From positions 1-64,000 of the forward strand of contig JAGAIW010000171.1 of the NCBI GenBank assembly GCA_017626305.1: DNA of 64,000 nucleotides, in the 5' to 3' direction. Under the pieces are notes generated by a model that saw only the letters and a list, made by a program, of their open reading frames with translations, searched no databases and was not told the origin of the DNA. Of the stretch, positions 1-64,000 are shown piece after piece. The DNA is from Clostridia bacterium. GTDB lineage: Bacteria > Bacillota > Clostridia > Christensenellales > Borkfalkiaceae. The number at the start of each line of letters is the position of its first letter. The stretch's first letter is position 1. A program made the position numbers and the translations under genes.

Positions 1-9
1 CAAAAACAC

Positions 10-38
10 TTGATAAAAGCTTTTTTATGTGGTATACT
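10..38 (+). promoter_or_regulatory. Sigma-A promoter of the structured RNA
   Basis: TTGATA at 10-15 and TATACT at 33-38 are separated by exactly 17 bases, a near-consensus vegetative promoter. Transcription should start near 45, about 220 bases ahead of the first plausible coding start, so it produces a long leader or a free RNA. Confidence 0.8.
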
Positions 39-44
39 AATTAT

Positions 45-249
45 GCTCAACAAAATTAAATGTGAAAGATTAGCGGTATTTTATCCTTAAAGGGATAATT
101 ATGCCCCTTTTTAACATAACTACTTTTGAATGTGGTAAAAGCGCAAATTCCACTAAGTAGTTATGGCTATACCGTAATCTTTTAGTTTTGTTGGGCGACA
201 AGCGGAGTTGCGTTTTTCGGTGCGTCAACTTGCTTGGCGCACTTTTTTT
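45..249 (+). ncRNA. Candidate structured ncRNA or attenuator leader, about 205 nt
   Basis: Seen in sequence: a closing stem 65-79/169-182 (14 bp, one bulged G73) encloses a 6-bp hairpin (81-86/93-98) and an 11-bp perfect stem (115-125/155-165), giving a three-way junction. Downstream lie three overlapping alternative hairpins: 195-199/207-211, 206-212/223-230 (one bulge), and 220-228/234-242 followed by seven T. The last is an intrinsic terminator and the middle one would block it, the usual layout of transcription attenuation. GCCC at 103-106 could pair with GGGC at 193-196 as a pseudoknot. Length and architecture suit either a riboswitch-like leader of the gene at 263 or a free RNA such as the raiA-type or 6S-type classes. 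I cannot assign a family by eye. Confidence 0.65.
220..249 (+). terminator. Intrinsic terminator just upstream of the small ORF
   Basis: A nine-pair stem (220-228 with 234-242, one G-U pair) with a five-base loop is followed by seven T. It ends only three bases before the Shine-Dalgarno of the 263-613 gene, so that gene is expressed only by read-through or anti-termination. Confidence 0.75.
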
Positions 250-262
250 ATGGAGAAAAGAT

Positions 263-613
263 ATGCAATACGAACAAGACGAATTATACGCAACCAAAAT
301 GGGAATTTTGCAAAAATACGCAAGAGCCATAGGCGTAAAAGCGCCTACGTGCTTAAATAAACGAGCATTGATACGGGAAATTATGCTCATTCAAGACGGC
401 AAAAAGCCACCCTGCACACCCAACAAAAAGGGTAGACCCGTTAAAGATAGCGGTGAACCTATTCTCATCAACAATACCGTCGTTGAGAATATCGACGCCG
501 AAAAGAAAAAACCGATAACGCTAGACCCCAAAGAGATAAAAGAATATGTTAAACAGGAATGTATTGCCCGCATTTTAAGCGAAATAGAACGAAAGTTAAA
601 CAACCTTTTATAA
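263..613 (+). CDS. Small protein with Rho-N/SAP-like N-terminus
   Basis: A 116-residue basic protein. I chose the ATG at 263 over the longer frame from 188 because GGAGAAAAG lies just upstream and the longer frame would start inside the upstream terminator hairpin. Residues about 12-48 (MGILQKYARAIGVK then LNKRALIREIM) resemble the helix-extended-loop-helix of Rho N-terminal or SAP-type nucleic-acid-binding modules. A Lys/Pro-rich linker and a short charged C-terminal helix follow. Function is unknown. Its position behind an RNA with terminator and antiterminator folds suggests RNA-linked control, which is inference. Confidence 0.7.
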   Translation: MQYEQDELYATKMGILQKYARAIGVKAPTCLNKRALIREIMLIQDGKKPPCTPNKKGRPVKDSGEPILINNTVVENIDAEKKKPITLDPKEIKEYVKQECIARILSEIERKLNNLL

Positions 614-637
614 ATCCTTTCGGTATTGACCATAACG

Positions 638-770
638 GTCATTCTGAACGAAGTGAAGAATCCCTTCATACGTAGTCCGCGTTCTCTTCCATGGGATTCT
701 TCACCCTTCGGGTTCAGAATGACGTTTGGGGGACGAGTTGGTTTTCTTCCGCTTTCGCGTTAGAATGACG
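638..770. repeat. Dispersed inverted-repeat element, copy 1
   Basis: The unit reads GTCATTCTGA...GAAGAATCCC, then an inverted GGGATTCTTC...TCAGAATGAC, with a shorter third arm ending at 770. The same modules recur at about 17.0-17.3, 19.9-20.3 and 36.4-36.6 kb. Short frames read through it are not genes. Such 'CATTCTGA/GAAGAATCC' modules are known as dispersed repeats in many bacterial genomes. Confidence 0.85.
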
Positions 771-781
771 GACATTATAAA

Positions 782-809
782 AATTCCCGAACCAAATGGT
801 TCGGGAATT
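782..809 (-). terminator. Terminator of the holB-ricT transcript
   Basis: A 12-13 bp perfect inverted repeat (782-794/797-809) sits directly after the ricT stop codon. On the minus strand it is followed by a T-rich run. Confidence 0.85.
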
Positions 810-814
810 GCTTT

Positions 815-1669
815 TTATTCTTCGTCGTCTTCGTCGCGGGTATTTTGTTGGACGGGCTTGCGGAATTTTAACTGTTCCACGGGGTAATCCCTAAACACCA
901 GTCCGCCTGCGCCGTCGTCCGCTTTTACACGGACTTGCATTTTTAACATATTCAGCCCTGCGACGATACCTTTGCCGTCGGGCGTACCCACTTCCGCGCC
1001 CATCTTGGGCATTTGCTTGGATACTTCGGTGTAATAGTCCACTTCATAGCCAAGACAGCACATCAATCTACCGCAAAGACCGCTGATTTTTCCGGGGTTG
1101 AGCGAAAGATTTTGCACCTTTGCCATCTTCACGCTGACCTTCTTAAACTCGGGCATATTTCCCGCGCAGCAGCAAACTCTACCGCAAGGCGCGATACCGC
1201 CAAGGTATTTGGTTTCGTCGCGCGTGCCCACTTGGCGCAGCTCGATACGGATATGCAGCGCCGCCGCCAAGTCCTTGACGAGCTCTCTAAAATCCACGCG
1301 CGTTTCGGAAGTGAAGTAGAACACCACTTTACTGCCGTCGAAAGCGTATTCGCAGTCAATGAGTTTCATTTCTAAGCCGTGCGCGGCTATTTTTTCTTTA
1401 CAAATTTGAATCGCGCGGGGCTTTTTTTCCTGACAAGCGGCGTAAAATTCCTTATCCTTATCAGTAGCGATACGGATAATCGGTTTTAAGGGTTGCACCA
1501 CTTCGTCGTCGGGAACTTCCTTTTCAGGATACGCCACCCAAGCGTATTCCAAGCCCTTTGCCGTTTCCACGATTACGGGCATATTCCGCGTGTATTCGTC
1601 CCCGTTCTTCGGGGAAAAATAATACAGCTTTCCGCCGTTTTTAAATTTAATTCCTACTACTTTAATCAT
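815..1669 (-). CDS. ricT: PSP1-domain protein RicT (YaaT)
   Basis: A 284-residue protein of the PSP1/YaaT family, close to the usual 270-280. Seven cysteines cluster at residues 162-168 (CGRVCCC) and 199-205 (CGRLMCC), matching the Fe-S-binding cysteines of RicT. In Bacillus subtilis RicT works with RicA and RicF in the Y-complex that directs RNase Y mRNA processing and affects sporulation and competence. It lies 12 bases downstream of holB, the conserved Firmicutes order, and ends with an acidic tail. Regulation beyond co-transcription is not visible. Confidence 0.93.
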   Translation of the reverse strand: MIKVVGIKFKNGGKLYYFSPKNGDEYTRNMPVIVETAKGLEYAWVAYPEKEVPDDEVVQPLKPIIRIATDKDKEFYAACQEKKPRAIQICKEKIAAHGLEMKLIDCEYAFDGSKVVFYFTSETRVDFRELVKDLAAALHIRIELRQVGTRDETKYLGGIAPCGRVCCCAGNMPEFKKVSVKMAKVQNLSLNPGKISGLCGRLMCCLGYEVDYYTEVSKQMPKMGAEVGTPDGKGIVAGLNMLKMQVRVKADDGAGGLVFRDYPVEQLKFRKPVQQNTRDEDDEE

Positions 1670-1681
1670 ATACTTTCCTTT

Positions 1682-2641
1682 TTATAGTTTTTCGTTGCGA
1701 GCAAGCACCGCCGCCGCAAACGTTTCGATACATTGTGGGAATACCGCGTTAAACGCGACTTCTCGCTCTGCATCCGTCAATTTTTCCTGCGCGTAAAGGA
1801 GCGCGGCTACGCTACGTTTTTGCGCAAGCATTTCCAAGTTCTCTTTTTCCGATTGCAATAAAACGTGCTTACGCTGTCCCGTTTTGACAAGCAACGCGTC
1901 GCGGTAGAGAATACGGAGCAACGATAAAAGCTGCGTTTTTTGTTTGGTTTCCCCTACCCGTTTGACAACGGACGGCAGCTTATCCGCCGTACAAAGCGCC
2001 AACGAAAACGCGTCGGCAAGCAGCGTCTTATATCCGCCGCCTTCTAGCATGCTCTGCGCTACGCCCACCACGCCGTCGCACGCCGCCGCGCAAACGGCGA
2101 TATCGTCTTGCGTGTATTTCGTCCCGTAAACTCGGCTAAGACACGCCGCTACTTCTTCGGTGGCAAAGGGCGGAATTTCTAACCGTTCCACACGGGAGAG
2201 CACCGTTTGCAAAACGGGATAAACGGAAGTGGCGCACAGCAAAAACGCTACGCTTTCGGGGGGCTGTTCCAACAATTTTAACAGCTTGTTTTGCGACGCG
2301 GCGTTTGCCTGCGCAAAGTCGGCGATAACGATTAGCTTTCTCGCCCCTTCAACGGGCTGCAAAGCACATTCTTCGCCCACGCGCTCGGCGTCTTCTACGG
2401 CGAACTTTTTATCCGTTTCGGGATAGAAAAGACAGTCGGAAAAGCTTTCCTTATCAATAAGGTCGGCGATACGGGAAAAGGCAGGGCTTTGCATGAAAAA
2501 CACTTTGGCAAACGCTTTTGCCGCGGCACGAAGATTGCGCCCGTCGCTAAGCGTAAGCAGGTACGCGTGGCAAAAACGCTGCTTTTCCCCTTCCGCTTTC
2601 AAAAGCTTATAGGCGGCTGTGTTTTCCAAAAGCTGTTGCAT
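1682..2641 (-). CDS. holB: DNA polymerase III delta' subunit
   Basis: A 319-residue clamp-loader-like protein. It shows the delta' pattern: start of the AAA+ fold with CHAYLL, 'ASQNKLLKLLEQPP' (sensor/lid region) and a 'LSRVERLEIPPF' segment corresponding to the SRC motif. The P-loop is absent, as usual for delta'. It acts in loading the sliding clamp (dnaN product, encoded 20 kb away) during replication. It heads an operon with ricT. In many Firmicutes tmk precedes this pair, but here tmk lies at 28 kb. Confidence 0.9.
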   Translation of the reverse strand: MQQLLENTAAYKLLKAEGEKQRFCHAYLLTLSDGRNLRAAAKAFAKVFFMQSPAFSRIADLIDKESFSDCLFYPETDKKFAVEDAERVGEECALQPVEGARKLIVIADFAQANAASQNKLLKLLEQPPESVAFLLCATSVYPVLQTVLSRVERLEIPPFATEEVAACLSRVYGTKYTQDDIAVCAAACDGVVGVAQSMLEGGGYKTLLADAFSLALCTADKLPSVVKRVGETKQKTQLLSLLRILYRDALLVKTGQRKHVLLQSEKENLEMLAQKRSVAALLYAQEKLTDAEREVAFNAVFPQCIETFAAAVLARNEKL

Positions 2642-2745
2642 GTCCTTTTCTCCTTAGCCGTTACGGTTATTATTATAGCATAAAGGTAAAAAATACGCAA
2701 GTAAAAACGGAGCGAAGAATTTTCCATTCTCCACTCCGCCTTGTG

Positions 2746-3429
2746 TTATTGCTTGTTTTGGTTATATCCGCAAGGTGGAACGGGCGGATACGTCGGTGCA
2801 TACGGGGGATATACGGGCGGCAACACAATCGGCATGGGATAGCCGTTTTGCGCAGGATACTGCGGCTGAGCCACCGTATACGAAGGGGTTTGCGGCAAGG
2901 GGTATGCAGGCGTTTGCGCCGCAACGCCGTTTGCGTCTTCAAACACGGTGTGCTTTACTTCCCATTTCTTGTATTTAATGGGTACCCAAAGTCCGTAAAT
3001 ACCCAAGGTGATAATCGTCAAGAAAAGCCATTTTACGCAGTTGCCAAACAGTTGAACGGCTTTGCCCGTAAAGCGCAAACGCTTGCCGCCTATAACGGTA
3101 TGACGAGCCGTCCAACGGGTGGTAATCGTCGTCGTTGCCGCAAGACCGCAGGAAAGCGGAATAAAAGCAATCAAGCCTACGATAACGTACCAAGCGTAGA
3201 ACGCTACGGTGATGACGATTTCCAAGACGTTCGTATCCATTTGAAGTCCGCTGACGAATTCCATAACCGTAGGCGTAAGGAAATGTCCGCCGATGACGAT
3301 TCCTGCCGCTACCGCCGCCCATAAAATAAGCGCAAGGAGCGCCAACAGGCTAGTACCGATTAAGCCAAGAAGTCCGCCGTCGAAGTTCGACGCGGGTAAA
3401 GTAGGTTGCGTTGTCGTTTTCTTTGCCAT
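2746..3429 (-). CDS. DUF898/YjgN-like membrane protein with Pro-rich tail
   Basis: A 227-residue membrane protein with three or four hydrophobic segments (about residues 24-50, 70-100, 130-150). It carries the pattern 'FDGGLLGLIG ... GKRLRFTG ... LFG ... TLGIYGLWVPIKYKKWEVKHTVF', which resembles the repeating unit of the DUF898 (YjgN) family. The last 60 residues are rich in Pro, Tyr and Gln and are probably a disordered tail. Function is unknown. It stands alone between holB and gap, with 104 unremarkable bases on the holB side. Confidence 0.75.
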   Translation of the reverse strand: MAKKTTTQPTLPASNFDGGLLGLIGTSLLALLALILWAAVAAGIVIGGHFLTPTVMEFVSGLQMDTNVLEIVITVAFYAWYVIVGLIAFIPLSCGLAATTTITTRWTARHTVIGGKRLRFTGKAVQLFGNCVKWLFLTIITLGIYGLWVPIKYKKWEVKHTVFEDANGVAAQTPAYPLPQTPSYTVAQPQYPAQNGYPMPIVLPPVYPPYAPTYPPVPPCGYNQNKQ

Positions 3430-3581
3430 AATTCTACCACTCCATATTCATGATAAAATCATTATACTATAAAAATGCGCGTTTGTCAATACTTGATTGT
3501 GAAGTAATTCGGCAGAATTTGTAAATTTTTATTTTTTTGAAGTTCGTGGCAAATAATTTTTCTTCTCTACGCCCAAAATTA

Positions 3582-3610
3582 TTGACGAAAGAAAAAAAGT
3601 GTGGTAGAAT
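3582..3610 (+). promoter_or_regulatory. Sigma-A promoter of gap
   Basis: TTGACG (3582-3587) and TAGAAT (3605-3610) with a 17-base spacer. The leader to the gap start is about 88 bases and ends in a strong GGAGG site (3690-3694). Confidence 0.85.
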
Positions 3611-3704
3611 AGTATCGGACGAAAACGGTTCGTCGGTTTTTCCGCGCGCCGTGTTCTTACAAAAAAACTAAAAAAATTTTTATATACTCGGAGGATTTAT
3701 TATT

Positions 3705-4724
3705 ATGGCAAACGTAAAAGTTGCAATCAACGGTTTCGGTCGTATCGGTCGTCTTGCGTTCAGACAAATGTTCGGCGCAGAAGGCTATGAAGTAGTTGCT
3801 ATCAACGACTTGACCAGCCCCACCATGCTCGCTCACCTTTTGAAGTACGACTCCGCGCAAGGCAGATATGCTCTTGGCGACACCGTATCGGCTGACGACG
3901 AAGCAAGCACCATTACCGTGAACGGCAAAACCATCAAGATTTACGCGGAAAAAGACGCAGTAAACTGCCCTTGGGGCGCTTTGGACGTAGACGTCGTACT
4001 GGAATGTACCGGTTTCTACACTTCCAAGGCTAAATCGGAAGCGCACATCAAAGCAGGCGCAAAGAAAGTCGTTATTTCCGCTCCCGCTGGCAACGACCTT
4101 CCTACCGTCGTTTACAGCGTAAACGAAAAGACGCTTACGAAGAACGATACCATCATCTCCGCTGCGTCCTGTACCACCAACTGTCTTGCTCCTATGGCAA
4201 ACACCCTTAACAAGCTTGCAAAAATTAAGAAAGGTTATATGACCACGATTCACGCTTACACGGGCGACCAGATGGTTCTTGACGGACCCCACAGAAAGGG
4301 CGACCTTCGCCGTGCAAGAGCTGCTGCTGCAAATATCGTTCCTAACTCCACGGGCGCAGCAAAAGCTATCGGCTTGGTTATTCCCGAACTCAACGGCGTA
4401 CTTGACGGTTGCGCACAACGCGTTCCCGTTCCCACCGGTTCGCTTACCCAGCTCGTTGCTATCTGCGAAGGCGAAGTTGACGCAGCTACCGTAAACGCAG
4501 CTATGAAAGCAGCGGCTTCCGCGTCCTTTGGTTACACCGAAGAAGAACTCGTTTCTTCCGACATTATCGGTATCACCTACGGTTCGTTGTTCGACGCTAC
4601 GCAAACGAAGTGCATGCCCATGGGCGACGGCTCTACGCTTGTAAAAGTTGTTTCTTGGTACGACAACGAAAACTCCTACACCAGCCAAATGGTTAGAACG
4701 ATTAAGTACTTCGCTGAACTTTAA
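3705..4724 (+). CDS. gap: Glyceraldehyde-3-phosphate dehydrogenase
   Basis: 339 residues, full length for type I GAPDH. It opens with the Rossmann NAD motif ([14 protein letters not shown]). The active-site Cys lies in [12 protein letters not shown] and the catalytic His in TIHAYTGDQ. '[13 protein letters not shown]' is the conserved C-terminal signature. The enzyme converts glyceraldehyde-3-P, Pi and NAD to 1,3-bisphosphoglycerate in glycolysis. Codon choice is strongly biased (Lys AAG/AAA, Gly GGC/GGT, few rare codons), as expected of a highly expressed gene. It is monocistronic, with its own promoter and terminator and no pgk or tpi next to it. Confidence 0.98.
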
Positions 4725-4740
4725 TCGACGAGTAAAATAT

Positions 4741-4781
4741 AGCCCACTACGTTTCGCTTTTGCGAAGTGTAGTGGGCTTTT
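4741..4781 (+). terminator. gap terminator
   Basis: A 10-bp stem (4741-4750/4769-4778) with GC-rich core is followed by TTTTCTT. The stem sequence GCCCACTA recurs in the terminator of cvpA at 14.8 kb. Confidence 0.9.
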
Positions 4782-4797
4782 CTTATCCATAATAAAT

Positions 4798-4971
4798 AAG
4801 TGATATTTTTAGCCTTATAGTTAAAAGTGATATGCAAGATAACTCTTGCGTTATATTTTGACCCGTGGTCAAAGTGATATTATATTTGCCATAACTTTCA
4901 CGCAAGTGAAAATATCACTTTGCGTTAGCAAAATATCACGCCGATAGGCATATCACTTGCCGTTAGGCAAA
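4798..4971. repeat. Array of mini-hairpins framed by inverted AAGTGATAT units
   Basis: AAGTGATAT occurs at 4798, 4825 and 4872 in direct orientation, then as ATATCACTT or ATATCAC at 4912, 4933 and 4950 in inverted orientation. Between them sit at least six small perfect hairpins (for example 4834-4849, 4858-4872, 4897-4911, 4920-4932, 4940-4949, 4957-4971), several with a GTTA or GCAA loop. There is no coding frame. The half-sites face each other, so the block is an imperfect large palindrome. It fills the 350-base gap between gap and the AraC gene. Confidence 0.8.
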
Positions 4972-4978
4972 TATAGTT

Positions 4979-5026
4979 GTGACGTAGCGATTTCTCGCTA
5001 CGTCACTAATCCGTCGGGATTTTTTT
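4979..5026. terminator. Double hairpin downstream of gap and the AraC gene
   Basis: A 12-bp perfect stem (4979-4990/4995-5006) has a GAAA loop when read on the minus strand. A 5-bp stem (5008-5012/5017-5021) with a T run follows on the plus strand. They probably insulate the convergent gap and AraC transcripts. Confidence 0.6.
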
Positions 5027-5074
5027 ATACCGTTTACGTAAAATTGTGTTTTTCGTTTTGTTTTACCGTCCGTT

Positions 5075-5842
5075 TTATTCGCCCTGTTCCCACTTCTTTT
5101 TTTGCCGATAATAGGTACGCTCACTTTTAAACCCCACTTCAAACATAAGCTCCGTCGCCGTGCGCTTATCCCCCGTTTTATAAAGCTGTTCCATATACGA
5201 AAACCGCAGCCCGTTGACGTATTCCGTCAAGCTTTTACCCGTGTAACGGCGAAAAACACGCGAGATATACTCTTGGGAATAGCCCAGCGCTTTGGCAATC
5301 GCCGCGCGGGAAACGTCCCCTTGAAAATGCTCTTGCAGATACGTCAAAATTTGCCGCACAAGCGCGCTTTCGTCCCTGCCGTCCTGCTCGGTAAATTGTA
5401 AATGCTCAAAGAGCACCGCCAAAAATAAATCGGTTGCGGCGTCGACAATATCCGCCGTTTTATTACGCATATACGCGTCGACGATAAACAAGAGCCTATC
5501 GCAAAGCGCGCCGTCCTGCAAGACGGGACAGGCAAGCTTTAACCCCTTACGTTTAAAACTAAAACGGCTTAACGCACGATAGGGAATAATCACCACGCAG
5601 TCGTCTACTTCCCCGTTTTCGTCTGTTTTTTGATAGCTGTGAATTTGAAAGCTGTCCACAACGGCAATACAACCGCTTGTAATTTCCCATTCCTTCTCAT
5701 TTATCCAAAGATTGTATTTGCCCTTTTTTACGATAAAAATTTCCAAGTTGCTATGGAAATGGGCAGGAAAATTGTGGTTGCGATTTCGATTGATATTCAG
5801 CCTTTGTTCTTCGTCACGGTGTTTTTCAAAAAAACTTTTCAT
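5075..5842 (-). CDS. AraC-family transcriptional regulator
   Basis: 255 residues. An N-terminal cupin-type sensor (residues about 10-100, with HFHSNLEIFIVKKG) is followed by two helix-turn-helix units (about 155-250, with AIAKALGYSQEYISRVFRRYTG and FEVGFKSERTYYRQKKKW). It is divergent from the GH3 glycosidase gene with about 110 bases between the two starts, so it is the obvious candidate regulator of that enzyme. The ligand is unknown. Confidence 0.9.
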   Translation of the reverse strand: MKSFFEKHRDEEQRLNINRNRNHNFPAHFHSNLEIFIVKKGKYNLWINEKEWEITSGCIAVVDSFQIHSYQKTDENGEVDDCVVIIPYRALSRFSFKRKGLKLACPVLQDGALCDRLLFIVDAYMRNKTADIVDAATDLFLAVLFEHLQFTEQDGRDESALVRQILTYLQEHFQGDVSRAAIAKALGYSQEYISRVFRRYTGKSLTEYVNGLRFSYMEQLYKTGDKRTATELMFEVGFKSERTYYRQKKKWEQGE

Positions 5843-5908
5843 ATCTTTATTTTATCATAAAATGGCAGTAAATTAAAGCGTTTTGTCCTATCTTTTGGCA
5901 AAAAAGTG

Positions 5909-5917
5909 TGCTATAAT
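5909..5917 (+). promoter_or_regulatory. Extended -10 promoter of the GH3 gene
   Basis: TGCTATAAT is a perfect extended -10 element. No good -35 is seen at the correct distance, which fits a promoter needing an activator such as the divergent AraC protein. Confidence 0.65.
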
Positions 5918-5951
5918 AAGAAAAATCGTTAAAAAGGAGAACGAAAACAAA

Positions 5952-7925
5952 ATGAAATACGATATCAAAAAACTCAGTTTAGACGAAAAGCTGCACCTGC
6001 TTACGGGACGCGATACGTGGCGTTTGTCTACGGCGAACGAAAAACTCCCCGAAGTGTTTTTATCCGACGGACCGAACGGACTGCGTATGATTGATTTGGA
6101 AACGAAAACGACGAAAAAGGCGACGGCTATGCCGAATATCCATATTCTTGCGTCTACGTGGAATACCGATTTGGCGTATTTAGACGGCGCGACGATTGCC
6201 GACGATTGCTTGGAACATCACGCAGACGTACTGCTTGCGCCCGGCGTCAATATCAAACGCACTCCCCTTTGCGGACGTAATTTTGAGTACTTTTCCGAAG
6301 ACCCTTATCTTTCAGGAGTGATGGCGAAAGCGTATATCGAAGGGGTGCAGAGCAAGGGCGTGGGCACTTCGCTCAAACACTATTGCGCCAACAACCGCGA
6401 ATACGACCGCCGATACCAAAACAGCGACGTGGACGAACGCACCTTGCGTGAAATTTACCTTCCCGCTTTTGAAATTGCGGTACAAGCAAAGCCTTGGACG
6501 GTTATGTGCTCGTACAACCCCGTCAACGGCATTTATGCATCCGAAAATCAATATCTTTTGGACGATATTTTGCGTGGGGAGTTTGGGTTTGACGGACTAA
6601 TCGTATCCGACTGGGCTGCCGTTCATCACAGCGCAAGAGCGGTAAAGGCGTCCTTAGATTTGCGCATGCCCTATGACCAAAACGCGTATACCGAGCTGAA
6701 AACGGCATACGACGAAGGCTGGCTTTCCGACGAAGAAATCGACGCTTGCGTAGAACGCATTTTGGCGTTTATGGAAAAAACGCAAACGCAAAAGAAGGAA
6801 GTGACCACGACCAAACAGCAACGCCACGAAAACGCGGTAAAGATAGCCGCCGAAGGCGCGGTGCTTTTGAAAAACGACGGGATTTTACCCCTTACGAGCG
6901 GTAAAATTTGCGTGTACGGCCCGTTTGCGGACAGCCCTGCTATGGGCGGCGGCGGTTCGGCTTACGCGGAAACGGACTACAAGCCCCGCCACCTTGCCGA
7001 AGAGCTCCAAGATATCCTTGGGGACACCGTTTCCACCGCGAATATTTGGATGGATTATCACCGGAACAAGCAGGTGAAAGCAGGCTTGCAAGCGTCTTAC
7101 GAAAACGATATCACCGTGCTTTGCTTGGGCACGGGCAAAAACAGGGAAGCGGAAGGCTACGACAGAACGCATTTGCGTTTGGACGCGATACAGGAAAAGC
7201 TGATTGACGAAGTTTCTAAGTATACGGACAATATCGTCGTGGTACTCCACGCAGGCAGCGCTATCGATATGTCGGCGTGGATTGACAAGGTAAAAGCGGT
7301 ACTGCTTATCGGTTTTTCGGGCGAAGGCGCGCAGGAAGCGGCGGCGCAGCTTTTGACGGGAAAAATCAGCCCCAGCGGTAAGCTTACGGAAACCTTCCCT
7401 TGGTATTTAGAAGATACTCCCACCGCCGATTATACGGGGAACGGTTGCAGCGAACAATACGCCGAAGGCGTATTCGTAGGCTATCGTTGGTTTGACGAAC
7501 ACGATATCGACGTGCTTTTCCCTTTTGGTCACGGTTTATCGTATACGAATTTTGCATACTCTGACCTTGCTATCGAGAAAAAGGACGAAACGCACTACGA
7601 CGTTTGCTTTACCGTTACCAACACGGGCAATATGGCAGCAAAGGAAGTTTCGCAGGTTTACGTCCGCGACGTGTTCTCTATGGTCAACCGCCCGAAAAAA
7701 GAATTAAAAGGCTTTGTCAAGACGGAACTGCAAGCAGGCGAAAGCAAGCGCGTACGTATTCCCCTGTGCGATAGAGCGTTTGCCTATTACAGCGTGAATT
7801 TAAAACGCTGGTACGTAGAAAACGGGGACTTTGAAATTCTCGTCGGCGCGTCGTCAAGAGATATCCGCTTGAAAGAAAAAATCACCATTCAATTACCCGA
7901 TAAAGACCAGTATTCGAGAAAGTAA
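5952..7925 (+). CDS. Glycoside hydrolase family 3 (beta-glucosidase type)
   Basis: 657 residues from the ATG at 5952, preceded by AAAAAGGAGA. The longer frame from 5883 would begin upstream of the -10 element. The GH3 N-terminal barrel includes LSDGPNGLR, SLKHYCANNRE and the catalytic nucleophile Asp220 in 'LIVSDWAA'. The alpha/beta C-terminal domain (about 300-520) and a fibronectin-III-like domain (about 550-640) follow. No signal peptide is seen, so it is likely cytoplasmic and acts on imported beta-glycosides. Exact sugar specificity is not readable. Confidence 0.93.
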   Translation: MKYDIKKLSLDEKLHLLTGRDTWRLSTANEKLPEVFLSDGPNGLRMIDLETKTTKKATAMPNIHILASTWNTDLAYLDGATIADDCLEHHADVLLAPGVNIKRTPLCGRNFEYFSEDPYLSGVMAKAYIEGVQSKGVGTSLKHYCANNREYDRRYQNSDVDERTLREIYLPAFEIAVQAKPWTVMCSYNPVNGIYASENQYLLDDILRGEFGFDGLIVSDWAAVHHSARAVKASLDLRMPYDQNAYTELKTAYDEGWLSDEEIDACVERILAFMEKTQTQKKEVTTTKQQRHENAVKIAAEGAVLLKNDGILPLTSGKICVYGPFADSPAMGGGGSAYAETDYKPRHLAEELQDILGDTVSTANIWMDYHRNKQVKAGLQASYENDITVLCLGTGKNREAEGYDRTHLRLDAIQEKLIDEVSKYTDNIVVVLHAGSAIDMSAWIDKVKAVLLIGFSGEGAQEAAAQLLTGKISPSGKLTETFPWYLEDTPTADYTGNGCSEQYAEGVFVGYRWFDEHDIDVLFPFGHGLSYTNFAYSDLAIEKKDETHYDVCFTVTNTGNMAAKEVSQVYVRDVFSMVNRPKKELKGFVKTELQAGESKRVRIPLCDRAFAYYSVNLKRWYVENGDFEILVGASSRDIRLKEKITIQLPDKDQYSRK

Positions 7926-7931
7926 AAAGAC

Positions 7932-7965
7932 GGGCGAAACGCAACCGCGTTTCGCCCTTTTTTTT
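7932..7965. terminator. Bidirectional terminator between GH3 and yugP
   Basis: An 11-bp perfect stem (7932-7942/7947-7957) is followed by eight T. It sits between two convergent genes. Confidence 0.9.
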
Positions 7966-8698
7966 AATCTCTTCTTCTTCGACCGAACAACAGCAGTACC
8001 CAAAGCGCAAACCGTAAAAAGTATACGAGCGACGTGAGCAAGGACGCTACGTACGTCTTTGCCGCCGCCGACAGCATTTGCTCGGCATACGGCAGCTCGT
8101 CTTCGTTCAAAATCCCTTGTTCAAGCAACATTTGCTTTGCCCGACGGCTGGCGTCGTATTCCACGGGCAGCGTAGCCAAGGCAAACAGCGTGGACGTTCC
8201 GTACGCGATAACGCCGATAAGCGCGATATAAAAGCCTAAATCGGAGTTTTGCGTGGTGACGACGAATAAATCCAAAATCAACCCGACGAGCACGAGCGGC
8301 AAAGCCAACCGACTGCCGATATTGACGATAGGCACAAGCAACGAACGGAATTTATACAACAAAGACCCTTTGGTTTTTTGCATGACGTGTCCCACTTCGT
8401 GGGCGGCAATCGCCACAGCCGCCACCGACGTTTCGTTATACACCCCTTCGGAAAGATTGACAATTTTCTTTTTGGGGTGGTAATGGTCGGTCATGACGCC
8501 GCGCACTCTGCCGACGGTGATATTACCCACCTGCTCCGCGCGAAGAAGTTTCGCCGCCGTATCCCTGCCCGTCATGCGGCTTTTGGTGGGAATTTCACTC
8601 ATAGCGGCGTAAGTAGAGCGCAACTTTGCCTGCACGCCGCCTGCAAAAATACCGCAAACGAGTATCAATATAAAAAACACGATATAATATTCAAACAT
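7964..8698 (-). CDS. yugP: Zinc metallopeptidase of the YugP family
   Basis: 244 residues. The start at 8698 is preceded by AGGAG at the correct spacing. The longer frame, to 8755, would run into rsmI. The N-terminal membrane helix (about 3-20) is followed by the zinc-binding HEVGH in 'AIAAHEVGHVMQ'. Two further hydrophobic hairpins (about 140-195, 215-240) follow. The family is membrane-bound neutral metallopeptidases of poorly known substrate. Confidence 0.9.
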   Translation of the reverse strand: MFEYYIVFFILILVCGIFAGGVQAKLRSTYAAMSEIPTKSRMTGRDTAAKLLRAEQVGNITVGRVRGVMTDHYHPKKKIVNLSEGVYNETSVAAVAIAAHEVGHVMQKTKGSLLYKFRSLLVPIVNIGSRLALPLVLVGLILDLFVVTTQNSDLGFYIALIGVIAYGTSTLFALATLPVEYDASRRAKQMLLEQGILNEDELPYAEQMLSAAAKTYVASLLTSLVYFLRFALWVLLLFGRRRRD

Positions 8699-8738
8699 AA
8701 TTTTCTCCTGTGTATAGCTTATGCAACTATCCGTCTTT

Positions 8739-9542
8739 TTATAAATCAATGGCAAACGGATATAAAACGGACTTGGAAACGCCCCTATCCTTCGCCGCGC
8801 GTTTTAACGCTTCCTTTTTATCCAAGCCTGCCGCCATATAATGGCGAATATGCTCCGTTTCGCTAAGCGCGTTTAACGGGCTTTCCTGCTGCTTTGCCCC
8901 TTCGACGACCAGAACGTATTCCCCGCGCTTTTCCCCTGCAAGCCCCTGCGAAAGCGTGAAGGTTTGCGTTTCTTCGTGCAGCTTGGTAATTTCCCGCACC
9001 GCCGCGGCGTTACGCTCGCCAAACACTTCGTACATGGCGGCAATATCCTTGTCCACGTCCTGCGGCGCGCTATGAAACGCCAAGGTCAAATCGCTGTCCT
9101 TATACCGCTCTAACACCGCTTTCTTTTCGGATTTTTTATCGGGCAAAAAGCCGATAAAGGCAAACCGATCGGCAGGGAGCGCCGACAACACCAACGCGGC
9201 AACGAACGCGCACGCACCGGGGATTATCGTGTACGCAATACCGTTTTCGCGCAGTATTTTACATACGACGTTGCCGGGGTCGGAAACGACGGGCGTACCC
9301 GCGTCGGACACCACCGCGACGTTTTCGCCGCGCTTTGCCGCTTCGACTATCTTTTCCGCCGCTTGCGTTTCGTTGAATTTATGGCAAGCGTACAACGGTT
9401 TTTTAATCTCGTAAGCGTTGAGCAGCTTTACCGTATGACGGGTATCTTCGCAAAAAATGACGTCTGCCGCTTTTAACGTTTCCAACGCCCGAAGGGTGAT
9501 ATCTTTCAAATTCCCTATGGGCGTAGCCACAAAACTGACCAT
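8739..9542 (-). CDS. rsmI: 16S rRNA (cytidine1402-2'-O)-methyltransferase
   Basis: 267 residues, normal for RsmI. It carries the tetrapyrrole-methylase-fold signatures 'VATPIGNLKDITLRA', 'FCEDTRHT', 'VSDAGTPVVSDPG' and 'IPGACAFVAAL'. It uses SAM to methylate the ribose of C1402 in 16S rRNA. It lies 12 bases downstream of the trmN6-like gene, a pairing conserved in Firmicutes (yabB/rsmI). Confidence 0.96.
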   Translation of the reverse strand: MVSFVATPIGNLKDITLRALETLKAADVIFCEDTRHTVKLLNAYEIKKPLYACHKFNETQAAEKIVEAAKRGENVAVVSDAGTPVVSDPGNVVCKILRENGIAYTIIPGACAFVAALVLSALPADRFAFIGFLPDKKSEKKAVLERYKDSDLTLAFHSAPQDVDKDIAAMYEVFGERNAAAVREITKLHEETQTFTLSQGLAGEKRGEYVLVVEGAKQQESPLNALSETEHIRHYMAAGLDKKEALKRAAKDRGVSKSVLYPFAIDL

Positions 9543-9554
9543 ACCTTTCTCCTT

Positions 9555-10250
9555 TTATCTCTCGTTCACCAAAGTCGGCGATACTTTACAGCTCGGTTTT
9601 CCGCCCTTCATCCCTTCTATCAATACGAGATAGGGGGTATCGCCGTCCTTACCGCTGACGAATTGCAGCCGTTTGACTTCGATATTCACCTGTTTTAGCG
9701 TATAGCAAACTTCTGCGACGCGGTCGGCTCTGTGTACCATGGCAATACGGCCGCCGAATTTCAAGGCAAACGCCGCCGCTTTGGCGATTTCGGCAAGATT
9801 GAGCGTGATTTCCTTTCTACAAATCGCCTTTTCATAGCTTTCGTTGTCAAAACCGCCCTTTTCGTAGGGGGGATTGCACAAAATCAGGGAAAATGTTTCT
9901 CTATATTCTTCGGGAATTTCCTGTAATCTTCCGCACACAAAAGAAAAATTGTCAAACTCGTTGAGCTTTGCCGTCTTTTTGGAAAGCTCGGATAAGGGCT
10001 TTTGCAATTCAAACAGCGTAAAGGTAAGACGCTGTTTTTCTTTTCTATGTAGCGCGTAAAAATGGAACGCCACCACGCCGCTACCTGCACAAAAATCAGC
10101 TACGGTATCCCCGTTTTTCGCGCTCGCGAATTTGGAAAGCAACACCGAATCGGACGTAAAACGGTATAGACGGGTATCTTGCACGATTTTTAAATCGTCG
10201 ATAAGCATATCTTCCGCCACTTCAAATTCCGACAAAACGATATTCTCCAT
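9555..10250 (-). CDS. tRNA1(Val) A37 N6-methyltransferase-like protein (YabB)
   Basis: 231 residues. A Rossmann-type SAM site (VADFCAGSGVVAF, about residues 50-62) and the N6-adenine methyltransferase motif NPPY in 'LILCNPPYEKGG' are present. It belongs to the TrmN6/YabB family. The RNA target in Clostridia is by homology only. It is co-transcribed with rsmI. Confidence 0.9.
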   Translation of the reverse strand: MENIVLSEFEVAEDMLIDDLKIVQDTRLYRFTSDSVLLSKFASAKNGDTVADFCAGSGVVAFHFYALHRKEKQRLTFTLFELQKPLSELSKKTAKLNEFDNFSFVCGRLQEIPEEYRETFSLILCNPPYEKGGFDNESYEKAICRKEITLNLAEIAKAAAFALKFGGRIAMVHRADRVAEVCYTLKQVNIEVKRLQFVSGKDGDTPYLVLIEGMKGGKPSCKVSPTLVNER

Positions 10251-10351
10251 ATCTACGCGCTCCTTTTGACTTCTCTTACAGTATACTAAAAGTAGGCGAA
10301 AAAGTCAATAGAAAACGGATATTTTTCACCGCGAAAACACATACTCCCTTT

Positions 10352-11833
10352 GTGAAAAATTTTGTAGAAAATATAAAAGAAAATCAAAACGAATTAAAAC
10401 GGCTTTTGCCTGCGGAAGACATTTTATATTACGCCTTTCAAACGGCGGACAAGACAAACTGTCTTTTATGCTACGCCGACGGCATGGTGAATAAAGAGCT
10501 TTTGGGTCAGCTGATTGCCAAACCCTTATCCTTTTTATACCTTGCCGAAGAGAAAAAATCGCAAAACGACCCTACCATGTATAAGCCGAGCGCAGATTTA
10601 ATAGAAAAAACGCTGCGTTTTCCCGAGCTTAAACGGGTAACGGATTTCCAAGACGCTATCAAGGAAATTTTAGACGGAAACACTTTACTTTTAATCGACG
10701 GATTAGAAATCGGATTTATCGCAGGGGCAAAACTGCTCCCCGTCCGCGCGATTATGGAACCCCCTACCGACGTCGCGGTAAAAGGACCGAGAGAAGGATT
10801 TATCGAAGATATCAAAACCAACATGACTTTGGTACGCAAACGCTTAAAGTCGCCCGATTTGCGTATGGATACTCTGCGCGTGGGCAAACGCTCGGACACG
10901 GCGGTGGTCGTGTGTTATTTGGATAAAACGGTCAACGATAAAGTAAGACAAAATATCGCCAAACGAATAGAGCAAATCCAAATAGACGCCGTCCCCGATT
11001 CGTCGTATATCGCGGCGTTTTTAGCGCCCAACGAACATTCCGTTTTTCGCCGTATCGGCACGACGGAAAAACCAGACGTGTTTTGCGCCAAGCTTGCCGA
11101 AGGCAGGGTGGGGATACTCGTCGACGGATCGCCCATAGCCCTTACCGCGCCCTATCTTCTCACCGAAGATTTACAAAGCAGCGAAGATTATTTTATCTCG
11201 CCGTTTATGGCGACGCTCATGCGGCTATTGCGCGTATTTGCTATCGTCGCCGCCCTGTTATTGCCTGCTTTTTATATCACCGTGCAGCTATTCAAAATGC
11301 AGCTCGTGCCCTTGGGCTTGATGCTGACGATTGCCAGCAGTATTCGGGAATTGCCCTTATCGCCGAGCATGGAAATGTTCGTCGTGTTACTGCTTTTGGA
11401 AATCTTAAAGGAAGCGAGTATCCGCATGCCCAAATACGTGGGCATGTCGCTATCCGTCGTCGGCGCGTTGGTGTTGGGCGAAACGGCGGTATCCGCAGGT
11501 TTTCTTTCCACCCCCGCGATTATTATCGTCGCGTTTTCGGGGATTTGTATGTACACCGTCCCTGCGTTCGTGGAAACGGGCAGCATTTTACGTTGGCTGT
11601 TTTTGCTTGCGGCAGGGAGCTTAGGCCCGTTTGGTATTATTTTATTTGCCGTGTTTATCTTGTACTATTTACTCTCGGAAGAATCGTACGGAGCGCCTTT
11701 GCTCGCGCCCTTTACACCGCTTATTCCGCACGATTTAAAGGACAGTTTCGTCAAGTACGGTTTGCGCTCGCTTGCGACAAGACCCGTCTTTTTACAATCG
11801 CCTAATAAAACGCGGCTGCGCGCAAAAAAATAA
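10352..11833 (+). CDS. gerAA: Spore germinant receptor A subunit (GerA type)
   Basis: 493 residues from a GTG. The soluble N-terminal half carries the family landmarks 'PPTDVAVKGPREGFIEDI' and 'RKRLKSPDLRM'. Several membrane helices (about 285-460) follow. A-subunits sit in the inner spore membrane and, with B and C subunits, sense germinants. No Shine-Dalgarno precedes the GTG. A CATACT element ends 7 bases upstream, with a CGGATA 17 bases further up, loosely like a forespore (sigma-G) promoter. The mRNA may be nearly leaderless, or the true start may be internal. Confidence 0.93.
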   Translation: MKNFVENIKENQNELKRLLPAEDILYYAFQTADKTNCLLCYADGMVNKELLGQLIAKPLSFLYLAEEKKSQNDPTMYKPSADLIEKTLRFPELKRVTDFQDAIKEILDGNTLLLIDGLEIGFIAGAKLLPVRAIMEPPTDVAVKGPREGFIEDIKTNMTLVRKRLKSPDLRMDTLRVGKRSDTAVVVCYLDKTVNDKVRQNIAKRIEQIQIDAVPDSSYIAAFLAPNEHSVFRRIGTTEKPDVFCAKLAEGRVGILVDGSPIALTAPYLLTEDLQSSEDYFISPFMATLMRLLRVFAIVAALLLPAFYITVQLFKMQLVPLGLMLTIASSIRELPLSPSMEMFVVLLLLEILKEASIRMPKYVGMSLSVVGALVLGETAVSAGFLSTPAIIIVAFSGICMYTVPAFVETGSILRWLFLLAAGSLGPFGIILFAVFILYYLLSEESYGAPLLAPFTPLIPHDLKDSFVKYGLRSLATRPVFLQSPNKTRLRAKK

Positions 11834-11848
11834 AAGGAATTTCTTTAT

Positions 11849-12952
11849 ATGTCCCAAACTTCTTCTACCAAAAATAACGCCGTTTCCGCGCGGCAAATTG
11901 CCTTTTTCGCGGCGTTTATCCTACCCGTTTACAAACTTGTTGAAGCACCGTCTTTGTTGGCGGCTTACGCCAAGGGCGATTTGTTATTGCCTGCGCTTAT
12001 TCATTTTTTCTCACAGCTTGGCGTGATTATCGCGCTGCTGATTGCGGCGTCCAAAAGCCGAAGACCGCTGATGGAACGCTTGCAAGAAAAGCTTGGAAAA
12101 AAGCTGTTGATTTTTTACGGATTTTACGCGGTGTATTATTTATTTGCCGCCGTTTTGCCCTTACTTGATTTGGAAAAGTTGGTATATGCGGCGTTTTACG
12201 ACACCGCCCCTACCCTATTTAGCTTTGGCGCGTTTTTTCTACTCGTCGCATTCGTCTGCACCAAGCATTTACGCTCGGTGGGTAGGTTTGCCGATTTATC
12301 CGTTTTTTTGTTCGTTTTGCCCTTTTTAGCGCTTATCATTATGTCGATTGTCGAAACGGATTTTTCGTCGCTGCTGCCGTTTTTTGAACGGGATTTGACG
12401 GACAGCTTAACCGCCGTTAGCAAAACGACGGCGCATTTTTCCGACGCCGCGCTTTTGATGCCTTTGCTTTTGCATACGCAATACGAAAAGGGGGATAGCA
12501 AAAAAATCCTTGGCGGCTACGGTGTGGGAGCGGGACTTACCCTTGTGTTTTTAGCCGTTTTTTACGGCGTGTTCACCACCGTCGCTCCGCGAGAACATTA
12601 CGCTTTTTTGAAAATTGCGCAATATTTTCCCGCGCTTTCGGTAATCGGAAGAATTGATTTATTGTTTTCATACTGCATTTGCGCGATACTGTTTTTTTGC
12701 ACTTGCTTGCCTTTACAGTATGCGACGGGGTGTTTGAGTACGCTTATCGGGGAAGATAAACGCCCGTGGATTGCCGCGGCGATAGCTTTCGTTTCCTTCC
12801 TTTTTACCCTGTTTTGCAACCGTTTTTACGATAGCATTTACGGACTGTTCGGCGGCGTATTTTTACCCGTGTTTATAATCGGGTGCAATACCCTTCCGTC
12901 GTTGCCGTCTTTGCTCTTTTTAAAAAAGAAGAATAAAAAGGAGAAAACCTAA
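11849..12952 (+). CDS. gerAB: Spore germinant receptor B subunit (GerB, APC-type permease)
   Basis: 367 residues with about ten hydrophobic segments, typical of the GerB endospore germination permease family, which belongs to the APC superfamily and binds the germinant. AAAGGAA precedes the ATG. It lies 15 bases after gerAA and overlaps the first base of gerAC, so the three are one operon. No germinant can be inferred. Confidence 0.93.
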   Translation: MSQTSSTKNNAVSARQIAFFAAFILPVYKLVEAPSLLAAYAKGDLLLPALIHFFSQLGVIIALLIAASKSRRPLMERLQEKLGKKLLIFYGFYAVYYLFAAVLPLLDLEKLVYAAFYDTAPTLFSFGAFFLLVAFVCTKHLRSVGRFADLSVFLFVLPFLALIIMSIVETDFSSLLPFFERDLTDSLTAVSKTTAHFSDAALLMPLLLHTQYEKGDSKKILGGYGVGAGLTLVFLAVFYGVFTTVAPREHYAFLKIAQYFPALSVIGRIDLLFSYCICAILFFCTCLPLQYATGCLSTLIGEDKRPWIAAAIAFVSFLFTLFCNRFYDSIYGLFGGVFLPVFIIGCNTLPSLPSLLFLKKKNKKEKT

Positions 12953-14196
12953 TGCGTGTTTCCCGTAAAAAAGCTACGCTTTGGTATTATTTACTCGTCA
13001 TAGCCGTGCTTGCTTTTTTATTTTTTACCAACGATTTTGGCACGCTAGACGTGCAAAAAACGGCTATCGTTATGGCGGTGGGCGTGGATAAAGAAGAAGA
13101 CGAGTTTATTCTTACCGCGCAAATTGCCATTCCGCAATCGTCCACGCAAGGCAAAGCGTCTAAAACGCAGCAGCTCACTTCCCGCGGAAAGACTATCGCA
13201 CAGGCGTTTCGCTCGATTAACGCCAAAACGGGTTGGTATCCCAAGCTTGTTTTTTGCAATCTCATTTTGCTTGGAAATACGACTTTGCAACAAAACGCCT
13301 TTGACGCGTTGGAGTTTTTCTTTCTAGACGAATACCTTTCGGACGACTGTCTTGTCGCCGCTTGTGAAAATACGGCAAAGGAAATTTTAGACACGCAGGC
13401 GCTCGTCGACGAATCCAGTAGCTTGGCAATTCAGAAAGTGCTTTCTGCTCACGCCGAACGGGTGGGCGCGGTGCTGCCTTGTACGCTTCGTGAATTTGCC
13501 ATCGGCTACTACGGGGACAGCCACAGCAGCTTTTTGCCTATCGTCAAAGCCCAACCCACGCAGGAAAAACCTTCAAACGAAACTTCGTCTTCGCAAAATT
13601 CTTCGGATAGCTCTTCACAAGAAAGCTCGTCTACTAGCTCGTCTTTATCGGAAAATTCTTCGGGCGGTGAAAAAAAGCAGGAAGAAAAACCCGTTTTCTC
13701 AGCAGGAGAAACGGCTTTACTCGTCGGGGGCAGACAGGTGGGAACGTTCACTAAGGACGAAACGTTTGCCTTCAACGCCGTCAAAAACAAACTCCGCTTA
13801 GCGGCGTTCGACGTAGAAACGAATGGGGAAACGTGTTCGCTCACCATTAAGCACAACAGCAAAAAAACATTATTTTTATTAGGCGCAAACGACGTGGCTA
13901 CCTTGAAAATATCCGTCAAGCTTACCGCAGGTCTTTTGGACAATTCCGCCGCGCTGCCCTTGGAAAAATCGGCGGACGTCGGGGACGTGCCCGACGGCGC
14001 GTTTGTTGCCGCGGAAAAACGGCTTTCGGGATATATTTTCTCGGCGTTTGACAAATGCAAGAGTAGCGGTTGCGATTTATTTGAGTTAAAATCACTCTTA
14101 CAAAAATACGCCAACAAGAAATATCAACGGCTTGAAAAGGATATTTTGCAAACCGCTTTACTGGATATCAAGGTGCAATTTGTCAACGTACGCTAA
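12952..14196 (+). CDS. gerAC: Spore germinant receptor C subunit (Ger(x)C)
   Basis: 414 residues. The GerAC fold is recognised from 'TAIVMAVGVDKEEDEFILTAQIA', the 'SINAKTGWYPKLVFCNLILLG' segment and the C-terminal 'LLQKYANKKYQRLE'. The expected N-terminal lipobox cysteine is missing. Residues about 10-25 instead form a plain hydrophobic anchor (WYYLLVIAVLAFLFF). A Ser/Glu-rich low-complexity stretch of about 35 residues (about 205-240) is inserted in the middle. The gene begins within the gerAB stop codon (TAATG), implying translational coupling. Confidence 0.92.
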   Translation: MRVSRKKATLWYYLLVIAVLAFLFFTNDFGTLDVQKTAIVMAVGVDKEEDEFILTAQIAIPQSSTQGKASKTQQLTSRGKTIAQAFRSINAKTGWYPKLVFCNLILLGNTTLQQNAFDALEFFFLDEYLSDDCLVAACENTAKEILDTQALVDESSSLAIQKVLSAHAERVGAVLPCTLREFAIGYYGDSHSSFLPIVKAQPTQEKPSNETSSSQNSSDSSSQESSSTSSSLSENSSGGEKKQEEKPVFSAGETALLVGGRQVGTFTKDETFAFNAVKNKLRLAAFDVETNGETCSLTIKHNSKKTLFLLGANDVATLKISVKLTAGLLDNSAALPLEKSADVGDVPDGAFVAAEKRLSGYIFSAFDKCKSSGCDLFELKSLLQKYANKKYQRLEKDILQTALLDIKVQFVNVR

Positions 14197-14884
14197 TAAA
14201 AAGTTATGCACATTTTGCATACAATTTACGGCTACTTTATGCGTTTATTCACCGCCGTATAAAAACGCTTTGTTGTGGACAACTTTTCATCTTTGTGGAA
14301 AAGAACGTTTGTTTGTGGAAAAAAGCACTCTTTTTTACGTATTTTTGCGTAATTTATCCACATTTTTTCCTAATTTTCTCTATTTTTAATAGGTTGTCCA
14401 CATTCCTAAGGCATAGGAAAAAGTTATCCACGCCGATATCCACCAAAGTTATCCACAAATTTTTTCCTTTTCTTATAAGGGATTGCGTGTTTTTAGTGTT
14501 TTTTTAACCGTTTTTTTTACCGTTATCCACTTGATAAAAAGATATATTTATCCACAAAATTAAAAAAATACAGGTGGACAACCCCTATTTATCCACATTT
14601 GCGGTGGATAAAGGGTAGCTTTTGTGCGCTTGCATAAACGCATATTTATATTTTTCGACAAAATTTTATGCAATCTTTTTATATTCGACAAACCTTGACA
14701 AAATACAAAAAGAGCGTTTTACGAAAAGTTATCCACAAATTCCACAGCATACAAAAACCGCTAAGCCGCAACTTTTTTTCGTACATAAAAAACGCCCACT
14801 ATACTTTGTAAATGCGAAAGATAGTGGGCGAATATTTTATCATAGATTGAACAATTCTAACGAAACGGTGTGTTTTTTCACGTT
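14197..14884. other. DnaA-box cluster A, oriC candidate
   Basis: A gene-free 690-base AT-rich stretch. Perfect TTATCCACA boxes occur at 14354, 14449, 14548, 14589 and 14729. One-base variants occur at 14274 (reverse), 14394, 14424, 14523 and 14603 (reverse), with weaker ones at 14294, 14314 and 14573 (reverse). T-rich runs, for example 14498-14519, could act as an unwinding element. Box number and density far exceed chance and match bacterial replication origins. dnaA is not adjacent. Confidence 0.8.
14793..14830 (-). terminator. cvpA terminator
   Basis: A 10-bp stem (14793-14802/14821-14830) is followed on the minus strand by TTTTTT. Confidence 0.85.
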
Positions 14885-15598
14885 TTACGCTACGGTCAGC
14901 CAACCCAAAATGATATTGATAAAATTGTTGTGATACAGCCAACCGACGATTAGACATTCGTCGAAAAAGGCGATCAAGCCTTCAAAGGGTAAAAACGCCA
15001 AAACGGCGATAATACCGCTGACGACGATTAGCCCTTCCACCGCTCCTACGGCAAAGCCAAGCAGAGAATTGAGCGCGCCGACAAGGGGAATTGCGTCGAC
15101 AAGGGAAGAAAAGATTTTTTCCAAAAACGAAAGAATAATTTTCACGACGATAAACACGGCAAGCCATGCGATAAAGCCCGACGCTACGCCGCCGAGCGCG
15201 TCCCCTGCAATCATAGCCACCGTCGTACCGCTGGGAATGTCCTTGTTGGCGACGCTGTCCACGACCATGGGGATTAAAAAGTCGGGAATTTTCCCTTGTA
15301 ACGCTTCTTCAATGCCCGTTGCCGAAACGTCTGCGTCAAAGCCGACGATATTTGAAAGTCCGCTAATACAGCCTTCCTTGATGATATCCTGTAAACCGAA
15401 TAAACCGTTCGTCCATTCGAGTACGGCGTTCATCAAAAAGAAAGCGACGACAATGGCGATAATGGTGGAAATAAACTTAAAAAAGCATTTGACAAACCCT
15501 TTCTTTGCCGCTTTGGCGGCAAAAATAAGTATAAGTAAAAGCACGACGCCATCTAGCGCGTAATGTATCCACGATACGGCGTTTAACGCTTGTAACAT
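14885..15598 (-). CDS. cvpA: CvpA family membrane protein
   Basis: 237 residues. An N-terminal 'DGVVLLLILIFAAKAAKKGFVK' segment and four hydrophobic helices with Gly-rich 'SLLGFAVGAVEGLIVV' are the CvpA pattern. CvpA proteins are inner-membrane proteins of unclear biochemistry (colicin V production and envelope stress in Gram-negatives). GGAGAG precedes the ATG. It is alone on its transcript, between the origin-like region and yyaC. Confidence 0.88.
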   Translation of the reverse strand: MLQALNAVSWIHYALDGVVLLLILIFAAKAAKKGFVKCFFKFISTIIAIVVAFFLMNAVLEWTNGLFGLQDIIKEGCISGLSNIVGFDADVSATGIEEALQGKIPDFLIPMVVDSVANKDIPSGTTVAMIAGDALGGVASGFIAWLAVFIVVKIILSFLEKIFSSLVDAIPLVGALNSLLGFAVGAVEGLIVVSGIIAVLAFLPFEGLIAFFDECLIVGWLYHNNFINIILGWLTVA

Positions 15599-15735
15599 AA
15601 CTTCTCTCCTTTCGCGTGATTTCTATTATTATACCATATCTTATTGCCCATTTCAAGCGTTTGTATAAAAGTTTTTTTCGCCGATTTTTTCCAAAACGTT
15701 TATCCTTTCCATATTTTGGCTATACTTTTCCTATC

Positions 15736-16392
15736 ATGGAATACACCTTTCACACCTATAATCAATTAGCGTCGGACGGTATGTCAATGGCTTTGGATAA
15801 GCTGTTAAAAGACGATTTATCAGACAAGCTCACACCCAAACGCTTTTCTTCTTCCACCCGTATTTCTACGCAAAATAAGCGTTTTCAACAGCTTTTTGAC
15901 GGGAATTTTGAGAAAATGCCCGTAATCGTTTGTATCGGCAGCGACCTTGCCGTGGGAGATAGCTTAGGCCCGATCGTCGGCTCTATGCTCAAATACAAAA
16001 CGCAGGGCTTACACGTTTACGTATACGGCACGCTTGCCCTGCCCGTTACGGCGAAAGAGATTAAATATATGCGCTCTTTTCTCAAAGAAACGCACGCAGG
16101 CGAGCAAATAATCGCCGTCGACGCTGCCGTGGGCGCGGAAGGGGATATCGGCTTGATGCGCGTGAGCCATTCGCCCTTATTTCCCGGCGCGGGAGCAAAG
16201 AAAAAGCTTGGCTGTATCGGGGATATTTCTATTTTGGGAATTGTAGCCGAAAAATCGGTAGCGAACTTTTCCCTTTTAAATTCCACCCGTTTAAATTTGG
16301 TATACGGCATGGCGGAACAAATTTCCGACGCCTTAGCAAGCGTTTTGTGGCAACGGCAAAAAAAAGGCGTTTTTCAACGGAAAAACAGTTGA
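15736..16392 (+). CDS. yyaC: Sporulation protein YyaC (DUF1256, putative spore protease)
   Basis: 218 residues from the ATG at 15736. The frame is open from 15616, but the extra N-terminus is unlike the family. The signature 'VCIGSDLAVGDSLGPIVGSML' and 'AVDAAVGAEGDIGLMRV' identify the YyaC/DUF1256 fold, related to germination and hydrogenase-maturation proteases. No Shine-Dalgarno is visible. A TATACT lies 9 bases upstream of the ATG, so the message could be nearly leaderless. Its presence supports a sporulating lineage. Confidence 0.9.
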   Translation: MEYTFHTYNQLASDGMSMALDKLLKDDLSDKLTPKRFSSSTRISTQNKRFQQLFDGNFEKMPVIVCIGSDLAVGDSLGPIVGSMLKYKTQGLHVYVYGTLALPVTAKEIKYMRSFLKETHAGEQIIAVDAAVGAEGDIGLMRVSHSPLFPGAGAKKKLGCIGDISILGIVAEKSVANFSLLNSTRLNLVYGMAEQISDALASVLWQRQKKGVFQRKNS

Positions 16393-16417
16393 CTTTGCCT
16401 ATATTTCATGCTATAAT
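16389..16417 (+). promoter_or_regulatory. Sigma-A promoter of queT
   Basis: TTGACT (16389-16394) and TATAAT (16412-16417) with 17-base spacing and an extended TGC. It overlaps the last codons of yyaC. Start is expected near 16424. Confidence 0.85.
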
Positions 16418-16423
16418 ACACGG

Positions 16424-16471
16424 GAAAAGAAGGTTTTCGGAAAACACTTCTTACTAAAAAAACCGAGGTAC
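16424..16471 (+). promoter_or_regulatory. Probable preQ1-I riboswitch controlling queT
   Basis: Stem P1 pairs 16427-16432 with 16447-16452. Its loop contains TCGG (16437-16440), which pairs with CCGA (16463-16466) in the tail across an A-rich linker. This is the compact H-type pseudoknot of preQ1 class I aptamers, including the AACAC before the 3' arm of P1 and the A7 run. The pseudoknot strand runs into the GAGG ribosome site (16465-16468), 9 bases before the start, so ligand binding should hide the site and shut off translation. The gene downstream is a queuosine-precursor transporter. Confidence 0.8.
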
Positions 16472-16477
16472 AATTCC

Positions 16478-16993
16478 ATGAAAAAATCAACGCAGCAGCT
16501 GTGTCGCGCAGGCGTAATCGCCGCGTTATACGTAGCGCTCACCTATGCTTTTTTGCCCTTTGCCTTCGGCCCGTTTCAAATCCGTCCGGCAGAGGCGCTT
16601 TGTATTTTACCCTTATTTTTTCCCGAAGCCGTTCCCGCTTTGTTCGTCGGGTGTATTCTATCGAATTTGACTTCCCCGTACGTTCTTTTTGACGTCGTTT
16701 TCGGCTCGCTTGCGACCTTTTTAGCGGCTACGGGTACGTATTTTATCGGCAAAACGATAGAAAAGGATTTTTGGAAAATACTGCTTGGCGGAGTTTGTCC
16801 CGTCCTTGCAAATGCCTTGATTATCCCGTTTGTTATCGTCTTTTTATGCGGTGGAGCGGAAGGGTATTCGTCTGCGGTGATTGCCTATTTTTCGTTTGCT
16901 TTCTCGATTTTGATTACCGAAAGCGTATTTGTCTATGGGCTAGGAACGCCGCTGTATTTTGCTTTGAAAAAGTACGGTAAGCGCACTTCGTAA
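16478..16993 (+). CDS. queT: QueT-type queuosine precursor ECF transporter, S component
   Basis: 171 residues with five or six membrane helices. The family pattern 'AALYVALTYAFLPFAFGPFQIRPAEALCILPLFFPEAVPALFVGC' then 'DVVFGSLATFLAA' is clear. QueT binds preQ1 or preQ0 and docks on the shared ECF energy module, which is not encoded in this window. The riboswitch in its leader supports the assignment. Confidence 0.94.
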   Translation: MKKSTQQLCRAGVIAALYVALTYAFLPFAFGPFQIRPAEALCILPLFFPEAVPALFVGCILSNLTSPYVLFDVVFGSLATFLAATGTYFIGKTIEKDFWKILLGGVCPVLANALIIPFVIVFLCGGAEGYSSAVIAYFSFAFSILITESVFVYGLGTPLYFALKKYGKRTS

Positions 16994-16997
16994 TTTG

Positions 16998-17293
16998 GGT
17001 TACTTCATTACGCTTTGCTCCATTCAGTATGACGTTTGGATAAACGATCATTCTGACCGCAGGGAAGAATCCCTTGGACGAGAGTACGGACTTTCGTATG
17101 AAGGGATGTTTCACTACGTTCAACATGACGTTGGGTCGGCATGGACTATGCATAAAAGGATACTTGATTCCACTTCGTTTCACTCAGTATGACGTTTGGA
17201 GACCCCCGTCATTCTGACGCGTAGCGGAAGAATCCCATGGAAGAAAGTACGGACTACGTATAAAGGGATACTTCACTCTATTCAGTATGACGT
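16998..17293. repeat. Dispersed inverted-repeat element, copy 2
   Basis: Several modules of the 'TCATTCTGAC...GAAGAATCCC' and 'GAAGGGATACTTC...TCAGTATGACG' types are joined in tandem and alternating orientation between queT and jag. The 424-base gap holds no credible gene. Confidence 0.85.
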
Positions 17294-17370
17294 TAAATTA
17301 TTACGGGCGATTACGCTTTATATGACGTTAGAAAAAAAACTATCATTTTAATCGTAAAAGGATATACAAA

Positions 17371-17396
17371 AGCTCCCCGACGGTGGTCGGAGAGCT
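17371..17396 (-). terminator. jag terminator
   Basis: An 11-pair stem (17371-17381/17386-17396, one G-U on the minus strand) is followed on that strand by TTTTG. Confidence 0.8.
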
Positions 17397-17417
17397 TGTT
17401 TTTGTTATAAATACGAA

Positions 17418-18332
17418 TTATTCTTCGCCGTTATTGCCGCTGTTACCAAGGAAAATACCAAAGAAATCGGTGCTGGCTTTCATGGTCGTACCGCCCGAAG
17501 AAGAACCGCCTTTGTTGTCACGGTTAAACTTTTTAAAGTTGCCGCCACGGTTACCGCCAAAGCCGCCTTTGCCGCGACCGTTTCCGCGAGAACGGTCGTT
17601 TCCGCGACCACGACGGTCGTTTCTGCCACCGCGTTCACGGCTATCGTTACGCGCGGAGAGCGCAGGCAGCGTTTCGTCTTCCAAATTATCGGGGATAACG
17701 ACGATATAACGGTTAGGTTCTTTGCCTTCGCTTTCCGTCTTTACGCCTTCCATTTCGCTTAAAGCGGAGTGGATAATTCTTCTTTCGTAAGGGTTCATGG
17801 GCTCTAACTGAATTTTTCTACCCAGTCTTTGCGCTTTTGCGGCAAGATTGCCCGCCAGCTTTACAAGCGTCGCTTCACGGTTTTCACGGTAGTTTTCGCA
17901 ATCGACCACAACGCGCTTATAATCGTCTCTGCCCGTGTTCGCAACTGCGCCGGCAAGCGTTTGAATAGCGTCCAGCGTCGCGCCGTGTTTACCGATAACG
18001 GCGTTGGAATTTGCCGCCGTGATATTGATTTCTACCTTTTCACCTTCCGTAACCAGTTCGGTGCAAGCGGTAATTTTCAAAAGCTTGAACAGCCCTTCCA
18101 AAAATTCCACCGTTCTTTCGCCGTCCGTCTTACCCGTCGCAACGGGTGCAGCCGTTTGGGTTTCTTCCGTCAAGGGCGCAATTTCTACGCGCGCTTTAAC
18201 CGAACCGAACAATTTCTTTTTACCTTCTTCCAACACGCGGATATCCGCCTGTTCTTGGGTCAAGCCAAGCTCTTCAAGACCCAGCGCAATCGCTTCTTCT
18301 ACGGTCTTTCCCGTAAACTCTTTATAGTTCAT
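17418..18332 (-). CDS. jag: Jag/KhpB RNA-binding protein with RGG-like tail
   Basis: 304 residues. A Jag N-terminal domain (about 1-50, 'EFTGKTVEEAIALGLEELGL'), a KH domain with the GxxG loop in 'VIGKHGATLDAIQ' (about 110-150), and an R3H domain ('ERRIIHSALSEMEGVKTESEG', about 185-225) appear in order. The last 80 residues are an unusual disordered Arg/Gly/Asn tract (GGRNDRRGRGN and similar), absent from typical Jag proteins. KhpB/Jag binds RNA with KhpA and affects cell division and elongation. It follows yidC by 45 bases, the classical order. Confidence 0.95.
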   Translation of the reverse strand: MNYKEFTGKTVEEAIALGLEELGLTQEQADIRVLEEGKKKLFGSVKARVEIAPLTEETQTAAPVATGKTDGERTVEFLEGLFKLLKITACTELVTEGEKVEINITAANSNAVIGKHGATLDAIQTLAGAVANTGRDDYKRVVVDCENYRENREATLVKLAGNLAAKAQRLGRKIQLEPMNPYERRIIHSALSEMEGVKTESEGKEPNRYIVVIPDNLEDETLPALSARNDSRERGGRNDRRGRGNDRSRGNGRGKGGFGGNRGGNFKKFNRDNKGGSSSGGTTMKASTDFFGIFLGNSGNNGEE

Positions 18333-18377
18333 AATATACTCCCGCTCCGTCCCCCTTGGGTCGGAAAATTTTTAGTC

Positions 18378-19856
18378 TTATTTTTTATCCTTTTTATCGG
18401 ATTTTTTCACTTCTACTCTACCGCCGAGCTTTTCATACTTCGCCTTAAACGCTTTTTCGTCTTTTTTGTTTTGCACCGTATCCACGATTTTGTTGATAAT
18501 CAAAGTGGAGAACAAAGACAGCACGTTACTCATAATCATGTAAATAGAGAACGCCGAGCTGTACATGAACGAGAAAATCGCAAACATAACCGTCATAATG
18601 ACCAGCATCATTTTTTGCTGCGACGCGCCCTGTCCGTCTACCGACGAATACTTTTGCTGTTCCTTTTGCGAATGCATCATAACGAACTGCTGCAACAAAA
18701 TCGTACCGATAGAAAGCGCAATCAAAATGAAATAGCCGTTGGGCGTATTCTTTTGCGTTTCCAACGCGCCCGTTACGTGATTGTACGCCAAGCTGTCGTA
18801 AGGGTTGTTCCCGTTGGTGTATTTCCCGATATCCGAATAAGCGACTTCCTTATCGCCCACGCGGAATTTTTCCTGCGTTACCTGTTCTTTGAATTTATCA
18901 TATTCCAAAACGGGAGCAACGTACGCCGCGTCAGTTGCCCAAATGTTTTGTATCCAAAGGAAGGACGCGTTAGGCAAAACTTTATCGTTATACGCTTTAA
19001 CGACGGCGTTTTGCGCTTTGCCGATAAAATAATCGCTGACCGCTTGCGCTTTGGCTTCGGCTTTTTTGTCTGTTTCCGCTTTTTCCAAAGCCGCGGTAAT
19101 TTTTTCTTCTAAACCGTCCAGCGTATCGCTGTTTTCCGCTTTTTCAATATCGATACGGAAATACTTTTGCGCCGTCGTAATATAATCGATATCCGCCTGC
19201 GTTACGTTATTTACGTCGAAACTTTCGCTCTTTTTAACGACGTAATAAATATACTTTTCCGCAGAAGTATCAAAAACCTTAATACGCATTTCGGTAATGG
19301 GATTTCCTTCCGTATCCTTGCCCGTTTCTTCTGCAACCAGCGTATAGGTCAAGTTCGTATCGTCCAAGGACGGCGTAACGTCCGCACAATATTGCGTGAG
19401 CTCGGTATTATACGCCCGTACCATTGTGTTATAGTTTTGAATGTTGGAATATTGCGAATAGGAGTTAAACGCGCCGATTGCTACGAAGAAAATAACCATG
19501 GAAAGGATCATGGGCAAACAGGACGAGCAAGGGGAAATCCCGCTTTCCTTATACATTTCCATAACCTTTTGGTTATACATTTCTTTATTGTTGGCGTACT
19601 GCTTTTGCAGTTTTTCCATTTTCGCCTGATTTTCTTTCATTTTTTGGTTTTGCTTACGCATACCGATACGTTGATACACGTCGAAAGGCAAAACGATAAT
19701 TTTCAAGATAATAGAGAACAAAATAACGCCGATACCCACCGAGCCTACGCCGACAATGAGCAAACGAATGAGTTCGCCTATCCAGTTGAGCGCGATATCG
19801 TACGTCGTTCCGTACAACCAAATATCCGCGCTTGCTAATACGTTAAAAATTTCCAT
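18378..19856 (-). CDS. yidC: Membrane protein insertase YidC with large extracytoplasmic insertions
   Basis: 492 residues, against about 260-290 for usual Gram-positive YidC. The core is present: a first helix ending 'IIVLPFDVYQR', a basic cytoplasmic hairpin (about 65-105), 'ISPCSSCLPMILSMVIFF', 'FLWIQNIWATD', 'ILLQQF' and the last helices near 'MLVIMTVMFAIFSFMYSSAFSIYM'. Between helix 2 and FLWIQNI there is a charged insertion of about 150 residues, and between ATD and the next helix another of about 60. No lipoprotein signal is seen. It inserts proteins into the membrane, alone or with Sec. Confidence 0.95.
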   Translation of the reverse strand: MEIFNVLASADIWLYGTTYDIALNWIGELIRLLIVGVGSVGIGVILFSIILKIIVLPFDVYQRIGMRKQNQKMKENQAKMEKLQKQYANNKEMYNQKVMEMYKESGISPCSSCLPMILSMVIFFVAIGAFNSYSQYSNIQNYNTMVRAYNTELTQYCADVTPSLDDTNLTYTLVAEETGKDTEGNPITEMRIKVFDTSAEKYIYYVVKKSESFDVNNVTQADIDYITTAQKYFRIDIEKAENSDTLDGLEEKITAALEKAETDKKAEAKAQAVSDYFIGKAQNAVVKAYNDKVLPNASFLWIQNIWATDAAYVAPVLEYDKFKEQVTQEKFRVGDKEVAYSDIGKYTNGNNPYDSLAYNHVTGALETQKNTPNGYFILIALSIGTILLQQFVMMHSQKEQQKYSSVDGQGASQQKMMLVIMTVMFAIFSFMYSSAFSIYMIMSNVLSLFSTLIINKIVDTVQNKKDEKAFKAKYEKLGGRVEVKKSDKKDKK

Positions 19857-19940
19857 ACTGTTTTATTCCGATTTTAACCGTTTTTCAACGGAGTATTTTC
19901 TTGATTTTTTTATCTCAAACGCTATACGTTTTCTTACCAA

Positions 19941-20287
19941 ACGTCATACTGAGCATTTGCGAAGTATCCCTTCATACGTAGTCCATGCCGACCCAACGTC
20001 ATGTTGAACGTAGTGAAACATCCCTTTCATACGGAAGTCCGCACTCTCTTCCATGGGATTCTTCGAGCGTTGCTCTCAGAATGACAGGTTGACCAAAACG
20101 TCATACTGAATGGAGCAGAGCGTAATGAAGTATCCCTTCATACGAAAGTCCGCACTCTCTTCCATGGGATTCTTCCGCTTACGCGTCAGAATGACGTTTT
20201 TAGAGAATTTTGGGATTTTTTACTTCGTTCAGAATGACCGTTTTGAAAAAAATTGTAATTTTTCCGCTACGCGTCAAATGACCGTTT
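19941..20287. repeat. Dispersed inverted-repeat element, copy 3
   Basis: Multiple GTCATACTGA/GAAGTATCCC and CCATGGGATTCTTC/TCAGAATGAC modules separate yidC from yidD. In most Firmicutes these two genes are nearly contiguous, so the element appears to have inserted or expanded inside the operon. Confidence 0.85.
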
Positions 20288-20298
20288 TTCTAAACTAT

Positions 20299-20625
20299 TC
20301 AAAGCAGCCAACGCTTTTTAAAGTACCGCTCGGGCGCGGGGTCATAGCCGCCCTTAGAAAAGGGGTTACAGCGTAAAATCCGCCAAGTACCCAACAGTAT
20401 CCCCACGATAGCGCCGTGGTTGTTGATACATTCCAAGGTATACTGCGAGCAGGTGGGGCGATACAAGCAAGTGTGTTTGGATAAATGACGCTGATAAAAC
20501 AAAATCATGCGCATACACAGCATTTTTAAATACGGCTTAAACACCTTTTTGCGTAAATACTTGATATTCTCACGCAAAAGGGATATAAACGGTATTTTCA
20601 AAGCTTGTCTTTTCTGATCATCCAT
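20299..20625 (-). CDS. yidD: Membrane protein insertion efficiency factor YidD
   Basis: 108 residues, slightly long for the family. The conserved core 'ILFYQRHLSKHTCLYRPTCSQYTLECINNHG' with its three cysteines, then 'RILRCNPFSKGGYDPAP', is diagnostic. YidD associates with the membrane through an amphipathic helix and aids YidC. Its start overlaps the end of rnpA by 28 bases. Confidence 0.95.
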   Translation of the reverse strand: MDDQKRQALKIPFISLLRENIKYLRKKVFKPYLKMLCMRMILFYQRHLSKHTCLYRPTCSQYTLECINNHGAIVGILLGTWRILRCNPFSKGGYDPAPERYFKKRWLL

Positions 20626-20915
20626 TGTAAATGTTGCTTGAACGTTGCAAAGGCATACTCGTCCCTTACTTTGGGAACGAGCACGATAGCGTAATTTGTC
20701 TTCATATCCGCGCTTACCGCGCGGAAGGCTTCCCTTATCAATCGTTTAATACGGTTTCTTTGCACGCTTTTTCCGTGTTTTTTTCCTACGGATATTCCCA
20801 TCGTCATTTGTTTAGCAGGCGTATACAGCATTGTAAGCGTAGGGGAGAACGCGCGTTTTCCCTTTTGGAATAATTTTTGAAAATCCGCTTGTTTTTTAAG
20901 TCTGTAATAGTTCAT
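20598..20915 (-). CDS. rnpA: Ribonuclease P protein component
   Basis: 105 residues. The RNR signature in 'GKKHGKSVQRNRIKRLIREAFR' and the start 'YRLKKQADFQKLFQKGKR' are typical. It binds the RNase P RNA for 5' maturation of tRNA. The order rpmH-rnpA-yidD is conserved. Confidence 0.97.
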   Translation of the reverse strand: MNYYRLKKQADFQKLFQKGKRAFSPTLTMLYTPAKQMTMGISVGKKHGKSVQRNRIKRLIREAFRAVSADMKTNYAIVLVPKVRDEYAFATFKQHLQWMIRKDKL

Positions 20916-21064
20916 CTGCGTATCCGATAAGAATAGAAAAAGGCGCTTTTTTTACCTTTTTTTGCATTTTTCGCACGACCGTCAAAAAAGGCAAATCCCT
21001 TCCTTTGTGCAAAGGAAAGGAGTTGTACGCTTTTTGTTTCGGCTTTTATAGGACAGAATACCGA

Positions 21065-21199
21065 TTAGTGGGTAAGTCTTTTTCTACCCTTATCTCTGCG
21101 GCGTTTCAAAACCTTTCTGCCTGCGGTGGTTGCCATTCTCTTACGGAAACCGTGTACTTTACTTCTCTGTCTTTTTTTGGGTTGATAGGTTCTTTTCAT
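21065..21199 (-). CDS. rpmH: Ribosomal protein L34
   Basis: 44 residues, translated by hand from the minus strand. It begins [18 protein letters not shown] and ends [12 protein letters not shown], which is L34 at full length. AGGAG lies 8 bases before the ATG. Confidence 0.97.
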
Positions 21200-21273
21200 T
21201 TTCTTTCTCCTAAATGGTTTTTCTCTTTTTTCGTTTGATATCGGAGCGTATCCGCCCCGTAAACAGCTTTCCT

Positions 21274-21302
21274 ATTATACCGCAAAGGACGTTTTCCGTC
21301 AA
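21274..21302 (-). promoter_or_regulatory. Sigma-A promoter of the rpmH operon
   Basis: On the minus strand, TTGACG (21302-21297) and TATAAT (21279-21274) have a 17-base spacer. It lies between dnaN and rpmH, so rpmH-rnpA-yidD does not depend on dnaN transcription. Confidence 0.85.
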
Positions 21303-21351
21303 GCGATTTTAAGCCGTTTTTATTTTCTTTCCCTTATTTTTCAAAGGTTTT

Positions 21352-22461
21352 TTACGCGGACGCGCCCGTTCGTACGGGTAATACCAAGTATTGACTGCGC
21401 TTGTCTTCTAAATTTTCCAACGTGAACGGCTGTACGGGAGAGTTAAAGGACAAAATCACTCTTTCTTCTTCCAGCGCCTTCAAAGCGTCCATTAAATATT
21501 TACAGTTCATGGCAATTTTTAAATCCAAACCGCCGATATCCGCGCTGACGCTCTCTTCTACTTTACCCATTTCCGAGTTGGCGTTGATGAGAATTTTCCC
21601 GTTTTTGATATCGAAAAGGACGAGATTGTTCTTATCGCCGCGAATGAGCACGGACGCACGTTCTACACTCTTCAAGAGCTCGTTTCTGTTCGTTTCGACG
21701 CGCGTATTAAACGAAACGGGGAAAATATTTTCTTTTTTAACGAATTCGCCTACGTATAAACGGGAAGTGATTACCGTGTCCTGTACTTCGACGGACAGTC
21801 TGTTCTTATCCGCGTAAATTTTCAACGGTTCGTCCCTGTCTTCTAACATACGGGATATTTCCGTAAGCGTTCTTGCAGGACATACGATTTTCATTTCCGC
21901 GCCGCCAAGCGTTTCGATCTGCGTCGTCGCCATACGGAATCCGTCCAAAGCCGTCGCAGAAAGCTTGCCGTCCTTGGCTTCTAATAAACAGCCCTTTAAA
22001 ATGGGACGGCTTTCGTCCGTCGCGCAGCAAAAGACTACTTTGGAAATTAAATCCTTCAACGTGTTTTCTTTGGTTTCAAAATACTTATCATGGTCAATCA
22101 CTTCACCCGTGAAGATAGGAAAATCTTCTGCGGATAACGATTGCATATACGATTCGTTTTCGCCGTATTTAATAACGATACCCTTTTCGTCGGAAGCAAT
22201 CACCACTTCCATAAACGCAATTTTTCCGACGAAGTCGGAGAAAAATTTACCGTTGACGCAAACTTCGCCTTCTTCTAAAACTTCCGCGCGGATTTTTTTC
22301 TCAATGGAAATTTCTCCGTCGTAAGCGGTGAGCGTAAGCACGTCGTTTTTCGCTTCGAGTTTAATACATTCGAGCACGGGCGTGATCGTTTTTGCCGCGC
22401 ACGCTTTGCTTACCGTAAACGCTGCGTCCGAAAGAATCATCCCATCACATACGAATTTCAT
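21352..22461 (-). CDS. dnaN: DNA polymerase III beta subunit (sliding clamp)
   Basis: 369 residues, full length, with three clamp domains and the terminal signature 'QYLVLPVRT'. The start 'MKFVCDGMILSDAAFTVSKACAAKTITPVLECIKLEA' is characteristic. It is unusual in lying directly upstream of, and on the same strand as, rpmH. Normally dnaA-dnaN diverges from rpmH across the origin. Here no dnaA precedes it. It has its own promoter and a GGAG site. Confidence 0.96.
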   Translation of the reverse strand: MKFVCDGMILSDAAFTVSKACAAKTITPVLECIKLEAKNDVLTLTAYDGEISIEKKIRAEVLEEGEVCVNGKFFSDFVGKIAFMEVVIASDEKGIVIKYGENESYMQSLSAEDFPIFTGEVIDHDKYFETKENTLKDLISKVVFCCATDESRPILKGCLLEAKDGKLSATALDGFRMATTQIETLGGAEMKIVCPARTLTEISRMLEDRDEPLKIYADKNRLSVEVQDTVITSRLYVGEFVKKENIFPVSFNTRVETNRNELLKSVERASVLIRGDKNNLVLFDIKNGKILINANSEMGKVEESVSADIGGLDLKIAMNCKYLMDALKALEEERVILSFNSPVQPFTLENLEDKRSQYLVLPVRTGASA

Positions 22462-22499
22462 ATTTTTGCTCCTTTGTGTACAATTTTATTTACCTTATT

Positions 22500-22528
22500 A
22501 TTGTACCATATACGCGCTTTTTTTGCAA
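22500..22528 (-). promoter_or_regulatory. Promoter of dnaN
   Basis: On the minus strand, TTGCAA (22528-22523), a 17-base spacer and an extended -10 TGGTACAAT (hexamer 22505-22500). It gives a leader of about 32 bases. Confidence 0.7.
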
Positions 22529-22664
22529 GCAAAAATACAATTATTCCCCGATTATTTACGCGTTTTTTACAAGAATTTCTTATTTAGCTATTACGGAATA
22601 AGTCAAACCTGATTTTGAGCGCCGAATTTTGCGTTCTACTTCGTAGAAAGCCTTGTTAAACCGT

Positions 22665-23165
22665 TTAAAGAAAAACAATCTCTTTGTTTGGGTATTTCCT
22701 TTGGAAATAACGCACGGTAAACGCCGCTCCGCCCGTTTCCCTTTTACAGTATGCAAGCATGGTATCCGCTCTATCCGCCATATAGATATCCCGCTTTTGC
22801 ATACAGCCCTTGTAATAACGCTCGGCAAGCACCGTCTTTTCGTCTGCGTTTTGGACGAGAACGGCATACCGTTTTTTGTCTTCTTCCGAGAAAAAACGCT
22901 CCTGCCCATAGCAGGGAATACAGGCGATAAGTTTTACGTTTGGATATTTCTTTTTTAAGGCGAGCACGGTTTCCGCGGCAAGCATATCAAACCCTACTGC
23001 CATACCGCATAAAAAGGTATCTACACCCTTTTTTATCATTTTTTCGACCTGCTTTTTAAGCGCTGATTTAGAAAAATCCGCGTCTAAATTTCTATGCCCT
23101 GTAAACGCGCAAGTTTTCACGTTTTGCGTTGGCTCTATCAAAGATAACTGTTTTTCATTCCACAT
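22665..23165 (-). CDS. SLOG-family protein (DUF1273/YpsA-like)
   Basis: 166 residues. The Rossmann-like SLOG start 'TCAFTGHRNL' and 'FLCGMAVGFDMLAAE' place it in the DUF1273/YpsA group, which is thought to bind nucleotide-derived ligands. It is upstream of dnaN on the same strand with a 200-base gap that holds the dnaN promoter and nothing else recognisable. Biochemical role is unknown. Confidence 0.8.
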   Translation of the reverse strand: MWNEKQLSLIEPTQNVKTCAFTGHRNLDADFSKSALKKQVEKMIKKGVDTFLCGMAVGFDMLAAETVLALKKKYPNVKLIACIPCYGQERFFSEEDKKRYAVLVQNADEKTVLAERYYKGCMQKRDIYMADRADTMLAYCKRETGGAAFTVRYFQRKYPNKEIVFL

Positions 23166-23389
23166 AAAAAATTCCCTGCTTTACGATTAAAAAGAATACG
23201 GGTAGGCAATCATTTAAAAGCTCTATCTTCTTTCACCACCTATTATACCATAAGACGGCGTTTTGTCAATGCGTCTTATTCAACTTTTTTGCCTTTTTCA
23301 CTAAAAAAGTTCGTGCAGCCATGCGCTTTTTCCATTTGATTTATATTTATATAAATTTTTAGAAGTGGTAGTATTATTAGGGCGGAGTG

Positions 23390-23640
23390 GAAAAGTGGAT
23401 AAGTTCTAAAAATCGTTAAAAAATCCTTATAATTTCAGTCTTTTTTAGCTGTGGATTGTCCGTGGACAACCCTTATTTTTGCTGTGGAAATAACGGTGAG
23501 TAAAATGTGGATATGTGAAAAAGTCAAGTGGATACAAAAATACTTGATTTTATTTTTATGCGTTTTTTATGAATAAAAATACAAATAAGACGACTTGTCC
23601 ACAAAAATTATCCACATAGTGGAAAGGATATGCACATTGC
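23390..23640. other. DnaA-box cluster B
   Basis: One perfect TTATCCACA (23608-23616), TTGTCCACA (23595-23603) and several close variants in reverse (23394, 23450, 23461, 23483, 23506, 23527) lie in a 560-base gene-free gap between the SLOG gene and rsmG, a point where transcription diverges. It may be the second half of a bipartite origin or a DnaA-titration or regulatory site. Confidence 0.65.
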
Positions 23641-23689
23641 GGTGGAAAGGCAAAAAGGAAAAAAGACGATAAATACCGACAAAAAAAGA

Positions 23690-23718
23690 TTGCGATTTTA
23701 TAAAATACGTGGTATAAT
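23690..23718 (+). promoter_or_regulatory. Promoter giving a near-leaderless rsmG message
   Basis: TTGCGA (23690-23695), 17 bases, TATAAT (23713-23718). The predicted start (about 23725) is only 3 bases before the ATG at 23728, and no Shine-Dalgarno is present. Confidence 0.7.
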
Positions 23719-23727
23719 AGAAGTATC

Positions 23728-24423
23728 ATGGATATCAACGGACAAATTGCTTTTTTACAAAAAAAAGTCATGGAAGAAAAAAGAGAAATTTTCGAGAAAT
23801 TCCGCTTATTTTTGTTGGAATATAACGAAAAATACAATCTTACTACGATTGTCGAAGAAAAGGATATTTACTATAAACACTTTTTAGACAGCGCGGTGGG
23901 CGAAGGGTTGTTTTCTAAAAACGCGCGGGTAGCGGAAATCGGTTCGGGAGCGGGTTTTCCTTCTCTACCCTTAAAGCTTTTACGCGACGATTTGTCGTTT
24001 GATTTATTTGAAAGCGTGGGTAAAAAATGTGATTTTTTACGGGCGTTTGTGGATAACTTTGCTCTTTCTAACGTGCATATTTATAACGTGCGCGCCGAAG
24101 ACGCCGCAAAGGATAGCCGTTTTCGGGAAAAGTACGATTTTGCTACGGCAAGAGCGGTGGCGAGAATGAATACGTTAAGCGAGTACTGTTTGCCGTTCGT
24201 CAAGGTAGGCGGTCAGTTTATCGCGTATAAAAGCGGCGACGTTTCGGAAATCAAGGAAGCGGAGAGCGCGTATAAAACGCTTGGCGCAAGATGTAAAAGA
24301 GTGTATGAATATTCGTTGCCCGAAGGGTATGGAGATAGAACGCTTGCCGTGGTGGAAAAGGTTCGACCCACGCCGCCTAAATATCCGCGCGGACAGGGAA
24401 AGGAACGGAAACAGCCGTTATAA
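23728..24423 (+). CDS. rsmG: 16S rRNA (guanine527-N7)-methyltransferase
   Basis: 231 residues, normal for RsmG (GidB). It shows 'YNEKYNLTTI', the SAM loop 'VAEIGSGAGFPSLPLKLL', 'VRAEDAAKD' and 'ATARAVARMNTLSEYCLPFVK'. It methylates G527 of 16S rRNA. The gene is a classical origin-proximal marker. It starts a plus-strand operon with the next gene 9 bases on. Confidence 0.96.
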   Translation: MDINGQIAFLQKKVMEEKREIFEKFRLFLLEYNEKYNLTTIVEEKDIYYKHFLDSAVGEGLFSKNARVAEIGSGAGFPSLPLKLLRDDLSFDLFESVGKKCDFLRAFVDNFALSNVHIYNVRAEDAAKDSRFREKYDFATARAVARMNTLSEYCLPFVKVGGQFIAYKSGDVSEIKEAESAYKTLGARCKRVYEYSLPEGYGDRTLAVVEKVRPTPPKYPRGQGKERKQPL

Positions 24424-24432
24424 GGAGAGTAT

Positions 24433-25674
24433 ATGAAATTTACGTTTGCCGACGGTGAAACGCTTGGCGTATACGAAGACGGAAAGGTGCAGCGTTTGGA
24501 AAGCGCTTACATACATAAATACCGTGAAAACGTATTACGCGACGCAAAAAGTCGAGAATGGAAGAAAAAGACGGACGTCATGATGTCCGAAGAATATTAT
24601 TTTGAGATGGAAGATACTTCCCGTGTAGAATGGAAAATCACGGGGATATCCCCTGCTGTGGAAAGCGATAGCGTATATTACAGCTTTTGGGTGAACGAAA
24701 CGTCGGCTATCTATAAAAAGAACGTGCAGGACAAGGAAAAGACGGAATCGCATTTTCTTTCTTCTAGCGATATGGATTTATCGGATATTTGTCTATCGGA
24801 TAGCGGGGAAATCGTCGGCGTCGTGCAAACAAGACAGTACGCGTCCGATATTGCCGTATTTTCTAAAAACGGTGGGGATTACAAATGCGTAACCGCGGGG
24901 GATAGCTTGGACGAAAATCCGTCCTTTACAAACGACGGGAAAATCGTATTCAATTCGTATGCAGTTTGCCGCGACGGGAATAACAACTTCGTAGGCTATA
25001 TGCCGTCGGATATCTACCGTTTAGACCCCGTTACTATGAACGCCGAACCCATCATTTCCGAAAGAAAGCTTTCCTATATAAAGCCCGTTATGGACAGCAA
25101 AGGCAGGCTGTACTGTATTTGTAAACCCGACGAGAAAAAGGAAGGCAACGTTCTTTTGGATATTTTGTTAATTCCCGTGCGAATCGTGCAGGCAATCGTC
25201 GGCTTTATCGCGGCGTTCGTTACCTGCTTTGCGCAAAAACCGCTCGTATCAGGTTCGACGGCAAAACAGCTTGGCGACGGAGAAACGTCTAAGGGTAAGG
25301 ACGGCAAAAAAGTGATGATTAACAATCACCTTCTCAACGTGGAAAAACAATTACAGCGCAATAAAAAATACGCCGAAGGCGGATTTATTCCAAGGAGTTG
25401 GAAACTGTTGCGTATTGACCCCGACGAAAACGGCGTTTTAGATAACGGCACGGAATACGAGCTTGCGCACGGCGTAGCCGATTTTTGTTTGATAGAAGAA
25501 GACGGAGAAAACCGTTTGGTTTATACCAACGGCAAGCATATTTTTTGCGTGCACGATATGGGTGATAACGGCAAAAAGGAAAAGCTGCTCAATACGGATT
25601 TTTGTTTACAATTAGGCGCGCTTTGCCCTGTTTCTCAGCAAGATACGGATGATGGATTTTTTAGTAATTTATAA
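24433..25674 (+). CDS. Unknown propeller-like protein with an internal hydrophobic segment
   Basis: 413 residues, not recognised. Repeated short motifs such as 'DICLSDSGEIVGVVQ', 'NPSFTNDGKIVFNS' and 'KPVMDSKGRLYCI' at roughly 45-50 residue spacing look like blades of a TolB/WD-type beta-propeller. About residues 240-266 are hydrophobic (LLDILLIPVRIVQAIVGFIAAF), an embedded amphipathic or membrane helix in an otherwise soluble protein with no signal peptide. GGAGAG precedes the ATG. It is tied to rsmG by spacing and followed by the parB-like gene. The function is open. Confidence 0.75.
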   Translation: MKFTFADGETLGVYEDGKVQRLESAYIHKYRENVLRDAKSREWKKKTDVMMSEEYYFEMEDTSRVEWKITGISPAVESDSVYYSFWVNETSAIYKKNVQDKEKTESHFLSSSDMDLSDICLSDSGEIVGVVQTRQYASDIAVFSKNGGDYKCVTAGDSLDENPSFTNDGKIVFNSYAVCRDGNNNFVGYMPSDIYRLDPVTMNAEPIISERKLSYIKPVMDSKGRLYCICKPDEKKEGNVLLDILLIPVRIVQAIVGFIAAFVTCFAQKPLVSGSTAKQLGDGETSKGKDGKKVMINNHLLNVEKQLQRNKKYAEGGFIPRSWKLLRIDPDENGVLDNGTEYELAHGVADFCLIEEDGENRLVYTNGKHIFCVHDMGDNGKKEKLLNTDFCLQLGALCPVSQQDTDDGFFSNL

Positions 25675-25678
25675 AAAA

Positions 25679-25705
25679 CCACCTACCATGTATAAGGTGA
25701 ATGAT
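25679..25705. repeat. Short dispersed motif (ACCATGTATAAG type), copy 1
   Basis: TACCATGTATAAGGTGAATGA also occurs, with small changes, at about 34549 and in reverse at about 42160, always between genes. Confidence 0.4.
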
Positions 25706-25726
25706 TAGATAAGGATTAGGAAAAGT

Positions 25727-26569
25727 ATGAAAAAAGGCAAGGTAAAAACGAATATTTCGTTTAGCTATGAAACGAAGAAAATCCCCCTTTCCATGATAGA
25801 TACGGAAGTGGAGATTACGGCGTTTGAAAAGAAGGATATCAAGATGCGCGCGGCGTATATTATGCTCAACGGCGCGCCTTCTTTTTCCGTCAATGAAAAG
25901 GCGGACGGCAGGTTTCACCTGCTTGCGGCGGAAAAGGATTTTTATGCGGCAAAGTTTTCGGGCTTGCACGAATGTGAAGCGCGGGTATACCGCTTTACCG
26001 AAAAGAACGCGGAAATTTTCATGTTGGTGGAAAAGCTGAAAAAACAAGACCTTGGCGCTATGGAAGAAGGTTACCTTATGAAACGGCTTATTGAAGAGTT
26101 CGCTTTTACGCAGGAAGACGTTGCAGCGCTTATCGGGCGTTCCCGCCCGGCTGTGGCAAATACCTTGCGGCTTTTGACTTTATCTCCCGAAGTGGTCGGA
26201 CTTGTAGAGAGCGAACAGATCTCCGCAGGACATGCAAGAGCGCTTGTCAAAGTGCCTAAGGAAAAGCAGTACGCGTTTGCCAAGGAATGTATCAAAAGAG
26301 AATATTCCGTGCGGGAAATGGAACGGGCGGTAAAGGCGTTTTTGACGCCGCCGGAAATTTTGCAACAGGAAAACGCCGCGAAATCCGCGGAAAAGAGCAG
26401 ACAGTTAAAGGCACTTATCGAGCGTATGCGCAGCGTGTATCGCACGAAAGTTTCGCTGATAGGAAACGATAAAAAAGGCAGAATTTATATCGACTATTAT
26501 TCCCCCGAAGATTTGTATCGGTTTGAAGAATTTTTAGACATTATCGAGCAATTTAACGGGGAACGGTAA
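25727..26569 (+). CDS. ParB/Spo0J/Noc-family DNA-binding protein, divergent
   Basis: 280 residues, typical ParB length. The central helix-turn-helix is clear (126-148, FTQEDVAALIGRSRPAVANT), with 'ISAGHARALVKV' after it and a C-terminal dimerisation-like segment. The N-terminal CTPase region is altered: where ParB has GERR it reads LAAEKDFYAA (66-75), and where ParB has ENxxR it reads VEKLKKQDL (101-109). No parA precedes it. It may be a chromosome-partition ParB that has lost CTP binding, or a Noc-like or accessory paralogue. It sits near the origin-like clusters, as parB usually does. Confidence 0.88.
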   Translation: MKKGKVKTNISFSYETKKIPLSMIDTEVEITAFEKKDIKMRAAYIMLNGAPSFSVNEKADGRFHLLAAEKDFYAAKFSGLHECEARVYRFTEKNAEIFMLVEKLKKQDLGAMEEGYLMKRLIEEFAFTQEDVAALIGRSRPAVANTLRLLTLSPEVVGLVESEQISAGHARALVKVPKEKQYAFAKECIKREYSVREMERAVKAFLTPPEILQQENAAKSAEKSRQLKALIERMRSVYRTKVSLIGNDKKGRIYIDYYSPEDLYRFEEFLDIIEQFNGER

Positions 26570-26584
26570 GCAAATAAAGAAAAA

Positions 26585-26613
26585 AGCAAACACGGCTTGT
26601 GTTTGCTTTTTTG
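26585..26613. terminator. Bidirectional terminator between parB-like and MATE genes
   Basis: A 9-bp stem (26585-26593/26599-26607) has A-rich and T-rich flanks on both sides and lies between convergent genes. Confidence 0.85.
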
Positions 26614-26633
26614 TATGTTTGTAACGTTTTTGA

Positions 26634-27968
26634 TTATACGGTATGCTCTTTTGTTTTCCAACCGCCCAAGAAAAAGAGTACGACGCAAAGCACCGCTTCG
26701 GTTACCCAAGAGAGCACCCAGCCAAGGAAAAATCCGCTCATACCCATGCTAGGAATAAGCAACCACGAATAAATCAAACGCGAAATTGCGCCGACAAAGG
26801 TAGTGACGAATAAATGCCCCGACGCTTTTACTCCGCGGAATAAACCATGGAATAGGTTACATACCAAATTGATAAAGATAAAGGGTAAATAGGTCGACGC
26901 GAACAAATACGAATATTCTCTCGTCAATGCGTCGGCGTCCGCTTTGATAAAGATATCGCAAACGGGTTTATGGAAAATACTGCAAACGAGTACGAACGGA
27001 AGAACGAAAGCAATCCCCTGTAACAATCCAACGAGTACCCCTTTGTTGATTTTTTCGTGTTGGTTGGACCCCACGCATTGTGCGGTGTAGTTGCTTACCG
27101 TTCGGGCGGAGTTTTGATAGACGGAAGTATTGATATTCATAACCTGCGACACGACGGAATAGCTTGCCGCCGCAGAAACGCCGATTGCGTTGACAAGGGG
27201 CGAAATGCCAAGCGACGCAAAGTACATAACCCCTTGTTGAAACATGTTCGGCAAAGAAAAGGGCAAGGAATTGCGAAGGTAGGCAAACCCAAGCTTGCCC
27301 TTTTTGGAAACCCCCATTTCCTTTAAGCAGGAAAAGAATTTGAATACGTAACAAACGCTGACTACCCCAGCCGAAAAGACGGTGGAAATCGCTAAGCCTT
27401 TAATGCCCCAACCCAGCACGGTAACGGAAACGATATTCCCCGTGATATTGAGTACCGCCGAAACCAGCGACATGAAAAACGGGAACGAGCCGATACCGAA
27501 CGAATTCATGATATACAGCCCAAACGCGGGGAATAGAATAAAAAACAACCCGAGAATATAAAAGAAAAAATATTCGTACGCGTCGGCGCGGAGCTCTTGC
27601 TTGATTTGTAAAATATCAAAAAGCTGGTCGTGGAACAAAATCGAGAAAAAGGCGATAAACGCGCAAAAGACGAAGAGTAAAAACACGGTGGTGTATACCG
27701 CGGAAGTGATATTTTCGTGCTTGCCCGAGCTATACAGCCTTGCTATGTAAATGGAAAACCCCACGCCGTAGCCCCAAATCAGGGAAGATAAAAAGGAAAT
27801 CAGCGGCCCTGTCGCGCCCATGGCGGCAAGAGCGGTTTCCCCTATAAATTGTCCGGCGATTGCCGTGTCGATAACGTGATACGTTTGCGAAAGCAAGCCC
27901 GAAAGGACAAGCGGCAGCCCGAACAGAAAAAACGTTTTATAAATATTGCCTTTGGTAAGATCTTTCAT
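26634..27968 (-). CDS. MATE family efflux transporter
   Basis: 444 residues with about twelve membrane helices in two homologous halves. The N-terminus 'FLFGLPLVLSGLLSQTYHVIDTAIAGQFIGETALAAMGATGPL' is the MATE signature. Such proteins export drugs or metabolites in exchange for Na+ or H+. It is the last gene of a minus-strand run behind tmk. Confidence 0.93.
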   Translation of the reverse strand: MKDLTKGNIYKTFFLFGLPLVLSGLLSQTYHVIDTAIAGQFIGETALAAMGATGPLISFLSSLIWGYGVGFSIYIARLYSSGKHENITSAVYTTVFLLFVFCAFIAFFSILFHDQLFDILQIKQELRADAYEYFFFYILGLFFILFPAFGLYIMNSFGIGSFPFFMSLVSAVLNITGNIVSVTVLGWGIKGLAISTVFSAGVVSVCYVFKFFSCLKEMGVSKKGKLGFAYLRNSLPFSLPNMFQQGVMYFASLGISPLVNAIGVSAAASYSVVSQVMNINTSVYQNSARTVSNYTAQCVGSNQHEKINKGVLVGLLQGIAFVLPFVLVCSIFHKPVCDIFIKADADALTREYSYLFASTYLPFIFINLVCNLFHGLFRGVKASGHLFVTTFVGAISRLIYSWLLIPSMGMSGFFLGWVLSWVTEAVLCVVLFFLGGWKTKEHTV

Positions 27969-27994
27969 AGTAGTCGCTCCCTATATTACCAAAT

Positions 27995-28624
27995 TTATAA
28001 ACAATCGCGCTCCTTTAAAAGAGTAATAACGTCGTTGAAAATTTCCTGCGGCGTTTTATTGCCGTCTATGCGAGCGATACGGTTAGGCTCGGCTTTTGCC
28101 AAAGCGTCGTAGCCTGCATACACCCGTTTGTGGAATTCCATTCCCGCAAGCTCTAATCTATCGTTTTGATCCGCGCCCTTTTTGCGCGCAAACGCCGCTT
28201 CGGGCGTAAGGTCGATAAAAATGGTTACGTCGGGCAAATAGTTTTTCAAAGCGAAGGAATTGATTTGCGAAATAAATTCGTACCCAAGCCCGCGGGCGTA
28301 CGCCTGATAAGCAAGGGACGAGTCGACGTATCTATCGCAAATAACGAGCTTGCCTTCCTGCAAAGCAGGCTCGACGCGGTCGGATAAGTGCTGCACGCGG
28401 GACGCGGCGTATAAAAGCGCTTCACATTCGTCCGTCATTTCCATGTTTTTGCCGCTGAGCAAAATGTCGCGAATGGCTTCGGAAATTTTACCGCCACCCG
28501 GTTCACGAGTAAAAATATGGGCAATCCCGTTTTGCGTGAGATAGTCGGAAAGCATTTTCAACTGCGTGCTTTTACCGCAGCCGTCACAACCTTCAAAGGT
28601 GATAAATTTACCGCGTTTTGTCAT
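27995..28624 (-). CDS. tmk: Thymidylate kinase
   Basis: 209 residues. P-loop 'FEGCDGCGKSTQ' (residues about 9-20), 'TREPGG' and the 'DRYVDSSLAYQAYARGLG' motif identify dTMP kinase. It makes dTDP for DNA synthesis. It overlaps the upstream decarboxylase-like gene by 4 bases (ATGA), a pairing also found in Bacillus (yaaO-tmk). Confidence 0.96.
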   Translation of the reverse strand: MTKRGKFITFEGCDGCGKSTQLKMLSDYLTQNGIAHIFTREPGGGKISEAIRDILLSGKNMEMTDECEALLYAASRVQHLSDRVEPALQEGKLVICDRYVDSSLAYQAYARGLGYEFISQINSFALKNYLPDVTIFIDLTPEAAFARKKGADQNDRLELAGMEFHKRVYAGYDALAKAEPNRIARIDGNKTPQEIFNDVITLLKERDCL

Positions 28625-29901
28625 ACTTCTTCTCCTTTAAAAATTAAAAGTTTCTCTTCGTATACGCCGAATACGTTGTCCGCTTTTTGTAAAAGCGCTA
28701 ACGATTCTTTCGTGATTTGCTCTCCCCGCTTTACAAGGGGAACGCAAGGGGGAAACAACCCGAAATTTTGCGCGGAAATCTTTCCTTCGCAATCGGAGAT
28801 ATTTACCCATTCCGTTTGCGTTGTTTTCGGTAAAACGACGGGGGCATGTATTTGTTCAACGCTTTCAAGCGGGTATTTCTTAAATAATTTTAAGAGAGCG
28901 TTTTCTAAGCGAACGAGCGCTCTTTTTTTCGTTTTACAAGACAGGTAAAACATAAGAATATTCCCGTCGCAAAATTCAGGATAAACGCCCTGTTTTTCCA
29001 AGTCCTTTTCAGCGGAAAAGGCGTGTAAGCCAAAGCGAACGCAAAGCTTTGTAAAGTCTTTTTGTAAAACCATTCTTTGGGGATATTTTTCCGCCAAAGC
29101 GCGAGCATATAAAGCCGTTTTCCCTTGGGGCGCTTTGACGGCGTATTCCACCGACGCTAAAATGGGATAGGACGGGCTTGTGCTGCGGAAGATATCCACG
29201 CCTTTTTGTAAGGCGGCAGCTCCCTTTTCGTCCTTTGCTGAAACTACCGCGCCTTGGGTTAGTGCCGGCAAGCTTTTATGTACGCCGTCCACCCAAAGGT
29301 CGGCAAACGCGCCAGCGTATATCGCTTTATCAAAATGCAAATGTCCGCCGTGCGCGCCGTCGATTAAAAGGAGCTTTTTAGTATCGTCGCAAAATTTTCG
29401 GAACGAAAAAAGGTCGGGAATATTCCCGTAATAATCGGGTGAAGTGAGAAGAATAGCGTCGGCGGCAAGAAGTACGTTCTCCACGTTTTTTAAAACCGTC
29501 GGTTTAGGAATTCCCCCTTCGTGTTCTACCGAAAAAGGAAAGGGAGTTAAACCTAACAGCGCGCAACCGTTCCATACGCTTTTATGCGCCGTTTCGGGGA
29601 ACGCCACGCTTTTTACGCCTAACGTTTTCGCTGCGTGCAACATAGAAAGCACGCCGCAGGTGCTGCCGTCGGTGAGCAAAAAGCTCTTATACGCGCCAAG
29701 AATTTGCGCCACTTCCTTTTCCGCTTGGGCGATACAGCCGCGGGGGGACGAGAGATTGTCCGAAAAGGACAGTTCGGTAATGTCCCATTTGCCGATTTTA
29801 TGCCCGGGGGTGTGGAAAGAAAGGTGTTTTTGCCGTGCATGCGTTTTGAGCATGGTGTAAATGCGGCAGATTTTCAGCGTTCGTTTATCCCGAAAAAACA
29901 C
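28621..29901 (-). CDS. Orn/Lys/Arg decarboxylase-like PLP protein (YaaO type)
   Basis: 426 residues from a GTG at 29901, preceded by AAAAAGGAAAA. A TTG at 29922 or ATG at 29853 are alternatives. The fold-type I PLP decarboxylase pattern is clear: 'SFHTPGHK', 'LTDGSTCGVLSMLHA', 'LIDGAHGGHLHF' and the PLP lysine in 'WVDGVHKSLPALTQGA'. It is shorter than the biosynthetic lysine and arginine decarboxylases, like YaaO. Substrate is unproven. It is translationally linked to tmk. Confidence 0.9.
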   Translation of the reverse strand: MFFRDKRTLKICRIYTMLKTHARQKHLSFHTPGHKIGKWDITELSFSDNLSSPRGCIAQAEKEVAQILGAYKSFLLTDGSTCGVLSMLHAAKTLGVKSVAFPETAHKSVWNGCALLGLTPFPFSVEHEGGIPKPTVLKNVENVLLAADAILLTSPDYYGNIPDLFSFRKFCDDTKKLLLIDGAHGGHLHFDKAIYAGAFADLWVDGVHKSLPALTQGAVVSAKDEKGAAALQKGVDIFRSTSPSYPILASVEYAVKAPQGKTALYARALAEKYPQRMVLQKDFTKLCVRFGLHAFSAEKDLEKQGVYPEFCDGNILMFYLSCKTKKRALVRLENALLKLFKKYPLESVEQIHAPVVLPKTTQTEWVNISDCEGKISAQNFGLFPPCVPLVKRGEQITKESLALLQKADNVFGVYEEKLLIFKGEEV

Positions 29902-29902
29902 G

Positions 29903-30925
29903 TTAATTTTTTCCTTTTTCAATCAGTTGATTGACGAAAAGCAAGCTTTCGTATTGATAGCTTTCTTCCACGCCGTCAAAGTCGAAAAACATAACGAGCA
30001 TATCTTTCGCCGTTTGCGTTTGTTTGCTACTGTCCGTTTGAGAAGGCGCGTTATAAGAAAGATATTCCTTCAAATTTTTCATAGTCGTTTCTTCGTCGTT
30101 GGGACAAAGATTGATCGCGTATTTTCCCGTACGGGCAAAGCCGTGCTCTTCTACGGTGAACGGATTGCCTTTTGCGTCCTTTAAAGTGAGCTCGGTCAAT
30201 TCCACTACGCCGTTTTTCAAGTAGTCGTTTAAGAAGGTATCTAAGGCGTCGCGGTATTTTTGAATGCGTTCGATTTCGGCTTTTTTGCCTTGGGCAATTT
30301 GTTCGTCCGTCTTAAAACGCTTATCTCCGTTTTTGGTAATCCGCGCTACGAAATCCTTTTCGATTTTTTCCGTATCCAACACGTCCGCGTTTTGATAACC
30401 TTGCGTATAATAACGGTTTAAAAAGTTTTCCATTTGCTTAAAGTAGCCGTTTTCCGACGTGGGGTCAAGCTCGTACACCATATGGTGATAGCCCGAGAAA
30501 AAGGACTCCGCGTACGTTCTGCCGTACTTGGTTTCTTCGCTGCCTTCTTCTTTATACGCCGTAGAGCTGTCCGCGACGTTCGGGACAAACATTAAATCGC
30601 CTTCTTCTACCGCCGTGTGCGCTTCTAATAACGTATACGCATAGTCGGGGTTTTCCGCTAAGTCGAACTCGTTGACTTCGATAACTTCATAGGAAAAGGT
30701 CTTCTTATTTAAAGCGGAAGTATACAGCGATAAAAATTTATCGCTTAAACGGTTATTGCAGGCGTAATTGTAAACGGTGAATTGCTGCGCGGGCGTAATG
30801 CGCGTCGCTGTCATGGTTAAAACCAACAGCCAAAAGAAAATAGCCGCCACCGCAGCGCCTACGATTTTTAACCAGTCGTAGGAAAGCATGATAGAAAGCC
30901 TGTTTTTGGTAATTTTTGCGTCCAT
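29903..30925 (-). CDS. Unknown protein with one N-terminal membrane anchor
   Basis: 340 residues. A single hydrophobic helix (about 20-42, IVGAAVAAIFFWLLVLTMTA) is followed by a charged, Tyr-rich domain predicted to lie outside the cell. There is no lipobox. I do not recognise a family. It is the first gene of the run leading into the decarboxylase, tmk and MATE genes, ending two bases before the chosen start of the decarboxylase. Confidence 0.75.
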   Translation of the reverse strand: MDAKITKNRLSIMLSYDWLKIVGAAVAAIFFWLLVLTMTATRITPAQQFTVYNYACNNRLSDKFLSLYTSALNKKTFSYEVIEVNEFDLAENPDYAYTLLEAHTAVEEGDLMFVPNVADSSTAYKEEGSEETKYGRTYAESFFSGYHHMVYELDPTSENGYFKQMENFLNRYYTQGYQNADVLDTEKIEKDFVARITKNGDKRFKTDEQIAQGKKAEIERIQKYRDALDTFLNDYLKNGVVELTELTLKDAKGNPFTVEEHGFARTGKYAINLCPNDEETTMKNLKEYLSYNAPSQTDSSKQTQTAKDMLVMFFDFDGVEESYQYESLLFVNQLIEKGKN

Positions 30926-31070
30926 AGTATTCTCCGTATAATTCGTATATTTTTACATTAGTATGTATAATTATAACAATAAATCAGCAAACGTATAGCC
31001 GTTTTTTGTACCAAACCGTGTATATATACAAATTATGTTATTACTAAACAATGGGATTAAAAAGGGAAAC

Positions 31071-31104
31071 GCCGCCGTAAAATGTCACTTTTACGTACGG
31101 CGCG
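31071..31104. terminator. Hairpin downstream of lysS
   Basis: GCCGCCGTAAAA (31071-31082) pairs with the region 31089-31104 with one bulge. T-rich sequence follows on the plus side and less strictly on the minus side, so it is a plausible but imperfect lysS terminator. Confidence 0.55.
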
Positions 31105-31109
31105 TTTTA

Positions 31110-32624
31110 TTATTTTTTGGGTTTCATGGTCGGGAATAGAATGACGTCACGAATGGTAGAACTGTCGGTAAGCAGCATGACGAATCTATCTAAGCCCATA
31201 CCCAAGCCGCCCGTCGGGGGTAAGCCGTACTCTAAGGCGTTGATGAAATCTTCGTCCACTTGCGCGTCGTTGTTGCCCTTTGCGCGCTTGGCTTCGACCT
31301 GTTTGAGCATACGTTGTTTTTGGTCAATCGGGTCGTTGAGTTCGGAGAATGCGTTGCCGTATTCGTGACCGCAAATGAAGTATTCAAAGCGTTCGGTGAA
31401 AGCGGGGTTAGAAGGCTTGCGTTTTGCCAAGGGGGAATTTTCCACGGGGTAATCGTAGATAACCGTAGGCTGAATCAGCTTGTCTTCTACGAACGTATCG
31501 AAGAAGTCGATAAGCACGTGACCCTTGGTGGATTCGTTGCCGTGCGAGAGCTCAACGCCCTTTTCTTTAGCAACTGCGCGCGCGTCTTCGTCCGTTTTCC
31601 AGTCGTTGTAATCTACGCCTGCGTACTTTTTCACCGATTCCGCCATGGTCATTCTCGACCATTCGCCCATGTGAATGACTTCGCCTTGGTAGGTGATATC
31701 CAGCGTTCCGCAAACCTTTAAGGTGACCGTTTTGTACATATCTTCGATTAAATCCATCATATCGAAGTAATCGGAATACGCTTCGTACATTTCAATGGTG
31801 GTAAATTCGGGGTTATGGTAAGCGTCCATACCTTCGTTACGGAAAATACGGCCGACTTCATATACCTTGTCCATACCGCCGACGATCAAACGCTTTAAGA
31901 AAAGTTCCGTTTCGATACGCATGTACATAGGCAAATCCAACGCGTTGTGATGCGTTTTAAAAGGACGGGCGTCCGCGCCGATTTCCAAGGGCAGGAGCGT
32001 GGGCGTATCCACTTCCAAATAACCGCGATTATCCAAATACGCGCGGATTTCTTTTAAGATAAGCGAACGGGTACGGAAGGTATCGCGTACGTCCTTGTTC
32101 ATAATCAAATCCAAGTGACGAAGACGGTACTTCATGTCCTTATCCTGCAAGCCGTTGTATTTTTCGGGCAGAGGGAGAAGGGACTTGGTAAGCAATACCA
32201 GCTCGGTTACGTGTACGGAGATTTCACCCGTTTGCGTTTTGAACACGAATCCCTTAAATCCGAAAATATCGCCGATATCGTAATCTTTTTTATACGACGT
32301 ATAGTTTTCTTCACCGATATCTTGACGGGTAATATAAACTTGGATAGTGCCGCTTTTATCCGCAATATGCGAGAAGGACGCTTTACCCATAATACGGCGG
32401 GACATCATACGTCCTGCCATGGTAACCGTTTTCCCTTCGTATTTCTCGAAGTTGTTTTTCACCGTTTGCGAATCGGCGTCTACGGGATATTTTACCTTCT
32501 CGTAGGGATTTTTGCCTTCGGCAACCAGCTTGGCGAGCTTTTCACGGCGGATACGCGCCTGTTCAATGAGCTGTTCTTCTTCCGTTGCTCCGTTTACGGG
32601 CAACTGCGTTTTATTTTCTTGCAT
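31110..32624 (-). CDS. lysS: Lysyl-tRNA synthetase, class II
   Basis: 504 residues. The anticodon-binding OB domain (about 60-165, '[21 protein letters not shown]') is followed by the class II core with motif 2 '[27 protein letters not shown]' and motif 3 '[14 protein letters not shown]'. It charges tRNA-Lys. It lies 18 bases after greA, a pair conserved in Firmicutes. There is no room for a T-box between them. Confidence 0.97.
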
Positions 32625-32642
32625 GTGTGTTTCTCCCGTGCT

Positions 32643-33113
32643 TTATGCAATTTCCATAATTTTCAGTTCGTATTCCGCGTTCGGCGCAATGACCTTTACG
32701 CTGTCCCCAACCTTATGCCCGATCAACGCTTTGCCGACGGGGGATTCGTTGGAGATTTTGTTGTGCATAGCGTCCGCTTCGGTAGAACCGGTAATCTCGT
32801 AATAATCTTCTTCGTCCATATCCACGTCGTACACCTTGACCTTCGAGCCTATGTGTACAACGGTGGTATCGTGGTTTTCTTCCAAGATAACGGCGTTTTT
32901 AATTTTGTAATCCAGCTCGGCGATTTCCAGCTCGTTTGCCGCCTGTTCGTTACGCGCCGCGTCGTATTCGGCGTTTTCCGACAAATCGCCGTGGCTTCTC
33001 GCTTCTGCGATACGTTCCACGATTTCTTGACGCTTTACCGTTTGTAAGTACGCCAGTTTTTCCTTCGCTTCGTCGTAGCCTTTTTTGGTCATAAGATACT
33101 GCTTTTCAGCCAT
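32643..33113 (-). CDS. greA: Transcription elongation factor GreA
   Basis: 156 residues from the ATG at 33113 behind GGGAGGA. The frame to 33170 is too long. The coiled-coil N-terminus with the tip 'ARSHGDLSENAEYDAARNEQ' and the C-terminal FKBP-like domain ('NESPVGKALIGHKVGD') are standard. It rescues backtracked RNA polymerase. Confidence 0.97.
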   Translation of the reverse strand: MAEKQYLMTKKGYDEAKEKLAYLQTVKRQEIVERIAEARSHGDLSENAEYDAARNEQAANELEIAELDYKIKNAVILEENHDTTVVHIGSKVKVYDVDMDEEDYYEITGSTEADAMHNKISNESPVGKALIGHKVGDSVKVIAPNAEYELKIMEIA

Positions 33114-33215
33114 AATTCCTCCCTGTTTCGTCTTTGTATTTTGACGGTTTTTTGGCGTTTCCACGAGCACGCAACCCCTAAGCGCAAAAAAATCGCCCGT
33201 CGGACGAAAACGTTA

Positions 33216-33253
33216 AAAATCACACCGAGACTTTTTCTGAACGTAAGTCTCGG
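33216..33253 (-). terminator. Terminator-like hairpin in the greA leader
   Basis: A 9-bp perfect stem (33225-33233/33245-33253) is followed on the minus strand by TGTGATTTTT. It lies about 15-50 bases into the greA transcript, a position that could limit read-through into greA-lysS. Confidence 0.5.
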
Positions 33254-33272
33254 CGCGTATTTCATTGTCCTT

Positions 33273-33301
33273 ATTATATAGTATTTTCCCCGCTTTGTCA
33301 A
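33273..33301 (-). promoter_or_regulatory. Fully consensus sigma-A promoter of greA-lysS
   Basis: On the minus strand, TTGACA (33301-33296), 17 bases, TATAAT (33278-33273): both hexamers are perfect. The start should be near 33266, leaving a leader of about 150 bases. Confidence 0.92.
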
Positions 33302-33338
33302 TGATTTTTAAGGGTTTTTACAAGTTTTAACGCATTTT

Positions 33339-34508
33339 TCACTCGGTTTTCGATAAAAACGCCGACATTCTTTCCATGGCTTGCGCAAGCGCGTTCATGC
33401 CCGTAGCGTACGAAAGCCGCACGTTGTTTTCTCCAAATAAGCCAAACGCATTACCGGGTACGACGGCTACCTTTTGCGTTTTTAAGAGCTGTTCGGCAAA
33501 GCGTTCTCCCGAAAGTCCCGTATTTTTCACGGAAGGGAAAGCGTAAAACGCCCCTTGCGGCTGAAAACAATGCAAGCCCATTTCGTGCAAAGAATGTAAC
33601 ACGAATTTACGGCGCATATCGTAGGACTCCCGCATTTCTTCCACGGTGGCAAAGCCGTCGGAAAATCCGTCTTGCAGGGCTTCGATTGCCGCGTGCTGTG
33701 AAGTAATCGGCGCGCACATAATGGCGTACTGATGAATTTTGAACATAGCGTCGTCGATAGACGGGGGCGCGCATACGTAACCCATGCGCCAACCCGTCAT
33801 GGCAAACGCTTTGGAAAATCCGCTAATAAAAATCGTGCGGTCTTTCATTCCCGGTAAATTCACGATAGACGTATGCTTTTTTCCGTAGGTAAGCTCCGCG
33901 TAAATTTCGTCGGTAATGACGAGCAAATCGTGTTTTTCAATGACTTTGGCGATTTTTTCCAGCTCGTCTTTCGTCATAATCGCGCCCGTGGGGTTGTTGG
34001 GATAGGTGAGAATGATCGCTTTGGTTTTGGGTGTGATCGCCTTTTCTAACAGCGAGCTTTGCAAAACGAAATTATCTTCTTCTCGACACTCCACCGCAAC
34101 GGGAACGCCGTCCGCCATAGTTACCAAAGGTGCGTACGAAACGTACGCAGGGTCGGGAATCAGCACTTCTTCGCCCCGTTCCACGCAAGCGCGCAGAGCA
34201 AGGTCAATCGCTTCGCTGCCACCTACCGTTACGAGAATGTGCTTAGGGTCAAAGGAAAGGTCGAAACGCTCTTGCAAATATCTTGCAATCAGTTCTAACA
34301 AAGTCGGGATACCGCGGTTGCCCGTGTATTGTGTATAGCCGCGTTGCAGCGAACGGATAGCCGCTTGTCGAACCTTCCAAGACGTGACGAAATCAGGCTC
34401 GCCCACGCCAAGGGAAATCGCGCCTTCCGTTTCCCGTACGATATCGAAAAACTTACGGATACCGCTGGGTTTTATCAGTTTGGTTTTTTCGTTGACAAAA
34501 TCACGCAT
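33339..34508 (-). CDS. alaT: Class I PLP aminotransferase (AlaT-like)
   Basis: 389 residues from the ATG at 34508. The fold-type I signatures are 'AISLGVGEPDFVT', 'YTQYTGNRGIPTLLELIARY', 'YPNNPTGAIM' and the PLP lysine in 'ISGFSKAFAMTGWRMGY'. The pairing with an Lrp-family gene upstream matches B. subtilis alaR-alaT (alanine synthesis). The symbol rests on that synteny, and aspartate or aromatic specificity remains possible. Confidence 0.88.
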   Translation of the reverse strand: MRDFVNEKTKLIKPSGIRKFFDIVRETEGAISLGVGEPDFVTSWKVRQAAIRSLQRGYTQYTGNRGIPTLLELIARYLQERFDLSFDPKHILVTVGGSEAIDLALRACVERGEEVLIPDPAYVSYAPLVTMADGVPVAVECREEDNFVLQSSLLEKAITPKTKAIILTYPNNPTGAIMTKDELEKIAKVIEKHDLLVITDEIYAELTYGKKHTSIVNLPGMKDRTIFISGFSKAFAMTGWRMGYVCAPPSIDDAMFKIHQYAIMCAPITSQHAAIEALQDGFSDGFATVEEMRESYDMRRKFVLHSLHEMGLHCFQPQGAFYAFPSVKNTGLSGERFAEQLLKTQKVAVVPGNAFGLFGENNVRLSYATGMNALAQAMERMSAFLSKTE

Positions 34509-34548
34509 GAGAGTTGTCCTTAAAGTAAGTAAATATGCCAAAACGGGC

Positions 34549-34575
34549 ATACCATGTATAAGACGAGTAAATTAT
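34549..34575. repeat. Short dispersed motif (ACCATGTATAAG type), copy 2
   Basis: GCATACCATGTATAAGACGAG lies between alaR and alaT and is related to the copies near 25.69 and 42.16 kb. Confidence 0.4.
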
Positions 34576-35063
34576 GCAAGCACTAAAATACGGTTATCCG
34601 TGTCTTCCTTTTCGGTGACGACGCCTTCGATTTTATACTTTTTCAAAATGAAATGGGTGGCGGTGGAAAGCACGCCGTCGAAGGTGGAGATACGCTCGGA
34701 AACGAAACGGGAAACCTGTTGCAGCGTTTTGTCTTGGATAAATACGGCAAGGTCGTACGCTCCGCTCATAAGATACACCGATTGCACTTCGGGGAAGGAC
34801 GCGATTTGTTTGGCGATACCGTCAAAGCCTTCTTTCTTTTTAGGGGTTACCTTGACTTCAATTAAGGCGTCCACGACGTAATCTTCCGTTTTTTCGTCGT
34901 TCAAAATGGCGGTGTATTTGACGATAATCCCTTCCTTTTCTAATTTATCGATAGCGGCTTTTACCGTTTGTTCGTCGGAAGAGAGCATTGCCGCGATTTG
35001 CTTGGGCGCGATACGCGCGTCCTGCGTTAATACGTTTACGATTTCCTTTTCAAATGCCGTCAT
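34572..35063 (-). CDS. alaR: Lrp/AsnC-family regulator (AlaR-like)
   Basis: 163 residues. The N-terminal winged helix (about 5-60, 'LTQDARIAPKQIAAMLSSDEQTVKAAIDKLEKEGII') is followed by an RAM/AsnC ligand domain (about 70-145). It precedes the aminotransferase by 63 bases on the same strand and probably controls it in response to an amino acid. Confidence 0.88.
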   Translation of the reverse strand: MTAFEKEIVNVLTQDARIAPKQIAAMLSSDEQTVKAAIDKLEKEGIIVKYTAILNDEKTEDYVVDALIEVKVTPKKKEGFDGIAKQIASFPEVQSVYLMSGAYDLAVFIQDKTLQQVSRFVSERISTFDGVLSTATHFILKKYKIEGVVTEKEDTDNRILVLA

Positions 35064-35104
35064 AATGGGTTCTCCTTATTTAGTAAATGCGTAAAATTCG
35101 GATT

Positions 35105-35359
35105 TTATAATATGTTTTCTAAAAATAAATGGTCGCAAGGAATACTTTCGACAAAATCCCGTTTGATAAACTTGACGTGGTTGAACTTCGCAAAGTTAAA
35201 AATATGCGTTTTGGTCAATACGGGCGTGGGAATATCCAGCCGTTGACAAATTTCCACTAAGTAATCGTAAAAATGCGAATACGTCAGCTGCTCGGGGTTT
35301 TCATATACGATTTGTTTGCGGATTTTACCGTCCGTCATCAATTTAGCCCAAATTCTCAT
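35105..35359 (-). CDS. Small conserved hypothetical protein
   Basis: 84 residues from the ATG at 35359 (MRIWAKLMTDGKIRKQ...). A perfect TATAAT ends 6 bases before this ATG, so the longer frame to 35410 cannot be transcribed from it and the message is probably leaderless. Sequence 'LVEICQRLDIPTPVLTKTHIFNFAKFNHVKFIKRDF' resembles a small family I associate with Clostridia, of unknown role. It diverges from the deacetylase. Confidence 0.7.
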   Translation of the reverse strand: MRIWAKLMTDGKIRKQIVYENPEQLTYSHFYDYLVEICQRLDIPTPVLTKTHIFNFAKFNHVKFIKRDFVESIPCDHLFLENIL

Positions 35360-35365
35360 ACGTGT

Positions 35366-35394
35366 ATTATACACGAAACGACAAAAAAAGTAAA
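35366..35394 (-). promoter_or_regulatory. Promoter abutting the start of the 84-residue ORF
   Basis: On the minus strand, TTTACT (35394-35389), a 17-base spacer and TATAAT (35371-35366). The expected start coincides with the A of the ATG at 35359. Confidence 0.75.
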
Positions 35395-35518
35395 CTGTTT
35401 CACGGGACAATCAAGTGATTTTTTACGCATAACCCTTTTGTTTACGGCATACGATAAAGCAAGTGCCTGCCTTTCCTGTAAGAACAAAAAGCGTTTTTTA
35501 CAAAGAAGGAGAAAAGAA

Positions 35519-36364
35519 TTGTTTTTTAGACAAATGTCGACAGGGCGCGCATGTTATTATGGGGGTAATAAAAACTTGCGGAAAAACGGAACGTTTTTTA
35601 AGGATAAAAAAGCCTTCTCCGCCGTGCTTGCGGCGTTGTTCGTCGCTCTTTTGGCGGTGGTGTCTATTCCCGTGTATTTGGTGCAAAGAAACGCCGAAGA
35701 AACGGCGTTTGGGCAAAACGGTAGGCTACTGCCTATTTACAGCGTAGCGACAAACGAGAAGAAAATTGCCATTAGCTTTGATTGCGCTTGGGGCGTGGAA
35801 TACACCGATAAGCTACTCGATATCATGCAAAAAAACGACGTGCGCTGTACTTTTTTCGCGGTGCAGTTTTGGGTGGAAAAATATCCCGAATACGCGGCGA
35901 AAATCGTGGATGCAGGGCATGAGCTTGGCACGCACAGCCGTACACATTCGTATATGAGTAAGCTTTCCAAAACGCAAATCCAAGACGAACTGGAAACGTC
36001 CGTACAGGCAATCGAACGGGCGACGGGACAAAAAACCGATTTGTTCCGCGCGCCGTACGGCGATTACAATAACACGCTGATTAGTGCGGCTGCGGAGATG
36101 GGTTTGTACACCGTTCAATGGGACGTCGACTCTCTGGACTGGAAAAATTTATCGGGAATGGAAATTGCTCTGCGCATTGTCAACGGTGCAAAAAACGGGT
36201 CGATTATCCTTTGCCACAACAACGGTTTACACACGGCGGAAGCCCTGCCTATGATTTTTTCCACCTTAAAAAACCGCGGTTTTGAATTTGTCCCTATCGG
36301 CGAACTCATTTATAGGGAGAATTATAGCATTGACGTAAACGGTCAACAACATAAAAACGGTTGA
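35519..36364 (+). CDS. Membrane-anchored polysaccharide deacetylase
   Basis: 281 residues from a TTG at 35519, which has AAGGAG (35506-35511) at the right distance. The ATG at 35534 is an alternative. A signal-anchor helix (about residues 37-60, FSAVLAALFVALLAVVSIPVYLV) is followed by a NodB domain: 'ISFDCAWG' (Asp motif 1), 'HELGTHSRTHSYM' (metal His pair), 'FRAPYGDYN' and 'WDVDSLDWK'. Such enzymes deacetylate cell-wall glycans outside the membrane. In this lineage they are often linked to sporulation (PdaB-like), which is inference. Confidence 0.9.
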   Translation: MFFRQMSTGRACYYGGNKNLRKNGTFFKDKKAFSAVLAALFVALLAVVSIPVYLVQRNAEETAFGQNGRLLPIYSVATNEKKIAISFDCAWGVEYTDKLLDIMQKNDVRCTFFAVQFWVEKYPEYAAKIVDAGHELGTHSRTHSYMSKLSKTQIQDELETSVQAIERATGQKTDLFRAPYGDYNNTLISAAAEMGLYTVQWDVDSLDWKNLSGMEIALRIVNGAKNGSIILCHNNGLHTAEALPMIFSTLKNRGFEFVPIGELIYRENYSIDVNGQQHKNG

Positions 36365-36365
36365 A

Positions 36366-36595
36366 ATACTTCGCAATACTTCGTCGGAGGTGCGCTTTTC
36401 TTGCTCGCGTACGCCAAGTACGCTCACGGCGAAAATGCTCCTTCTTCTCGTTTTGCTTGCATTTAAACCGTTTTACAAACGCTTGAAATACTTCGCAATA
36501 CGGCGTCGAGCTTGTGGACTTCGTATGAAGGGATACTTCACTACGTTCAGTATGACGTTTAGTCGGTACGGACTAACGTTCAACATGACGTTTGG
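36366..36595. repeat. Dispersed repeat element, copy 4
   Basis: Two AATACTTCGCAATA modules (36366 and 36487) flank a GC-rich stretch, and a GAAGGGATACTTC...TCAGTATGACG module follows. It fills the 306-base gap between the deacetylase and the SSB gene. Confidence 0.75.
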
Positions 36596-36670
36596 TTGTG
36601 AGTAGGGATTTTGCAATATTTTATATGCATAAATAAAAAATTTGTACTTAATTACACTTGGAGGTATTAT

Positions 36671-37372
36671 ATGAACTACGTTACGGAAAAAAACAACAGG
36701 GTACACATTATGGGTGAGATTGTCAGCGACGCAACCTTTTCCCATGAAGTATACGGGGAAGGCTTTTACGAATTTTTCGTCAAGGTCATGCGGCTTTCGG
36801 GGCAAGCGGATATTTTGCCGATTACTTTGTCCGAGCGGTTAATTCAAGGCGGCATGCTTTGTAAAGGCAAAACCATTTGCGCGCTGGGACAATTTCGCAG
36901 CTACAACAAGATAGAAAACGGCAAATCAAGACTGATGCTCACCGTTTTCGTTCGCGAGCTTTTGGACGAAGAAACGGGGAAAAACCCCAACAGTATTCTC
37001 CTTAGCGGCTATATTTGCAAGCCGCCCGTCTATCGCACGACTCCCTTTAATCGGGAAATTGCCGACGTGCTGATTGCCGTCAATCGGGCGTATAACAAAT
37101 CCGATTATATCCCCTGTATCGCATGGGGGCGGAACGCGCGGTTCGTTAAAAATCTCACCGTAGGTGAGAAGATAGCGGTTTCGGGCAGGATTCAAAGTAG
37201 AGAATATCAAAAAAAGCTGTCCGAAACGGAGAGTAAAACCATGACGGCTTACGAAGTTTCCGTTTCAAAATTAGCGGCGTTTGAAGCGGGTGAAGAGTTT
37301 GATATCGACAGCGAATTCGATTTATATACCCTGCAAAACAAAGACGTCGTCGCGCTTGCCGCCGAATATTGA
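36671..37372 (+). CDS. Double-OB-fold single-stranded DNA-binding protein
   Basis: 233 residues from the ATG at 36671 with GGAGG ahead of it. Two OB-like halves are visible: about 5-105 ('RVHIMGEIVSDATFSHEV ... LCKGKTICALGQFRS') and about 112-215 ('SILLSGYICKPPVYRTTPFNREIADVLIAVNR ... DYIPCIAWGRNARFV'). The second carries the normal SSB core. The usual acidic DDDIPF tail is absent. It ends with an acidic segment and 'ALAAEY'. It may be an accessory SSB rather than the essential one. Confidence 0.82.
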   Translation: MNYVTEKNNRVHIMGEIVSDATFSHEVYGEGFYEFFVKVMRLSGQADILPITLSERLIQGGMLCKGKTICALGQFRSYNKIENGKSRLMLTVFVRELLDEETGKNPNSILLSGYICKPPVYRTTPFNREIADVLIAVNRAYNKSDYIPCIAWGRNARFVKNLTVGEKIAVSGRIQSREYQKKLSETESKTMTAYEVSVSKLAAFEAGEEFDIDSEFDLYTLQNKDVVALAAEY

Positions 37373-37464
37373 TAAAAACTCAAAAAAAGAGAGCTTTTCA
37401 AAATCTTTTGGTTTTGGAAAGCTTTTTTTCTAAACATTCCCACAATATATAATAAAGAAAACGC

Positions 37465-37493
37465 TTTACATTTGACGGTAAAGGTGTTATAAT
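37465..37493 (+). promoter_or_regulatory. Promoter of the Wzz/kinase operon
   Basis: TTTACA (37465-37470), 17 bases, TATAAT (37488-37493). The leader is about 60 bases. Confidence 0.8.
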
Positions 37494-37559
37494 AGTAAAA
37501 CAGGATAAAATGTATTCTGAAACACATATGTAGCTCGTGTGAACGAAAAGGAGAACGTG

Positions 37560-38960
37560 ATGGAAGAAAATACGCAAAAACAAGGCGAAATCAGCTTGTT
37601 TGATCTTTTCAAGACATTACTTCGGAAAGTGAAATTACTTATCGTGGTTTTGCTGGCAGGTATCGTTGTCGGTGGTAGCGTCGGGGTATTGACGACGGCA
37701 AACGTCAATTATTACGGCACGAAAATCACCTTCTACGTCAACCCTAGAAAATCCAACACCGTAACGGAAAACAACAGTCAGTACGGCGTTTACGGCGCGT
37801 ACGGTGCGTACGTTATGGATAATATGGTTACGTTGCTCAATTCTGAATTGTTTGCCGAACGGTTGACGCTCAACCCCGACGGTTTGCCTTTGGATAGCGA
37901 AGGGAAGTTGTTGGTGGAGAACGCGGCGCTGAAAATTTTGGTGGACGCGGCGATGGAGAAAAAAGCGGTGGCAAAAACAGCCGAAGAAGACTCCGTAAAA
38001 GCCGAAAGCACAATCGTTACGGCGGAAAATGCGTTAAAGGACGCGCAAGCTTTGCTTGCTATTGCCGAAGCGGAAGAAGAACGCGCCAAATTAGCGGCGG
38101 AAACGGCAGCGGAACGGTATGAAAACGCTTGGGAAAAGTTGGGTTATTCTACCCCTTCGTCTGAAGAAGAGCTTAATAAACTCGTTGCAGAAGAAAAATT
38201 GACCAAAGAAGGAAAACAAAACATTATGTCGCTTGGCGAAGCGTCGGATGCGGCGACAAGCTTGTATGAAATAGCCGTAGCGACGACGACGGCGGCGTTT
38301 GCTAACGTGAGTGCACCCGAAACGGGTAAACAAGCGCTGTATGAAAAGGCGGTTGCAACGGCAAGCTCGGCAGTTGCCGCAGCGAAACAAGCGGCAAACG
38401 AAGCGGCGGACGCGGTAGAAACGGCTTTGGAAAAATGGCGTGAAACCCCCGAATACGTTAAGCTTTTGGCAAGAAATAACAATTCGGTTAGCTTTTCCTA
38501 TTATAACAAAGAAGAAGACAGCGAATCGGAAAACTTGGCGCGTAGCTTTATTTACGTGACTATTTCCGTGCTCAACGACGAAGAAGGCGCAAAGAACCTG
38601 TATGAAAAGGTTATGGAAATCGTTCCTATTTTCGTAGAAGAAAACATGGCGATTCCTTCGGGTTATAGCGGTACGAACTGCCGCCGTATCACCCGTGACG
38701 ACGAAATTCTCCATACCAACGCAGGACATATGCTGGAAACGGCGGTTACCTATGCTTTGGTGGCTGGTGCGCTTGCGTTTGTTGCAGCGTGCATTATTAT
38801 CATTTTAATGGACCGTTCGGATAAGAGATTGCGCAATTACGAACAGGTTATGGAAAACTTCAACGTACCCGTACTCGGCGTCATTCCCACCATTGATAAA
38901 GACGATTATCCCCAAAAGGAAGAACAAAAAAATACGGAGGGGAAAGATGAAACTGTTTGA
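37560..38960 (+). CDS. Wzz-type chain-length regulator (YveK/CapA-like)
   Basis: 466 residues from the ATG at 37560 behind AAAGGAG. It has an N-terminal helix (about 22-45, LLIVVLLAGIVVGGSVGVL), a long Ala/Glu-rich extracytoplasmic coiled coil (about 120-300) that is much longer than in typical YveK, and a C-terminal helix (about 400-425) with a cytoplasmic tail. It should activate the tyrosine kinase that follows and set polymer length. No glycosyltransferase or polymerase genes are nearby. Confidence 0.88.
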   Translation: MEENTQKQGEISLFDLFKTLLRKVKLLIVVLLAGIVVGGSVGVLTTANVNYYGTKITFYVNPRKSNTVTENNSQYGVYGAYGAYVMDNMVTLLNSELFAERLTLNPDGLPLDSEGKLLVENAALKILVDAAMEKKAVAKTAEEDSVKAESTIVTAENALKDAQALLAIAEAEEERAKLAAETAAERYENAWEKLGYSTPSSEEELNKLVAEEKLTKEGKQNIMSLGEASDAATSLYEIAVATTTAAFANVSAPETGKQALYEKAVATASSAVAAAKQAANEAADAVETALEKWRETPEYVKLLARNNNSVSFSYYNKEEDSESENLARSFIYVTISVLNDEEGAKNLYEKVMEIVPIFVEENMAIPSGYSGTNCRRITRDDEILHTNAGHMLETAVTYALVAGALAFVAACIIIILMDRSDKRLRNYEQVMENFNVPVLGVIPTIDKDDYPQKEEQKNTEGKDETV

Positions 38961-39747
38961 GAATATTGCCCAAGCACGTAGAAAAAAGCGCTCGAAAAAA
39001 TTTGAAGAACAAGCTCGTAGAAACCATGCGCTCCGTATGGAATATATGATTTCCGACGAAGTGTCTTTTGCCATAGCCGAAGCGTTTCGGAACTTTAAGG
39101 CGTCCCTTGCCGTATCCATTCCCAAAAGAAAAACAGAAGAAGGCGTAGCCATTATGATGACGTCCGCCTGTCCCGAAGACGGGAAAACGACGGTGGCGGT
39201 CAACCTTGCGTTGATGTTTGCTATGTCCGACGCCAAAGTAATTTTGGTGGACGCCGACGTAAGAAAAGGCAGAGTTGCGAGATATTTCAAGAAAAGATCC
39301 GTCCCCGGTCTTTCCGATTATTTATCGGGACAAGCAACCTTGGACGAAGTTACCCATCCCGCCGCCGAAAGCGAACGTCTTTCGTACATAACCTGCGGTA
39401 CACATTCGCCCCGTCCTTACGAGCTTTTGGAAAGCGACGAGATGAAGGCGCTGATTAAAGAGCTCAAACAAAAATACGATTATATCATTATCGATACCCC
39501 GCCCTTACTCCTGGTTTCCGACGGGCTTGCTATCGTCGAAGAAGTGGACGGTTCGGTGTTGGTATGCCGTCATGAAACGACGTACGTTTCGGATATTGCT
39601 CGCTCCTTGAACAAGCTTGAATTTGCCAAAGCTAAGGTGCTTGGCGTCGTCGTAAACGACTATCATGCACGCGCAAATACGAGTAAAGATAATCGGTATC
39701 AGTACTATTCCTACTGTTATGATACGGACGAAGAAATGAACAAATAA
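38947..39747 (+). CDS. Bacterial tyrosine kinase (CpsD/YwqD-like)
   Basis: 266 residues from the ATG at 38947 (GGAGGGG ahead). It overlaps the Wzz gene by 14 bases. It has Walker A 'ACPEDGKTTVAVNLA', Walker A' 'VILVDADVRKG', Walker B 'YIIIDTPP' and a C-terminal tyrosine cluster 'YQYYSYCY' for autophosphorylation. It partners the Wzz protein in control of exopolysaccharide export. Confidence 0.93.
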   Translation: MKLFENIAQARRKKRSKKFEEQARRNHALRMEYMISDEVSFAIAEAFRNFKASLAVSIPKRKTEEGVAIMMTSACPEDGKTTVAVNLALMFAMSDAKVILVDADVRKGRVARYFKKRSVPGLSDYLSGQATLDEVTHPAAESERLSYITCGTHSPRPYELLESDEMKALIKELKQKYDYIIIDTPPLLLVSDGLAIVEEVDGSVLVCRHETTYVSDIARSLNKLEFAKAKVLGVVVNDYHARANTSKDNRYQYYSYCYDTDEEMNK

Positions 39748-39755
39748 ACAGCAAA

Positions 39756-39792
39756 AAACACGCTCTTCTTAATCGTTAAGGGGAGCGTGTTT
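39756..39792 (+). terminator. Hairpin after the kinase gene
   Basis: A 10-bp stem (39756-39765/39783-39792) ends in TTT. It is likely the plus-strand terminator, though the T run is short. Confidence 0.55.
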
Positions 39793-39811
39793 ACGTTCGG
39801 ATAGTAAAAAA

Positions 39812-39839
39812 ACCAGCTTGTCGATTGCGACAAGCTGGT
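39812..39839 (-). terminator. ftsH terminator
   Basis: A 12-bp perfect stem (39812-39823/39828-39839) is followed on the minus strand by TTTTTT. It lies 5 bases after the ftsH stop. Confidence 0.9.
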
Positions 39840-39844
39840 GCTTT

Positions 39845-41836
39845 TTATTCTTCGTCTTTGGACTGCGGTTCGTCCGCCTTGGCGGTTTCTTCCGTTTTAG
39901 ACGTTTCTTCTATGACGTGTTCTTTGGAAGGCTGCGTCATGTTTGCAAACGGATTATTGCGGTGTGTATCTTCCTTTTCGTCCATAAATGCGATAACTTC
40001 TTTATAGCTTGCGCCTTTCATCAGCATTTGCACTTCTTCGGTGTAAATGGTTTCCTTTTCCACAAGCACGCGCGACATATTATCCATAATCGAACGGTTT
40101 TCTTTTAAAAGCTTAGTGGCGCGCTCGTGCGCTTCGGAAATCAAACGGCGGATTTCGTTGTCAATCGTCGCAGCCGTTTCTTGCGAATAGCCGCCGCGGC
40201 TTTGATTGCCGTATTCCATGCCCATAAATACGGGCTGGTCGGAATCGTACGCCACAAGCCCGAGCTTGTCACTCATACCCCATTGTGTGACCATACGGCG
40301 CGCAATACTCGAAACGTGCTGCAAATCGGCGCTTGCGCCCGTCGTAATGTCTTGAATAACCAGTTCTTCGGCAACTCTGCCGCCCAAGGACATACAAATA
40401 TTGTCGATAAGCTTATTATACGAAACGTCGTTGTCGTCCGTTTCGGGACGGGTCATGGTATAGCCTGCCGCTCTGCCGCGGGGGATAATCGAAACTTCGT
40501 GAACGGGGTCACAATGCTTGCAAAGACAAGCGAGTACGGCATGACCCGATTCGTGATACGCGGTGCAGCGTTTGTCCGATTCGGTGACGACGCGGCTCTT
40601 CTTTTGCGGGCCCATGAGTACTTTATTGATACCGTCGTACAATTCCAAATTACCGATAGCCTTTTTGCCTGCGCGCGCCGCTAAAATCGCCGCTTCGTTT
40701 AAAAGGTTGGCAAGCTCTGCGCCCGAAAATCCTGCGGTGATACGGGCGACTGTTTTGAAGTTGACGTCCGCCGCCATAGGTTTGTTTCTGGCGTGTACCT
40801 TTAAAATTTGTTCTCTGCCCTTAACGTCGGGAAGGTTGACGTTGATTTGTCTATCAAATCTGCCCGGACGGAGCAAAGCAGGGTCGAGAATGTCCGCGCG
40901 GTTGGTTGCCGCCATGACGATAATGCCCTCGTTGCTTTCAAAGCCGTCCATTTGCACAAGGATTTGGTTTAAGGTTTGTTCACGTTCGTCGTGGCCACCG
41001 CCAAGCCCTGCGCCGCGACGGCGACCGACGGCGTCGATTTCGTCAATGAAAATGATACAAGGCTGATTTTTCTTCGCCATGTCAAACAGGTCGCGTACGC
41101 GCTTTGCGCCCACGCCCACGTACATTTCTACAAAGTCCGAACCCGAAACGGAGAAGAAGGGCACGCCCGCTTCGCCCGCAACCGCTTTGGCAAACAGCGT
41201 TTTACCCGTTCCCGGAGGCCCTACAAGCAAGACGCCCGAAGGAATACGCGCGCCAAGCGCGGCAAACTTTTTGGGAGATTTTAAGAATTCCACGACTTCT
41301 TGGAGCTCTTCTTTTTCTTCTTCCGCGCCGGCTACGTCCGAAAAGCGTACCTTCAAATTGCTTTGTACGTGCGCTTTGGTTTTGCCGATACTCATGGCGG
41401 CGTTGCCGCTGCCCGTAGCGCTGCGCATAATTAAGAAGAACATGACCGCCACCAAAATAATACTGATAAACGGGAAAATGCTCGACCAAATACTGCCTGC
41501 GTTGGGGTCGGTGAATTCTACGTTGACCTTGGGAAGTTGACCGTTGTTGTCAAGGCTCAGCTTATCCAAAAAGTTCAGCCAGCTGGTATAGTCGTACAGG
41601 CTAGGGCCAACCGTTTTATAGGTAGCAAGAACTTTGCCTTCTACTACCTGCAAGCCGCGCCAAGCGTAGCCGTCGATATAAAGCACGTTGATTTCACCCG
41701 AAATGATTTTCGCCTCGAATTCGTTTTGCGCAAGCGTTTGCCCTGCGTTGATAATATCGGATACGATAAACCCGATAACGAGCACGGCTACGACGGCAAT
41801 CACAATCCAAATGATGGTTTTTGTCTTCTTATTCAA
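39845..41836 (-). CDS. ftsH: ATP-dependent zinc metalloprotease FtsH
   Basis: 663 residues. Two membrane helices (about 8-27 and 115-137) flank a small extracytoplasmic domain. The AAA+ module follows with Walker A 'GPPGTGKT', Walker B '[11 protein letters not shown]' and '[20 protein letters not shown]', then the protease with HESGH. The tail is rich in Glu/Lys/Thr. It degrades membrane and regulatory proteins. It is transcribed alone. Confidence 0.97.
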
Positions 41837-42057
41837 AACAATTTACTCCTTGTAAGTTACCTTAATATTTTCGCGTATACAATCAGTTTGTAGAAATTTT
41901 ACAAACGTAATACCTATTTATACCCTTAGTTTTCTTTCCGTAAACGGAAAAGTAAAAACGAGCATTCTTATTTTACCATATAATTCCTGCTTTTTCAAGC
42001 GTTTCCAAAGCAAATTTCAAATATTTAACAAACGTTCACAAACTCAACACAAAAAAG

Positions 42058-42074
42058 AACGCCGTTTCGGCGTT
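42058..42074 (-). terminator. RNase G terminator
   Basis: A 7-bp GC-rich stem (42058-42064/42068-42074) is followed on the minus strand by CTTTTTT. The rest of the 352-base gap between ftsH and rng holds the ftsH leader and one short dispersed motif. Confidence 0.75.
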
Positions 42075-42149
42075 TTTTTCGTTGTAAACTCCCCGTAATA
42101 AAAACGGCGCTCGACGGGTTTTCTATGTATAAAAATAAATGAATTTTTA

Positions 42150-42184
42150 ACGCAAAAATGCGTTCATCTCATACATGGTATGCC
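42150..42184. repeat. Short dispersed motif (ACCATGTATGAG type), copy 3, inverted
   Basis: Read on the minus strand, GGCATACCATGTATGAGATGA matches the copies near 25.69 and 34.55 kb. Confidence 0.4.
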
Positions 42185-42188
42185 TATT

Positions 42189-43694
42189 TTAATATAACAG
42201 CTGCGCCGTATCGGGCAAATGCAGTACGCGCTCTTTATCCCCGCGGACGCAAAAAGCGTCTTCCTTATACGTTTTGTGGGGAATAAAGTATACGCGCTTA
42301 TGTTTCCATCTGCCTTGCGCTTCTTTTGTAAATACGCCTTGGGAAAGAATTTTTTTCATAACTTCGGCGTTAATTTCCACAACGGCAGAAGTATTCCCTT
42401 CGGCAAAGCAGTCCAAAATAGCCGCGCGAATACGTGAAAAGACGAAAATGTCGTTGGGAACGTGTCCCTTACCTTCGCAAAGCTCGCAAGGCTTTACCAG
42501 CATGGAAAGCGTATCGTTACCTACGCGCTTGCGCGTGAATTGCGTCAAACAAAGCTCGCTCATGGGCAAAACGTTGCATTTTGCTTTGTCCGCCGATAAA
42601 TATTTTTTCAATTCTTCGGTAACGGCAATACGGTGTTCTTCTTCGAGCATATCAATAAAGTCCACGACGATAATGCCGCCGATATTGCGAAGGCGTACTT
42701 GACGCGCAATCTCTTTCGCTGCCGCTACGTTGACGGCAAACACCGTTTCTTCCAAGCTGCTATCGCCGATAAAGCTGCCCGTATTCACGTCGATAACCGT
42801 CATGGCTTCGGTGTGTTCAATAACGATTGAACCGCCGTTTTCAAGCGGTACGGTGGGTCGCGCGATATCGTATACGAGCGGCATAATGCCGTATTCTTCC
42901 AGCATGGAACGTTCGCCCGTGTGGAAAACGATTTTGCGTTCGGGTAAATCTCCGCGCAACCGTACCAGCGTCAACAGCCGACGGTACAGTTCTTCGTCAC
43001 CCACGTGAATGGCGGAAATGTCCTCGCCAAAGCAATCGCGCAGCATACGCACGGGCAGGTCTTCGTCTTGATACAACACCGCGCCGACGGGAGCGTCTGC
43101 GGCGGTTTTGACCATACGCTGATATACTTTTTTCAAAAAGTCGGCTTCCGATTTAAGCTGTTTTAAGGTAGCAAACGGGGCTTGGGTGCGGACGATAAAG
43201 CCGCTTTCCGCGCCGCCGCGCATTTTATCCACCGTTTTTAATAACCGCTCCCGTTCGGTGGGGTCGGTAATTTTACGGGATATTCCCAAAAAATCGGTGG
43301 TCGGCAGGTAGATAATTCGTCTACCGACAAAAGATAAGTGCGTAGTGACCTTTGCGCCTTTGTTGCCGCGGGGCGGTTTGGTTACTTGTACGATAATTTC
43401 GTCGCCTACGTGCAAATCCAACGGTTTTTCGCTGGTTTTAACGGGTGTTCCGTCGTATTTAGTGTAGTCGGTATACGTTTCTTCCATGGAAAGGTAACAA
43501 TTTTTCGCAAGTCCGCAGCAAATGAAAGCGGCGTTCATGCCCGATAAGACGTTGGTTACCCGACCTTTATAAATATTTCCGACAATCTCGCCCCGATTTT
43601 CCGGCTCTACGGCAAACTCTGCCAGCTTCCCGTCTTCCACGAGAGCGGCAAATTGTTGCGCGCAATATCTGTCAAAAAACAATTCTTTTTTCAT
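42189..43694 (-). CDS. rng: Ribonuclease E/G family protein
   Basis: 501 residues, RNase G size. An S1-like domain (about 35-125, 'GNIYKGRVTNVLSGMNAAFI') is followed by the catalytic domain with 'VIDVNTGSF' and 'RNIGGIIVVDFIDM' (metal aspartates) and the zinc-link cysteines in 'PCELCEGKG'. It processes rRNA and mRNA. Its position behind spoIVFB matches many Firmicutes. Confidence 0.95.
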   Translation of the reverse strand: MKKELFFDRYCAQQFAALVEDGKLAEFAVEPENRGEIVGNIYKGRVTNVLSGMNAAFICCGLAKNCYLSMEETYTDYTKYDGTPVKTSEKPLDLHVGDEIIVQVTKPPRGNKGAKVTTHLSFVGRRIIYLPTTDFLGISRKITDPTERERLLKTVDKMRGGAESGFIVRTQAPFATLKQLKSEADFLKKVYQRMVKTAADAPVGAVLYQDEDLPVRMLRDCFGEDISAIHVGDEELYRRLLTLVRLRGDLPERKIVFHTGERSMLEEYGIMPLVYDIARPTVPLENGGSIVIEHTEAMTVIDVNTGSFIGDSSLEETVFAVNVAAAKEIARQVRLRNIGGIIVVDFIDMLEEEHRIAVTEELKKYLSADKAKCNVLPMSELCLTQFTRKRVGNDTLSMLVKPCELCEGKGHVPNDIFVFSRIRAAILDCFAEGNTSAVVEINAEVMKKILSQGVFTKEAQGRWKHKRVYFIPHKTYKEDAFCVRGDKERVLHLPDTAQLLY

Positions 43695-43827
43695 GCTTTT
43701 CTTCCGTTTACTTTTTTGCCGCCGTATTATCGTGCCTTCGTCGAGCTAATGTATTATAACACAACCGATTTTATTTGGCAAGGAGTTTTGCTTTTCTTTC
43801 ACAAAAAATTACGGATTTTACCCATTT

Positions 43828-44820
43828 TTACGATACATTATCCCGTTTTTCGTGCATTTTTCCCCGTTTTTCATATAATTGACCGAGCGTAACGTAGGGC
43901 GACGGCGCGGATAAAAACCATGCGGAAAGCTGATTTTGCGGTAAATCGAAAAGGTGATTTTGGTTGCTGTCGTATACTTCTAAAACCAAATACTCTCCGT
44001 CCGCAAGATACCGTAGCGTGTTTTTGATAGCGGTATTCTCGCCAACCACCACGCGCCGCACAAGCGCGCCCTTTTGCAAAATATCGCCGCAGGAAAAATC
44101 CATGCGCTTATACACCGCTTTTTCTCTATTTCCCCAAACGCCCGTCAATAAAAACGCGCTTAATATCAGCAGGGAAAAATTGTATTCTCCGCGCAGAGCA
44201 AATATCCCGAATACCGCCGCGATAATCAGCGCGATAGACAGCGTAACGCATCTGCAAATGCGGTCGGCTTTGCGCTCCGCGCAAATAAAATCGGGCTGTT
44301 TGCGGAATACGGCGTTTAACACCGCCGCGCGTAAAATGCGTCCGCCGTCCAAGGGATAGGCAGGCAGCAGATTGACCAGCGCGATAGCTACGGACGAGTA
44401 ATACGCCGTATCGGTGTAGGCATACAGCGTAGGGAAAAACCACCACGCTGCCACGAACAAAGCGGCTGTGGCAAGATTACAAAGCGGGCCGCATAGCGCC
44501 ACGAACGCTTCGTCCTTTAACGATATTCCGTCCATATCCCCGTCAATCACCGCGCCGTAGGGCATGAGTACGACGGCGTTGAGCGTATACCCAAGCTTTG
44601 CCGCGGCAAAAGCGTGCGCGCACTCGTGTTGCAAAGCTACGACGCAGGAAAGCAAAAAGGCGAAAAGATCGCCCGTAAAGCAATAGACGAGCCCCGTCGC
44701 AAAAAATAAGGGGTGCAAGCGAATGGACCACCGTTTGCGCATTTTTGTGACATTTTCTGCGTTTACGTGTAAAAAACGGCGGTGATTTTGCCGCCGTTTT
44801 TCCTGCTTTTCCACTTGCAT
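43828..44820 (-). CDS. spoIVFB: Site-2 protease SpoIVFB-like (M50)
   Basis: 330 residues. Membrane helices contain the zinc motif HECAH in 'ALQHECAHAFAAAKLGY' and the second metal site in 'LLPAYPLDGGRILRAAV', the M50 pair. A C-terminal CBS-like part follows (about 245-320). In B. subtilis SpoIVFB cleaves pro-sigma-K in the mother cell. It starts 3 bases after spoIVFA with no Shine-Dalgarno, so translation is probably coupled. It has an extended basic N-terminus of about 30 residues. Confidence 0.9.
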   Translation of the reverse strand: MQVEKQEKRRQNHRRFLHVNAENVTKMRKRWSIRLHPLFFATGLVYCFTGDLFAFLLSCVVALQHECAHAFAAAKLGYTLNAVVLMPYGAVIDGDMDGISLKDEAFVALCGPLCNLATAALFVAAWWFFPTLYAYTDTAYYSSVAIALVNLLPAYPLDGGRILRAAVLNAVFRKQPDFICAERKADRICRCVTLSIALIIAAVFGIFALRGEYNFSLLILSAFLLTGVWGNREKAVYKRMDFSCGDILQKGALVRRVVVGENTAIKNTLRYLADGEYLVLEVYDSNQNHLFDLPQNQLSAWFLSAPSPYVTLGQLYEKRGKMHEKRDNVS

Positions 44821-44823
44821 GCT

Positions 44824-45702
44824 TTATTCGTTTTCCAGCCACGCCAGACAATTTTCGTCCGTGAGTTCAAAACAGTTCAAAAGCTCTCCGCGCGAGTACA
44901 TGGTGATTTGCACCTGCGTTTCGCCGTCGGTAAAACCGACGGGCACGTTGGCTTTTACCGTTTCCCCTTCGGCGTAGTACACACATTCCAGCCCTTCAAA
45001 CACACCCGTAAAGGTGTCGGAATGGGATACCTTTAAGGTATACGTTCCGTCTTCGTTTTGTAAAACTTCGCTTACCTTGCCGTCGGCAACGGGATAGATA
45101 CAGCAGGTGTCTTGTAAGGTAAGAATACCCGTTGGCGAAAGGGTAAGCTCGACGTCTGAAAAATCGCTAACCACCCCAGACAGGGTAAAATCGGTATACA
45201 TACGCGTATCCGTTTTCGCGGCGTTGTTTGTCGTCAGCGTACGGAAAAACGTATTCACCGCGCTGCCTGGCATAAACACGTTGGTTAAAAAGATTGCGCC
45301 GCAAAGCGCGCAAGCCGCGGCAAATTCCACGCCAAGCGCAATCCGCGCGCGACGTTCGCTCCGCGATTCGACAGGCGGAGTGTACGCGCCGAGTTTGTCT
45401 TCAAACGGATCGTTTTCTTCCAAGGATAAATCGTCCGCGGAATATAAGCGTACGGTGTCGACGCGTTGGGGGATAGAGTCAAATTCTACCCTGCCTTCGC
45501 TGTTTGCGCCTTCGGCGAATAAATCGGCGTCGGCGGTGATTTTGTCGTTGACCTGCGCGATAACCGTTTCTTTTAAGTCGGGCGTTATCGCTTGCTTTAC
45601 CATGTCAGCCGTCTTTTTACGGCCGCGTTTTTTCTTACGCTCTACGTTGACGGTGGAAACGGGAATCTCCAACATTTCGGCGTATTCGATTTCTTGATTC
45701 AT
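44824..45702 (-). CDS. spoIVFA: SpoIVFA-like protein with degenerate M23 domain
   Basis: 292 residues. A charged cytoplasmic N-terminus (about 130 residues) precedes one membrane helix (about 125-147) and a C-terminal LytM/M23-like domain (about 195-280, 'CCIYPVADGKVSEVLQNEDGTYTLKVSHSD'). That domain lacks the HxxxD and HxH zinc ligands of active endopeptidases. This is the SpoIVFA layout, the anchor and inhibitor of SpoIVFB. The following gene confirms it. Confidence 0.85.
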   Translation of the reverse strand: MNQEIEYAEMLEIPVSTVNVERKKKRGRKKTADMVKQAITPDLKETVIAQVNDKITADADLFAEGANSEGRVEFDSIPQRVDTVRLYSADDLSLEENDPFEDKLGAYTPPVESRSERRARIALGVEFAAACALCGAIFLTNVFMPGSAVNTFFRTLTTNNAAKTDTRMYTDFTLSGVVSDFSDVELTLSPTGILTLQDTCCIYPVADGKVSEVLQNEDGTYTLKVSHSDTFTGVFEGLECVYYAEGETVKANVPVGFTDGETQVQITMYSRGELLNCFELTDENCLAWLENE

Positions 45703-45810
45703 AACCTTTTCTCCTTGCTTTGCGTTTTGCTATATCTCATCATATGAACGGTTATTTTCGATTAGAACAAGCCAAGAAGAAAATTTTCTATCCGTTTTTG
45801 TCGAAAGAAA

Positions 45811-45834
45811 AAAAGCCGCATCAAAACGGCTTTT
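45811..45834 (-). terminator. Terminator after the ECF sigma operon
   Basis: An 8-bp stem (45811-45818/45827-45834) is followed on the minus strand by a run of T. Confidence 0.8.
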
Positions 45835-45837
45835 GCT

Positions 45838-46074
45838 CTATTCGTTGCTGTATTCGGGAGAAGAAACGGGTGGCGTCGTGTGCTGTTCCCAAGCGCGCTC
45901 GAAAAACGAACCGCTAAGCTTTTGCGCCGTAAAAAATACGCAAACGGGTAAAATAAACAGGATTGCCGCGCATAAGACAAAACGCTTATACGCTCTTTTG
46001 CGCCGTTTGCTTTTTTGCTCATGCGCGCGTATCTTGATAAAAATATCGTGGGCGAGTGTTTCAAAAGTTTTCAT
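45838..46074 (-). CDS. Small single-pass membrane protein, candidate anti-sigma partner
   Basis: 78 residues. A basic, helical N-terminus (about 1-30) is followed by one membrane helix (about 32-52, FVLCAAILFILPVCVFFTA) and a short Pro-rich outside tail. It overlaps the end of the ECF sigma gene by 14 bases, so the two are co-translated. Anti-sigma function is inferred from position and topology only. No zinc-binding anti-sigma motif is present. Confidence 0.75.
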   Translation of the reverse strand: MKTFETLAHDIFIKIRAHEQKSKRRKRAYKRFVLCAAILFILPVCVFFTAQKLSGSFFERAWEQHTTPPVSSPEYSNE

Positions 46075-46630
46075 ACGTATACCCCATTTGTATAAGTTGC
46101 GTTTTTAAAGCGGCTTTTCCGCGCGACAACAAATTGTATACCTGTTTTTTACCGCGACGGGTGATAACGGCAATCCGCTCGGGCGAAAGCCCGTCGAAAT
46201 AGCGCAGCAAAAGCACTTCCCGATATTCCCGTTTTAGCGCGCTTAACGCTTTGTGTAATACAAGCGCACGCGCCTTTCGCTGGGCGGCTTCTTCCACGTC
46301 TTCCCCCACGAAAAACGCCTGTGTTTCACGTGAAATATTTTCCAAAGAAACTTCTTTTTTGCGTTTGCGTTTTTTTAAAGCGTTCAAACTTTTGTTGCGT
46401 GCGACGGTGTAAAGATACGTTTTAAAGCTTGCTTCGCCCGTGTCGCGGAACTTGCGTTTTTGATAGATTTGGATAAACGTTTCCGAAAGGATATCTTCCG
46501 CCAAACCTTCGTCGCGCACGTATCCGTAGATAAACCGCAACAAACCTTGACCGTATAGCTCGATAAGACGCTGCAAAGCGCGTTCGTTTCCACCGATAAA
46601 TTCGCGGTATAACGCGATACCGTCCGACAT
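46061..46630 (-). CDS. ECF-type RNA polymerase sigma factor
   Basis: 189 residues. Region 2 (about 20-90, 'LRFIYGYVRDEGLAEDILSETFIQIYQ' and 'ASFKTYLYTVARNKSLNALKKRKRKK') and region 4 (about 125-180, 'LSALKREYREVLLLRYFDGLSPERIAVI') are linked by an acidic connector. The target regulon is unknown. The coding sequence contains the candidate parS site. Confidence 0.92.
   Translation of the reverse strand: MSDGIALYREFIGGNERALQRLIELYGQGLLRFIYGYVRDEGLAEDILSETFIQIYQKRKFRDTGEASFKTYLYTVARNKSLNALKKRKRKKEVSLENISRETQAFFVGEDVEEAAQRKARALVLHKALSALKREYREVLLLRYFDGLSPERIAVITRRGKKQVYNLLSRGKAALKTQLIQMGYTYENF
46322..46337. promoter_or_regulatory. Candidate parS site
   Basis: TGTTTCACGTGAAATA matches the 16-bp Firmicutes parS palindrome TGTTTCACGTGAAACA with a single change (C to T at position 15). 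It lies in the ECF sigma gene, about 20 kb from the parB-like gene. No second copy this close is seen in the window. Confidence 0.75.
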
Positions 46631-46740
46631 ACTCTCTCCTTATCCATTACGGCGGTTTAATCAGGTTTAACGCATTTCGTAATGGCTATAAAAGGGGGGA
46701 GTAAAGCCACTTCAAATATTAAACAACGTCCAAGCGTTTT

Positions 46741-47448
46741 TTACTCACCCTTTTTTAGTTGTTCCTGTTTCCCGTGGCAATATTCGTAGTACCAACACCG
46801 ATACGGCGCTTCGCATTGTTCGCCCACGTCAAGCAAGGGCAGGGGCGCGTCCTTTCTTTTGAGTTTTCCCAGCTCAAAAATACGTTTTTCGGCAACACGT
46901 TCCATTACTTTTGCGGCTTTCGTGACGTCCACGATACGGTATTTATCGTCCCCGTTTTCGTACAATTCACCTTCCGTTTGATTATCCACGGCAGGCAAAA
47001 TCAAGAAAGAAGAAGTAATAAACACGTCGCTTTTCCGTAAAATCAAGCGTTGAAAGCCAAGGTCGGTGATAAACTCTTTTCTTGGCGTCGGGGCGTTTTT
47101 TACTTCGTATATCGCGTATCCTTCGCCGTCCCTTTTTAATAAATCGGCGGCGCAATAGTTGCCGTACCAAGTAAACGCCGCTTCGCAGATAACGTTTTCT
47201 TTTTTCTCGATACATTCTTGCGTTGTGGCGAGCATTTTGGCAAAATCCAACCTGCCGTCTTGCTTGTACGCCGTCGTTTCCACGTACGCGCCGAATATCC
47301 CCATGGCTTTATCGCCAAAGTCGTTTCCTGCGTCTAATTTGGCTTGAATTTCAGGGGGAATAATTTTATATTGCGGCGCGTGTGCGTCTAGCCATAACAT
47401 TTTTTCGCATTGTAGTCCGCGCATGAAATCCGTTTTGGAAACAGGCAT
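46741..47448 (-). CDS. Stand-alone Cas4/DUF2779-like Fe-S nuclease
   Basis: 235 residues. It starts 'VSKTDFMRGLQCEKMLWLDAH', the N-terminal hallmark of DUF2779 proteins. The PD-(D/E)xK-type core appears as 'CEAAFTWYGNYCAADLLKRDG ... AIYEVKNAP'. Three cysteines in 'CEAPYRCWYYEYCHG' plus Cys13 give the Cas4/AddB-type four-cysteine iron-sulfur site. The usual C-terminal RNase-H-like half of DUF2779 is missing. There is no CRISPR or recombination partner nearby. It has its own transcript. Confidence 0.8.
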   Translation of the reverse strand: MPVSKTDFMRGLQCEKMLWLDAHAPQYKIIPPEIQAKLDAGNDFGDKAMGIFGAYVETTAYKQDGRLDFAKMLATTQECIEKKENVICEAAFTWYGNYCAADLLKRDGEGYAIYEVKNAPTPRKEFITDLGFQRLILRKSDVFITSSFLILPAVDNQTEGELYENGDDKYRIVDVTKAAKVMERVAEKRIFELGKLKRKDAPLPLLDVGEQCEAPYRCWYYEYCHGKQEQLKKGE

Positions 47449-47496
47449 TGTTTTTCTCCTTTGAGTATTTGCGTTTGGTTGAATAATTATACGATA

Positions 47497-47520
47497 AAAA
47501 CCGCGTTTTCGCGCGGTTTT
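47497..47520 (-). terminator. lon-ysxC terminator
   Basis: A 9-bp stem (47497-47505/47512-47520) is A/T-flanked on both sides and directly follows ysxC. Confidence 0.85.
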
Positions 47521-47526
47521 TTAAGG

Positions 47527-48201
47527 TTATTCTTGCGGTTGTTCTTCTTCCGGTTCTTCTAATTCTTCGTCCGCTTGACAAATAAGCTTTTGCGCCTGTA
47601 AAACGGAATAAATCTTATTTAAAACGTCCGTTTTACCGTAGCCCGTTTCCGCGCTAGTGGCAAGCAAATTATGAACGCCGAGATACAAATCGGACGCAAT
47701 CGCGCGGATATGCTCTTTGAGTTTCATTTTAGAAAGCTTGTCCGCTTTGGTCAGCGTAACGGTGAAAGGAATGATGTGATAGTTGAGATATTGCACCATT
47801 TGTACGTCGTCCGCCGTGGGGTCGTGACGGGAATCGGCAAGCATGAACACGTGCGCGATATCTTCCTTTTTACGGAAGAATGCGTCCAGCGTTTTCGCCC
47901 ACTTTTCCTTTTCGCTCTTAGACACGCGCGCAAACCCGTAGCCGGGTAAATCGGCAAGGATAAACTCCCCGAAATCGAAGTAGTTGACAAGGCGTGTGCG
48001 CCCCGGCTCGCTGCTCGTTTTGGCAAGCTTTTTTTGGTTGGCAAGCATATTGATAAACGAGCTTTTCCCCACGTTGGATTTACCGCAAACGGCAATCATG
48101 GGCTTGGTGGGGCGAATAAATTGATCTTCTCTCGCCGCCGACGTAATAAAGGTTGCGTTTTTAATAACGAGAGAAGGTTTTTCGGGTTTCACTTCGTACA
48201 T
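47527..48201 (-). CDS. ysxC: Ribosome biogenesis GTPase YsxC (EngB)
   Basis: 224 residues. G1 'GKSNVGKSSF', G3 'DLPGYG' and G4 'TKAD' motifs follow in order, with 'SSEPGRTRLVNYF' as switch I. The C-terminus is acidic and slightly extended. It is needed for 50S subunit assembly. It lies 26 bases behind lon, the conserved order. Confidence 0.96.
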   Translation of the reverse strand: MYEVKPEKPSLVIKNATFITSAAREDQFIRPTKPMIAVCGKSNVGKSSFINMLANQKKLAKTSSEPGRTRLVNYFDFGEFILADLPGYGFARVSKSEKEKWAKTLDAFFRKKEDIAHVFMLADSRHDPTADDVQMVQYLNYHIIPFTVTLTKADKLSKMKLKEHIRAIASDLYLGVHNLLATSAETGYGKTDVLNKIYSVLQAQKLICQADEELEEPEEEQPQE

Positions 48202-48227
48202 GGTGGTCTCCTTTTGTAAAAATGCGT

Positions 48228-50657
48228 TTATTTTCGACAGCGCACGCTATCCCTTGTTTCGCCCGTTTCACGGGATAAAGGCATGGCTTTTACCATCCGT
48301 TTTTTCTTGGGTTCATCCTGTGCTTTGGCAATCAGCGCCACGGCAAACACTTCGTCTATCGTTTGCACGGGAATAAAGGTTAGATCCTTTTTCACTTCTT
48401 CGGTAAGCTCTTCCAAATCCTTTTTATTCGCGTAAGGGATAATCACCGTTTTTATACCTGCGCGGCGAGCCGCTAACGCCTTTTCCTTTAATCCCCCGAT
48501 AGGCAATACCTTGCCGCGGAGCGTAATTTCTCCCGTCATAGCGATATCCCCCCGTACCTGCGTATCCGTGAGCACGGAAAGGATAGCCGTCGCTAAGGTG
48601 ATGCCTGCGCTCGGGCCGTCCTTGGGGGTTGCGCCTTCGGGTACGTGCACGTGCAGGTCTTTTTTGGAAAGCTCGTCTTCGTCAATTTTATAGGCGTCTG
48701 CGTGCGAACGGAGATACCCCAGCGCGGTGAGCGCCGACTCTTTCATGACGTCGCCAAGACTGCCCGTCAATTTGACTTCACCCTTGCCCTTGGCGGTAAC
48801 CGTTTCTACGGTGAGCACCGTTCCGCCGACTGCCGTCCAAGCCAAACCGTTGACTGCGCCGACCTGCGGCAGCAGCGCCGCTTGGTCGATAACGAAACGG
48901 GGCGCGCCAAGCAGTTTTTCCGCTTCCGTCGCCGTAATTTTGAGTTTGGTTTTGCGCTTACCGCTTGCAATCGCCACGGCGGCTTTACGGCAAACCGTGC
49001 CGACGCTGCGTTCTAACGAACGCACGCCCGCTTCGCGGGTATACCCTTCGACGATACGTTGAATACCGTCTTGGGTGAAGGTGATATTTTTATCCGTTAA
49101 GCCGTTTTCCTTGATTTGTTTAGGTGCAAGATAACGCGCGGCGATTTCCGTTTTTTCTTCCAAGGTATACCCCGAAAGGGTGATAATTTCCATTCTGTCA
49201 CGCAAGGGCGCGGGAATGGTGTCCAAGGTATTCGCCGTTGTAATGAATAAAACCTTACTCAAATCGTACGGGGTTTCCAAATACCGATCGCGGAAGGTGG
49301 AGTTTTGCTCGGGGTCGAGCGCTTCCAACAAAGCTGCCGACGGATCGCCGTGCATATCCGACGTGATTTTGTCGATTTCGTCCAGCAAAAATACGGGGTT
49401 AATCGTTCCTGCGTTTTTCATGCCGTAGATAATCCGCCCCGGCATAGCGCCGATATACGTACGGCGGTGTCCGCGGATTTCCGCTTCGTCCTTGACGCCG
49501 CCAAGGCTCATACGGACGAATTTGCGCCCAAGCGCACGCGCGATAGAACGCGCAATACTCGTTTTTCCTACGCCGGGCGGGCCGACGAAACAAAGAATAG
49601 GCGCTTTCATGCTGCCCGTTAATTTGAGTACGGCAAGGTATTCCAAAATACGCTCTTTGATTTTTTCCAAGCCGTAGTGGTCTTCTTCTAAAACCGCTTG
49701 ACATTCGTCCAAGGATAAATTATCCTTGGTTTCTTCCGTCCAGGGCAGGGATAAAACTTGGTCCAAATACCCCGTAATGACGGTGTATTCAGGGGAAGAC
49801 GACTGCATTTTCCGCATACGGTCGACTTCCTTCAAGCACTTTTCTTCGAGCTTGGCAGGCAGGCATTTCGCCTTGATTTTTTCGCGGTATTCGTCTTCTT
49901 CCTTGCCGTCGTCGCCAAGCTCGGTATGAATAGCGCGCAGCTGCTCGCGCAAGAAATATTCCTTTTGTGATTTGTCGATATTTTGGCGTACCGTAGACGC
50001 AATTTTCTTTTCGATTTTGGAGATTTCCAGCTCGTCGTTTAAACAGCGTTCAAACATGCCAAGGCGTTGAATGACGTCCGGCTCTTCTAAAATTTGTTGT
50101 TTGATTTCCAACTTTACGCGCATAGCGCTAAGGGCGACGTGTACGTACTCGTCGGGGTCTTGGCAAAGCTCTAAGCGATTCGCCGTTTCCTTAGAGATTT
50201 TTCCGTCGGTGGAAAGCACGTCTTTGACGAGCGCTTTTGCCGTGCGGAAGTACGCTTCTTGCAGCGTTTCGTCCCCGAAAACGGGTAAAATCTCGTCGCA
50301 AACGGCGGCAAAATGCCCGTCGCGCACGACGATTTCCCGCGCTTTCGCGCGGTATAAGCCTTCGCAAACCACGCGCATGACGTTATTGCCCGCTACGCGG
50401 ACGACCTGCTTGATTTGCGCTACGCAACCGACGAGATATAAATCGTTTTCGTCGATAACGTCCTTTTCCGTGACCTTTTGCGTGCAGATTAAAACCTGCT
50501 TGTCCGCGCTGTCCGAAGCGCGTTGTACGGCTTTGAGCGTCATTTCTCTGCCTACTTCAAAGCTTACGCTTGTATGCGGAAACGCCACTTTGCCGCGCAA
50601 AGGGATTACGGGGAGTAAATTTGTTCTTACTTGATTGTTTGTCGTATAATTTTCCAT
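48228..50657 (-). CDS. lon: ATP-dependent protease Lon
   Basis: 809 residues from the ATG at 50657. The frame runs to 50729, but the extra residues do not fit. It has an N-terminal LAN domain ('LPVIPLRGKVAFPH'), a coiled coil, AAA+ with 'GPPGVGKTSIARSIARALGR' and 'LLDEIDKI', and the protease domain with the catalytic Ser in 'TPKDGPSAGIT' and Lys in 'PIGGLKEKALAARRAG'. No Shine-Dalgarno precedes the ATG. A TAATAT lies 5 bases upstream with TTGAAC 18 bases further, so the message may be leaderless. Confidence 0.96.
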   Translation of the reverse strand: MENYTTNNQVRTNLLPVIPLRGKVAFPHTSVSFEVGREMTLKAVQRASDSADKQVLICTQKVTEKDVIDENDLYLVGCVAQIKQVVRVAGNNVMRVVCEGLYRAKAREIVVRDGHFAAVCDEILPVFGDETLQEAYFRTAKALVKDVLSTDGKISKETANRLELCQDPDEYVHVALSAMRVKLEIKQQILEEPDVIQRLGMFERCLNDELEISKIEKKIASTVRQNIDKSQKEYFLREQLRAIHTELGDDGKEEDEYREKIKAKCLPAKLEEKCLKEVDRMRKMQSSSPEYTVITGYLDQVLSLPWTEETKDNLSLDECQAVLEEDHYGLEKIKERILEYLAVLKLTGSMKAPILCFVGPPGVGKTSIARSIARALGRKFVRMSLGGVKDEAEIRGHRRTYIGAMPGRIIYGMKNAGTINPVFLLDEIDKITSDMHGDPSAALLEALDPEQNSTFRDRYLETPYDLSKVLFITTANTLDTIPAPLRDRMEIITLSGYTLEEKTEIAARYLAPKQIKENGLTDKNITFTQDGIQRIVEGYTREAGVRSLERSVGTVCRKAAVAIASGKRKTKLKITATEAEKLLGAPRFVIDQAALLPQVGAVNGLAWTAVGGTVLTVETVTAKGKGEVKLTGSLGDVMKESALTALGYLRSHADAYKIDEDELSKKDLHVHVPEGATPKDGPSAGITLATAILSVLTDTQVRGDIAMTGEITLRGKVLPIGGLKEKALAARRAGIKTVIIPYANKKDLEELTEEVKKDLTFIPVQTIDEVFAVALIAKAQDEPKKKRMVKAMPLSRETGETRDSVRCRK

Positions 50658-50748
50658 ATAATATATTATTACCCAAAAACCGCGGCGTTCAAACAAAAAT
50701 GATGAGATAAAGACGCGACTATATTCCAACGTGAACCGCCTACGGGCG

Positions 50749-51576
50749 TCAACGGGGCAATTCCCCCTTTTTATACGTTCTCGGACAAACGCCGTAAGTC
50801 TTTTTAAAAATCTTGGAAAAATAATTATAATCAGGGATACCGCACCGCTTGGCGATTACGCCGACGGGAAGAGCGGTTTCCTTTAAAAGCTTGCAGGCAT
50901 ATTCCAGCCTGCATTTTTTGATGTATTCGGCAGGGGTGGAGTGGTAATATTCTTTAAAAACGGAATACAATTCGCTATGCGACATACGAAACTTGGAACA
51001 AAGAATGGGTACGGACAGCATTTCCGCAAGATTTTCATGCACGTATTTGCCGATTTTGACGTCGATTTTCCCTTCGTTGTTTTTCATGAGCGTTTTCAAA
51101 TACTCGTACCCCGTACAAGCGTCCAAAATGGCGATAGCGGAGCTAAGTTTATCGGGTGGAATGGTTGGAAGTCGGTCAAACGCGGCTTTTAGCGCCGCTT
51201 TGCGCTTGGGCGGTAAGGACGTTTCCAAGCAAGAAAAATCCGCGTTTTCGTTGCTTTTGATTTGCCCAAGCACGATAAAACCGATAATTTCCTTGTCGAA
51301 AAGAATGGGCGAAACACATTCCTGCAAGCCCGCGTGACAGGTGTAAAAATACTGCTTGTACGATTTGCGACATTCGGCAAAAGCGTGCTTGTCGCAAGCC
51401 TTACACCGCTCGTCCATGGCTTTGTCTTGGCGCAAAAGCGCGCAAAAATCGGACAGCTTTTGGGGGTAAAAGCACAGCTCGTTTTCCGTGCTGTCGTATA
51501 GACAGGTTTTGATGTTGGTCAAATTGTAAAAATCCTGCAAAAGCCGCTGCATTTTTTCTTGGTTGGAATTGTGCAT
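50749..51576 (-). CDS. AraC-family regulator with PocR sensory domain
   Basis: 275 residues. The N-terminal PocR-type domain (about 5-150) has Cys-rich 'CKACDKHAFAECRKSYKQYFYTCHAGLQECVSPI', and a C-terminal double helix-turn-helix follows (about 175-270, with 'RCGIPDYNYFSKIFKKTYG'). PocR domains bind small hydrocarbon derivatives such as 1,3-propanediol. It is divergent from the kinase that opens the sugar operon and is probably its activator. Confidence 0.9.
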   Translation of the reverse strand: MHNSNQEKMQRLLQDFYNLTNIKTCLYDSTENELCFYPQKLSDFCALLRQDKAMDERCKACDKHAFAECRKSYKQYFYTCHAGLQECVSPILFDKEIIGFIVLGQIKSNENADFSCLETSLPPKRKAALKAAFDRLPTIPPDKLSSAIAILDACTGYEYLKTLMKNNEGKIDVKIGKYVHENLAEMLSVPILCSKFRMSHSELYSVFKEYYHSTPAEYIKKCRLEYACKLLKETALPVGVIAKRCGIPDYNYFSKIFKKTYGVCPRTYKKGELPR

Positions 51577-51682
51577 ATTCGTATTCTCCGATACAAAATT
51601 ACCATATTTATAAATAAATTATACTATACGCGCGAAAAAAAATCAAGTAAAATATAGAAAAAAGGAGAAGGAGCGGAAAAAG

Positions 51683-53140
51683 ATGCACTATTTAAGTATC
51701 GACGTGGGTACGACGGGCTGTAAATGTCAGCTCTTTTCCGATACGGGTGAAATTTTGGCGTATTCGTTTGACGAATACGATTTTTTGCGTATCGACGGGG
51801 AGCAATACGTGGACGTCGACGCCGCTTTGGAAAAGCTCAAAGGCATGATAGCGAGCGTTACGGCAAGCCACGCCGTTGACTCGGTGTGCGTGTCGTCGCT
51901 TGGCGAAGCGTTCGTGTTGCTCGATAAACAGGATAATATCTTATTTTATCCCATGCTGTACACCGATCCGCGCGGGGAAGACGAAGCCAAGGAGATTGCG
52001 CGCCGTATCGGGGAAGAAAAGGCGTTTTCCATTACGGGCGTCGTGCCGCACAGCATGTATTCTCTTTCCAAGCTGTTATGGATTAAAAACCGCTATCCCG
52101 ACCTGTTTGCCAAGGCGGATAAAGTCATGCTCGTTGCCGATTATATCGGCTATAAGCTGAGCGGAAAACGGGTAATCGACTACGCTTTGGCGTCTAGAAC
52201 GGGCGCGTTCGACGTGGAAAAAATGATTTTTAGTAAGGAGATTTTAGACGCATTCGATATTCCGACTTCGCTGTTTTCCACTCCCATGCGCGCAGGCAGT
52301 ATCGTGGGGAAAATCGGTAAGGAATGGGGTATGGACGCCGTACTCGTTTTAGGCTCGCACGATCAGGTTTGCACGTCTATCGGTGCGGGCGCTTTGGACG
52401 CGGGCGACGCCGTGGACGGCTTGGGTACGGTGGAATGTATCACCGTCGTCTTTGATAAAAAGCCGAACGATTTGCAAATGGGAAAGCAGGGCTACCCTTG
52501 CGTACCGTACGCCGTAGACGGGAAGTATTGTACGTATATGCTCAACTACTCCTGCGGTTCGACGGTCAACTGGTTGAGAAAGAAAATCATGCACGGGTAC
52601 GGCGGCGAAGAAAAAGACTTCTTTGCGTATATGGAAAAGGGTATGAAACAAGCGCCGACCAGCCTGCTTGTCCTGCCCTATTTCGGCGGCGCAAGTACCC
52701 CCTTTCAAGACCTTGGCGCGACGGGCGCTATCCTTGGTTTAACGACGGAAACGGACGACTATACGCTGTATAAAGCGTTGCTGGAAGGTACGGCTTTTGA
52801 AATGCGTTTTAACGCAAATGTAGCCACCATGTATGGAGTGAACGTAAAAAAAGCCGTAGCAACGGGCGGCGGAGCTAACGGGGAGAAGTGGATGCAGATA
52901 AAGGCGGACATTCAAAATATTCCCTTTAAGGTATTGCGTTCTAGCGAAGGCGGGCTTTGCGGCTGCGCCATGCTGCAAGCGGTTGCGCTTGGCGGGGCGA
53001 AGGATTTGTATGCGGCAAGGGATATTTTCGTGCGTTATCAAAAATCGTACGAGCCAAACCCTGAAAGGCGCGCCGCCTATGAAAAGAGCTATCAAAAATA
53101 TGAAAAATTATATAAAACGATAAAGGAGATATATTTATGA
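51683..53140 (+). CDS. FGGY-family carbohydrate kinase
   Basis: 485 residues. The ATP-site start 'LSIDVGTTGCKCQLF', the catalytic Asp in 'LGSHDQVCTSIGAGAL', and 'LPYFGGASTPFQDLGATGAILGLT' are FGGY features. It is nearest to xylulokinase and fuculokinase types. It ends in an ATGA overlap with the isomerase, so it should phosphorylate the ketose that enzyme makes. Sugar identity is not determined. Confidence 0.9.
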   Translation: MHYLSIDVGTTGCKCQLFSDTGEILAYSFDEYDFLRIDGEQYVDVDAALEKLKGMIASVTASHAVDSVCVSSLGEAFVLLDKQDNILFYPMLYTDPRGEDEAKEIARRIGEEKAFSITGVVPHSMYSLSKLLWIKNRYPDLFAKADKVMLVADYIGYKLSGKRVIDYALASRTGAFDVEKMIFSKEILDAFDIPTSLFSTPMRAGSIVGKIGKEWGMDAVLVLGSHDQVCTSIGAGALDAGDAVDGLGTVECITVVFDKKPNDLQMGKQGYPCVPYAVDGKYCTYMLNYSCGSTVNWLRKKIMHGYGGEEKDFFAYMEKGMKQAPTSLLVLPYFGGASTPFQDLGATGAILGLTTETDDYTLYKALLEGTAFEMRFNANVATMYGVNVKKAVATGGGANGEKWMQIKADIQNIPFKVLRSSEGGLCGCAMLQAVALGGAKDLYAARDIFVRYQKSYEPNPERRAAYEKSYQKYEKLYKTIKEIYL

Positions 53141-54531
53141 GATTTGCACTATTTTTCGGTAACCGCGGGTTTATGCCCGCAGAGCTGATCGCAGGCGCGA
53201 GAGAAGACATGATACAAGCGGTGAAAAACGCAGGCTACGAATATCTTGTCATGGACGAAAACGCCACCCGTTACGGCGCGGTGGAAACGCGCGACGAAGG
53301 CAGATTATATCACGACTGGTTAAAATCGCACGAAGGCGAATACGACGGGGTCATTTTATGTATGCCCATTTTCATTGACGAAAACGGCGCGGTTGCCGCG
53401 TTACAGGACGCAGGCGTGCCCATTTTCATGCAAGCGTATCCCGACGAAATCGGGAAAATGGACTTCAAGCACCGCCGCGACGCGTATTGCGGTAAATTTT
53501 CGGTGACGGACGTATTCTATCAATACAAGCTGCCTTTTACCGTTATGAAACCGCACGTGGTACATCCCCTTTCCCCAGCGTTTAGACAAAACTTGGACGA
53601 TTTCGCGGCAATTTGCCGCGTCGTGAAGGGCATGAAACGGTTCAACCTTGGCTGTATCGGCGCGAGAACGACGGCGTTTAAAACGGTTCGCTTTGACGAA
53701 GTTACCCTGCAACGCTACGGCATTAACGTGGAAAGCTTTGATTTGTCCGAGCTCATTTTCAAAGTACAGGCAAAGCAGGATAACGATACGGCGGTAATTG
53801 CCAAGCTTGAACGCCTTGAAAATTACGCCGACTTTTCCAAAGTTCCGCAAAAGAACAAACTCATGCTTGCCAAAATTTCCGTCGTTATCGACGAATATAT
53901 CGAAGAATATCACCTTGACGCGATTACCTTGCGTTGTTGGAATGAGATGGAAACGATACTCCGCGTATGCCCCTGCGTGCTTATTTCCGAGCTCAACGAT
54001 AGGGGTATCGTATGCTCGTGCGAGATTGATTTGACAAGCGCCATCACTATGCGCGCCATGCAGCTTGCCAGCGGTAAGCCCACCGCTTGCTTGGACTGGA
54101 ATAACAATTACGGTGACGACGAAAATAAGGTGATTTTGTTCCATTGTGGCCCTGTGGCGCAAAGCCTTATGGCGGGCAAAGGTACGGTTACCGAGCATAA
54201 AATGTTTGCAAAAGGCGACCCCGGCAGCGGTTGGGGTACGAACGAAGGTAGAATTGCGGCGTTTGACATGACGTTTTCCAACGGTTTTACCGAAGACGGT
54301 AAGTTAAAGGTGTACGTCAGCGAAGCGAAGTTCACGGGCGAACCCATTGAAGGCGCGTTTTTTGGTTGCGGCGGCGTAGCGGAAATCCCCGATTTGCAAA
54401 ACAAGCTCATTCGTTTGGCAAAGGGTGGCTTTAAGCATCACACGACGGTGGGCGTCGGGCATATGAAATACGTTTTGGAAGAAGCGTTCAGCACCTATTT
54501 GGGCTATGACGTTATTGACATTGAAAAATAA
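53137..54531 (+). CDS. L-fucose/L-arabinose-isomerase family protein
   Basis: 464 residues, shorter than FucI (about 590). It resembles the FucI/AraA superfamily: 'ALRCWNEME' style segment (LDAITLRCWNEME), 'CLISELNDRGIVCSCEIDLTSAITMRAM' and 'DWNNNYGDDENKVILFHCGP', with metal ligands Glu, Asp and His likely among them. It should convert an aldose to a ketose. Related proteins act on several unusual sugars, including sulfoquinovose, in other bacteria. Confidence 0.85.
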   Translation: MRFALFFGNRGFMPAELIAGAREDMIQAVKNAGYEYLVMDENATRYGAVETRDEGRLYHDWLKSHEGEYDGVILCMPIFIDENGAVAALQDAGVPIFMQAYPDEIGKMDFKHRRDAYCGKFSVTDVFYQYKLPFTVMKPHVVHPLSPAFRQNLDDFAAICRVVKGMKRFNLGCIGARTTAFKTVRFDEVTLQRYGINVESFDLSELIFKVQAKQDNDTAVIAKLERLENYADFSKVPQKNKLMLAKISVVIDEYIEEYHLDAITLRCWNEMETILRVCPCVLISELNDRGIVCSCEIDLTSAITMRAMQLASGKPTACLDWNNNYGDDENKVILFHCGPVAQSLMAGKGTVTEHKMFAKGDPGSGWGTNEGRIAAFDMTFSNGFTEDGKLKVYVSEAKFTGEPIEGAFFGCGGVAEIPDLQNKLIRLAKGGFKHHTTVGVGHMKYVLEEAFSTYLGYDVIDIEK

Positions 54532-54561
54532 TCGTGGTATACTATAAAAAGGAGTAAAATC

Positions 54562-55410
54562 ATGTTAGCAGGATTAAAAGAAGTCGTTGCGGAAGGCAAG
54601 GCGAAGAATATCGCTATCGGCAGTTTTAATACGCCGAATCTGGAATGTTTGTTGGCGGTGTTAGACGCCGCGGAAGAGTTGGACGTACCCGTAATTATCG
54701 CGCACGCACAATGCCATGAAGACGTTGCCCCCTTGGATAAAATCGGGCCTGTAATGGTAGAGCTTGCCAAGCGCAGTAAGGTAAAAGTGTGCGTACACCT
54801 TGACCACGGCGAAGACTTTGACTATTGCAAACGGGCTATGGATTTGGGCTTTACGTCGGTCATGATTGACTACTCTACCCGTCCCTACGAAGAAAACGCG
54901 AAGGGTACGTGCGAAGTGGTAGACTACGCGCACTCCCGTGGGGTGGAAGTCGAAGCGGAGCTTGGCGCGCTGCCCCAAAGAGAAGGCGGCGGCGAAAGCG
55001 CGGCGATAGACCCGTCCGATTTGTATACCAAGCCCGTTCTTGTGCCCGACTTTTTACAAAAAACGGGTGTGGACGCTTTGGCGATTGCATTTGGTACGGC
55101 GCACGGGATTTATAAGAGTAAACCTGTTTTGAATATGGACATTATCACCCAAGTGCGTGCGCTTACCGATTTACCCTTGGTCATGCACGGCGGCAGCGGC
55201 ATTTCCAAGGAAGAGTACAAGGAAGTGATAGCGCGCGGCATAGGTAAAATCAATTACTATTCGTATATGGCGTACGCAGGCTATGCGGCGGCGAAAGAAA
55301 CGGTGGAAGGCAAGGACGCTGATTTTTATCATAATCTTGCCTTAAACGCGCAGCTTGCTATGAAAGAAAACGCTTTAAAAACGTTAAAAATTTTCAGCAA
55401 TAAGGAGTAA
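54562..55410 (+). CDS. Class II ketose-bisphosphate-type aldolase
   Basis: 282 residues. Zinc and catalytic signatures of the FbaA/GatY family are 'VCVHLDHGEDFDYCKRAMDLGFTSVMID', 'VEAELGAL', 'AIAFGTAHGIYK' and 'PLVMHGGSGIS'. The usual 'NIDTDL' stretch near the end is replaced by 'INYYSYMAYAG', so the substrate pocket differs from fructose- and tagatose-bisphosphate aldolases. It should cleave the phosphorylated ketose to DHAP and an aldehyde. Confidence 0.92.
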   Translation: MLAGLKEVVAEGKAKNIAIGSFNTPNLECLLAVLDAAEELDVPVIIAHAQCHEDVAPLDKIGPVMVELAKRSKVKVCVHLDHGEDFDYCKRAMDLGFTSVMIDYSTRPYEENAKGTCEVVDYAHSRGVEVEAELGALPQREGGGESAAIDPSDLYTKPVLVPDFLQKTGVDALAIAFGTAHGIYKSKPVLNMDIITQVRALTDLPLVMHGGSGISKEEYKEVIARGIGKINYYSYMAYAGYAAAKETVEGKDADFYHNLALNAQLAMKENALKTLKIFSNKE

Positions 55411-55413
55411 TGC

Positions 55414-56328
55414 ATGGACGGCAAAATATCCAACTTGCAGCAAGTGGCAAGCCTGCGCCGCTATACCTTGACGGAAGGGAAAGAGCGCGGTTTAGACGTG
55501 CTGGATTGCGACAATGGCAAGCTGCGGTTTTTATTAAACGCAAGCAAAGCTTGCGATATTATGCAGCTGTATCATAAAGGACAAAACGTTTCCTTCCTTT
55601 CCAAAAACGCATTCACCGCAAGAGAAACGGACTTTCTCACCCGTTTTGAAGGGGGAATGTTATACACCTGCGGATTAGACAGCGTGGGTGGACGGGAAGG
55701 CTTTCCCCTGCACGGGAGCTTACATAATATCCCCGCGCAAATCGTTACGGCGCGCTGCGACGAAGACGGTATTTTGGTGGAAACCGTTATCCGCGACTGC
55801 GCTTTATTCGGTAAAAATTTAGTGCTCAAACGCAAGGTGTTTTCGGCAATCGGTTCGGACAGCGTAACCGTGGAAGATACTCTTTGCAACGAAGGATTTC
55901 AAGCGCAAGACTATTGCTTGCTCTATCATATCAACGTCGGCTATCCCCTGTTAGACGACGGCGCAAAAGTCGTGGTAAACGCCCAAAATACGGACAGCAG
56001 AACGGCTTGGGCGGAACAAAACAAGGCTACCATGTATGAGATGAGCGATTGTATCGTCGGTCAGGAAGAAACCTGCTATTATCTGGATTTACCCGACGGC
56101 AAAGCCGCCCTTGTCAATGAAAAACTGGGTAAGGCGTTTTGCGTGGAGTATTCTAAAAAAACGCTGCCCCACTTCTTGGAATGGAAAAGTATGGCAAGCA
56201 GTGATTATGCGCTGGGCTTAGAGCCTGCGACCACCCGTTTGGACGAGCAGTTTGCCTATCAAAAAATAGGCGCGGGCGAAAAAATCGCCTTTCAAATTTG
56301 TTTACAGGTAAAGGAGCTTGAAAAATGA
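55414..56328 (+). CDS. DUF4432 aldose-mutarotase-like protein
   Basis: 304 residues of the galactose-mutarotase fold, DUF4432 type. The conserved His in 'FPLHGSLHN', 'LLYHINVGYPLLDDGA' and the Glu in 'LGLEPAT' suggest an epimerase or mutarotase active site. It starts 3 bases after the aldolase and overlaps the next gene by 4 bases. It likely interconverts anomers of the incoming sugar. Confidence 0.85.
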   Translation: MDGKISNLQQVASLRRYTLTEGKERGLDVLDCDNGKLRFLLNASKACDIMQLYHKGQNVSFLSKNAFTARETDFLTRFEGGMLYTCGLDSVGGREGFPLHGSLHNIPAQIVTARCDEDGILVETVIRDCALFGKNLVLKRKVFSAIGSDSVTVEDTLCNEGFQAQDYCLLYHINVGYPLLDDGAKVVVNAQNTDSRTAWAEQNKATMYEMSDCIVGQEETCYYLDLPDGKAALVNEKLGKAFCVEYSKKTLPHFLEWKSMASSDYALGLEPATTRLDEQFAYQKIGAGEKIAFQICLQVKELEK

Positions 56329-57287
56329 TTTACACACAAAAAGACGGTAGAAAATTAGCCAAAATCGCCTTAGGCGGCGCGGATTTTGGAACGAACGTAA
56401 GCAAGCAAGACAGCTTTGCGTTAATGGATTTATACTTTGAAAACGGCGGGAATATTTTGGATACGGCGCGCGTGTACTGCACGTGGCTGGAAAACGGCGC
56501 AAACGTATCCGAAAGCACAATCGGGGAATGGGTCAAATCCCGTGGTGTGAGAGAACAAATTTGGATTTCCACCAAGGGCGGACATCCCCCGATTATCGAT
56601 CACCATATTTCCCGTATTCAAAAGAAAGAATTGCGAAAGGATATCGAAGAAAGTCTGCGTTATTTGCAAACGGATTATATCGATATGTACTTTTTACACC
56701 GCGACGACGAAAGCAAGCCCGTAGAAGAAATTATGCCTATCTTACACGAGTTTGTCAAGGAAGGCAAAGCGCGGTATATCGGCGCGGGCAACTGGACGGC
56801 GGAGCGTATCGCCAAAGCCAACGCCTTTGCCCGTGAAAACGGGCTTACCCCCTTTTCGTTCAGTCAGATTATGTGGAGCTACGCCAAAGTGAATAAAGAA
56901 GGCGAGCCCGACGATACGCTGGTGATTATGGACGAAAAAGAGTACGCAGGCTGCGTGGAAAATAAGGACGTCATTTTAATGCCGTACAGCTCGCAAGCGC
57001 AAGGGTTTTACACCTTAGCGGCGGAACGGGGCGTGGAAACTTTGTCCGATAGACATAAGGCGAAGTACGTCAACGAAACCAACCTTGCCCGCTTGCAAAC
57101 GGCAAAACGCATTTCCCAAGAATGTGGTCTTTCCCCGACGGCGGTGGGGTTAAATCACCTGCTCCGCAATACGGAAATCGATACGCATCCGTTAATCGGT
57201 GGGTTTAATAAGGAATTGCTTTTGGACAGCTTGCAGGCGCTAGACTTGCCTGAAAAGTATTTTGAAGAAATTACGGAAAAACCTTAA
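56325..57287 (+). CDS. Aldo/keto reductase
   Basis: 320 residues. The (alpha/beta)8 reductase tetrad is visible: Asp and Tyr in 'ILDTARVYCTW', Lys in 'WISTKGG', His in 'YFLHRDD'. The NADP-site region near 'PYSSQAQGFYTL' is present. In this operon it may reduce the aldehyde made by the aldolase, or oxidise the sugar. No clear terminator follows it. Confidence 0.9.
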   Translation: MIYTQKDGRKLAKIALGGADFGTNVSKQDSFALMDLYFENGGNILDTARVYCTWLENGANVSESTIGEWVKSRGVREQIWISTKGGHPPIIDHHISRIQKKELRKDIEESLRYLQTDYIDMYFLHRDDESKPVEEIMPILHEFVKEGKARYIGAGNWTAERIAKANAFARENGLTPFSFSQIMWSYAKVNKEGEPDDTLVIMDEKEYAGCVENKDVILMPYSSQAQGFYTLAAERGVETLSDRHKAKYVNETNLARLQTAKRISQECGLSPTAVGLNHLLRNTEIDTHPLIGGFNKELLLDSLQALDLPEKYFEEITEKP

Positions 57288-57314
57288 AAAAGTTTGTTTT
57301 CCTGTTTTCTGTGC

Positions 57315-57343
57315 TTGAACAGTAAGGATAAAAGTGATATAAT
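57315..57343 (+). promoter_or_regulatory. Internal promoter before the TIM-barrel isomerase
   Basis: TTGAAC (57315-57320), 17 bases, TATAAT (57338-57343), located in the gap after the aldo-keto reductase. It allows separate expression of the last gene. Confidence 0.75.
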
Positions 57344-57375
57344 CGGTATGAAAATAAAATAAAAGGAGTATTAGC

Positions 57376-58191
57376 ATGGGAAAATTTACGCTTAGATTAG
57401 GTAGAAGTATCGGCTTTTGTCAAGAAAGCTTTTACGAGCTGTTACGGGAAACCAAGGATTTGGGCTACGATACGTTTGATTTTGATATCGCAGGCGCGTG
57501 GCCCAACGAAGAAAAGGAAAACGCGCACTACGCGCATTTGGAATGGGGCATGGAATACGTGAAAAAGGTGGGCTTGCCCGTCAACGGTATTCACGTTTCG
57601 TTCGGTGGGCGTTGGGATTATTCGGACACCAACGAAGAAAACCGTCGTAAGGTCGTTGAAAACACCAAAAAAATCTTCGCGCGGACGGCGACGCTCAACC
57701 CCTATTGCTATATTTTGCACGGTAGCTTTGAACCGATTGACGACAAGGACAGAGCGGCAAAGCTGGCGGCGCTCGTGCAATCGGTAAAGGAGTTGGCAGA
57801 CTCTACCCCCGCGTATATTTGTTTGGAAGTGCTCCCCCGTACCTGTCTTTTGAATACGGCGAAGGAAACCTTGGAAGTCATGGAAAAGGTGAATATCGAC
57901 AACGTACGCGTTTGCGTGGACGTCAACCATTTCTTGCAGGAAAAATCGGAAGACGGACTGCGCGCGCTTGGCAAATGGGTAAAGACCTTGCATATCTCCG
58001 ACCACGATTACGAAAACGAACGTCATTGGCTTCCCGGTGAAGGTAAAATCGACTGGATGAAACTAATCGGCGTTTTGGAAGAAATCGGTTACAAAGGCGT
58101 ATTTAACTACGAATGTAGCAGGTATACTCCCGTGCAAATGAAGGAAAATTTTGAACGGTTATTTGCCCGTTATAACGCGGAAAAAGAATAA
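57376..58191 (+). CDS. Sugar phosphate isomerase/epimerase (TIM barrel)
   Basis: 271 residues of the xylose-isomerase-like/AP-endonuclease-2 fold. Metal ligands are likely Glu in 'ICLEVLP', Asp and His in 'VCVDVNHF', His in 'LHISDHD' and Glu in 'FNYECS'. It could epimerise a ketose or sugar phosphate in the same pathway. GGAG precedes the ATG. Confidence 0.87.
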   Translation: MGKFTLRLGRSIGFCQESFYELLRETKDLGYDTFDFDIAGAWPNEEKENAHYAHLEWGMEYVKKVGLPVNGIHVSFGGRWDYSDTNEENRRKVVENTKKIFARTATLNPYCYILHGSFEPIDDKDRAAKLAALVQSVKELADSTPAYICLEVLPRTCLLNTAKETLEVMEKVNIDNVRVCVDVNHFLQEKSEDGLRALGKWVKTLHISDHDYENERHWLPGEGKIDWMKLIGVLEEIGYKGVFNYECSRYTPVQMKENFERLFARYNAEKE

Positions 58192-58265
58192 CAACCGCCA
58201 CAAAACGATAAAAAACAAAGAAAAATTTTAATCAAAAATTCTTATCAAATTACCAGAAAAAACAA

Positions 58266-58295
58266 ACGCCGACGAGTATATTCGTCGGCGTTTTT
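58266..58295. terminator. Bidirectional terminator between isomerase and AraC genes
   Basis: A 10-bp perfect stem (58266-58275/58282-58291) with TTTTT on the plus side lies between convergent genes. Confidence 0.85.
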
Positions 58296-58308
58296 CCATG
58301 TTTTTATA

Positions 58309-59187
58309 TTATATTGTATCAAAAATGTTCTTGTGTATTTCTTCGCTGGGGGAATTGTGGTTATATTTTTTAAATACTTTCGTAAAGTAGGACGGGTCGG
58401 GAATTCCCACGCTTTCGGCGAGCTTAACCACGGACGTTTGCCCTTGTCGAATGAGCGACACGGCAAGCACGATACGCTTGTCGGCGAGATAGGATGAAAA
58501 GGGTACGCCGATTTCCGATTTAAACAGGGAAGAAAAGTAATTTTTATGCAAATGTACGTGTTTAGCTACGTCGGAAATGGTAAAATCAGGTTCGGTATAG
58601 TGCTCTTTAAAGTATACGAGAGCGCGTTCCATATAGTCGTTGCGGCTCTTTTTAGAAGAGCCGTTTTCATTTTCTTGGGGTTGCGCTTGGCGCAAAAGCC
58701 GCGCTAAGGCGTAGAAATTTTCCATGAAAATAAAGTTGGAAATGGGCTTTTCTTCCGTGGAAAGCTGGAAATTTTTAAATAGGGTACGTCGTATGGCGGG
58801 CATTAAATCGGAAGAAAGGTGCAAATACAGACAATGCGCGTTAAAGCCGATTTGCTGTAAGATGTTTTTTGCCTCTCGCCCGTTAAAGGATACCCAGTAG
58901 TAATGCGCGGGGTTGGAGCGGTCGGGCTGAAAAGAACAGTACTTCGTCGGATCGAGAATAAAGCAGGAGTTTTTATACAGCTTGACCGTTTTATTATCCT
59001 GCGTAAAGTGCACGCAACCCTTCGTGATGATATGTAAACGGTAAGTCGAGCCAACGTTAGTAACCGCTTCTTTATCGGGGGTAGTACATTCGTAGCCGTA
59101 AATGTCGATAAAACAATCGATAAGATTCAAACCGCTGTTGTTTACAGCCGTTACCCACGGCTGTTTTTCAAATTCCGATATCTTCAT
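58309..59187 (-). CDS. AraC-family transcriptional regulator
   Basis: 292 residues. An N-terminal cupin sensor (about 30-120) is followed by a double helix-turn-helix (about 190-285, 'FTISDVAKHVHLHKNYFSSLFKSEIG' and 'LAESVGIPDPSYFTKVFKKYN'). It diverges from the GH31-ABC transporter operon across 262 bases and is the likely activator of it. Confidence 0.92.
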   Translation of the reverse strand: MKISEFEKQPWVTAVNNSGLNLIDCFIDIYGYECTTPDKEAVTNVGSTYRLHIITKGCVHFTQDNKTVKLYKNSCFILDPTKYCSFQPDRSNPAHYYWVSFNGREAKNILQQIGFNAHCLYLHLSSDLMPAIRRTLFKNFQLSTEEKPISNFIFMENFYALARLLRQAQPQENENGSSKKSRNDYMERALVYFKEHYTEPDFTISDVAKHVHLHKNYFSSLFKSEIGVPFSSYLADKRIVLAVSLIRQGQTSVVKLAESVGIPDPSYFTKVFKKYNHNSPSEEIHKNIFDTI

Positions 59188-59334
59188 ATGCTTGTCCTTT
59201 TTATATTGTAAATATAATTATACGCTACGCGGTAAAATTTGTCAATAGGTTCTGGTAAAATAATAAGAAAAAATTTTATTATATTTCAAGGATACGGCAT
59301 GAAAAAATTACCATAAATACCTTTAATTTGTATA

Positions 59335-59363
59335 TGGACATTTTGGTGTTAATGTATTAAAAT
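59335..59363 (+). promoter_or_regulatory. Probable promoter of the GH31-transporter operon
   Basis: TGGACA (59335-59340), 17 bases, TAAAAT (59358-59363). The weak hexamers suit an AraC-activated promoter. The upstream intergenic region (59188-59334) is AT-rich and holds no gene. Confidence 0.6.
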
Positions 59364-59383
59364 GAGAATACTCCCAAAATGCT

Positions 59384-59393
59384 GGGGGGGGGG
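59384..59393 (+). repeat. Homopolymeric G10 tract in the operon leader
   Basis: Ten consecutive G lie about 20 bases downstream of the probable start of transcription and 56 bases before the GH31 ATG. Nothing similar occurs elsewhere in the window. Confidence 0.75.
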
Positions 59394-59449
59394 CGCGTTA
59401 TGCGTAGGTGCGCTTTCCCGACGAAAGATAGAAAAAGCAAGGAGAAAGT

Positions 59450-61006
59450 ATGCTACGAAAAACATTGACTTTTAAAAGCGGAGAATACTGGTACGGCGGA
59501 GCGGTAAACGACGGGTATTTGTTTCCCGTAGGAGAGCAGGATAGCTACCGTATCGATTTGACGTATAACGATACGTACAATCAAGTAAACCCGCTGTTTA
59601 TCAGCTCTCACGGGCGATACGTATGGTTGGAAAAAGCGGGAATCGTTTGCTTTGAAAAGGGCGTAATGACGATTGATGCGGAAGAAATGGAAATCGACGA
59701 AAGTTGTACCGATTTGCGTTCGGCGTATAAAAAGGCGTCGCAAAAGCACTTTCCGCCCTGTGGCAACACGCCGCCTAAACAAGTATTCCGCGCGCCGCAA
59801 ATATGCTCTTGGATTGACTTACAGCAGGAGCAAAACCAAGAAGGCATTTTATCCTATGCGCGCAGCTACGTGCAAAACGGCGGAAAGGCGGGGCTAATCA
59901 TTATCGACGACAAATGGCAACGAGATTACGGGGACTGGGAGTTCAACGAAGAACGCTTTCCTGACCCCAAAGCCATGATGGACGAGTTGCACGCGTTGGG
60001 CTTTGACGTTGCGGTATGGCTTGTGCCGTACGTAACGCCCGACACCCCGACAAGCGAACGGCTATTGAAGGCGGACGCGTTTTTAAAGGACGAAAGCGGC
60101 AAGCTTTTGTTGGCCGACTGGTTTGACGGCGTAAGCTACGTGCTGGACTTTACCAAGCAATCGGCGGTAGACTGGCTGGGCGGCGTGGTCAAGCGCTTAA
60201 AGGAAAGGTACGGGCTTATCGGCTTTAAGCTGGATTGCGGCGACGCGCAGTATTTGGATAGAAACTTCAAGGGCGGTAACGAACACAACCTGCTTTGGGC
60301 AAAGGTCATTGACGGTAAAGAAAGCTTGGTAGAACTTCGTGCTTGCTATAAATTTGGCGGCTCGGCTTGCGTGCAGCGCTTAGCGGATAAAGCCCATTCT
60401 TGGGGTGTAGAGCTCGTCAACCCAGACGATATTCCCAACCATGGGTATCTCAAATACGGGTTTAGCGCGGTGTTGCCTGCGGCTTTGGCGCAAGGGGTGC
60501 TGGGATATTATTTCAGCTGTCCCGACATGGTCGGCGGCGGACTTGCCAGCGACTTCGAGCCGAATAAGCCTATTGATAACGAGCTGCTAATCCGTTGGTG
60601 TCAAGCGTCGACGCTGATGCCCGCCGTGCAATTTTCCTATGCGTACTGGAATTCCCCCGACGAACGGGTGCGTAATTGCATGAAAGCGTGTATGGCTATC
60701 CGCGAAGAATATTTAGAGTACATACTTTTCCTTATCGATAACGCGGCGAGAACAGGCGAGCCGATTGTTCGGTACATGGAATACGAATTTCCCCACGACG
60801 GTTTGGCAAGCGTGACCGAGCAATACATGCTTGGAGATAAATATTTGGTTGCGCCCGTGCTCAAAAAGGGACAAACGCAAAAGGAAGTGTATTTCCCTAC
60901 CGCAACTAAGTGGAAACAGCGGCAAAGCGGTAACGTTTTCACGGGCGGAAAACACGTCTTTGACGTAACGTTAGAAACGTTGCTCGTCTTTGAGCGAATG
61001 AAATAA
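59450..61006 (+). CDS. Glycoside hydrolase family 31 protein
   Basis: 518 residues, shorter than most GH31 enzymes. The barrel shows 'LIIIDDKWQRDYGDWEFNEERFPDP', the nucleophile Asp in 'IGFKLDCGDAQY' and 'PAVQFSYAYWNSPDERV'. This layout is close to the MYORG-like, alpha-galactosidase-type branch rather than classical maltases. No signal peptide is present, so the enzyme is cytoplasmic and works on an imported glycoside. AAGGAGAAAG precedes the ATG. It is followed 29 bases on by the transporter genes. Confidence 0.9.
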   Translation: MLRKTLTFKSGEYWYGGAVNDGYLFPVGEQDSYRIDLTYNDTYNQVNPLFISSHGRYVWLEKAGIVCFEKGVMTIDAEEMEIDESCTDLRSAYKKASQKHFPPCGNTPPKQVFRAPQICSWIDLQQEQNQEGILSYARSYVQNGGKAGLIIIDDKWQRDYGDWEFNEERFPDPKAMMDELHALGFDVAVWLVPYVTPDTPTSERLLKADAFLKDESGKLLLADWFDGVSYVLDFTKQSAVDWLGGVVKRLKERYGLIGFKLDCGDAQYLDRNFKGGNEHNLLWAKVIDGKESLVELRACYKFGGSACVQRLADKAHSWGVELVNPDDIPNHGYLKYGFSAVLPAALAQGVLGYYFSCPDMVGGGLASDFEPNKPIDNELLIRWCQASTLMPAVQFSYAYWNSPDERVRNCMKACMAIREEYLEYILFLIDNAARTGEPIVRYMEYEFPHDGLASVTEQYMLGDKYLVAPVLKKGQTQKEVYFPTATKWKQRQSGNVFTGGKHVFDVTLETLLVFERMK

Positions 61007-61035
61007 AAAAGAAAAAAATCAAAAGGAGAAATATT

Positions 61036-62784
61036 ATGAGAACAAACAAATTTTTTAAGGTAATGGCTATGGTTTTGGCGTGTAGCTCGTTGGCGAGTTT
61101 TGCTGCTTGCCGCGGCGGAAATGAAAGCTCGTCCACAGGTGGGGACGGCGATTCTTCGGGCTCGTCCTTACCCAAATCGGAATTGTACGTCGGGGCTTAC
61201 GACGGCGGGTTTGGTATCAACTGGGCGGAAACGTGGGCGCAAAAGTTTGAAACCTTGCATAAAAATACCGAATTTGAACCGGGCAAAAAGGGCGTAGACG
61301 TCGTCGTTTCGCGCAACCCTAAATTCTGCTTGGACGGCATTTCCATGACGCTCAACGACGAAATTGACGAAGTTTGCTTTATCGAACAGGCGAACTATTA
61401 CAACTTTATCAACAACAGCATGGTACTCGACGTCAGCGAATGGATGACGACGCCGCTTGAAGAATACGGCGAAACCAAGAGTATTCACGACAAAATGTCG
61501 CCTATGGATCAAAGCTACTACGGCGGCAACACTACCACACCTACCTACTACGGTGCGCCTTGGTATTTTTGTATGCCGTCTATCAACTACGACGCAAAGC
61601 TCTTTGAAGACAACGGTTATTACTTCAAAGCGGACGGCTCGTTCGTAGCGGACAGCTCAGTAGAAAACGGCGTATATACGGGTGAAGGAAAGCTTTCGGC
61701 TGGTCCTGACGGCGAAGAAGGCACGTTTGACGACGGCTTGCCCGCAACGTACGATCAATTCTTTGAAATGTGCGACGAAATGGTAGAAGACGGCGTCGTT
61801 CCCTTTATTTGGGGCGGCAGCGTACAAAACAACGTCAACTTCTTGCTTTCTTCCTTGGCGGCGGATTTTGAAGGGGTAGAGCAAATGAAACTCAACTATA
61901 CCTTCGACGGTACGGCGACGACGCTGGTGAAAGCCATTGAAAACGGTATTGCGAAGTACGAAGAAGCGACGCCCATCACCGTACAAAACGGTTATGAAAT
62001 GAAACGTCAGGCAGGTTGGTACTACGGCTTGAAGTTTATCCATAGACTGATCACCACCGAAAAGGAAGACGGTTCGCCTAAGTATTACAACTACGACGAT
62101 TGTTTCTCTACGAGCGTTTCGCACAGAGCCGCCATGCAGAAGTTTTTGAGAAGTAACTATACGGCGAGCATGGACTCTATCGCAATGCTTGTCGACGGTA
62201 GCTGGTTCTATAACGAATCGTCCGACGTATTCGATCAAATGAGTAGTATCGCAGGCGCGAATAAGAAGGATAGAAAAATCGGCGTTATGCCCATGCCCAA
62301 AGCACTTTCCGAAAAGGTCGGCACGGACACGACGGTGATGCAGTCTTGGATCTCTTCGGTGTTCGTAAGAAGTGGTATTGACGAAAGCAAGCTGGATTTG
62401 GCGCGTGCTTTCTTCCGCTTTATCCACACCGACGAATGTCTGTCTACCTATATTGAAGACTGTCATAACATTCGTCCGTTCACGCACGAGCTGACGGGGG
62501 TAAAAGAATCCGATTTGTCTATGTACGGTAAAGCGCAGTACGATTTGTACAAAAACGCAGGCGTCGTCAACTGCTATGCCAACAACTCGGTATGTAAGCA
62601 GTTTTTGAGCGTTATTCACGGCAACGTGAACAGTATCGTTAGCATTAACGGCAGAAACGAATCGTTCAACTTAATCACCACGGCGTTCAACCAAGGCGTT
62701 TCGGCGGAAGACTACTTTAAAGGTATGGCAAAATACATGACGGCGGACGCATGGGCGCCCTATACCGCAGGCGCGGACGTTTAA
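61036..62784 (+). CDS. ABC sugar transporter solute-binding lipoprotein
   Basis: 582 residues, large for the family. Lipoprotein signal with lipobox 'ASFAAC' (Cys24), then a Ser/Gly-rich linker (about 28-48) and an extracellular type-2 periplasmic-binding-like domain ('GGNTTTPTYYGAPWYFCMPSINYDAKLFEDNGYYF' region and C-terminal 'ARAFFRFIHTDECLSTYIED'). It captures the substrate outside the cell. The stop overlaps the ATG of the permease. Confidence 0.92.
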   Translation: MRTNKFFKVMAMVLACSSLASFAACRGGNESSSTGGDGDSSGSSLPKSELYVGAYDGGFGINWAETWAQKFETLHKNTEFEPGKKGVDVVVSRNPKFCLDGISMTLNDEIDEVCFIEQANYYNFINNSMVLDVSEWMTTPLEEYGETKSIHDKMSPMDQSYYGGNTTTPTYYGAPWYFCMPSINYDAKLFEDNGYYFKADGSFVADSSVENGVYTGEGKLSAGPDGEEGTFDDGLPATYDQFFEMCDEMVEDGVVPFIWGGSVQNNVNFLLSSLAADFEGVEQMKLNYTFDGTATTLVKAIENGIAKYEEATPITVQNGYEMKRQAGWYYGLKFIHRLITTEKEDGSPKYYNYDDCFSTSVSHRAAMQKFLRSNYTASMDSIAMLVDGSWFYNESSDVFDQMSSIAGANKKDRKIGVMPMPKALSEKVGTDTTVMQSWISSVFVRSGIDESKLDLARAFFRFIHTDECLSTYIEDCHNIRPFTHELTGVKESDLSMYGKAQYDLYKNAGVVNCYANNSVCKQFLSVIHGNVNSIVSINGRNESFNLITTAFNQGVSAEDYFKGMAKYMTADAWAPYTAGADV

Positions 62785-63728
62785 TGAACACTTGGAGTAA
62801 AACTATGGAGTTTATTCGTAAAGAAAAGAAAAAGAAGGGGAATTGGAGAAACACGCTGTTTTTCTGGTGCTTGATAGGACCTGCTTTATTACAGTTCGTG
62901 GTTATGTACCTGTTTGTCAACTTCAATTCCCTGATTATGTCGGTGCGTGCGTACGATATCGAGAGCAACACGTGGTATTTCTACGGTTTTAAAAACTTTG
63001 AATCGTTGTTCTACGATTTCTCGCACCTGCCCGAATTGCGCTATGGGATACAAAATTCCTTTATCGCATGGAGTGTAAGCCTGGTGATTACGCTGCCGCT
63101 TGGGTTGCTGTTTGCCTATTATATCGCCAAAAAGTTTTTTGGCGCGGGGGTATTCCGCGTATTGCTGTTTTTACCGCAAATTATTTCGGCAAACATTCTC
63201 GTTATCATTTTCAAATACTACGCCGACGCGTTTTTACCGACGGTTATCAACGACTTGTTCGGCACGAAACTGTTTGGGTTTTTATCCCAAAAGGATTCGC
63301 AATTCCCCGCTATACTTATCTTTAATATCTATATCGGGTTCGGGACTTCGGTGTTGATGTATACGGGCGCAATGAACGGCATCTCCAAAAGCGTTTTGGA
63401 AGCGGCGGAGCTGGACGGCACGAACACCTTACAGGAATTTATTTTAATCGTTCTGCCGCAAATTATCGGTACGGTTTCGGTATTCGTCATTACGGGCGTT
63501 ACCGCGCTGTTTACCAACCAGCTCAATCTGTATTCCATTTACCATAAGAATGCGGACTCGCATTTATACACGGTAGGGTATTATATGTATCGCGAGATAC
63601 AGTCGGCAAGCTCGTATGCGTCCTATCCGAAAATGGCGGCGCTGGGGATTATGATTACGCTTGTCGTTGCACCGCTGATTATATGCATGAGAAGGCTTTC
63701 TAAAAAGCTGAACCCCTTGGAGGATTGA
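62784..63728 (+). CDS. ABC sugar transporter permease (MalF/UgpA type)
   Basis: 314 residues from the ATG in the TAATG overlap at 62784. About six membrane helices are seen, with the EAA loop 'LEAAELDGTNTLQEFILIVLPQI' that contacts the ATPase. It pairs with the next permease. An ATPase gene is not seen and may be shared (MsmK-type). Confidence 0.93.
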   Translation: MNTWSKTMEFIRKEKKKKGNWRNTLFFWCLIGPALLQFVVMYLFVNFNSLIMSVRAYDIESNTWYFYGFKNFESLFYDFSHLPELRYGIQNSFIAWSVSLVITLPLGLLFAYYIAKKFFGAGVFRVLLFLPQIISANILVIIFKYYADAFLPTVINDLFGTKLFGFLSQKDSQFPAILIFNIYIGFGTSVLMYTGAMNGISKSVLEAAELDGTNTLQEFILIVLPQIIGTVSVFVITGVTALFTNQLNLYSIYHKNADSHLYTVGYYMYREIQSASSYASYPKMAALGIMITLVVAPLIICMRRLSKKLNPLED

Positions 63729-63731
63729 CGT

Positions 63732-64000
63732 ATGGCAACGAAAATGAAGAAAAAAGGATTGTATTATCAAATCGTTATCGGCGCGTTGCTGGTTGTGTAC
63801 GCATTGATTATGGCGTCGCTGTTCTATTTCACCTTCGTCAATTCCTGTAAAGACCCTTGGGGCTTTATTCAAGACGCGGTGGGACTCCCCGAACAATGGT
63901 TTTTCTTGGAAAACTACGAAACGATTATTTTAAAGCTGAAAATGCAAGCCAACGTCAAAGCGCCTATCTACTACATAGAAGATATGTTTTTAGGCAGTCT
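63732..64000 (+). CDS. ABC sugar transporter permease (MalG type), partial
   Basis: The first 89 residues only, cut by the window end. A cytoplasmic start is followed by a membrane helix 'QIVIGALLVVYALIMASLFYF' region and 'FTFVNSCKDPWGFIQDAVGLPEQWFFLENYETI', the usual MalG-type N-terminus. It begins 3 bases after the first permease. Confidence 0.9.
   Translation, partial: MATKMKKKGLYYQIVIGALLVVYALIMASLFYFTFVNSCKDPWGFIQDAVGLPEQWFFLENYETIILKLKMQANVKAPIYYIEDMFLGS

Follow-up and report, generated by a model that had tools for sequence, protein, structure and literature searches.

A multicopy leader RNA of Clostridia that probably acts as a riboswitch-like transcription attenuator

We analyzed a window of 64,000 nucleotides, the whole stretch of DNA under study, from the Clostridia bacterium contig JAGAIW010000171.1. 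We found that positions 44-249 probably encode a riboswitch-like conditional transcription attenuator that acts in cis and belongs to an uncatalogued RNA family. Judging from the conserved pairings, each gene that follows a copy appears to be switched on or off through the choice between a terminator and an antiterminator. Comparison of the copies shows an aptamer-like domain, composed of the predicted helices P1, P2, and P4, just after a conserved promoter and followed by an expression platform. It also shows that a platform strand, with the consensus AUCGGAGUUUGCGUUUU, has two alternative predicted partners: the downstream segment ACUUCGGU, with which it would form the antiterminator, and the apical P4 strand AAAAUGCAAAUUCC, with which it would form a pseudoknot. 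The ACUUCGGU segment also belongs to the predicted terminator hairpin. An earlier note on this DNA had proposed a regulated leader of the riboswitch or attenuator type, which is strongly supported by the covariation of mutually exclusive helices and by the position of genes in about 250 copies.

A structured RNA behind a conserved promoter

The candidate leader RNA (44-249, about 205 nt) is a member of a multicopy RNA family and lies, like all features of the locus described below, on the plus strand. It is preceded by a predicted promoter (10-38), with the -35 box TTGATA at 10-15, a 17-nt spacer, and the -10 box TATACT at 33-38, which forms part of the extended -10 element TGG-TATACT (30-38). 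The sequence thus bears out the near-consensus promoter that had been described earlier. A TATAAT-like -10 box with at most one mismatch was present in 221 of 244 family copies, compared with 19% of random windows, and in 172 of those 221 copies it ended 5-6 nt ahead of P1. The only conserved promoter found in the family copies was the one upstream of P1. The predicted fold energy of the RNA strand was -69.7 kcal/mol, compared with -46.6 +/- 4.4 kcal/mol for shuffled sequences (z -5.3, 0/200).

A Shine-Dalgarno sequence, GGAG (252-255), is located directly 3' of the terminator, which is its typical position in homologues. The putative controlled gene (263-613) encodes a protein of 116 residues that resembles Rho N-terminal domains. 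The arrangement claimed previously, a terminator directly ahead of the ribosome site of this open reading frame, was confirmed, with the T-run at 243-249 followed by GGAG and the start at 263.

Helices of the aptamer-like domain

The fold and the alignment of homologues identify an outer closing helix, P1, formed by 44-56 and 183-196, which the earlier note had overlooked. The alignment, A4, comprises 96 distinct copies, and P1 and the antiterminator were both part of the model used to fit it. In A4, 99.8% of P1 cells were paired, a percentage that is biased upward by this fitting, as is that of the antiterminator, and double changes were found at 9 of 10 pairs.

The fold and the homologues also support P2 (65-79 with approximately 169-182) and P4 (115-125 with 155-165). 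Because these two helices were too variable to align, each copy's own strands were compared with strands exchanged between copies. The P2 duplex had a mean energy of -16.1 kcal/mol with native strands and -8.9 kcal/mol with swapped strands, and for P4 the values were -17.4 and -6.9 kcal/mol. Of the three-way junction proposed earlier, P2 and P4 therefore stand by both fold and strand exchange, while its third element, the AU-rich local hairpin UUAUCC-UUAAAG-GGAUAA (81-98), is predicted in the window copy but is variable, and its segment is missing from short homologues.

The apical module of P4 (127-152) has the consensus GAAUUUG-RUAAAAUG-CAAAUUC, and its local hairpin, at -2.5 kcal/mol in the copy of the window, is predicted to be weak there. 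The most conserved segment of the whole family is G-R-UAAAAUGC, a single-stranded loop. Conserved nucleotides were present in both the junction and the loop of the family copies, and an unpaired NAAUA follows P1 in 73% of copies, compared with 7% of random windows within the same RNAs. A conserved upstream open reading frame starting in the AUAAAAAUG loop was considered and ruled out, as the AUG is changed to ACG or GCG in many copies.

Mutually exclusive structures in the expression platform

The 5' strand of the antiterminator occupies 200-217, of which 200-210 pairs with 226-235. The predicted intrinsic terminator (220-249) consists of a hairpin at 220-242 and the T-run, and shares the strand 226-235 with the antiterminator. 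These overlapping structures are as the earlier note described them, and both covary. Double changes were found at 6 of 11 antiterminator pairs in A4. For the terminator, which like the long-range helix described below was left out of the A4 model, 98.5% of cells were paired and double changes were found at 5 of 10 pairs. Shifting the partner of P1, the antiterminator, or the terminator by one to three columns abolished the covariation signal each time. An absence of covariation in homologues, named earlier as what would speak against the structure, is ruled out.

A platform position shared by both structures was paired with its antiterminator partner in 109 of 117 cases (shuffled mean 55, maximum 74) and with its terminator partner in 114 of 117 (shuffled mean 57, maximum 73), where the shuffles ignore relatedness and so overstate the significance. 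This dual covariation of one base is hard to explain unless both of the predicted structures are used. The conserved and mutually exclusive pair of terminator and antiterminator is that of an attenuating leader.

We also found a long-range helix. The apical P4 strand, with the consensus AAAAUGCAAAUUCC, and the segment GGAGUUUGCGUUUU, located just 3' of P1, share 14 bases of complementarity. In the window, the switch strand AAAAGCGCAAAUUCC (137-151) is predicted to pair with GGAGUUGCGUUUU (204-216), which lies within the 5' strand of the antiterminator. If P1 stays formed, the helix of AAAAUGCAAAUUCC with GGAGUUUGCGUUUU is a loop-tail pseudoknot, and its pairing would block the antiterminator, making it an anti-antiterminator. 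Across 238 copies, native strands paired at -16.1 kcal/mol and swapped strands at -13.6 kcal/mol, with the best of 50 swap means at -14.0 kcal/mol. In the short subtype the values were -14.8 and -11.1 kcal/mol. In the long subtype alone they were -16.7 and -16.0 kcal/mol, a weak separation that reflects the almost invariant sequence of this subtype. In A4, 98.8% of the cells of this helix were paired, with double changes at 4 of 14 pairs, one of them in 12 copies. In the short variants (<190 nt), the separate P4 domain is absent and both sides of the long-range helix are replaced. Thus AAAAAUGCGGAA is matched with UUCCGCAUUUU in the variant L230, and CGUUAGUCUC with GAGGCUAGCG in L235.

The predicted energies of the competing structures in the window copy are -14.3 kcal/mol for the pseudoknot, -15.1 kcal/mol for the antiterminator, and -11.6 kcal/mol for the terminator. 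The first of the alternative hairpins listed in the earlier note (195-211, GCGAC/GUUGC) is real in the window, at -5.5 kcal/mol, but it is only weakly conserved and nearly invariant in sequence. As a conserved alternative it was rejected, and the pseudoknot with the apical strand takes its place.

Genes downstream of the RNA

The RNA lies in a 5' leader position with a gene next on the same strand, as an attenuating leader does. A Shine-Dalgarno-led start was found within 250 nt past the terminator in 209 of 245 copies, compared with 28% of random positions. In approximately 15% of the copies no following gene was recognised, and tandem copies without genes exist. In a set of loci collected with a sequence pattern (see below), the median distance from terminator to gene start was 15 nt among the matches listed.

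The downstream genes are diverse and enriched in lipoproteins and leucine-rich-repeat (LRR) surface proteins, without a uniting pathway. Among the matches listed, a lipobox-like motif, by a crude motif test, was found in 34% of 101 downstream proteins and in 7% of other open reading frames of the same loci, and a hydrophobic N-terminus in 58% and 29%, respectively. The Pfam family LRR_5 was found in 15 of 99 downstream proteins among these matches, which also included zinc ribbons, dockerin, Listeria-Bacteroides repeats, Big_2, and SHOCT, as well as an EcoRI-type methylase, AMP-binding enzymes, and MazE/AbrB-like proteins. A small Cys-rich family (ITGIxLTPGNxGKDCLGNGEH...CCCNECDYL) was observed after the RNA at L261, L268, L271, L278, L280, L288, L096, and L107. 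The absence of a shared pathway, like the copies without genes, speaks against the attenuator reading, and it means that the genes give no lead to a ligand. Gene sets without a pathway are unusual for metabolite riboswitches and are known for second-messenger classes.

The 116-residue protein of the window matched neither Rho_N nor any other Pfam family at E-values up to 10, and nothing significant was found in Pfam, PHROGs, or NCBIfam. Its nearest relatives are the N-termini of open reading frames of mostly about 500 residues, to which it is 30-46% identical. Two of these larger frames were tested and matched Rho models with E-values of about 1e-54 to 1e-69, below NCBI's cut-offs. The Rho-N-like label given earlier therefore holds by indirect homology to Rho-family proteins, but not through any Pfam match of the protein itself. 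A gene of this kind was seen after only two copies of the RNA, that of the window and that of L037, where a similar small protein comes directly after the RNA. Divergent Rho-family proteins of about 500 residues were observed at L242 (208-1821, minus strand) and L244 (232-1794, minus strand), and many related genomes contain open reading frames of similar size that match the small protein, as does the window's own genome on contig C14.

Copies and distribution of the family

In total, 251 distinct copies of the RNA family were collected. Using BLAST among relatives, copies were found in 21 of 61 genomes. A covariance model (R1) built from 16 copies had matches in 57 of 297 genomes sampled from the order and in 64 of 291 sampled from the class. 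When 12 genomes were scored in full, each was found to contain 7 to 12 copies. Across 398 phylum-wide genomes, which include few members of the class, R1 found no match beyond the window's own genome. Searching with a 23-base pattern of the expression platform gave at least 119 loci from named genomes, of which, among the matches listed, 117 are recorded as Clostridia and all as Bacillota; nearly all of these are from metagenome bins, mostly from the gut. Although the pattern covers only 23 of about 205 bases, R1 recovers the RNA, mostly at full length, around these loci. They include Pumilibacter intestinalis CLA-AA-M10 (L171) and Lachnospiraceae bacterium MD329 (L181).

The RNA had no match in the phage and plasmid collections and was found in 3 of 2.9 million viral contigs, and on these grounds a phage or plasmid origin was rejected. 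The three contigs (L193, L194, and L195, from IMG/VR) each carry an equal-scoring copy, at L193 ahead of a zinc-ribbon protein gene, and could be prophage or host DNA.

Neither the RNA in the window nor 33 homologue loci had a match at the gathering score to the Rfam 15 covariance models, and a permissive cmscan of window positions 1-700 gave chance-level matches only. The known families suggested earlier as first candidates (raiA, 6S, and riboswitch classes) thus found no match by cmscan at the locus or in its homologues. The sole gathering-score match in the window is a Gut-1 RNA (RF01706) at 4907-4979 on the minus strand, with 52.7 bits. Further copies of Gut-1 flank the RNA at L014, so relatives carry Gut-1 too.

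The window begins at a contig edge, and an exact match to its first 141 nt is found at the ends of two further contigs of the same genome, C93 and C102. The window edge is therefore a repeat boundary of the assembly, and the sequence upstream of the window start is ambiguous between repeat copies. On C93, three tandem units are spaced about 260 bp apart, each led by its own promoter. Units 1 and 2 end in their own terminators, and unit 3, which is identical to the window start, is cut by the contig end. Full copies of the RNA, about 70-72% identical, form a tandem on C93, a single one lies on C187, and the RNA model adds a further copy on C89. In addition, at the far end of the window's own contig (G000 C142), the 3' portion of the small-protein gene occurs a second time with 98% identity and in the opposite orientation (138363-138673, L002), which suggests a recent duplication of this gene and perhaps of its leader too. 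An imperfect palindrome (GTCATTCTGAAC...GTGAAGAATCCC) with 69 matches in the same genome is located directly 3' of the small-protein gene (614-780) and looks like a MITE or REP-type repeat.

Discussion

The pairings described above suggest how the leader could work. The spacing of the promoter would place the transcription start at P1 or within a few nucleotides of it. When the pseudoknot forms, the antiterminator would be blocked, the terminator would form, and transcription would stop at about position 249. If instead the apical strand is engaged by its local hairpin or by a bound ligand, protein, or RNA, the antiterminator would form and the downstream gene would be read. Some signal presumably controls the choice between the two states. 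Our first guess for it is a small molecule, and our second guess is a protein or RNA factor. The gene under control would be that of the Rho-N-like small protein in the window, and elsewhere mostly genes for surface proteins, lipoproteins, and small accessory proteins.

The second guess corresponds to a protein- or RNA-controlled attenuator, in which a trans factor acting on the apical P4 strand or the A-run shifts the balance between terminator and antiterminator. This is a substantial possibility, if short of the favoured one: it fits the covariation data equally well, the diversity of the genes suits a global factor, and the most conserved segment is a single-stranded loop with no obvious pocket. 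A free trans-acting sRNA, whose terminated 205-nt product uses AAAAUGCAAAUUCC or GGAGUUUGCGUUUU to pair with other copies or targets while read-through is secondary, is improbable. Any use of the promoter would have to yield the terminated product, every copy has its own promoter and terminator, and gene-less tandem copies occur together with the approximately 15% that lack a recognised gene. However, a covarying antiterminator would be useless in a plain sRNA, and the 209 of 245 copies that lead a gene have the ribosome site just past the terminator.

A mobile DNA cassette or MITE-like repeat, with hairpins that serve mobility and not regulation, would suit the multicopy nature, the tandem arrays, the one near-identical duplication in the genome, and the diverse accessory genes. 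We consider it very unlikely given the three-way covariation of mutually exclusive transcript structures, the strand-specific placement of promoter and ribosome site, and the lack of matches in phage and plasmid collections, with just 3 viral contigs. Least likely of all, at a very small probability, is a leader autoregulated by the Rho-N-like protein, which the earlier note had raised. In its favour are the resemblance of the window protein to Rho N-termini, a domain type able to bind nucleic acid, and the similar protein encoded after the copy at L037, but nearly all other copies precede unrelated genes. Autoregulation therefore cannot explain the family, is rejected as its function, and would be a local elaboration at most.

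The leader read as a riboswitch-like cis attenuator resembles known attenuating riboswitches in having a 5' aptamer-like domain closed by P1 and followed by an exclusive antiterminator and intrinsic terminator, and resembles preQ1 and fluoride riboswitches in the pseudoknot that joins a loop to the 3' tail. It differs from attenuating riboswitches in that the RNA has no Rfam class match, its genes have no common pathway, and its expression platform is itself conserved and covarying. Cyclic-di-GMP riboswitches (GEMM) occur in many copies per genome, at times as tandems, ahead of surface and accessory genes of diverse kinds. The present family is likewise multicopy, with such genes and with tandems, but its fold differs and it has no Rfam GEMM match. 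T-box leaders share with it the long leader and the choice between terminator and antiterminator in Firmicutes; however, there was no match to the T-box covariance model, the characteristic T-box antiterminator sequence was not seen by eye, and the genes are not amino-acid related. The raiA, 6S, and Gut-1 RNAs are also structured RNAs of Firmicutes or gut bacteria, but cmscan finds none of them at the RNA locus.

No description of the family was found in the literature searched, which took in the human-microbiome RNA survey PMC8040213 apart from its supplementary candidate lists. That survey holds thousands of unnamed RNA candidates, among which parts of the family may already be listed, unanalysed.

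A more specific and tentative reading is that the RNA may represent a riboswitch class of its own, responding to a ligand or second messenger that is likewise new and operating as a conserved four-helix switch of local hairpin, pseudoknot, antiterminator, and terminator, and that the gene-less tandem copies may also act as trans RNAs. As the expression platform covaries, the switching mechanism is directly testable. The record of Pumilibacter intestinalis CLA-AA-M10 bears the title of a named strain and not of a metagenome bin, which may open the way to experiments. The RNA is present in roughly a fifth of the sampled genomes of the order and class, mostly from uncultured bacteria, with as many as a dozen loci in a single genome, and it links surface proteins, lipoproteins, and small accessory proteins for which there is otherwise no annotation. 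It suggests that gut Clostridia have an intracellular signal in common. If the RNA were indeed a new riboswitch class, the surface and accessory genes under its control would belong to several families of these bacteria.
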